Of a stretch of DNA of 40,000 nucleotides, positions 1 through 40,000 are shown piece by piece. The notes below the pieces were generated by a model. The model searched no databases, had not been told where the DNA came from, and saw only the letters and a list, made by a program, of their open reading frames with translations. The stretch comes from Neoscytalidium dimidiatum. Lineage: Eukaryota > Ascomycota > Dothideomycetes > Botryosphaeriales > Botryosphaeriaceae. The stretch lies in NCBI GenBank assembly GCA_037367355.1, contig JAVSCG010000038.1:1-40000 (forward strand). The letters are read 5' to 3'. A program made the translations under genes and the position numbers. The first letter of the stretch is position 1; each line of letters opens with the position of its first letter.

Positions 1-321
1 GGCCAATACAGTGGTAGGCAGGGGAGGTTCGTACAATAGTAGGGTAGGAATCAATTGACAAGTTGACCACGAGGGTCCTAACTACGATAAATGAGTGTGG
101 TCTATATACATGGAGTGATCGGTACGATCAGTAGTGATCTGTAATGTTAACCCACTGATCAGTACTGATCGGTGGTCCGAGCTTTGCTGAGCGAGTGTGC
201 GGTGGTCTGGTGCATCAGTGTCGGTAGGTATTCTGCCGAGTTAGGCCCCGAGTTGGTCACGTGGGCGGTGAGTAGTCGTAGGGTTTCGTTATCCGCCTTT
301 CTGGGCGACTGTGCCGTAACA
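1..321 (-). repeat. 3' LTR of Z, truncated by the window edge
   Basis: Position 1 matches 6147 in the right LTR, so about 64 bases lie outside the window. The LTR ends in gtaaca at 321, which is TGTTAC read on the element strand. The first 76 bases match the right LTR with a single difference. The remainder (U3 on the element strand) is largely unrelated to the right LTR. A tatataga TATA box for the element's own transcript is read on the minus strand near 101-109. Repeated tgatc(a/g)gta-like units lie at about 116-180. Confidence 0.9.
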
Positions 322-334
322 CTATCCCCCCTCT
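322..334 (-). other. Polypurine tract of Z
   Basis: Read on the element strand this is an A/G-rich tract with six consecutive G residues, touching the TGTTAC start of the 3' LTR. That is the position of the plus-strand primer in LTR elements. Element W has a very similar tract beside its 3' LTR (33955-33968). Confidence 0.8.
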
Positions 335-339
335 AGGCA

Positions 340-356
340 ACCTTCGGCCCGAAGGT
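340..356. promoter_or_regulatory. Perfect CGG-N-CCG palindrome upstream of the antisense gene
   Basis: The sequence accttcggcccgaaggt is an inverted repeat with 8-base arms and a one-base centre. Its core is CGG, one base, CCG (345-351). It lies directly upstream of the TATA box of the antisense gene. Zn(II)2Cys6 proteins typically bind paired CGG triplets, and the gene that follows encodes a Zn2Cys6-like cluster. An autoregulatory site is therefore plausible, but this is inference from position and motif only. Confidence 0.5.
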
Positions 357-360
357 CGAG

Positions 361-367
361 TATAAAG
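361..367 (+). promoter_or_regulatory. TATA box of the Z antisense gene
   Basis: TATAAAG begins 55 bases before the ATG at 416. A pyrimidine-rich stretch (about 376-395), typical of fungal transcription start regions, lies between them. The motif is inside the element but outside the LTR, so the gene appears to have its own promoter. Confidence 0.6.
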
Positions 368-415
368 GTAGTTGAGCTCCCTCCTTAGTTCCCTTGAGAT
401 TATTTCTCTGCCGTC

Positions 416-1044
416 ATGTCCAGTTCCGCTCGTCGACGCGCGCTTCTCGCCCGTATCCTTCGTAACGGTACTGACGCTCCCAGACGTTGTTCCTTTTGTG
501 GAGAGACCTCGTCTTCGTTGTCTTGTGTCGCCGGATTCCAAGAGGTGTTACGAGGTGTGCCAAGCGAGGCCACCTTTGTTCCTTTCCTTCTGACATGGCT
601 TCCCCTATTGGTTTCGTCGTGTGGATCAACAACGGGACCGGGTGCGGGCTCAGATTGAGCAGACCCAGCGCGAGATCGAAAGGGATGAGGCCGAGATTCA
701 GCGGTTGCAAGAGGAGGCTCAACGTTTGGTTCGTCGTACCGCCACTTCTCGGTCAAGGTGATCCGCCTGTTGCGGACACTTTCCTTCCTGGATTCCCGGT
801 CAGGAGTTGTTTGAGCGGGAGTTGGCGGCCATTGAGGCTGAGGAGGCGCAGGAGGCGCGGGCGGCTCAGGGTCCTTGTTATCTGGTTCAGGCGGTGGTGA
901 CGTGGCGGGTTCCGACGGGCTGGTTCCTCGAGAGGCACCGGTGGACCAGTTTCAGGTGTCCTTGACGCCTCCTCCGGGGTTGCGTCGTGGGAGGATGCTC
1001 TGGGTTTGGGCGGTCAGGGTTTCGTCGGTGGTATTCATGGATGA
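416..1044 (+). CDS. Antisense accessory gene of Z: Zn2Cys6-like cluster plus coiled coil, frameshifted
   Basis: This gene runs opposite to gag-pol, from an ATG at 416 to a TGA at 1042-1044 (about 209 codons). A short basic N-terminus (RRRALLARILRN) precedes six cysteine codons at 488, 497, 519, 546, 556 and 577. The spacing is CX2CX6CX8CX2CX6C, the binuclear-cluster pattern of GAL4-type DNA-binding domains. One-base insertions near 518 and 555 must be allowed for. Codons from 651 give a heptad-like helix (EIERDEAEIQRLQEEAQRL), then a second Glu/Ala-rich helix from about 801. The C-terminus (about 975-1041) is Gly-rich. A TGA at 759 and further frame changes interrupt it. The 3' end overlaps the end of pol tail to tail. 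From memory, repeated fungal hypothetical proteins share this Cys plus coiled-coil layout. The function is unknown; a DNA-binding regulator is inference. Confidence 0.72.
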
Positions 1045-1290
1045 GTTCCTCGCAGTTAAGGTAAGAGATTGGTTCCCATGAGGGTTCCCACGGTTCCCGG
1101 CGGAATCCGCTCCTTCCCATTTGATGAGGTACTTAAATTGACCGTCGATCCAGTCTCCATCAAGATTTTCTCTACGTCCCATTCTTTGTCGGCGTCATCG
1201 GGGTGTATTTCAAGTTCTGGGTCAGGTTCGGCGTTGCTGTGTGCGGGTTCAAGTAAAGAGATGTGGAAAACTGGGTGTATACCCACTTGT
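887..1290 (-). pseudogene. Z Pol C-terminus: integrase tail and chromodomain
   Basis: Read on the minus strand, the end of integrase (HPVFHISLLEPA, about 1245-1280) is followed by a chromodomain. It starts at EWDVEKIL (about 1160-1185), continues with YLIKWEG (about 1108-1130) and ends with CEELIHEYHRRNP (about 1000-1045). Three reading frames are needed to follow it, so at least two small indels are present. Chromodomains of chromoviruses bind methylated histone H3 and guide integration into heterochromatin. The element's location inside RIPed repeats fits that. The last part overlaps the antisense gene. Confidence 0.8.
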
Positions 1291-2300
1291 TAATCTGAGT
1301 TTAAAGGAAACAGGTGAATTTTTTCTCAATTTGGTAGGGTCCGATTTTCTTGTGGTCCAATTTGTCGTTCGATCGTGTTGTTTTGATGTTTTTTCTGAGG
1401 AGCCAGACTTTATCCCCCTCCTTCAGGGGCGGCGACGCCTGGCGCCGTCTGTCATGGTACATGGCCATTCGGTATGCGGTGAATTTGATGTCTCGGGCCA
1501 GTTCCTGGTGTAGTTCACGTAGCTGGTCTGCTCTGAGCATAGCTTTTTGGGCGAGTACTTCGCAGATCTGGGGTTCTCCGAAGGCAGTAGGGTCGAATCC
1601 GTAGTTGGCGTAGAAGGGCGTGGTTTGTGTGGCTTCCGTTGATGTGCTGTTGTACGCGTATTGGGCTAATGGTAGGAGTTCGACCCAGTTGTTTTGCCTG
1701 TAATTCAGGTAGAATCTTAGGTACTGTTCTAGCGTTTGGTTGGTTCGTTCCGTTTGTCCATCGGTTTGCGGGTGTGCCGTTGTTGACATCTTGTGTTTAG
1801 TTCCTAACTTGTGGACCAAGGTTTGCCAGAACTTAGCTCTGAATCGTGGGTCTCGGTCCGTGATTAGTTCCTTGGGCATCCCGTGGTGGGCGAAGACATA
1901 TCTGAGGAAGAGGTAGGCGCAGCCTTCTGCTCCGATTTTTTTGTTGCAAGGGATGAAGTTTGCCCATTTTGTCAAACGGTCGACAATGACCAGGATGGCG
2001 TTGTGTCGCGCTTTAGTCACAGGGTCTACTGAATTTGGCAGGTCGGTGATAAAATCCATTGTGACCGATTCCCAGGGTTTGGTTGGTGTTGTGATGAGCT
2101 GTAGTTGTCCGTATGGTGCATGTCGTGCCACCTTGTTTTTTGCGCATTCGTCACATTCCTGGATGACTTTCTCTACTACTTTCCTCATTCGGGGAAAGTA
2201 GAAGTGTCTTGCAAGCCGTTCCAAGGTTCTTGTCATTCCTGGGTGTCCGTGAACTGCGGACTCGTGGTATTCCTTTGTCAGCCGTTTGCGCAGAGGTGTG
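1291..2300 (-). pseudogene. Z integrase
   Basis: The longest open stretch of Z (1301-2236, 311 codons on the minus strand) is the integrase. The N-terminal HHCC zinc finger has its histidines in HESAVHGHPG (about 2240-2270, just before the first ATG) and its cysteines in CDEC (about 2140-2155). The catalytic core shows Asp in MDFITDLP (about 2040-2062), Asp in ITDRDPRF (about 1842-1865) and Glu in GQTERTNQTLEQ (about 1727-1762). GPYQIEKKF near 1310-1340 is the GPY/F motif. All catalytic residues are present. The frame is lost at about 1300, before the chromodomain. Confidence 0.92.
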
Positions 2301-2349
2301 GGTACGTAGATTTTTCCGCGGAATAGTATGTTGCCTCTATGGTCTTGGA

Positions 2350-3130
2350 CTAGGTCAGGGTCGTCATGTTCGGGGTGCCTATTCGTTGAAGCAGTTCTTG
2401 GGATAGCGGATCATTGTTATATTTTCCTTGGATGATTTGTTCCCAAGTGGCGGTGTCATCTTCTTCCTCGTTTACTGCCTCTTCCGTGGTTTCTTCAAGT
2501 GTTGGTATGGGTTCCTCGTCCTGCGGTTCCTCTTCGTCCTCCGGCTCCTGCTCTGGTGTTGGGTTTCGTGGAGGTTCGTCGTCGTCGATGGGGCTCCCTA
2601 GCCTTATGATGGGTGCCAGTATTCGTTCTTCCCAGGGTGCGTCGGATTCTTCAATGATTCGGGGGCGGTTGGGGCCTAACGTGCCGTCGTCATTTTGTCG
2701 TAGTACTGCTGGTGATAGTTCTGGCTTTCCTTCCACGTGGTCGGCTCTGCGGCTAAGTGCGTCGGCCTTGCCGTTTTCACTTCCCCGGTAGTGGATCTTG
2801 AAGTAGAAGGGGCGAGTTGTTCTGCCCATCGTACTTGTCTTCTGTTTAACACCTTGGTGGTTGTGAAGTATCCCAGGTTCTTGTGATCCGAGTATACCGT
2901 GATTTCGTAGTTAGCTCCCTCAAGGTAGTGTCGCCATTCCTTGAACGCTGTGACGATCGCAAGCAGTTCTTTGTCGTGTATCTCGTAATTGAGCTCGGCG
3001 GGTGACATTTTGCGAGAGTAATACGCGATAGGTGTAATCTTCCCTCGTCGTCTGGCTGGCTGAGGTAGCGCCAATGGCATAGTCGGATGCGTCAGTTTCG
3101 AGGTAGAGTGGCTTGTCAGGATCGAACATG
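2350..3130 (-). pseudogene. Z RNase H and acidic linker to integrase
   Basis: RNase H motifs appear in two overlapping frames. These are [13 protein letters not shown] with the first catalytic Asp (about 3085-3115), DKELLAIV with the Glu, and VYSDHKNL with the second Asp (about 2875-2900). The end of the domain, GKADALSRR, lies near 2745-2775 in a third frame. It is followed by a long linker very rich in Glu, Asp and Pro (about 2440-2620) ahead of the integrase. The domain degrades the RNA strand of the RNA:DNA hybrid. At least two frame changes interrupt it. Confidence 0.87.
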
Positions 3131-4400
3131 AGGAGTACCGGCGCTTCTACGAAGGCCCTTTGAGTTGATCAAACGCCTCTTGTTGGGGTGCTTCCCAGGT
3201 GAAAGGGTATTTTTCGGGTGAGTCGGATTAGGGTTCGGCTACATGCGAGTATCGTTTGATGAATCGTCGGTAGAAGTTGGCAAACCCTAAAAGGCTTGTA
3301 CTTCTTTGACGTTCCTTGGTTCTGGCCACTTCAGGATGTCTTCCACCTTTTTGGGTCCATGACTATTTTTCCTGGTTCGATGATAAAGCCTAGGAATTCT
3401 ACCCTTTGGGCATGGAAGGTACATTTTCTGGTTTGACGGAGAGGTTGTATTCGAGTAGTTTCTGGAGGACTTTGGATACATGTTCCTTGTGTTCTTCAAG
3501 GGTTTCTGAGTAGATCAGGATGTCGTCGAGGTAGGCTGTGCAGAATCGGTCCAGATATTCTCGTAGGACGTGGTTGACAAGGGCTTGGAATGTGGCAGGG
3601 GCGTTGGTAAGTCCGAAAGGCATTACCAAGTACTCGTACAAACCGTATCGAGTTCTGAATGCGGTTTTCCATTCATGTCCTTCCTTGATTCGGATAAGGT
3701 GGTACCCATCCCGCAGGTCTAACTTGGTGAAGAATCGTGCCCCGGAGAGGCGATCCCTTAGTTCATCGATGCGGGGTAGAGGTAGCGGTCTTTGATGGTA
3801 ATGTCGTTCAGGGATCGGTAATCCACACAGAGGCGTAACTTGCCTCCGGGCTTTGGTACGAAGAGGACGGGAATCCTGCTGAGGATTGAGAGGGTCGGAT
3901 GTATCCCTTCTTCAGTAGTAAGTCCAAGTGTTCCCTCATTGCTTGTAACTCCTTTTCCGACATTGGATATAGGGGTCCAAATCGGGGTTCAGTGCCTGGT
4001 TTCAAGTTGATCTCGTGGTCCCATGGTCTGTGTTCCGGTAGTGCGTCTTCGATCTTTTCTCTGAAAATTTCCTTGAACCGGTGGTATTCCTTAGGAACGC
4101 CATCAAGGTACTGTTCGTGTATCCTGGTGGGGTCATCTCCTCCCACGGGTGTCGGGTAGTCTGGTTTTTCTCGTCTGGTGGCACTAATCTGTCGGGTTCT
4201 TTCTTTGTTTGTAGTGGTGGGGCGATACCACATCATTCCAATTGCTTGCCCCTTCTTTCGGGTCCTTTCCAGCGCAGCTTTCAAATTAGGCTTACGTGGG
4301 TAATCGGTTCGGCTATGGTGCGTGGTTTCCATTCTGGTTCTTGGTTTCGTTCTCTGGACTTGAGGGTAATTCCTCCATTGTCCCAATCGTATTGTATTTT
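3131..4400 (-). pseudogene. Z reverse transcriptase
   Basis: RT motifs are read on the minus strand in order. They include a [10 protein letters not shown] stretch (about 3890-3925) followed by the [15 protein letters not shown] motif, LTNAPATFQ (about 3590-3620) and YLDD at 3522-3533, the catalytic box, which is intact. The thumb region continues to about 3400. Frames change between 3808 and 3640, near 3450 and near 3280, so several one-base indels have accumulated. RT copies the element RNA into DNA inside virus-like particles in the cytoplasm. Confidence 0.9.
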
Positions 4401-4720
4401 CCATTTCTTCTGCCAAGGGATGCCGAGAATGACATCATACTTGGGGATCTTGGTAACGTCTAGACAGATACGTTCCCTGGTTTTTGTATTCGAGGGTCAG
4501 TTTCGGGGTTTCGATGATTACCTTTCCATCTCCAAAGGAGCTGGGGGATCCATCAACAGTTCTCAGCTGATATGGTTGGTCCTTTTCTCTGGGTTTTAGG
4601 TTGGCTTTTTCTGCAAATCGGTTTGAGACGTAGTTCCCTTGTGATGCGGAGTCGATGAGGGTGAGAGCTCGGCGTCCATTGATTTTGTCACGACAACCCA
4701 GTGGTTCCCGTATTCTGCGG
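4401..4720 (-). pseudogene. Z aspartic protease
   Basis: Between Gag and RT the minus strand reads LTLIDSASQGNYVS (about 4630-4672). The DSA core matches the Asp-Ser/Thr-Gly/Ala active site of retroelement proteases. It is followed by KVIIETPKLTLEY (about 4490-4530), consistent with the second half of the fold. The family cleaves the Gag-Pol precursor. The region is not continuously open, and the join to RT needs frame changes. Confidence 0.65.
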
Positions 4721-4814
4721 AGTCTCCTTTGCTTTCTGGTGGGTGTCCTGTGGTTTTCCGGTCGATGCTGCTATGGTCCTGTGGGGCAGGGGCCTCGCCT
4801 GCTGTAGCCCCAGT

Positions 4815-6027
4815 TCAGTAGGCGTTTCTAGTTTTTTGGGTGGTACCCGCTGATGTTCTTAGCTTCCTGGTGAATGGGGCAGGCTTCGATGCTACAAGTG
4901 GACCAGTGGATGGTGTCATGGTTGGGGTCTCCGGTCGTCCTTCAGTAGCCGAGGTGGTTTTCTTGTCGTTGGTTCGCTGGTTGCTGGTTCGTTTGTCTGG
5001 GCAGTTTCTGCTGATATGTCCGTGCTTTCCACAGTGGAAGCAAAGACCCTTTTCACGCCGTCGCTGTTCTTCCTCCGGCGCCAGCCGAGGGTTTCGTCGT
5101 TGGTTGGCATCTAAGTCCATGGGGTCCCCCGGGGGTAGGTTGTTTCGAGGTTGCGCGGTGTTGGCCGAGTATCGGGTTTGGCCTGTCTCTTGTCTGAAAT
5201 TGAACAGTTGTTGGTCGACTCGGATGGCCGTGTCGATGGTCTCGCTAAGGTCCTTGGGTAATCCGGTGCGGGCGAATTCGGCCTTCACATTGTGCTTTAG
5301 GCCCTTGTAGAAGATGTATTTGAGGATTGGTCGTTCCAATTGAGGTAGGAGGCGAGCATGCGGAATTCCGTGACATATTCCGAGACTGATCGGGTTTGTC
5401 GGAGGTCCTGAATTCGAAGGGCGGCCTCCTGCTCCTCGTTCTTGCTACCAAAGGCTTGTCTGATTGCGTCGGCGAAGCGATTGTAGTTGGCGAACAGGCT
5501 ACTGGTTTCCGTACGTGGGATGGCCGAGCGGAAATCCTTTCGATAGGGTTCGAACCACCGTGCTGCGTTACCTCGGAGGTAGGTTCCTGCAAAGCGGACC
5601 CTTTCCTCATCGTCCTTGAATGATGCTTTGTAGAATTCGAAGTAATTCTCTAGTTGGGCCAGGAAGTCGTTGAGCTTACGCCGATCCCCATCGTAGGTGT
5701 CGGGGGTCTTGATCTTTAGTTTGGTGTTGTGGGGGGTCGATTCTGATGTCGCGGGGTGGCTGGGGTGGAGGGCCATAGTACGGTTGACAGTAAAGGCTTG
5801 TCCTCGAATGAAGTACTCCAGAAGGACTTGGCCGCAGTCCTCACTGGCGTTCTCTGGTACTCTGGGTCCGTTGATTGCTCGACTCAAGGAGGCTATGCCC
5901 GAGAATATGCTTCCGAAATGAGCAGCCTCATGTTAAGAGCTGGGTTTCCAGGGATCAAGGGACGGATTGACTGAAGCTGTTCCTCCTCCGTCGGAAGGTT
6001 GTTCCTGATTTCGGTCCAGGATGTCAT
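4815..6027 (-). pseudogene. Z Gag (capsid and CCHC nucleocapsid)
   Basis: I place the start at the ATG at 6027 (MTSWTEIRNNLP), upstream of the longest open piece. The frame shifts near 5895 and again near 5340. The capsid part has the Ty3-type signature LNDFLAQLENYFEFYK followed by RGNAARWFEPY (about 5525-5690). The nucleocapsid has a CCHC knuckle, CFHCGKHGHISRNC (about 5003-5046). The C-terminal tail is rich in Thr, Pro and Lys. Gag packages the RNA and forms the particle. Codon use and base composition are normal, without RIP stops. Confidence 0.88.
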
Positions 6028-6082
6028 GGTTAGTAGTTTTCAGGGTGGGGTTACCTCCGGTGCCTAAGAAAGGTGGTCAAAG
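6028..6082 (-). other. Z leader / primer-binding region
   Basis: These 55 bases lie between the 5' LTR end (6083) and the gag ATG. The primer-binding site must be here, directly beside the LTR, but I could not match it to a specific tRNA 3' end with confidence. Confidence 0.4.
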
Positions 6083-6466
6083 TGTTACGCCGGGACTCTT
6101 TCTGGGGGAGTCGAGGCGCGTCGTCAGGCAGCTTGGGCTTTCTAGGGGCCAATACAGTGGTAGGCAGGGGAGGTTCGTACAATAGTAGGGTAGGAATCAA
6201 TTGACAAGTTGACCACGGGGGTCCTATCTACTGTGAACGAGTGTGCTCTATATACTGTAGGAGATGGTGGGTGTGACCGCTGGCCGTGACCGCGGTGGTT
6301 CTGGTGGTCAGGTTGAGTGGTCAGGCCTTGGCATTGTGACCGCGGTGTTGTTGCTGAGTCATCGGGGTGGCCACGGGCGTCTTGTATCTTGGCTGTGTTG
6401 TGTTGGTGGGTCCGATTTCCTCCAGCTCAGCACTTCCTCTCCTTCCCTTCTTGCTGCGCCGTAACA
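6083..6466 (-). repeat. 5' LTR of Z (384 bp)
   Basis: On the plus strand it runs from tgttacgcc to gccgtaaca, an inverted terminal repeat of the TG...CA type. A TATA motif for the minus-strand transcript lies at about 6246-6255. U3 contains two copies of the 12-mer gtgaccgcggtg (6286-6297 and 6336-6347), which the left LTR lacks. U5/R is almost identical to the left LTR, but U3 is not. Confidence 0.9.
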
Positions 6467-6973
6467 CTCGTTCTTAGTACCCGTCTATTATAATAGATAC
6501 TAGACAGCCGTAGGTTAACTATTAAGAGAAGGACCCGTCTCTAAGGGTTATACGGATTCTTTTTATAAGAGGGAAAGTACTAAGTTTATTTACGCGAGTA
6601 AAGAGTTTATTAACGAGGTTAGCTTAGCTACTATTATTAAGGAGAATATATATATTTATACTATTTATAGTTGTCTTAAGGATTATATAGGATTCTTTTT
6701 CTATACGGGAGCGGTTATCTACTATAAAGGAAGAAACTAATACTTTTAACCTCGAAATAGTAGGTAGGCTTCGCTTACCCGTAGCCTCTTCTACGGTATA
6801 TTCTAGAGAGCGACTTAGTCCTAGAACTAGAAGTTTTCTAAATCGCTAAGATAGCTAGAATTCTAAGAGTTAAAGAGTTTAGACTTAATATCGATACTAC
6901 TAAACTTAGCGGTCTTATTCTTTAGTAGATAGTAGAGGTTAGTAGTATAGTATTTAAAGCCGCGGTAGCGGTA
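6467..6973 (-). pseudogene. X2: RIPed gypsy fragment (Gag end and protease)
   Basis: The sequence is the reverse complement, with moderate divergence, of about 26400-26920 in element X. It covers the zinc-knuckle end of gag and the protease start. X homology begins immediately after the Z LTR, so Z inserted here. On the other side it stops at 6973, where the LINE A tail begins. CA and TG are almost absent and the frame is full of TAA and TAG. The rest of X2 is outside the window or lost. Confidence 0.8.
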
Positions 6974-7123
6974 TTTATTTATTTATTTATTTATTCGTTT
7001 AACGTTCTTATATAAGCTAAGCTTATAAAAGACGGCTAGTCTACTAACGTATCTAGTTCGGTATTTCGATCGGAGTTTAATTTGGGTTTTCTTCGAGAAG
7101 AAGTTAAGAAATAGTAGGGGCTA
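6974..7123 (-). mobile_element. 3' terminal fragment of LINE A
   Basis: It starts with (ttta)n, the complement of a TAAA-repeat LINE tail. It continues for about 150 bases matching the 3' end of LINE 2 (27009-27160) in the same orientation, and stops at 7123 with ...ggggcta. The missing body resumes at the truncated LINE end at 24577. The intact LINE 2 reads straight across this join. The gap is filled by element X, which has LTRs at both edges and shares gcta/tagc as a short target duplication. Confidence 0.85.
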
Positions 7124-7356
7124 TATAAGATAGCTTAAACTAAAAGAATAGTATTACTATTAAGAAGAAATCTAAGTATAAAGAGAAAAAGAAGAGAAGG
7201 TAATAGAGAGGTAAGTAGATAGATATATCTAGCTACCTTAGCGCTACTATAACTAAGCCTATAGAATAACGTTATTTTAGTTTCTATCTAATCTATAGAG
7301 TCGCTAGATACTTACCTAGCGGTCTAATCTACTATCTAAGTCTTAGGGGCCTAATA
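7124..7356 (-). repeat. 3' LTR of element X (233 bp)
   Basis: It is the reverse complement of 24578-24810, also 233 bp. On the element strand it begins tattag (RIPed TGTTAG) and ends cttata. A purine-rich tract (about 7357-7376, read on the minus strand) precedes it, as expected at a 3' LTR. On the + side it abuts the LINE A tail. Confidence 0.85.
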
Positions 7357-7576
7357 CTATTCCTCCCTCCTCCGAGCGAGGTCCTCCGAGCTCCGGGAGA
7401 AAAAAATCTAGCGGGGGTTCTATCTTAGAGTACTAGGCGTAGTATTCTCTAACCTTATCTAGAGCGTTCTTAAAGTTAGTCTAGAGCTAGAGAGGCGAAG
7501 CGGCGTTCTAGTCGTTCTAATCTAGCGTATAGGTAGTTCTATAGGTATAGTTTTTAGCCGATCCGCTATAGCTAAC
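7357..7576 (-). pseudogene. X: end of pol and polypurine tract
   Basis: This is the segment of X between its 3' LTR and the point where Y inserted. The polypurine tract is at about 7357-7376 on the minus strand. The rest reads as a Pro/Glu-rich C-terminal tail of Pol with RIP stops. The last five bases, ctaac (7572-7576), are the target duplication of Y and are repeated at 15309-15313, where X resumes. Confidence 0.7.
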
Positions 7577-7803
7577 TATAAGGACTCTAAATATAAGACT
7601 CTCTACTACTTATATACGAGGAGCTATCGGCTCCTATACGAAGTCCTAGCGCGGCTCGTACGGGTTACGTAATCTCGCTTACCGCTCGCCTATATATAAG
7701 TCCCGCCTAACGGGCCCCTCGAATCTCCTAAGAATTCGTCTATTATCTAATAGAGACCCTCTTATACTATTCTTAAACTCCCTATCTATATCTAGTTCTT
7801 ATA
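7577..7803 (+). repeat. 5' LTR of Y (227 bp)
   Basis: It runs from tataagga to tcttata, the RIPed form of a TG...CA inverted terminus. It contains a tatataag TATA box (about 7690-7697). It is more RIPed than the 3' copy, for example where the 3' LTR retains cccgtgcagg. Confidence 0.9.
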
Positions 7804-7860
7804 TTCGAATTCTTCTTCTTAAATAGCTAGTTTAAGATAGTCGATACGCGCTCTTTCTCG

Positions 7861-9120
7861 TATCTAAGAAGTAGCGCGCCTCTTACGAATATCTTACGTA
7901 TAGTAGGCGAGAACCCTACGAATAGTACCCCCTCTAGTATTCTTACTCCTAGAGTAGATCTAATAATCGAAAGTAACGTAGAGAGAGCTACTAACGAACT
8001 TCTAAGTTATAAAGAACGTATTAAGTAACTATAAGCTAAACTAGATAGGCTTCTTAATACGAACCTAGACGTTACTATAGAAGAAATTTAATAGTCGAAC
8101 TAAATAATCGACGCTTTATAGAACCGTATTATATTTATACGCCGTAAGCTATCCGAACCCGATACGTAGGCGACTCGTACCCCCGGTATATCTAAAGCGA
8201 TACGTACCTTCGATAAGATATACGAGCGCCTATAGAAACACTAAATATCTACCTTAGAGATAGTAATATAGTCCGCCTTTGAGGCTTAGAACCGTAAGGT
8301 CTAAAATATCTTCGCCCTTATATATATAAGCGATTATAACTATATAGAGCGAATCCGCTAGGCCCTCTATAGCCTTAAAAAGTATACTAACCTTACTAAC
8401 CTCGTATACTAGCGGTTAGAGAACGATAAAAAGGGCGACCTCCTATATAATAAGTTTATTCGTATTATTTAGAATATTATTAAAGACCCCGCTATACGAA
8501 GGTTCGATAATATCCTAAACTTCTAGAGAGCGACGATACGCCCTAGTATTAAGTACTAGGCGCTTTATACGCGACTCGAAAGTCTAATAAAGTAGCTTTC
8601 GTATAAGATTCTTAATAAAGTACTTCTAATAGACTTCTACTACTTACGTCTTTCGAACGTCTACCGTAAGAAGCTTCTTCGAAGTAACTACTTATATAAC
8701 GTAACGACGTTTAAGAACTTCTATAAAGTTATCTCGCGTCTTAAGTCTATTATAGACCTCTAGACTCTTATAAGAGACGCTAATAGTCCGCCTAAGAAGA
8801 ACTACTCGACTCGTAAGCGCGCCTATAGTAACGTAGCTTTAAGCGAGTCTAACTAGAGTAGTAGGTCTACTTTCTAAGGCCGCGGTAAGTACTAGTTAAG
8901 AGGTTCTATTCGAAGCGCTAGCTCTATAGAGCCTAAGCGCGCCCCTATCGTAGACTCCTTATATAAGGAACGTATCTATCTCTATAGAGGAGAAGACTCC
9001 TATAAAAAGAGTAACTAGCGAGTTAACGCTACTAGAAAGAACGGCGATATAGAAAAAGAAAAGCTCTAGTAGCCGCCCTAGACTAGCTGCCGCTAGAACC
9101 GTATAATAATAGCTTTAACT
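7861..9120 (+). pseudogene. Y Gag, RIPed
   Basis: One frame (codon starts congruent to 1 modulo 3) stays readable from about 7861 to 9120 apart from TAA/TAG codons at former CAA, CAG or TGG sites. The middle part is helical and rich in Leu and charged residues, as in capsid. A degraded knuckle at about 8967-9008 (YLYRGEDSYKKSN then stop) has CCHC spacing, with Tyr at Cys/His positions as RIP would give, but Arg at the second Cys position, which RIP does not explain. Start and end are approximate because the ATG is mutated. Confidence 0.7.
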
Positions 9121-9129
9121 TAAGAATCG

Positions 9130-12100
9130 TTACTAATATTCTTATATACTTACCTAATAGAGTATATACTCTAAAGGCTTTACTAGATACGAGTTCTATA
9201 ATAAACCTAATAGCCTAAAATACCGTTCGAAGAATATAAGTACCTCTCTCGAATCTAACTCTTAAGCTCGACGTAAGCGCGGTAAATAATATCTTAGTTA
9301 CTACGTATAACTACTACCGACTTTTAGTAATAGTTACCGATAGTACTAATAAGTAGCGTATAACTAAAGCGCTACCCTTCTAGAGCGCTAATATTACCGG
9401 CTTTAATACTATTTTAGATATAAACTAGTTTAGAAACGTAGGGCCGTTATTTAACTTCTTAACCGGTATTTTTACTTAGTCTAATAACTCTTTCTAGCAC
9501 GTCTATCTATAGACGCCCGAAGACTTTCTCGCCGACCTTAAGGAAGGCGAGAAAGTATATTACCTCTATTAGAAACTAATACTTACTCCGGAGGACGTTC
9601 TAGAAATATAGGGCGGAAGTAATCGAAATCTAGAGTACTTTCTAGTGCCTTAAGCGACGCTTACGAAGTACGCGGCCGCGTACCATATAGCCCTCGTATA
9701 TAATACGTACTCTAGTCTTAGCCCTATTAGAGTATCTCTTATAGTAGCCGTAGTAAGTGCCCCCGCTAAATAGTTACCTTCGTATTACGCGGATCTTTTA
9801 GACGTCTTTTTAGACGAGTTAGCTAGCGTACTCGCCTCTAATACTAAATATAACTACGCTATTAAATTACTAGATAGAACTTCTCCTTCGTAAATATCTA
9901 TCTATAATCTATCGCCCCGCGAGCTTTAGATTCTTTAAGAGTACCTAGATAAGGCTCTTAAAAAGAGCTAGATTAGGCCTAGTAAGTCCCCTACTAGCGC
10001 GCCTATCTTCTTCGTCCCTAAGCCTAATAAGACTATACGGCTATATATTAATTATAGGGGCCTTAATAAGATTATAATTAAGAATCGCTATCTTTTACTT
10101 CTTATTAGTAAACTATTAGACCGTATATTTTATACGAAAGTCTTTACTAAACTTAATCTACGTAACGCCTATTATAGGATTTATATTCGAGAGGACGATA
10201 AGTAGAAAACCGTATTTAAGACGCGCTACGGTCTTTTTAAATACCTTATTATACTCTTTAGCCTAGCTAACGCGTCCGCTATCTTTTAAAGCTATATCTA
10301 TTAAGCGCTAGATAGCCTTATAGATATTATCTATATCGTCTACCTAGACGATATCCTTATCTACTTAAAGAACGAAGAGGAATACGTATAATATATACGC
10401 GTAGTACTATAACGCCTTCGTAATTAAAACTTATACGCTAAGTTATCTAAATATACCTTCTATACTACTAGAGCTAAGTTTCTAGAATTTATTATAACCC
10501 TCTAGGGCGTTACTATAGACTAGAAACGCGTTAGGGCTATTTAAGAATAGCCGGAGCCTATCTTATATTAAGGCGTTTAAGTGTTTTTAGGCTTTACTAA
10601 CTTCTATAGACGCTTTATATAGAACTACTCGTCTATCGCGAAGCCCCTTAATAACCTTCTATAGAAGGCTTAGCGGCCGCCGAACGTAAACGCGAAGAAG
10701 CGCTCTACGCGGAAGAGCTCTACTAAGTAGTATCTCTTCTTCTAGTAGATTAACGCCGCGGCGTATACTTTTCGTACGCTTAAAGCCGCCTTTATATAGA
10801 AGCTAGTACTTCGTTACTTTAACTCTAAGCTTTCGCTAATAATAATTACGGATACGTTAAACTTCGCTATTAGAGGTATTCTACTTTAGCCCTATATATA
10901 GAAGGGTAACTAAAGATACTAGTTACCTATTACCTACTATAGCCGGAAGCTTACTAAGGTAGAGGTAAGATATAATATCTACGATAAGAAACTTCTTATA
11001 ATCGTAGCCGGCTTTTAACTATAGCGATATTATCTTATATACGCTCTCTACGCTATACGCGTACTCTATAATTATAATAATCTTAAGTACTTTATAACTA
11101 CTAAAAGTCTTACGAGCCGATAGATATGCTATACCGAAGAGCTAGCGCGGTTCGACTTTAAGATTAAATATAAGCCGGAGGCTTTAAACCTAGTAGACCC
11201 TCTTAGCCGGCGGCCTAACTATATATCGGGTTTTAAAGAGGTCGAAAAGAAGGCGGTTCTAGACGCTATACTATCTACGTTATAGTAAAAACTACGGGTA
11301 CGGAGGATTATAGAAAATACCCCCGGGGCTACTACTCTAACCGCGCGAGACGTATATAAATCGTATACGAGGGATACTCGTACTAATACTAGCTAATCTA
11401 AGGGCTTACCCTCTACTTTTTTCTTACTAGAGAATACTGCCGGCGTACCCGTAAGATCCGGGGCGGCCGAGTATATCTATAAGGACTCTACGAGTAGTAT
11501 ACGTATAGCGCGCGAACTCGCTAATACTAGGCTATACTCTAGCCTCGTACCCCGTCGAGTAGTAGTAGTAGCTACTACCGGTAAATATTCTTAAGCGGAA
11601 GAGCCTCTAAAGGCCCTTATATTACTAATCTACGAGGCCTAGTAACTAGACGTTAGTAGTTAAGTAATACGCGCGAAGCTAGCGGAGTTCCTCGCCGTAA
11701 ACTACTAGTCTAAAGACCTAGACGGTCTATTATAATATAATAGAAAGGTCTTTATCCTAAATAGTATTCTACTAAAGAACGAGATACTCTATTATAACTA
11801 CGATAACCTCTTAGACGGCTATTACGGCTCTAAACGTACTACTATAGTAATCGGTCGTAAGTACGAATAGCCTAACCTAATAAGAAACGTATAGATATAT
11901 ATTTATAGTTACGATAAGTACTAAAGATATAAGGTACGACGCTATAAGCTCTACGGTCTTCTATAGCCGCTAGAAGTAGAGACGGAGCTATAAAAGTATC
12001 TATCTCTTAACTTTATTACGGACCTACCCGAGTCTATAACTCGCGAAGAGGCTATAGCGGACTTAATTCTAGTCCTAATAGACCGGATAATAAAGAAGGT

Positions 12101-13148
12101 ATACTACTTTCTAGTACGTAAGACTATTAATATAAGAACTTTAGTAGACCTCCTATAAGAATACTTCTTAAAAACTATTATTCTAGACTCCCTAGTATTA
12201 GATAGAGGTACGGTATTTATAAGTAAATACTAGGTAAACTTCTATTACGAACTCGATATCTAGCGCCGGTTTAGCACCGCCTTCTACCCGTAAACTAACG
12301 GGTAGACAGAGCGTTAGAATTAAGAGATTAAATACTACCTCCGTATCTATATAAATTAGGAGTAATCTAACTAGGTATTCCTTCTACTATAGATAGTATA
12401 TACCTATAATAATACGCCGTACTCTTTAATAAAGGTATCGCTAAACCTACTAAGCTATATAACTAAATCTAGTACGCTAGACGGCGTAAGAGGCCTATAG
12501 TAGTTATATAGCCTAGAAGCTACTTCCTCTAACTTAGAGGATATTATCTATACGCCGGTCGCCGCCGCCGCGTAGGTAGACCGTATACGTCTCGTACGCG
12601 AGAATATAAGGGAAGCGATTTACTATATATAAGTACTCTAGGCGCGTTACTATAACCGCGGCCGCCTAGATAAATACTTTAATACTAGGAAAGAGGTACT
12701 ACTCTTAGCGAAGAATATTTATACGAAGCGCTCTTATAAGAAGCTTAATAGCTAATTTCTAAGCTTCTTTAAGATTATTAAGAAGGTTAGTATCTACGCT
12801 TATAAGCTAGAGCTTCCGCTATTAATAGCGCGCCTCTATTCTATCTTCTATATTTCGCTACTAGAGCTCTATTCCGTACGCCTAGACTTTATACTACTAA
12901 CGGTAGAGTTAGTAGATAATACGTAGAAGATTAAGACTATAGTCGATTATTATAACGACTTCTCGAGTAGAATAAAATACCTTATTAAATAGCTGGGCTA
13001 GCTAAATAAGCATAATAAATAGAAGTTTAAATCGAAACTCTCTAACTACTAGGAACTACTTAACGAATACCGTTAGAAACACCCGCGCGGGACGCGGCCT
13101 CCGAGTACGAAGCGCATACGTATACGAAGTAAAGAAGAGTATATATAA
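9130..13148 (+). pseudogene. Y Pol: protease, RT, RNase H, integrase, chromodomain (RIPed)
   Basis: One frame (congruent to 0 modulo 3, -1 relative to gag) covers about 1,340 codons without a frameshift. In order: protease LLDTSS (about 9180-9197), RT with intact YLDD at 10341-10352, RNase H with ITDTLNFAIRG (about 10845-10880), and an integrase zinc finger with RIPed Cys near 11900-11975. The integrase core has Asp in NFITDLPES (about 12009-12035), then DRGTVF and NGQTER-type positions near 12205-12315. HPVFHVSLLE-like residues lie near 12850. The chromodomain (KYLIK, then LSN and ELLNEYR) is at about 12975-13080. Stops are TAA/TAG only. The TAA at 13146 may itself be a RIPed CAA; the next stop is near 13185. 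Confidence 0.9.
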
Positions 13149-13429
13149 GGGCTAGCCCGTAAAAAGGATAGGGGAAAAACTCGAGGCTAAGAATAAGATA
13201 AAGTAGGCTTTATAGCCTTATAGAACCTATAGAAGTCTAGTAGTAGATAATATCGAGAAAGTATCGTACGCTACGGCTATAATCGGTATAAATATAGCTT
13301 CTACGCTTAGTCTTATAAGCCTCCGTTATTAGTAATCGTAAGTAATAATATTCGCATTAATAGAGTATATAAAACGTATACTACTTAAAGGCTAAATAGT
13401 ATTAAAAAAAATAAAAAATAAAGAATTCT
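13149..13429. other. Y non-coding segment after pol
   Basis: This AT-rich stretch lies between the end of pol and the tail of the antisense ORF. It includes an A-rich run at about 13403-13425. I see no coding pattern on either strand. Confidence 0.4.
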
Positions 13430-14277
13430 AAACTCTAGACCTACCCGCCTACTTCGCTATCCTACTAAACTAGTATATACATATCTTACGCTAGCTCTTA
13501 TACTCGTCTAGTAACTTATCGCGAGCTAGATTAGTATCTATAGGCTCTCGAAAGATATTCTAGAGCCGTATAAACGCGTCCTCCTCCTCTTAATCTATAA
13601 TAATATTCTTAGATAATATTAAGCCCGTACCCCCTAGTCTAGCCTATATCTACGTAAGCTATACGAGTACTATATAGAACGAGAACTCTTACTAAGTAGC
13701 GCTCTATATTCTTATTATTAGAGGCGCGGTAATTATAGGCGTATTAGAGCTCGCCGCTCTTAGACTTCTTTATAGAAGCTAAGCGTTTATTATAAGCCTT
13801 ACGGCTCGCGAGGTACTTTATAACGTACGTGCTAACGCGGCCTAATAGCTCGTTAGCGTCGTTCTTATTACGTCGGTAATAATCGAGAGCGTAGACGCGT
13901 AGAGTACTTAAGATATTATAAGTATAATAATACTAGAGCGGAGGCTAAAAAACGCTACTATTAGTAACTAAAACGTATACTTCTCGTATTTCTTACGTAA
14001 TATAAGGTAAAGTAAGTAAATAACTTATAAGAAAGTAAGAGTACTTCGCTAAGAAGTAGCGCGTATACTTAGCTTCTAGCGTTAAGCGAATATAGTTAGC
14101 CTTAATAGCCCCCTTATATTCTTTAGCGGTCTTCTTAATATCGTACTAGTAAAAGAGGTAGCGCTCGTAAAATATCTCGACGAGTTTAGGCTAAGCTTCG
14201 AGGTAAGTAGATAGCTCGCGAGCGGTAACGATACGGCGTATCGATACTAAAGTATTAAGAGGGGAGGAAGTAGATAT
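13430..14277 (-). pseudogene. Y antisense ORF, unknown function, RIPed
   Basis: The minus strand shows a long readable frame opposite to gag-pol, tail to tail with pol. It starts at an ATA (RIPed ATG) at 14277, reading STSSPLNTLVSIRRIV. It continues for more than 200 codons, interrupted only by TAA/TAG, with one uninterrupted run of more than 50 codons around 13780-13950. Near 13600 the readable frame changes by one and ends at about 13430. The product would be about 280 residues, rich in Lys, Arg, Tyr and Leu. I recognise no domain, and unlike the antisense gene of Z there is no visible cysteine cluster. Position and orientation match the Z gene, so I infer an accessory gene. Confidence 0.6.
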
Positions 14278-15085
14278 ATTAAAGAGGTTAAAGATTAAGA
14301 AAAGAGCTAAAGAAGTTTAAGAAAGCTATAAAGATAGATAAAAACGATAGTTATAGAGGAGAGGAGAATATAGAGTAGAAGAATTATATATATACCCTCC
14401 TAATATACCGATATCGGCTACTATACATAGTAGATACGTATATAACTCGTACGCGAAGAATAGCTTAATAAAGAAAGACTTATAACGCGTAATTCTTAGC
14501 CGCTAGTAGAAGCGTATACGTAGTTAATACCTCTATTCGTATAAGCTATAATAAGTAAATTAGCTTCTATAGATAGTAGATAGCTACTACTAGCGAAAGC
14601 TAGCTACTACTAGTAATAGCCTACTATAACCTACTAACCGCTACGTATACTATACGTATAATAAGTAAGTTCGTATAAGTACGGCCCTATTCTCTTTAAG
14701 ATAAAGCTAGCTTACTAGCTAATAAGGCTCTAAAGCGTATCTACGCTAGCGCGAGAACTACGCTAGACGGATACGCCTTATAACTTAAAAGATACTATAG
14801 CTTAAGAATTAGTTATACTACCTATAATAAAAAGCTAGTTATAGCCTATAAACTCTCCGCGATATAGACGCGAGCCCTATATAAAAAGTATATAAGGCCG
14901 TTATAAGTACTCTAGATATCTTTAGTAGTATTAACTTTATCTTCTCTAACTTAAGGTTTTCTTACCGCCTCTAGTATATATCTTTTTCCCTTCTAACGGA
15001 GGTTTTAATACTATAAATAGTATCTAGAGCTAGTAAGTTTTTTACCTTTTAGAGTTAAGGACGCCTTCCTAAAAGAGGGGAGTAG
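14278..15085. other. Y 3' non-coding region and polypurine tract
   Basis: It holds no recognisable coding frame. It contains short degenerate repeats around tagctactactag (about 14578-14620), a tatataaaaag motif near 14878 and, at its end (about 15071-15085), the purine-rich tract aaaagaggggagtag that abuts the 3' LTR. It would include the promoter of the antisense ORF. Confidence 0.5.
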
Positions 15086-15308
15086 TATAAGGACTTCGAA
15101 TATAGGACTCTCTACTACTTATATACGAGGAGCTATTAGCTCCTCACGAAGTCTAAGCGGCCCGTGCAGGTTACGTAACCTAAACACAGCTCGCCTATAT
15201 ATAAGTCCCGCCTAACGGGCCCCTTAAATTCCCTAAGAATTCGTCTATTATCTAATAGAGACCCTCTTATACTATTCTTAAACTCCCTATTTATATTTAG
15301 TCCTTATA
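15086..15308 (+). repeat. 3' LTR of Y (223 bp)
   Basis: It matches 7577-7803 with the same tataagga...tccttata ends and is followed by the target duplication ctaac (15309-15313). A patch at about 15135-15190 keeps several CA and TG dinucleotides that the 5' LTR has lost, so the two LTRs were RIPed unequally. Confidence 0.9.
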
Positions 15309-18300
15309 CTAACTATCTCTAGTACTTTCTATTCTTCGTATAGCGTATCTTTATCGTCGTCCTAGATTAGGACTATAGGGCCTAGTTCTTATACTTAGCC
15401 CGGATAGAAGTTATTTAGAGCGAGATAAAGCTTCTAAGGATAGAAGATATTAAAGAGGCTCTTATTTTATATATATTCTAGAAGCGCGATTTCGTAGGCT
15501 TTATTATCGATAACCTAGATAATTTTATAGGGCCCTATACTTTTAGGTCTAAGGGACTTCGTTTCTCTATTTAGATTAAAGTACCTAGCGTCTATAAAGA
15601 CCTTATCGCCGAGTTTAAAGGCTAGATAAGATTATTAGAGCTTATTAGTATAGCGTTCTTATTCTTTCTAGATCTAGTAGAGTTATTTCTAGAGGAACTC
15701 TCTTATAGCGTTATAGCGGTCTAAGAGACGGTCTACTCTAGTAACTTCCGCCGACTAAGGGCTTTTCGTATTCTTAGATTCTAGACTAGTACGCGGATAG
15801 AAGCCGTTATCTACGAAAAAGAAGGAGACGCCGGTAGATACGCTAATATAGATGTTTACTATAAACTCTACGTCTAGTAAGAAGTTAACCTAGTTATCTT
15901 AGACGTAGTTAACGAATTTACGGAGGTACTATTTAAAGGTTTTAACGCTGCTCTCGCTTTAGCCGTCTATCTCTAGATAGTATATAGTAGATATTTTAAT
16001 CTTAACGCGGTATCTTTCTAGAATTCTTCTATATAGCTAGGAGTTTATAGCGCTTTCTTAGTTAAATAGGATACTAAGGAGGAAACCGTAGATACTAAAT
16101 ATCCGGCGCTAGAGGGCTTTAGTAACTTCCTCTAACGTAAGAGAGATTAGTAGCTCGTAGATTCTTCGTTTAGTAAGGCGGTCGGTTACGACTAGATAGT
16201 ACTAGAACGTCTACCCTTTACGAAAGTACGGAGTAAGCTTTTCGGCGAAGTCTATTAAGATATTAAGCTACTTCTACTAGGGAATCGACAGAGATTATAG
16301 AAGTTCTTATTTTTATTTCGAGTATAGTTTATAGCGGCGGTAGTAAAAGTAGTTCTTATAATAGACCGCTATATTATTACGTATATTAGGCTACTAGTAG
16401 TATTCTCTAAGATAGTAATATATAGCCTTATAGCCCGGATAGCCTAATAGTTAGTTATCGTAGTAGCTCTTAAGAACTTATAGGCGGGTCTCTTTATTAT
16501 TTAGGACTATAAGGCGATTCTTATAGTATAAGCGATAGTCTAAGACTCTAAGGTCGGCTATATTTAGTTTATAGCCGTACTCTAAAAGATATATAGATAT
16601 ACGGCGAAGTTTCTTATCTACTACGGCTATAAGATTCTAGAGGTATTCGTCGCTCTCGTAGTCTAACTTTAGGGCCTTCTTAATTATATCTTACTTAGAG
16701 TTCTCTTCGGCTTCTTTAGAGATCTCGTTATCCGCGAAGAAGATAGAATTTAAAGCGATCTTTATATCTTCTTCGATATTATAGTCCTTAAGTATTTATT
16801 AGAACCTATATTACCTATAGAGATTCTCTACTTCTTAGAGGAGGTTCTATAATCGGCGTATAAGAGAGTCCGGCTTTTCGCCTTACTTACTAGGGCGGTA
16901 CGTAATAGTAAAGTTAAATACTAAGAGAAACTTAGTCTATCTCGCTTGCCTACTAGTTAGCTACTTAGTAGTTATATAGTACTAGAGGTTCTTATAGTTA
17001 GTAAGAACCTTAATTAGCTTCTCTAGCTCGGCGCCTATAAGCTTAGGCTTCTAGATCTTAAAGAAATAAATAATTACGAGGAGTTCCTTATCGTAGATTA
17101 TATAGTTTATCTTAGCGGAGGATATCTTCTTAGAAAAAAAGGCGATAGGCTTTAGAACGTCTCCGTATATTTAGGAGAGTATACCGGCGATAACGAAGTT
17201 AGAGGCGTTAGTCTCTACCTACGTTTTCTTTTTAGAGTCGTAGTAAGCTAAGATCGGAGTAGTAGTAAAGGCTTTTTTTAGCTCTTCGAAGGCGGACTAC
17301 TTCTTATCCCCCTAGGAAAATAGTACGTACTTTATTTTTCTTTTACTAGTTCTAGTTATAAAGTATTCGCCTTTAGTAAGTTCTATAAGCGGCTTAAATA
17401 GTTAGGAGAAGTAGCGGATAAAGCGGCGGTAGAAATTAGCGAATTCTAGAAAGGCCTAAACGTCTTTTACCGACGCGGATACCTTCTAGTTTAGAATCGC
17501 TTTAACTTTCTTAGAGTCTATCTAGATACCGTCGACTCTAACTATAAGGCCGAGGTATTTAATAGTTTTAACGTTAAACTTATATTTATCGATATCGAGC
17601 TATAGGCCTCTTTTCTTTAGTCTCGCGAGGACTTTATTAACGTATTTTATATATTCCTTCTCGTTCTCGCTATAGACTAGCACGTTATTAAGGTAAGCCG
17701 TATAGAATTAGTCTAGGTAGTCTAATACGAAGCTATTAATATAGCTTTAAAACGTAGCGGGTATATTATAGAGTTCGAAGAGTATAACTAAGTACTCGTA
17801 TTATCCGAAGCGAGTATTAAAGAAGGTAAGATATTTATAGCCCTCCTTAATGCGGATCTTATTAAAGGCGGTAATAACATCGAGTTTAGTAAAGATCTTA
17901 GCCTTATTTAGGCGGGTAAAGGTCTCGTTAATATTAGAAATTGGATACCGGTTCTTTTCGGTAATTACGTTAAGGGCTCGGTAGTTAACGTATATTCTAA
18001 GGCCTCTAGAGGGTTTTCTAATAACGAGTATTAGAGTAGATATATAGAAGATACTAGAGCGGATCTAGCCTTTATCTAGATACTTCTAAATATACTTCTA
18101 TAATACGTCGCTTTCTTAAGAGGATATCGGCTTATAGTTCTTAACGTAGAAAGGTTTAGATCTAGATTTAAGGTTAATCTCGTAGTTCTCTAGATAGTAG
18201 AGTACGAGCTTATTAGCTTTCTTAATATTCTAGAGATCCTCTATCTAGTAGTAGGCTTAAGATAGCCTAGCGAGCCGGTCCTTCTTTATAAGTTTCCCTT

Positions 18301-18578
18301 TACCCTTTATAAACTTCTAATAATCTACTTCCTTTACTACGGCTACGGTAGTAGCGGCGAAGGCGGCCTCGTTAGAAGCCCTATTTAGAATAAAGCCTTA
18401 GTAGTCTTTTTTATAAGCGAGGCGGATAAAGATAGCGGTACTATAGAACTAGATATTAATATTTTACTTCGGAGGGTTAGGTAGCGGAAGGTAGTAGTCT
18501 ATAGCTCTTATCGTATATAGCTTACTATAGGCGAGGTATCCGTTCTTAAAATACTCCGCCGAGTTAAACGTTACTATT
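15309..18578 (-). pseudogene. X Pol: RT, RNase H, integrase (RIPed)
   Basis: This is the pol part of X downstream of the LINE B insertion, read on the minus strand. It begins FNSAEYFKNGYLAYSK (about 18520-18566), which continues the protease frame that stops at 27012. RT has LRIYVNYRALN-type residues near 17985, FQSYINSFVLDYLD near 17730, and YLNN at 17684-17695 in place of the catalytic YLDD (both Asp codons hit by TpG to TpA change). RNase H, an HHCC-like integrase finger (RRYKLYSK, about 16330) and an integrase core (VVTDRLTKRR, about 16170-16200) follow. It ends where Y inserted. Confidence 0.85.
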
Positions 18579-19176
18579 TATATTAGATATAACCTTCAAA
18601 TTTAACTCCGAGAAAAAGCGCTAAGACCAGTATCTATCGAAAGCTCTCGATTCTCTTAGCTAGATTCTCGAATCTTAACTTCGTAGCTATACGCGCTATT
18701 GCGCTATCGCGTAGAAAAGAGACCTTATTAGGCCGAATCGCCTTTCTTAACCTCCGCACCCCTACTAAGACCCTAAAACGACTCTAAAACGTACGAAATC
18801 TAAGCTACGGCTAGAAGATACCTACGCGCACCTCCGTACTAAGTTATACTAGATTTGGAGCGCGTTTACGCACCTAAATCTAAGGCGAAGAAGCGCTTTC
18901 TCCTCGTCTCCGTCCCGCCCCTTTTCCGCGGCCCGTATACGTAGAGTTTTTACTACCTCGCTACCTACGCGAACTAAGAATAACCGAAAATAAGTAAAAA
19001 GCTTAACCGAATAGCCTCGAAAGCGCTTCGTTACTTCTCGGAAGAAAGTAACGAAGAAAATTCCCCGCGCTCGCTCGGAATTCGTTTGTTTACGGCTTAG
19101 TTTAGACGAAACTAAAGCCGGCGATTTCTTTCTAGTCTAATTTCCTATTTTCTACTATTTCCTTTCTAGAAAGAGT

Positions 19177-20652
19177 ATAGAAAACTAAGGATATCCGCTC
19201 TTAGACCCTCCGGATTTCCTAGACCCTTTACGCCCCTCGACTCTAATTCGACTATCGACTACGCCGGTAGTTATCGAATCTTCGAATACTACGGGTTCTA
19301 GTAGTATCGAAGATATCGAGATAGAAAACGATAAAGTAACACCGCTATCGAGAAGGCCGAAGGTAACGGTAACGATAGAGCCTACGCCGACGCTAGAAAA
19401 AAGACTTTTCTTCTCGCCGATAACTACGGGTACTAACCCGTTCGAATTCCGCCCCGAGAAAAGAACCCGGTATATACCGGGATCGAAACTAAAGACCTCC
19501 GCGGAATATATCGAAGCCGCGTTCGACTGCCTTATTAAGGCGATCGACCTCGAAGACGACTAGTCTAAGGTAAATAATCTTAGCGAACTCCTTACCGTCT
19601 TCCGCGAATATACGGTAAAAGGGAAAATCAACTTTACTAAGTCGATTCTCGTAACCGAAGTCCGCGCTCTCGAGAACGTATTCCGTACGCTCTCGAATAA
19701 AACGAGGAATCTCGGAGCTACCTCTATAGTTCCTACGGGAAAACCCTAGCCGAGCTAGCTAGTCCTAGCTAAAAAACCTACCTCCTACGCCTCGGTAGCG
19801 GTAGATTTAGTTCTAAACGACGGTTTTATAACCGTATCGTATAAAAAACTAACTAAAAAAACAACTACGAAGCTCGTAAAACTAACGTCTATTAAAGATA
19901 GATAAATTACCGTCTCCTACGACGGCGTACGAGACTAATTTAACGGAATCCGACTTCGATAAAAGCTAAACCTCGCGTTCGCGGAAGCCGGTTTCGTAAA
20001 TAAACCCGTTATCTAAGGAACTTCTCTTTCGTTTAAGAGAAATATCCTAATTACGGGTACCGAAGGCTATACTAGCTAATTCCTCTTAGAAAAAGAGGAT
20101 ATTATTAGGAAAGTCCTTCCTAATTCTAACCCGAAACTAGTCGAGGCCTAGTATAAGGTTATTATCTACGGAATCCCTACGCGGGAGACTAAGGATATTC
20201 TAATCAATTCCTTTATTAAGGAAGAAATAGAGACCTTTAACGTAGGTCTTTCTCCTATCGGAAAGCCCTACTAGGCCACCTCTAAGGAGAAAAGAGAAAA
20301 CTAATCCGTAGGATCTATTATAGTCTCGTTTCGTACCGAAAAGAAATAGAAAAAGGCTATTAATAGCCGCCTTTTTATATACGGAATAAGCTATAAGGTA
20401 GAGAAAGTACGGACTATTCCTAAGGGGATTTAGTGCCGTAACTGCCTTAAAAACGGATACGAAACGGCTAAGTATACGAGGACACCTATATACGAAATCT
20501 ATAAAAAGGAATACCTTACGGGAGAGTATAAGTATAAATTTATAGGCTATAAAGCCTCTAAAGGTATACGGTACTAGTACTACCCTAATTCGAATTAACT
20601 AACCTTCTTTATCTATAGATAAATTAAGGGTATTTCAAGTAAATTTAAATAG
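19177..20652 (+). pseudogene. LINE 1 ORF1: nucleic-acid-binding Gag-like protein (RIPed)
   Basis: The frame starts at an ATA (RIPed ATG) followed by GAA AAC and runs 492 codons to a TAG at 20650. That is exactly the length of the frame in LINE 2. Internal stops are TAA/TAG only. The C-terminal part has tandem zinc-knuckle positions: CRNCLKNGYETAKY from 20434 and a second set about 15 codons later, with His/Cys changed to Tyr by RIP. ORF1 proteins of Tad/I-type LINEs bind the element RNA in ribonucleoprotein particles. ORF1 overlaps ORF2 by 29 bases in another frame. Confidence 0.85.
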
Positions 20653-23600
20653 AAACGCTCTAGCTACGGAGAGCCTTTTATCTAAAGTAATCGATCTTAA
20701 AATTAGCCTAATTCTTATATAAGAACCATAGCTAATAAACCCCGAAAATCCTAGAGAAAGGCGGTCGGTTAACTATCCCGCGTTCGTTTAAATTCTACCG
20801 GATTATTCTCTAACGGAAAGACCGCGTACGTTAGTATATATATTCTATTATCTAACGGAAATAGATATTAACTATAACTCCGCGGTAACTAAATCCCCTA
20901 ACCTAATAGTTCTAAAAATAATAGAGGAAAATAGTTAATTCTACCTCTTTAATTTATATAACCAAAAGGAATAAGGAAACGATAATTCCCTCTATACGCT
21001 AGAACGTATTCTAGGCTACTAATAGCTAGAATTCCCTAGTATTATAGCCGGGGACTTTAATATTTACTATCCGTAGTGGGACCTAAGGTCCCCCTACTCG
21101 AACGGGGCCTCCGCCCTAATTAATTAGATTGAATCTAATAACCTAGACCTACTAAATACGCCGGGAGAAGGTACCTTCTACCGGCCGAATCTAGATAGGC
21201 CTACGGTAATAGATCTAACGCTCTCTAGCCGAGGGCTAACGAATAAAATAACGGACTAGCAAATACTCGAATCTATCGAATCCGACTACTTCCTTATTTT
21301 ATTTTAAATCTAATTAAATAAACGAATAAACTAGGAAAAATCTAAGTAAATTAGATTTAATTACGAGAAGGCGAACTAGGATAAATTCTCTAAGATCTTT
21401 AAAAAAAAAGCCTCGAACTTTATAGAAAAGCTATACCCCTAGCTAGCTATTCTAGAAGAAGAGAATAAAGATCTTAGCCTAGAGATTCTAAAAGACCGTT
21501 CGAAAGAAGTCTTACTCTTAGAAAAACTAGGAGAATTCCTAACTAACCTTATACGGTAAGTAGCGGACTAAGCTATCCTAAAAACTACACCGCTAGCTAA
21601 AGCTAAACCCTAGTAGAATTCTATTCTAACGGAGGCTCGAGGGAACCTTAAACGATAAACGCGGCTTATACGACGCTCGCCGGAGCTCGTAAATAAGTAA
21701 GACTTTCTAAAAACCCGAAACGAATACTTCTCCTCTATTCGTAAAGCTAAACGGGACCACTAGAATTCGTTTCTAAGTAAAAATACCCCCGAAACTATCT
21801 TTAAAGTAATAGCCTATATAAAATACCGTCCGATAGAACGAATCCCTCCGATTCGGGCTAAAAATAGCCTACTATAAGATAGCTAGAAGGGGAAAAGCTC
21901 CGCGCTAAAAGAAACGTTATTTCTATCCCCTTCTAACGCACGAATCGAAAATAATTAGATAAATTACCAGTTAGATCCAAGCTAGGAATAGCTAATTCTA
22001 GATAAAAAAGAGCTCGAACGAACGTGTTCGAACCTAATAAAAGGAACTACGCCCGGACCTAATTTAATATCCTAATAAATTATTATTTAGGCCTATAACG
22101 CATTCCTAAAAGCCTTCTATTTTATCTATTCGAACCTCTTTAAATATGGCTACTATCTAAAGTGCTGGAGATAAGCAACGGGGGCAATTTTAAAAAAACC
22201 TAATAAGCCGGATCCCGCGAATCTAAAGACTTATAGGGTTATTTCTTTATTAAATTGCCTAGGAAAAGTACTCGAACGAGTAATAGCTAAACGCCTCGGT
22301 TTTCTAGCGGAAACGACAAACCTAATTCACCCTATATAAATAGGGGGAAGACTTAAAAAATCCGCTATAGACGCCTGCTTTATTCTAACGAATTTAGTAG
22401 AGGAAAACCGAAAGACAAAGCTAAAAATATCTACGCTATTTCTAGACGTACGCGGCGCTTATAACCACGTCGCGTAAGAATAACTTCTAGGAATTTTAAG
22501 AAAGTTAAAGCTTCCGACTAATCTACTCGCGTAGATTAGAACTTTCTTAAATTCCCGATAATTACGCCTTAGTTTCGACGGAAATATAGAAGAATTTAGT
22601 AACGTAGAAACGGGTATACCGTAAGGAAGTTCTATTTCGCCGATACTATTTCTAATATATATCCGAGACCTATTTTAGACGAACTCCGTTACCTACTTAT
22701 CTTACGTCGATAATATCTCTTTAATGAAAAGCTAGAAAAAGAATATTAAGATACTAGAAAGAGAAGCGGAAAGACTCTATAAACTAGGCGCGGAAAATAC
22801 TATATAATTCGACCTTAAAAAAACCGAATTAATATATTTCTCTAAAGAAAAAACGGTAAGAGATTCTACTTTAAAACTATCTACGGGTTTAGTTATAAAG
22901 CCTAGGAATCTAGTCCGATATCTAGGAGTTTTCTTAGACCTACTCTTTAATTTTAAGGAACACGTCGATATTAGAATAAGCTAAGCTCGTTCGAGCCTCT
23001 CGAGGATAAATAGACTAGCTAATATCGAAAACGGACTAAAACCTAACGCGGTACGGTAGTTATACTTAGCCTACGTTACCTCCGTCTCCGACTACGGCTC
23101 CGTTTTATACTAGAATAACCAAGCGAATTTTAAACAAAAAGCTACGATACTCTAGAATCTAGCTCTACGGAAAATACTAGGCGTTTTTAAAACCGCTCTA
23201 ATTACTCCCCTCAAAATAGAAGCCGCGATCCCACCCTCGGAAATTCGCTTAGAAAATAACCTCCGATTCTACGCCCTACGAAGTCTTAAATTAGACTGAA
23301 AACACCTAATTCGAAGCCTTCTAGAAAAAGAGAACGAATACGAAAGTAAGCTCGTTCGAAAAATTAGAGACTTTCTAAAGAATAAGCTATATAACCTCAA
23401 AACGGTTAATCCTTTCTACTTTCTACCCTAGGGGCTATCTACCTCCTACTCGGTTAAAGTCTCTAAACTCTTAAAAGAAGAATAAGCTAAGAAATATCTA
23501 AACGAACTTAAAAACCCTCTAGATAACCTAATTTCTATCTATACGGACGTAAGTTCGATTCCGAATAAAACTGGAATAGGACTAGCCGTTTTTATAGATA

Positions 23601-24441
23601 GAAACGATCCTATACTTAAAGACGAAACTACTATTTTAGTAGGAAATATCGGGAATAATAACCTAGTTTATAACGGCGAACTAGAGGCTCTTACGAGAGC
23701 CCTCAAACTCGCAGTTAAAAACGGATATACCGATAAAGATATTAGAGTCTACGCGGATAACTAGGCCGCGCTCTACCGTCTAAAAATACTATCTAGAAAT
23801 CTAGGATAACTAGCGTAAATACGAGCTTTAAACGCAGCTAAAACGCTTATTCTAAAAGGGAATTTAGTTTAATTAGAATAGGTCCCCGGCTATTTTAATA
23901 TCTGTATAACGAAGTAGATTTCCTAGCTAAATACGCCTATAAAATAAACCCGAATAACGAATCGACTAGCTACGTATTCTTTCGAATACTAACGCAAGTA
24001 GATTTTATTAATTCGTAGTAAAAAATAGCGAATAAGTAAGCGGAAATAGCCTCTAAAGAGTCTTATCTAAGGCGGTTTAACTAGAAAATAAAACGAAAGT
24101 TAATAGATCTCTCTACGAAGAGAGAAACTAGCTCTACGTTTTATTAACTTAAAATAGAATACGAATACTTTAAGTCCTATTTAAACCGCTTTAGATTAAA
24201 CTTCTCTAAGTATTACCCGTGTAATAATACGGCTAAATAAACCCCTCGGCACCTAATTCTAGACTGTAAAAAGTATCGACTCGAAAGAGAAGATATATAT
24301 ACTAGTCTAGAAACGAAAAATCCCTCCTTAGACCTCGTTTTTAATATCGAAGAAGAACGAAAAGCTCTTCTAAGCTTTTTATCGACAACTAAAATAGCTA
24401 CCCGAAAGTAGCTATTAGAACTTACTTTAACGGAAGTCTAA
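20624..24441 (+). pseudogene. LINE 1 ORF2: APE endonuclease, RT, RNase H (RIPed)
   Basis: The protein begins LRVFQVNLNRNALA, the usual start of the AP-endonuclease domain. GDFN is at 21050-21061, with DLLNTPGEGTFYRP near 21150. RT shows FLDVRGAYNHV (about 22439-22470) and YVDN at 22703-22714, where the second Asp of YVDD is lost to RIP. RNase H has IYTDVS (about 23537-23554), GELEAL and YADN. A CX2-3C...HLILDC C-terminal zinc motif lies at about 24216-24270. The frame is constant to about 23890. There, compared with LINE 2, a net 4-base deletion shifts it inside RNase H. RNase H in ORF2 fits the Tad clade. Confidence 0.87.
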
Positions 24442-24577
24442 ATACGTACTTTCGAAAAAACTAACTTTAGTCTCTCCTTAAAAAAGAAGTTATTCTCCCT
24501 TATTTTTCTTTTATCTTCTATCTCTTCTTATCTCTCTACTTACTTTTCTATTTCTTCCTAAAAAGTACCGGCTTAGC

Positions 24578-24810
24578 TATTAGACTCCTAAGGCTTAGAT
24601 AGTAGATTAGGCCGCCGAGTAAGTACCTAGCGGCTCCGTAGGTTAGATAGAAACTAGAATAACGTTATTTCGTAGGCTTAGTTATAGTAGCGCCGAGGTA
24701 GCTAGGTATATCTATCTATCTACCTCTCTATTATCTTCTCTTCTTTTTCTCTTTATACTTAGATTTCTTCTTAATAGTAATACTATTCTTTTAGTTTAAG
24801 CTATCTTATA
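24578..24810 (+). repeat. 5' LTR of element X (233 bp)
   Basis: It runs from tattag to cttata and is an inverted copy of 7124-7356. It directly abuts the broken LINE 1 end (...cttagc), which places the X insertion site inside LINE A. X gag follows on the same strand. Confidence 0.85.
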
Positions 24811-26560
24811 TAATCTAAGTACTAAAACCTTAGTATAGTAGTTTAGCTACTATCTAACCTAGTAATATCTAGTAATCTTCTTAGACCTAGCGAAGCTTAC
24901 TTAGTTACCTAGTATTAGAAAGGCTAGATTATCTTTACTACTAAGAAAATCTTTACTTAGTATAGACTACCGCCGATAAAAGCTAAGACGTTCTAGACCC
25001 CCTAAGACTAACTACTAAGAACTATACTAATAACTCGCGGACGCTCTATAATAATCGATAAAGGAGATATATAGCCCCGCGTAGCTATCGTCGACTCCTC
25101 TAGCTAGCGTATCTTTAGTAAGAGCCGCGCCCTTATCTTAGATAATATCGAAGGTCTATTTAACGCCGACCTTCCTTAACTTAAACTCGAAGACCCTCTA
25201 TCTAAGTCCGCTATTAGAGTTCTTACCGACCTTAAAGTAGATCTAGCGTAGTCCCCCGTCTATAAGCCGTAGTAGTACTCTAAGAATACGAAAATCTACG
25301 ACTTTAAGGACTTTAGTAACCGTTTCTCTAACGCCGCCGCCCGCGCTAGGCTTCTTATCTACCTCTACGAGACTATAGCTAAACTTAATACTACTTTAAA
25401 GAACCTCGCTCGTATTCGTCTAGAGCGTAATAACCTCCGCGAGAAACGAGACGCTCTCTAGCGTACGGGCGTTAAATAAGAAGGCTAGATTACTAACTTT
25501 ATCTACTCTCTTAAAGAAAGAAACCGCGAAAACGTCTAACTACGCGAGCTTAACCGCTAAGCCTTCTAGCGCCTCGATAAATACGCCGCCCGCGCCCGAC
25601 GTAAAGGCACCGTCGACTCTTAAGAAAACGTTACTAAAGGCTCTCGTAAGATACTTACTAGTAACGTAGATAAGCTTACCGCTACTATACTCGATTACTT
25701 CGTTTACTTCCGCGATAATATTAAGGATAAGCTTACTATCGAGTCTAGATACTTCCGCGGCGATAACCGTCTTATAGTCCGCTATATCTAGTAGCGTCTA
25801 AGTACGGAAATCGCTAGTATAATACGCCCTTTCTCTATTAAAGAAGGTATAACCGCCGAAGAGTTTCTAAAAAGACTTAGAAAGACTTACGGTATAGATA
25901 ACGTAGCTAGAAAGGTACGGATTAACCTTACTAGGATCTCGTAAAGGTCCGACGAGGCTATCGACGTCTTTTACGCTTATATCGCTATTCTTTAGAACCT
26001 AGCCAGCACTAACGAGAAAGAAAAAATAGAGACTCTTCGTTCCTCTATTAACCGTAATCTTAGGTTTAGTATTCTAGCTACCGAGTATAAATCTATTAAT
26101 AAAATACTTAACGCCCTATATAGTATTAAGGCTCGCTCTAGTAAAATCCGTATTAACTACCCTCGTAATAAAGATAAGCCCTAGACTACTTCTACTATAA
26201 ATAATAATAATAGTAGCCGTATAATCTCCGCTCCTTCTACTAATAGTAAACGTCGCTTAAATCTAAACTTAGCGCTTACTCCTACTATAACTAAGCCTCT
26301 AAGATAGTCCGATATCTAGTACGAATCTAAGTCTAACTCTAAGAGCCTCGCTAGAGATTTCTAAGCTAGGCTCTAGCTTAGCTAGTAAGGCCGCTACTAC
26401 TACTACCGCGGCTCTAGATATTATACTATTAACCCCTACTATCTACTAAAGAATAAGCCCGCTAAGTTTAGTAGTATTAATATTAAGTCTAAACTCTTTA
26501 ACTCTTAGAACCCTAGCTATCTTAGTAATTCGGAAAACTTCTAGTTCTAGGACTAAGTCG
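24811..26560 (+). pseudogene. X Gag, RIPed
   Basis: One frame (congruent to 1 modulo 3) is readable from about 25060 to 26520 with only TAA/TAG breaks. Central residues such as FSNAAARARLLIYLYETIAK and ERNNLREKRDAL look like a helical, coiled-coil-rich capsid precursor. A degraded knuckle at about 26395-26440 (YYYYRGSRYYTIN) has the CX2CX4HX4C spacing with Tyr at Cys/His positions, though the last Cys position reads Pro. About 250 bases of leader follow the LTR. X2 at 6467-6973 is a second copy of the distal part. Confidence 0.72.
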
Positions 26561-27012
26561 CTCCCTAGAATATACCGTAGAAGGAGCTACGGATAAGCGA
26601 AGCCTACCTACTATTTCGAGATTAAAAGTATTAGTTTCTTTCTTTATAGTAGACAACCGCTCCCGTATAGAAAAAGAATCCTATATAATTCTTAAGACAA
26701 CTATAAATAGTATAAATATACGTATTCTCCTCGATAATAGTAGCTAAGCTAACCTCGTTAATAAACCCTTTACTCGCGTAAATAAACTTAGTACTTTCCC
26801 TCTTATAAAAAGAATCCGTATAATCCTTAGAGACGGGTCCTTCTTCTAATAGTTAATCTACGGCTACCTAGTACCTATTACTATAGATAGATACTAGAAA
26901 TAAGCCCTCTACTACGTCGCGCGTATAGATACGTACTCTATTATCTTAGGCGACTTCTAGCTTTAATACTACGACCCTAGTATTAGCTTCGCCGATAGAA
27001 TAGTAACGTTTA
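26561..27012 (+). pseudogene. X protease, 5' part of pol (RIPed)
   Basis: The frame is congruent to 0 modulo 3, that is -1 relative to gag. It has INIRILLDNSS (about 26712-26745), matching the DSGS-type protease core with Gly changed by RIP, and DTYSIILGDF (about 26930-26957), the second half of the fold. It ends ADRIVTF at 27012, where the LINE tail begins. The same frame continues with FNSAEYFKNG on the opposite strand at 18566, so the gene is split by LINE B plus an inversion. Confidence 0.75.
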
Positions 27013-27296
27013 TTTATTTATTTATTTATTCGTTTAACGTCCTTATATAAGCTAAGCTTATAAAAGACGGCTAGTCTACTAATATATCTAGTCCGGTATT
27101 TCAACCGGGATTTTTATTCGGGTTTTTCTTCGGAAAGAAGTCTAGAAATAGTAGGGGCTAAGCCGGTGCTTTTTAGGAAGAAATAGGGAAGTAAGTAGAG
27201 AGATAAGAAGAGGTAGAAGATAAAAGAAAAATAAAATAAGAGAGAATAACTTCTTTTAAAAGAAGAGGCTAAAGTTAGTTTTTCGAAAGTACGTAT

Positions 27297-30200
27297 TTAG
27301 GCTTCCGTCGAAATAAGTTCTAATAGCCACTTTCGGGTAGCTATTTTAGTTGTCGATAGAAAGCTTAGAAGAGCCTTCCGTCCTTCTTCGGTATTAAAAA
27401 CGAGGTCTAAGGAGGGGTTTTTTGTTTCTAGACTAGTATATATATCTTCTCTTTCGAGTCGATACTTTTTACAGTCTAGAATTAGGTGCCGGGGGGTTTA
27501 TTTAGCCGTATTATTACACGGGCAGCTATTAGAGGGGTTTAATCTAAAGCGGTTTAGATAGGACTTAAAGTATCCGTATTCTATTTTAAGCTAGTAGAAC
27601 GCGGAGCTAGTTTCTCTCTCCGTAGAGAGGTCTATTAACTTTCGTTTTATCTTCCAGTTAAACCGCCTTAGATAAGACTCTTTAGAGGCTATTTCCGCTT
27701 GCTTATTCGCTGTTTTTTACTACGAATTAATAAAATCTACTTGCGTTAGCATTCGAAAGAATGCGTAGCTTATCGATTCGTTATTCGGGTTTATTTTATA
27801 GGCGTATTTAGTAAGGGAATCTGCTTCTTCGTTACCGCGTATATTAAAATGGCCGGGGACCTATTCTAATTAAACTAAATTCCCTTTTAGGATAAGCGTT
27901 TTAGCTGCGTTTAAAGCTCGTATTTACGCTAGTTATTCTAGATTTCCGAATATTGTTTTTAGACGGTAGAGCGCGGCCTAGTTATCCGCGTAGACTCTAA
28001 TATCTTTATCGGTATATTCGTTTTTAACTGCGAGTTCGAGGGCTCTCGTAAGAGCCTCTAGTTCGCCGTTATAAACTAGGTTATTATCCCCGATATTTCC
28101 TACTATAATAGTAGTTTCGTCTTTAAGGGTAGGGTCGTTTCTATCTATAAAAACTGCTAGTCCAATTCCGGTTTTATTCGGAATCGAACTCGCGTCCGTA
28201 TAGATAGTTATTAGGTTATCCGGAGGGTTTTTAAGTTCGTTTAGGTGTTTCTTAGCTTGTTCTTCTTTCGAGAGTTTAGAGACTTTAACCGAGTAGGAGG
28301 TAGATAGCCCCTAAGGTAGAAAGTAGAAAGGATTAATCGTTTCGAGGTTATACGGCTTATCTTTTAGAAAGTCTCTAATTTTTCGAACGAGCTTACTTTC
28401 GTATTCGTTCTCTCTTTCTAGAAGGCTTCGAATTAGGTATTTTCGGTCTAATTTAAGACTTCGTAGGGCGTAGAATCGGAGGTTGTTTTCTAAGCGAATT
28501 TCCGAGGGTAGGATCGCGGCTTCTATTTTGAGGGGAGTAATTAGAGCGGTTTTAAAAACGCCTAGTATTTTCCGTAGAGCTAGATTCTAGAGTATCGTAG
28601 CTTTTCGTTTAAAATTCGCTTGGTTATTCCAGTATAAGACAGAGCCGTAATCGGAGACGGAGGTAACGTAGGCTAAGTATAACTACCGTACCGCGTTAGA
28701 TTTTAGTCCGTTTTCGATATTAGCTAGTCTATTTATCCTCGAGAGGCTCGAACGAGCTTAGCTTATTCTAATATCGACGTGTTCCTTAAAATTAAAGAGT
28801 AGGTCTAAGAAAACTCCTAGATATCGGACTAGATTCCTAGGCTTTATAACTAAACCCGTAGATAGTTTTAAAGTAGAATCTCTTACCGTTTTTTCTTTAG
28901 AGAAATATATTAATTCGGTTTTTTTAAGGTCGAATTATATAGTATTTTCCGCGCCTAGTTTATAGAGTCTTTCCGCTTCTCTTTCTAGTATCTTAATATT
29001 CTTTTTCTAGCTTTTCGAGCTTGCTATTAAAGAGATATTATCGACGTAAGATAAGTAGGTAACGGAGTTCGTCTAAAATAGGTCTCGGATATATATTAGA
29101 AATAGTATCGGCGAAATAGGACTTCCTTACGGTATACCCGTTTCTACGTTACTAAATTCTTCTATATTTCTATCGAAACTAAGGCGTAATTGTCGGGAAT
29201 TTAAAAAAGTTCTAATCTATGTAAGTAGATTAGTTGGAAGCTTTAACTTTCTTAAAATTCCTAGGAGTTATTCTTACGCGACGTAGTCGTAAGCGCCGCG
29301 TACGTCTAGAAATAGCGTAGATGTTTTTAGCTTTGCCTTTCGGTTTTCCTCTACTAAATTCGTTAGAATAAAGTAGGCGTCTATAGCGGATTTTTTAAGT
29401 CTTCCCCCTATTTATATAGGGTAAATTAGATTTATCGTTTCTACTAGAAAACCGAGGCGTTTAGCTATTACTCGTTCGAGTACTTTTCCTAGGCAGTTTA
29501 ATAAAGAAATAACCCTATAAGTCTTAGAATTTACGGGATCCGGCTTATTAGGTTTCTTTAAAATTACCCCCGTAGCTTATCTCTAGCACTTTAGATAGTA
29601 GCTATATTTAAAGAGGTTTGAATAGACGAAATAAAAGGCTTTCGGGGATACGTTACAGGCCTAGATTATTATTTATTAGGATATTAAATCCGGCCCGGGC
29701 GTAGTCCCTTTTATTAGGTTCGAATAAGTTCGTTCGAGCTCTTTTTTATCTAGAATTAGCTATTCCCAGCTTAGATCCGGCTAGTAATTTATCTAGTAAT
29801 TTTCGATTCGTACGTTAGAAGGGGATAGAAATAACGTTTCTTTTAGCGCGGAGCTTTTCCCCTTCTAGCTATCTTATAGTAGGCCGTTTTTAGCTCGAAT
29901 CGGTAGAATTCGTTCTATCGGATAGTGTTTTATATAGGCTATTACTTTAAAGATAGTTTCGAGGATATTTTTACTTAGAAACGAATTCTAGTAGTCCCGT
30001 TTAGCTTTACGAATAGAGGAGAAGTATTCGTTTCGGGTTTTTAGAAAGTCTTACTTATTTACGAGCTCCGGCGAGCGTCGTATAAGCCGCGTTTATCGTT
30101 TAAGGTTCCCTCGGGCCTCCGTTAAGGTAGAATTCTACTAGGGTTTAGCTCTAGCTAGCGGGGTAGTTTTCGGAATAGCTTAGTCCGCTACTTACCGTAT

Positions 30201-31127
30201 AAGATTAGTTAGGGATTCTCTTAGTTTTTCTAAAAGTAAGACTTCTTTCGAACGGTCTTTTAGAATCTCTAGGCTAAGATCTTTATTCTCCTCTTCTAGA
30301 ATAGCTAGCTAGGGGCGTAGCTTTTCTATAAAGTTCGAGGTTTTTTCTTTAAAGATCTTAGAGAATTTATCCTAGTTCGCCTTCTCGTAATTAAATCTAA
30401 TTTACTTAGATTTCTCCTAGTTTATTCGTTTATTTAATTAGATTTAAAATAAAATAGGGAAGTAGTCGGATCTAATAGATTCGAGTATTTACTAGTCTAT
30501 TATTTTATTCGTTAGCCCTCGGCTAGAGAGCGTTAGATCTATTACCGTAGGCCTATCTAGGTTCGGCCGATAGAAGGTATCTTCTCCTAGCGTATTTAGT
30601 AGGTCTAGGTTATTAGATTCGATCTAATTAATTAGGGCGGAGGCCCCGTTCGAGTAGGGGGACCTTAGGTCCCACTACGGGTGGTGAATATTAAAGTCCC
30701 CGACTATAATACTAGGGAATTCTAGCTATTAGTAGCCTAGAATACGTTCTAGCGTATAGGGGGAATTATCGTTTCCTTATTCCTTTTAGTTATATAGATT
30801 AAAGAGGTAGAATTAGCTATTTTCCTCTATTATTTTTAGAACTATTAGGTTAGGGGATTTAGTTACCGCGGAGTTATAGTTAATATCTATTCCCGTTAGA
30901 TAACGGGATATATATACTAACGTACGCGGTCTTTCCGTTAGAGAATAATCCGGTAGAATTTAAACGAACGCGGGGTGGTTAACCGACCGCCTTTCTCTAG
31001 GATTTTCGGGGTTTATTAGCCATAGTTCTTATATAAGAATTAGGCTAATTTTAAGTTCGATTACTTTAGAAAGAAGGCTCTCTATAGCTAGAGCGTTTCT
31101 ATTTAAATTTACTTAAAATACCCTTAG
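27297..31127 (-). pseudogene. LINE 2 ORF2: APE endonuclease, RT, RNase H (RIPed)
   Basis: The frame is 1,277 codons with no net frameshift. GDFN is at 30690-30701, followed by NIHHP, intact here. The RT catalytic box reads YVDN (about 29036-29050), the same RIP loss of Asp as in LINE 1. RNase H is complete, with YTDAS near 28190 and HFNIRGNEEADSL near 27815-27855, where LINE 1 has its 4-base deletion. A CX2-3C...H...C C-terminal motif lies at about 27480-27520. Stops are TAA/TAG. The product would nick target DNA and prime reverse transcription there. Confidence 0.87.
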
Positions 31128-32574
31128 TTTATCTATAGATAAAGGGGGTTAGTTAATTTGAATTAGGGTAGTATTAGTACCGTATACCTTTAGAGGCTTT
31201 ATAGCCTATAAATTTATACTTATACTCTCCCGTAAGGTGCTCCTTTTTATAGATTTTATATATAGGAGTCCTTATATATTTAGCCGTTTCGTATCCGTTT
31301 TTAAGGTAGTTACGGTATTAAATTTCCTTAGGAATTACCCGTGCTTTCTCTACCTTATAGCTTATTCTATATATAAAAAGGCGGCTATTAATAGCCTTTT
31401 TCTATTCCTTTTTAGTGCGAAACGAGACTATAACGAATCCCGCGGATTAGCTTTCTCTTTTCTCCTTAGAGGTAGCCTAGTAGGGCTTTCCGATAGAAGA
31501 AAGACCTATATTAAAGGTCTCTATTTCCTCCTTAATAAAGGAGTCGATTAGAATATTCTTAGTTTCCCGCGTGGGAATATCGTAGATAATAACCTTATAC
31601 TAGGCCTCGACTAGTTTCGGATTAGAATTAGGAAGGACTTTCCTAATAATATTCTCTTTTTCTAAGAGAAATTAGCTAGTATAGCCTTCGGTACCCGTAA
31701 TTAGGATATTTCTCTTAAACGAAAGGGAAGTTCCTTAGATAACGAGTTTATTTACGAATTCGGCTCCCGCGAACGTAAGGTTTAGCTTTTACTAGAGTCG
31801 GATTCCGTTAAATTAGTCTCGTATACTATCGTAGAAGACGGTAATTTATCTATCTTTAATAGACGTTAGCTTTACGAGCTTCGTAGTTGTTTTTTCCGTG
31901 GGTTTTTTATGCGATACGGTTATAAAACCGTCGTTTAGAACTAAACCTACCGCTACCGAGGCGTAGAAGGTAGGTTTTTTTACTAGGACTAGCTGGCTAG
32001 GCTAGGGTTTTCCCGTAGTAGCTACGGAGGTAGCCCCGAGATTCCTTGTTTTATTCGAAAGCGTACGGGATACGTTTTCGAGTACGCGGACTTCGGTTAC
32101 GAGAATCGACTTAGTAAAGTCGATTTTCCCTTTCGCCGTATATTCGCGGAAGACGATAAGAAGTTCGCTAAGGTTATTTACCTTAAACCGGTCGTCTTTA
32201 AGGTCGATCGCCTTAATAAGGCAATCGAACGTAGCTTCGATATATTCCGCGGAGGACTTTAATTTCGATCCCGATATATACCGGGTTCTTTTCTCGGGGC
32301 GGTATTTAAACGGGTTAATACCCGTAGAGATAGACGAGAAGGAGAGTCTTTTTTCGAGAGTCGGCGTAGGCTCGACTATTACCGTTACCTTTAGTCTTCT
32401 CGGTAGCGGTATTATTTCGTCGTTTTCTATCTCGATATCTTCGATACTACTCGGTCTTGTAGTATTAGAAGATTTAATAACTACTAGCGTAGTCGATAGT
32501 CGAATTAGAGTCGAGGGGCGTAGAAGATCCGGGGAATCTGGAGGGTCTAGGGGCGGATATTCTTAGTTTTCTAT
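31099..32574 (-). pseudogene. LINE 2 ORF1: Gag-like protein (RIPed)
   Basis: It has the same 492-codon length as in LINE 1, from the RIPed ATG (ATA) at 32574 to TAG at 31099, overlapping ORF2 by 29 bases. Zinc-knuckle positions lie near 31200-31320. Equal length in both copies shows that decay has been by base transitions only. An open frame on the + strand inside it (31237-31551) is a shadow. Confidence 0.85.
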
Positions 32575-33167
32575 ACTCTTTCTATAGAAAAGAAATAGTA
32601 GAAGTAGAGAATTAGACTAGAAAGAAATCGCCGGCTTTAGTTTCGTCTAAACTAAGCCGTAAATAAACGAATTCCTAGTAAGCGCGGGGAATTTTCTTCG
32701 TTACTTTCTCTTAAAAAGTAACGAAGCGTTTTCGAGGCTATTTATTTAAGCTTCTCGCTTATTTTTAGTTATTCTTAGTTCGTATAGGTAGGGAGGTAGT
32801 AAAAACTCTACGTATACGGGCCGCGGAAAAGGGGCGGGATAGAGAAGAGAGAAAGGCGCTTCTTCGCCTTAGATTTAGGTACGTAAACGCGCTCTAAATC
32901 TAGTATAACTTAGTATAGAGGTACGCGTAGGTATCTTCTAGCCGTAGCTTAGATTTCGTACGTTTTAGAGTCGTTTTAGGGTCTTAGTAAGGGTACGGAG
33001 GTCGAGAGAGGCGATTTAGCCTAACGAGGTCTCTTTTCCACGCGATAGCGTAATAGCGCGTATAGCTATAAAGCTAAGATTCGAGAATCTAGCTAAGAAA
33101 ATCGAGAGCTTTTAATAGATACTAGTCTTAGCGCTTTTTCTTAAGGTCGATTTCGAAGGTATATTCT

Positions 33168-33617
33168 AAATTAATTTAGATAGATATAATTAACTATATA
33201 TATATATTTACGTATTAAGATCTCTACTTCTAATTTATAATTTCTATTATTATCGTATACGCCGTTAATAGTTATAGTCTATATAAATAATTTTAAACTT
33301 ATTCTCTACTACTATAATTTACTTATTAAAGGTCTTTTAGATCTTTATTTTAAGCTCTAATAGCTTTATCTTTATTAGCGTTTTAAACTACTTTTTATTT
33401 TAATCTTTATTAGCGCTCTTTAATAGTATACTAGCTAGCTACTATCTTTTAAGTATAAACGCTTATTAGAGTATATAAAGCGTCTTTAAAATCTTTTAAA
33501 GTCTTTATATTCTCTTAAAGCTACTAGTAAAGTCTTAAGACCTATAGTAGCGCTAATAGATTATCTTTATTATCTTTTAAAGTATATCTAGAGTAGATAT
33601 TTAAGCGATTTACTAAA
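33168..33617. other. Very AT-rich spacer between two LINE 5' ends
   Basis: About 450 bases separate the LINE 2 5' end from the LINE C 5' end, which face each other head to head. There is no coding pattern on either strand. Degenerate tctttattagcg units recur at about 33370-33420. It matches neither X nor X2, so it is not the expected flank of LINE A. It is probably older RIPed DNA. Confidence 0.5.
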
Positions 33618-33685
33618 TAGAATATACCTTCGAAATCAACCTTAAGAAAAAGCGCTAAGACCGGTATCTATTAAAAGCTCTCGAT
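33617..33685 (+). mobile_element. LINE C: first part of the 5' end
   Basis: It starts agaatatacc and matches the first 69 bases of LINE 1 (from about 18587) and LINE 2. It breaks at tcgat (33681-33685), the left target duplication of element W, and resumes at 39650. Confidence 0.85.
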
Positions 33686-33954
33686 TATTAGAATCTTAAA
33701 GAATCTAAGTTCGATTTAGATATAAGCTAACTAAGTTTCTAAGCTAAAGAGAAAAGAGTAAACGGTTAGTAGTAGGTAGGCGAAGTTATATACTAATAGA
33801 TAGTTAGAAGTAATAAGTCGTTACTATAGTATTAGTAAAAGTCGTAGCCGTTATATTAGTAAAAGCCTTAGCTTACTTTATAAAGTAATTACTCTAAAAG
33901 CTATCTAACGATCTCTAGGTAACCTATTAGTACTATTCTATTAGAAGCGTAATA
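33686..33954 (-). repeat. 3' LTR of W (269 bp)
   Basis: It runs from tattag to gcgtaata on the + strand. On the element strand it starts TATTACG, the RIPed form of TGTTACG, the same terminal heptamer as in Z. The adjacent G-rich polypurine tract on the minus strand marks it as the 3' copy. Confidence 0.92.
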
Positions 33955-33964
33955 CTACCCCCCC

Positions 33965-36900
33965 CTCTAAGTAGGAGCTTACCCGAGCTTACTCTGTAGC
34001 CCTTACGTCGTCCTCTAGCTATTTGTCTAATTCCGGTGGCGGTCTAGGTTTCTCCGAGTAGGTATCGTGAAATTCCTTAAGTTTACGCGGAGTATAGTCG
34101 AAGTTATAGGCCGGGTACTACTAAGGATCCGGTAGGTGGTTCCCCTATTATATACGGTAGTATAGGACTTTCTTTTTTAGCTTATAGTCTAGGATTTTCT
34201 CTACTATCTATTCTTCTTACCCTTAAATTTTTAGCGGTGGTTATAGATCGCGTAACTAACTAGGAAGCGGGTTATCGAAGTCCTTAATTAGTTTACTTAT
34301 ATATAGGACCGGGTATAGGCCTAGTCTATTCGGAAGATTTAGCCTATAAGCGTATTCTACCTTCTAGGTTATCTAGTAGGAGCTAATATACTTAGGGGAA
34401 AGCTTCCTAAAGAGCCGGCCTTAGTTAATATTTCTAGTAGTAACGAATACCTTATCTCCTACCTCGAAGGTAATGTCTTTTCTATAGCGGTTAGCGTTCC
34501 TAGCCTATACCTACTAGTTCGCCTCTAGTTTACTCTTATACTACGTCTAGATTTCCTATATTTTCTTAGCTATTTCGTCCGCCTACTATCTATTCTAGTT
34601 GGCTACCGGGTTTCCTATTTAGGGAGAGGATGTCTAGTCGAATAAAAGCCGGGGTTCGTATTCGTAAACGATAAAAAATAGGCTTACCGTCGACGCGGCG
34701 GAGGCGTTTACGTTTACGGCGTACTCTACGAAGGAAAGCTATAATATCTAATCGTCTTAGTAGTAACTAACGAATTAGCGAAGATACGTTTCTATATTCT
34801 AATTAGAGTTTTCCGATTAGCCGTCCGTCTCTAGATAGTACGTGGTAGAAAGCTTTACGTCTACGCGGAGCGATCTATATAGTTCTTTCTAAAACTTACT
34901 AATAAACTAAGGTCCCCGGTCGGAGATAATACTATCGGGAAGTCCGTATAATTTCTATACGTAATTCTTAAATAAGCGGGCTATCTAGGCGGCCGAGGTT
35001 CCGGTATTATATAGGATAAAGTACCTTATCTTAGAGAATCTATCTACTACGATAAGGATAGCGTCGTATCCTTCGTAGGATAGTAGTCTTACTATAAAGT
35101 CGTAGGTAATTTCTATCTACGGGCGGTCTAGGATAGAAATAGGCCGTAGTAATCCGTAGTATCTATCTCTTAAGGCTTTAGCCCTCTTATAAGAGTAGTA
35201 GTTAGCTACGTACTACTTAACTTAGGCTCGTATTCCTAGCTAGTAGTATCGTAATTTAATTAGGTTAATAGTCCTCTTCTCTTCTAGATAACTAGTAGCT
35301 AGCTTATCGTATATTTTCTAGATTAGTTTAAGGCGTAGGAGTCTATCCTCTAGAACGAATAGGTAGTCTCTAAACGTAAATAGTCCGTCTATAATCGTCT
35401 AGTTCGGGTTTCCTTCTACGTTCTTCCGTAGTTTAGCTATACTAGCGTACGTCTAATTAGCTAATCGTAGTCTCTTAGTTAGCGTAAGAGCGGACGCGTC
35501 GATCGGGACGATAAGCGGGAAATATAACTTATTGAGTAGGGGCTTATTTATAAAGAGAACTCGTTCGTCGTTCTCTAACTAGAATAGGTCCTATTCTCTT
35601 CTAGATAGAACGTCTGCCCGTTAGTTTTCCTTACCCGGGATAGATAGGATCTTAAAGTTATAATCCTAAAGTATTATAGCGTATCGTATCTATCGTCTAG
35701 AGAGCTTCTTCGCCTAAAGAAAGCTTCTTAAGGTCTTATAGTCTGAGAATACCTAAATAGAGATCCGCGTTCTAATATACTTAGGCCTCTATTTCTCGAA
35801 TACTCGAACGATAGCTAGGAGCTTCTTATCGTAGATCGTATAGTTATACTCGATAGATAATAGCTTCTTCGAGAAGTAGGCTACTAGGTAAAGCCTTCTA
35901 TTATCGTCCTTCTATATTATTACTCCGCTACTAACGTAGTCCGAAGAGTCTACCTTAATATAAATTATCTTAGCGGGGTCGAAGTACTAGAGAACCGGGT
36001 TAGAACTTATCGCCTATTTAAGAGCGTTAAAGGTATTCTAGTACTTCTCCGTCTATCGGAATTCTAGTTAGAGTCCCTTACTCTTTCCGTTTCTTCTTCC
36101 GCTAGAGTCGGCCTTTATAAGATCCGTAAGTGGCTTAGCGATTAGCGAGTACCCTCGTACGAAGCGTCGGTAGTAATTATAAAGTCCTAGAAAGGATTAG
36201 ACTCCTATTAGAGTAGCGGAGATATTCTAGTTTAAGATTACCTTAACTTTAGCCGGGTCTATCTTAATTTCCTTAGTCGTAATAATTAGGCCGAGGAACT
36301 TCGTCTCCGTTACTTTAAATTTATACTTCTTCGAGTTCGGCTAGAGCTCTACTTTCCGTAGTTAGGTAAGTACTTTCTTTACGTATTCGTGGTACTCCTT
36401 TCTAGTTTTACTATAGACGATAATATCGTCGACGTATACCGCGTAAAACTTATCTAGGTAGTCTATTATAGCCTCGTTAACGTAGTACTAAAACGTCGAT
36501 AGGCCGTTATAAAGTTTGAAGGATATAACGTTATACTAGTACGATTTCTATCTAGTTCGAAACGTAGTTAGGTTCTTAGAGTCCGGGTCTATTCGTATTT
36601 TATAAAAAGCCTAACGGATGTCGATCTTAAAGAAGAACTTAGCCCCTTCTAGCCTAGCTAGGGTTTCGTCGATTAAGGGGAGGGGATATCGATTCTTTTT
36701 CGTAACGGCGTTAAGTTTCCGGTAATCTACGTAGAAGCGTAGGCCTCCCCCCGCCTTCTTAGCTATAAGGACCGGGGATCTAAAGTTAGTCTAACTAGGT
36801 TCGATAAATTCCTTCTTTCTATTCTTTTCTAGGTACGTCTTAGCCGCCTCTATTTCTTCTATAGATATACGAAATAGAGGTAACGTTCGGAGATCTAGGT

Positions 36901-37860
36901 TCCCCTCTAGTTCGATCTTATATATTACTAAAGAAGGGGTAGTAATCTAATCGAAGAGTTCCTCTATAAAGTCCGGTATAAATTCCTCTAGCTAGTTAGA
37001 AATCGGGTTTTCTATAGCCGCTAGGGGTTTAAGATTATCTAGTAGGGCACTCTAGAGGTTATTTAGTTCTATACTATATAGGTCTATATAGTATAGCGCT
37101 AGTTCCCTATCTAGGTCGGCTAGGGTAAACTAGTAAAGCTATATACCTTCCTCCCGTATCTATTCTAAGAAGTCGTCCGCGTTTATTATCTTATAGTAGA
37201 ATACGTCCGTCCCCTTTCTTTCTACTAGCTTAGGAGGGTTCTCTATTTTAGTAAGGTTCTTTTCTATTCCTCTAAGGGCGTCCCGTACGTTCTAGCTATA
37301 TCTATTCTTTTCGACCGGCCGCTAGAGGATTCTAGTTAGTTAAAAGGCCGGTTTTTCTTTCTTTTTCTCCGATAGCGGTATAGGGGTGCTTACCTAAGAG
37401 TCCTCCGGTTTCGGCGGGTACGTATAGTAATCTTTCTTAAATAAGAGGATCCGGGATTATAGGTCTAGCTTAACCCCGTAATTTTCTATCTATTCTATTC
37501 CTAGGATTATATCGTATTTCTCTAGGGTCTATATTACTAGAAGGGGGGCGAGACTCTTCTAGTAGCCGTTAATTTCTATAGCGGGGTATATCTTTTAAAT
37601 AATAGCGGGACCGCTGCTCCCGTCGGCTAAGATAAGAGGTATCGACTTAGATAGGCGTAGGGGTAGGCAGTTAAGCTTTTTAACGATTTAATACGTAAAG
37701 TTTCGACTTACGACGGTATAAATAAGGGCTTTAGTATCTACTAGTATATCGATTAAAAGCTATCTACTTTAGTAGTATAAGGTTACTAGAATAATAAAGG
37801 GGTCTAGAGTAGAGAGCTATAGTAAGCTAAGTTATATATCTAAGAGTAAAGCTTTTTTAC
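33965..37860 (-). pseudogene. W Pol: protease, RT, RNase H, integrase (RIPed)
   Basis: One minus-strand frame (-1 relative to gag) is readable throughout. Protease: DTKALIYTVVS near 37700-37738 and ILADGSSGPAI near 37610-37640. [19 protein letters not shown] (about 36730-36785) and YVDD at 36425-36436, intact. RNase H: KVDSSDYVSSGV near 35930-35965 and YDKKLLAIV near 35810-35850. Integrase core: ITYDFIV (about 35090-35110), VVDRFSK, ISDRGP (about 34910-34930) and TDGQSENSN-like residues near 34800-34825. The protein ends near the polypurine tract. All stops are TAA/TAG from RIP. Key catalytic residues still read correctly. Confidence 0.88.
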
Positions 37861-37929
37861 CGCTCTTTAACGCGTTATTATAAAGAGCTACTCGTTTCCT
37901 AAGTCGTCCGTATTGATTTCTTCGGCTAA

Positions 37930-39260
37930 AGACCCGTCCGTGCTTTTTTCTTTTCCCTAGTTGGCTTCTTCTATCGCGGTAATAAGGGCCTTTTTATCGG
38001 GATAATAGACGGCTATATAGTCGGGCTTTTTATAGTAAAAGTATAGGCCTTCTTTTCTTAGCGTCTCTATTTCTTCCGGGGTCCGTTTCTTCTACTTAGG
38101 GCTAGCGTTATTTTTAGTAACCGGGGTATAGCGGGGGGCGTTCTACTTATCGGCGTTTTTATCGGAGTTCTTACTAGCTAGGGTTCTAGCGTTCCTAGTA
38201 TTACGTCTAGTAATACGTTATTTCCGTTCGAAGATACTTCGAAGTTCTCTATCGATATTACGCGCCTTAGCTACTAGCTTATCGAAATAACCGTTTAGTT
38301 CTTCCTCTATTCCTACTAGATAGGTAAGAAGCTCGTTAGAGAGACGGAGCTATATCTTATTAAACTAATTCTTCCTATCTAGCTTAGCGTCTATAGCTAG
38401 TATAATAAACTTAGTATAGAATTCTAGAAAGATTTTATTATGTTAATAGAGGGAGCGGAGCTCCTACTTCTTATTCTTTACGAAGTATAGGTTATTAAAG
38501 GTGTCCGTAAGTAGCTTTATTATCCTAGGGAGATTCTAGACTTTCTTAGACCTCGTAGTTATATAGAGGCGGAGGACGCTACTAGTAATTCTATTAGTAC
38601 GTAAAAAAACGTACGCGACCTTAGCTTCTTCCGTATAAAAGTAGTCTTTATTAACTTTTAGCTTATTTTCTATATTAATCCTCTACTAGCGGAAATATAG
38701 CTCTTTTCTAGTATCGCTAGTAAATATTTCCGGGTCCGGTAGCTTATTAGACTTCGTCGTTCTAGAGTAATCCGTTCCGGAGAGGGTACTCTAAGCTCTA
38801 GAGGCACGTATATCGTTAAGAGTCCGCCTAAGGCGGTTAACTTCTCTATCTAAGCTATAGAGGGCTTCGTTAATTTCGTCTATTAATCTACGAAGGTATC
38901 CGGAGTAGAGGTATAGGGTTTCTATTCCCTTTTTAGTAGTAAGGGGGAGGACGTAGATCTTATTATTTACGGCGTCTTCGATTATCGTAGTATACTCTAG
39001 AAGCTTTATTATATTAACGAGATAGAAAGGAGGCGTATTCTTAAGGAAGTAATCGTCTAGAATATATAGCTCGTTAATAACCTTCTAGATCTAAGTAATC
39101 TTACGTATACGTCGCTGTTCTTCTATCTCGTTAAGGCTACGGACCGAAGGGCCGGCGGAGATCGAACGGTTTTCGTTCTAATCTATAGTTCTAGGATCCT
39201 AGTAATCCTTATTCTATCTAGAATTCCGGTAGTCCTAGTAACTAGGGTAGGTTTTAAAGT
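37930..39260 (-). pseudogene. W Gag, RIPed
   Basis: The frame next to pol holds a degraded CCHC knuckle at about 38000-38045. It reads YFYYKKPDYIAVYY, where Tyr replaces each Cys and His exactly as TpG and CpA changes predict. Upstream the region is Arg/Glu-rich and helical (about 38200-38900), as in capsid proteins. The start codon is not recognisable; the upstream limit is set about 120 bases from the 5' LTR. Confidence 0.7.
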
Positions 39261-39380
39261 AAGTTTATTAGGTTTATAGTATTTAGTTCCTTTACCCTTT
39301 TTAGCGTAGATAGAGTAGGCGTCTATCTTAGTACTAAAGGGAGGATAAGGGCGTAAGTAGGAAGGTTAAGCTTAGAAAAG

Positions 39381-39649
39381 TATTAGAACCTTAAAGAATC
39401 TAAGTTTGATTTAGATATAAGCTAACTAAGTTTCTAAGCTAAAGAGAAAAGAGTAAACGGTTAGTAGTAGGTAGGCGAAGTTATATACTAATAGGTAGTT
39501 AGAAGTAATAAGTCGTTATCGTAGTATTAGTAAAAGTCGTAGCCGTTATATTAGTAAAAGCCTTAGCTTACTTCGTAAAGTAATTACTCTAAAAGCTACC
39601 TAACGATCTTTGGGTAATCTATTAGTACTATTCTATTAGAAGCGTAACA
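39381..39649 (-). repeat. 5' LTR of W (269 bp)
   Basis: It has the same length as the left copy and is nearly identical. It ends gcgtaaca (un-RIPed TGTTACGC on the element strand), directly followed by the tcgat duplication. Confidence 0.92.
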
Positions 39650-39851
39650 TCGATTTCCTTAGCTAGATTCTCGAATCTTAGCTTCGTAGCTATACGCGCT
39701 ATTACGCTATCGCGCAGAAAAGAGACCTCGTTAGGCCGAATCGTCTCTCTTAACCTCCGTACCCTTACTAAGACCCTAAAACGACTCTAAAACGTATAAA
39801 ATCTAAGCTACGGCTAGAAGATACCTACGCGTACCTCTATACTAAGTTATA
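39650..39851 (+). mobile_element. LINE C: 5' UTR continued
   Basis: After the tcgat duplication the sequence again follows the LINE 5' UTR (compare 18648-18850). At 39851 (...aagttata) it departs abruptly from LINE 1 and LINE 2. LINE C is therefore only about 270 bases long here: an internal deletion, a chimera, or an interruption by another element. Confidence 0.8.
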
Positions 39852-40000
39852 ATAATAAAACTTAGCGGGGAAAGCTATATTAAAAGAAAAGAAATAAAGA
39901 TAATCTTATTTAGTATACTTATAGCATCTCTTAGAATTTAGTAATATAAGATAACGAAGATATAGTCTCTCTATATAAAAAAAATAACGTCTAGAAGCGT
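39852..40000. other. Unrecognised AT-rich RIPed DNA
   Basis: It begins ataataaaac directly after the LINE C break. CA and TG are rare. No coding frame or match elsewhere in the window is visible to me. It could be the start of another inserted element that continues past the window. Confidence 0.3.

Follow-up and report, generated by a model that had tools for sequence, protein, structure and literature searches.

The locus examined here raises the question of whether a fungal LTR retrotransposon carries, on the strand opposite to gag-pol, a genuine gene for a DNA-binding regulator, and what such a regulator would control. The role of antisense accessory genes of LTR retrotransposons is called unknown in the cited sections of two plant reviews (PMC7264820, PMC11963269). 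The window, meaning the whole stretch of 40,000 nucleotides analysed, is taken from contig C38 of G000, a 43.76-Mb genome, and its first 6.5 kb are occupied by an LTR retrotransposon on the minus strand (Table 1). Pieces of gag, RNase H and integrase as well as LTRs are present in this element, while a reverse transcriptase domain had no match among the frame-broken window pieces that were scanned. The initial annotation had called the element a chromovirus, and the pol frame of L005, another copy in the same genome, agrees: it contains, in this order, rve (28.8 bits, cut-off 32.6), SH3_Tf2-1 and Chromo (PF00385, 9.7e-9), so that a chromodomain stands at the C-terminus of pol, after the integrase.

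Table 1 Features of the retrotransposon and its antisense gene (aORF), in window coordinates.
Feature	Position	Strand	Remark
3' LTR, Z-type U3	1..321	-	truncated by window (contig) edge
Polypurine tract adjoining the 3' LTR, CCTAGAGGGGGGATAG on the minus strand	322..337	-	position and composition only
17-bp palindrome ACCTTCGGCCCGAAGGT, core TTCGG-C-CCGAA, candidate operator	340..356	.	
TATAAA box for the antisense gene, with the ATG about 50 bp further on	361..366	+	
aORF, type Z, frame-broken here, fully open in L005 and L007	416..1044	+	
Six-cysteine Zn2Cys6-like cluster, CX2CX7CX8CX2CX6C in open copies	488..579	+	
Long predicted helix of the aORF protein, over the pol tail on the opposite strand	604..886	+	approximate ends
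C-terminal tail of pol, under the aORF	604..1044	-	approximate here; 446 nt in L005
Chromodomain of pol	1022..1183	-	approximate; transferred from L005
gag-pol pieces, frame-broken: Ty3-like capsid, CCHC knuckle, RNase H, integrase	1301..5887	-	
5' LTR, D type, U3 unlike that of the 3' LTR	6083..6468	-	

The antisense gene lies on the plus strand opposite gag-pol, between pol and the LTR ending at 321, and its six TGT codons stand at 488, 497, 519, 546, 556 and 577, spread over three frames, just as had been annotated. An antisense ORF is found beside the 3' LTR in many copies, and 629 nt of the window from the ATG at 416 are homologous to an open gene. The openness of the frame, which was to be sought in other copies, depends on the copy: it is complete in L005 (211 aa) and L007 (210 aa), and L004 is open for 223 aa with a shifted tail, but the frame is broken in the window copy, which differs from L005 by seven short indels and no substitution. 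In G000 the region 324-1300 of the window is matched at 97-100% by at least 40 stretches, counting its own, with scores obtained for 40 of 100 candidates. When 43 un-RIPped copies were compared with the open row L005, 8 substitutions and 238 indels were counted over 27,348 nt, and only two of these copies, L005 and L007, had no frame-changing indel. The 43 represent distinct places in the genome, leaving out 17 duplicate rows, the C10 copy, which is truncated, and the damaged second of the C14 copies, and being near-identical they hold too few substitutions for dN/dS. Internal indels are absent from 12 of the 14 full RIPped copies (the full RIPped rows among 30 loci taken from 108 matches), and the three Rpb2-type genes found in G000 are open for 1059, 1205 and 1322 aa. 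The frame breaks are probably uncorrected assembly errors in near-identical repeats, because indels are thirty times commoner than substitutions, unlike in real decay, because the three Rpb2-type genes of the same assembly stay open, and because the older, individually distinct RIPped copies are mostly without an internal indel. Decay of the frame was considered and dropped, given that the un-RIPped copies vary by indels and scarcely by substitutions.

Searches of 5.8 billion sequences brought up at least eight homologous proteins (best E 4.6e-45), one of these searches having scored only the 7995 candidates that shared most words. All eight are small (102-243 aa) and some are fragments. Four of them, the B-type proteins, are 43-59% identical to L005 and contain all six cysteines at the same spacing; one of the four comes from Thermoascus aurantiacus, of which homologue P0006 is a hypothetical protein. 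The cluster region is absent from P0004, P0005 and P0008. A protein search with the cluster alone returned 25 candidates with just the four known B-type proteins among them, and in viral contigs, where 14 stretches fitted a pattern, no relative was confirmed. Retention of the six cysteines beyond the window copy was a point on which the initial annotation hinged, and all six are kept in the four B-type homologues and in the D type of the same genome described below.

The frame also changes in the manner of a coding sequence. Between the second exons of D (L086) and the RIPped type C copy (L078), which span 152 codons, there are 28, 17 and 68 changes at aORF positions 1, 2 and 3 when C>T and G>A are excluded, and 23, 15 and 49 when transversions alone are counted. 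Among the 14 RIPped Z copies, 14 of the 22 distinct non-RIP changes are synonymous in the aORF, compared with 7.4 by random placement (p 0.002), these changes amounting to few independent events, some of them shared by related copies. Both tests were built so that RIP cannot mimic selection. The pol frame of L005 continues for 446 nt under the aORF, from codon 64 to the end, which is 70% of the aORF and leaves the cluster itself outside the overlap. In this register pol position 2 lies opposite aORF position 3, which means that constraint on pol would suppress precisely the changes that are observed. Within the overlap, 10 of the 17 changes are silent in the aORF (p 0.014) and 4 are silent in pol (expected 5.3). 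Judged from these substitution counts, the aORF is the constrained frame and its pattern is not forced by pol; the worry that its conservation was only that dictated by pol did not materialize, as changes fall mostly at aORF third codon positions. A genuine antisense gene, whose substitutions are distributed as in protein-coding sequence, is thereby supported at the level of sequence comparison.

What kind of protein this gene would encode is less straightforward. The first loop of the cluster has seven residues in the open copies and not the six originally read, a difference that arose from the frame breaks of the window copy. The Zn2Cys6 motif is given as CysX2CysX6CysX5-16CysX2CysX6-8Cys in the cited part of PMC2447501, and all loops of Z and D fit it except the first, X7. 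Pfam Zn_clus (PF00172) gave no match at E up to 1 or up to 10, a range in which the HMMER filters discard the majority of matches beyond about 0.1. A profile search against PDB sequences returned weak matches only, to ZZ, RING-like and Mdm2 chains. The annotated GAL4-type pattern hence survives in the six cysteines and the long helix, but not in the canonical CX2CX6C, a Zn_clus match or a PDB profile match. Structure alignment of the predicted cluster fold (residues 21-60) produced a weak alignment with Ppr1, Pho7, Leu3, Put3 and Gal4, and Foldseek with the Z model gave a single, unrelated match (E 7.2). In seven aligned rows exactly six cysteines are invariant, without any invariant histidine. 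The base-contact lysines are mostly absent, and in Z and B they are absent. A zf-PHD-like match of the Z piece scored 0.008, below its own cut-off, while DUF3716 matched the D piece at E 0.15 and had no match in a search of G000, in which its control likewise had none. A ZZ or RING reading of the cluster was tried and not retained, the profile matches being weak. The coiled coil annotated after the cluster is borne out as far as a long helix is concerned, predicted from residue 64 to residue 126 with a pLDDT of 93-97 for residues 71-100, but its heptad-like periodicity is modest (p 0.017). Both the zinc-cluster fold and the helix of the product are model predictions.

The same genome harbors elements of a second type, D, which have a different U3 and a different aORF. 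At the pol end, the D element L084 is 94.5% identical to the window and 96% to L005; it matches the window's own 5' LTR at 100%, and, at 91%, 45 bp that take in the end of the LTR, the polypurine tract and the greater part of the palindrome, while the aORF body and the Z U3 gave no DNA alignment between L084 and the window. On the gag side, the flank of Z-type elements has 98% similarity to those of the window and of D elements, so that the Z and D backbones, compared over the gag-pol ends, are 96-98% alike. The D gene reads CX2CX7CX8CX2CX7C with its six cysteines in register with Z, and cluster, helix region and tail of Z and D are alike at the protein level. By coordinates, a Z-type LTR adjoins 36 of the 40 Z aORFs among the matches listed and a D-type LTR none; a D-type LTR adjoins all 11 un-RIPped D aORFs and a Z-type LTR none (10 other D matches, RIPped or fragmentary, were left out of this count). 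The aORF type and the U3 type thus travel together, a linkage that may be passive because the two modules adjoin. Right after the D cluster, a 48-nt intron (GTAAGT...TTGAC...CTAG) is predicted in all three un-RIPped D copies read, exon 1 of which contains a frame break. Without the intron, the D junction becomes MASPLDAEFRRLDRARE, to be compared with MASPIEFRRVDQQRDR in Z and MPSPAEFRRVDQARDR in B. L078, which represents a third type, C, has a 46-nt counterpart at the same site with a RIP-changed donor, ATAAGT, and this predicted intron would also explain the frame change in L078. The intron search pattern was unmatched in four RIPped D rows; in L079, a RIPped D copy, the intron stretch was seen by eye to be present, with RIP-type changes at the junction. 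P0005, from another assembly, looks as though it starts within an apparent counterpart of the D intron. We describe an antisense-strand intron of 46-48 nt in types C and D as predicted; located on that strand, it would not be spliced from the genomic RNA and so can persist through retrotransposition. The C-terminal tail PPPGFASWEDALGLG is common to Z, C, D, P0004 and P0005.

A candidate target for the protein is found at the start of its own gene. The palindrome and the TATAAA box sit between the LTR end (321) and the ATG at 416, with the centre of the palindrome 13 bp from the TATA box. The Z palindrome ACCTTCGGCCCGAAGGT and the D palindrome AGCTTTCGGCCCGAAAGCT are both perfect, and the two differences between them in one outer arm are each matched in the other arm. 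A search of G000 for the palindrome core together with TATA gave 71 occurrences, every one at an aORF start (71/71), and none for the reversed control pattern; since a single family accounts for most of the 71, it is the comparison of Z with D/C that provides independent evidence. The core contains candidate paired triplets, CGG-C-CCG. The Ppr1 site consists of TTCGG half-sites around a 6-bp spacer (TTCGG-N6-CCGAA). According to the cited passage of PMC5559640, Zn2Cys6 proteins usually form homodimers through the coil that follows the cluster and recognise CGG triplets in pairs. A TCGG-N4-CCGA site noticed by eye in the Z U3 was dropped, since the RIPped Z copies that were printed do not retain it.

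Our best reading, in which we place about even confidence, is that the antisense gene encodes a dimeric Zn2Cys6-like protein that likely binds the palindrome of its own promoter and so sets its own transcription and probably that of the element. An antisense mRNA would start at the TATA box, and its product would form a homodimer through the predicted helix, enter the nucleus and bind the candidate operator TTCGGCCCGAA. Once bound, the homodimer would most simply repress its own promoter, repression being the simplest outcome because the palindrome centre is only 13 bp from the TATA box, and this negative autoregulation would keep the protein at a set level. The protein may also act on the sense LTR promoter, as HBZ does, an extension that we infer by analogy with HTLV-1 HBZ and because aORF type and U3 type travel together. 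A bolder version, which we think unlikely, is a phage-like immunity cassette, in which elements sharing one gag-pol (Z, D) would exchange a zinc-cluster repressor encoded in antisense as one unit with the U3 promoter under its control, each type repressing its own kind until a new recombinant escapes and bursts.

The main alternative, itself rather unlikely in our estimation, accepts a real coding gene and takes the cysteine domain for another zinc module, ZZ- or treble-clef-like, that would bind RNA or protein, for example in packaging or importing the nucleic acid of the element. The X7 first loop and the missing Zn_clus match point this way, as do the ZZ and Mdm2 chains among the weak PDB matches, the sub-threshold zf-PHD-like score of the Z piece and the lack of base-contact lysines in Z and B. 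ZZ and RING sites, however, need eight ligands for two zincs, which counts against such a module when exactly six cysteines and no histidine are invariant in the seven aligned rows; the structure alignment of residues 21-60 with Zn2Cys6 chains and the palindrome of CGG/CCG half-sites at the gene's own promoter also argue for the zinc cluster.

A clearly smaller chance goes to the antisense transcript working as RNA, pairing with genomic RNA and feeding small-RNA silencing or interfering, with the protein of minor importance. The 446-nt overlap with pol would suit this role, and antisense RNA functions are discussed for retrotransposons in the cited section of PMC7264820, yet the coding pattern tracks amino acids, and the aORF bodies of Z and D cannot be aligned as DNA while their proteins are alike. 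That the protein is a captured host transcription factor and acts mainly on genes of the host seems improbable: Zn2Cys6 factors are host regulators and gene capture is conceivable, but the palindrome with its TATA box was found at aORF starts every one of the 71 times, the eight homologues are small or fragmentary, and the mutual divergence of Z, B, C and D implies no recent capture. We consider it very improbable indeed that there is no gene at all and that the frame is open by chance or through pol constraint on the other strand. Its extensive overlap with pol and its broken state in the window would be consistent with such an accident; against it stand the excess of aORF-silent over expected changes, with no such excess of pol-silent ones, a cluster that lies outside pol, homologues in other assemblies and a predicted intron on the same strand, and it was rejected on the codon positions of D versus C and the changes in RIPped Z copies.

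Returning to the reading as a self-regulating Zn2Cys6-like protein, the arrangement had been annotated as unusual; plants and the fungal Boty (brtn) are, however, already known to have antisense ORFs in this position, between pol and the 3' LTR. Zhao et al. 2011 (Virology 417:248) reportedly described brtn as an antisense gene of Boty-like retrotransposons of Botrytis cinerea. The likeness to brtn/Boty is that of a fungal LTR retrotransposon with gag-pol, a chromodomain and an extra gene antisense to gag-pol; in the portions consulted, accounts by other authors mention neither a zinc cluster nor a palindrome, an intron or types linked to U3, some of which the original may contain. The cited section of PMC5987419 describes a transcript from Monilinia that matches BRTN as well as truncated Pol, which makes a pol overlap likely in brtn too. 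None of our protein matches was named as Botrytis or BRTN, most being without a name. The cited parts of the plant reviews describe, for plant LTR retrotransposons, ORFs that lie in antisense between pol and the 3' LTR (PMC7264820, PMC11963269), and aORF-3R (Grande gene23, RIRE2, Retand) shares with our gene its place and strand, its presence in most copies, DNA binding as predicted from TRP28 and a role proposed to be regulatory, with Grande gene23 having its own promoter upstream. It differs in its protein (TRP28, flowering plants), in a far longer pol-LTR region and, for Retand, in a non-chromovirus lineage. HBZ of HTLV-1 is similarly an antisense gene at the 3' end with a transcription-factor-type protein and a spliced antisense RNA, and it lowers sense LTR transcription (cited section of PMC10186651), whereas it is a bZIP instead of a zinc-cluster protein, its promoter lies within the 3' LTR and its carrier is a retrovirus; the likeness is one of design, not of descent. 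With Ppr1, Gal4 and Put3 our protein shares the six cysteines, a helix predicted after the cluster, a weakly aligning predicted fold of residues 21-60 and a CGG/CCG palindrome, here at the aORF promoter. Unlike these factors it has X7 where loop 1 should read X6, draws no match from the Zn_clus HMM, and shows few of the base-contact lysines, no large regulatory domain and a spacer of 1 bp.

An antisense gene at this place is consequently known in kind, and its zinc-cluster form is a variant that we did not find described in the portions of the literature covered. The listed titles and abstract openings on LTR retrotransposons yielded no Zn2Cys6 gene inside one, and those on antisense LTR-retrotransposon genes no zinc cluster, operator, intron or U3-linked types, some of which the original brtn paper may contain. 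To the known cases the fungal gene adds the design of a DNA-binding protein, its own promoter with a candidate operator, a strand-marking predicted intron and two natural types on one backbone, and together these make the question of function experimentally testable. If the reading is true, a fungal retrotransposon would govern its expression through a protein of the same build as the transcription factors of fungal hosts, and would be an independent counterpart of HTLV-1 HBZ.

Beyond its first 6.5 kb the window is mostly heavily RIP-mutated DNA, with saturating values over 8001-40000 ((CA+TG)/(AC+GT) 0.01-0.15, TA/AT 1.7-2.3). The element at 1-6000 scores 0.93-1.05 on the RIP measure, indicating that it is young. 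Dozens of near-identical un-RIPped copies (at least 43 Z, 11 D) exist despite the extreme RIP in this genome, which from sequence is read as a recent burst still beyond the reach of RIP, a lost sexual cycle being a possible reason. The two LTRs of the window element disagree in U3, with the D type at the 5' end and the Z type at the 3' end; by coordinates, the same mixed arrangement recurs in C4:138169-144618 and C11:6607-13043 and is reversed in C4:1877129-1883594, and such elements are either recombinants or assembly chimeras. Within the RIPped part of the window, an inverted repeat (18578-24459 and 27279-33174) has arms of several kb that are 88-96% complementary.
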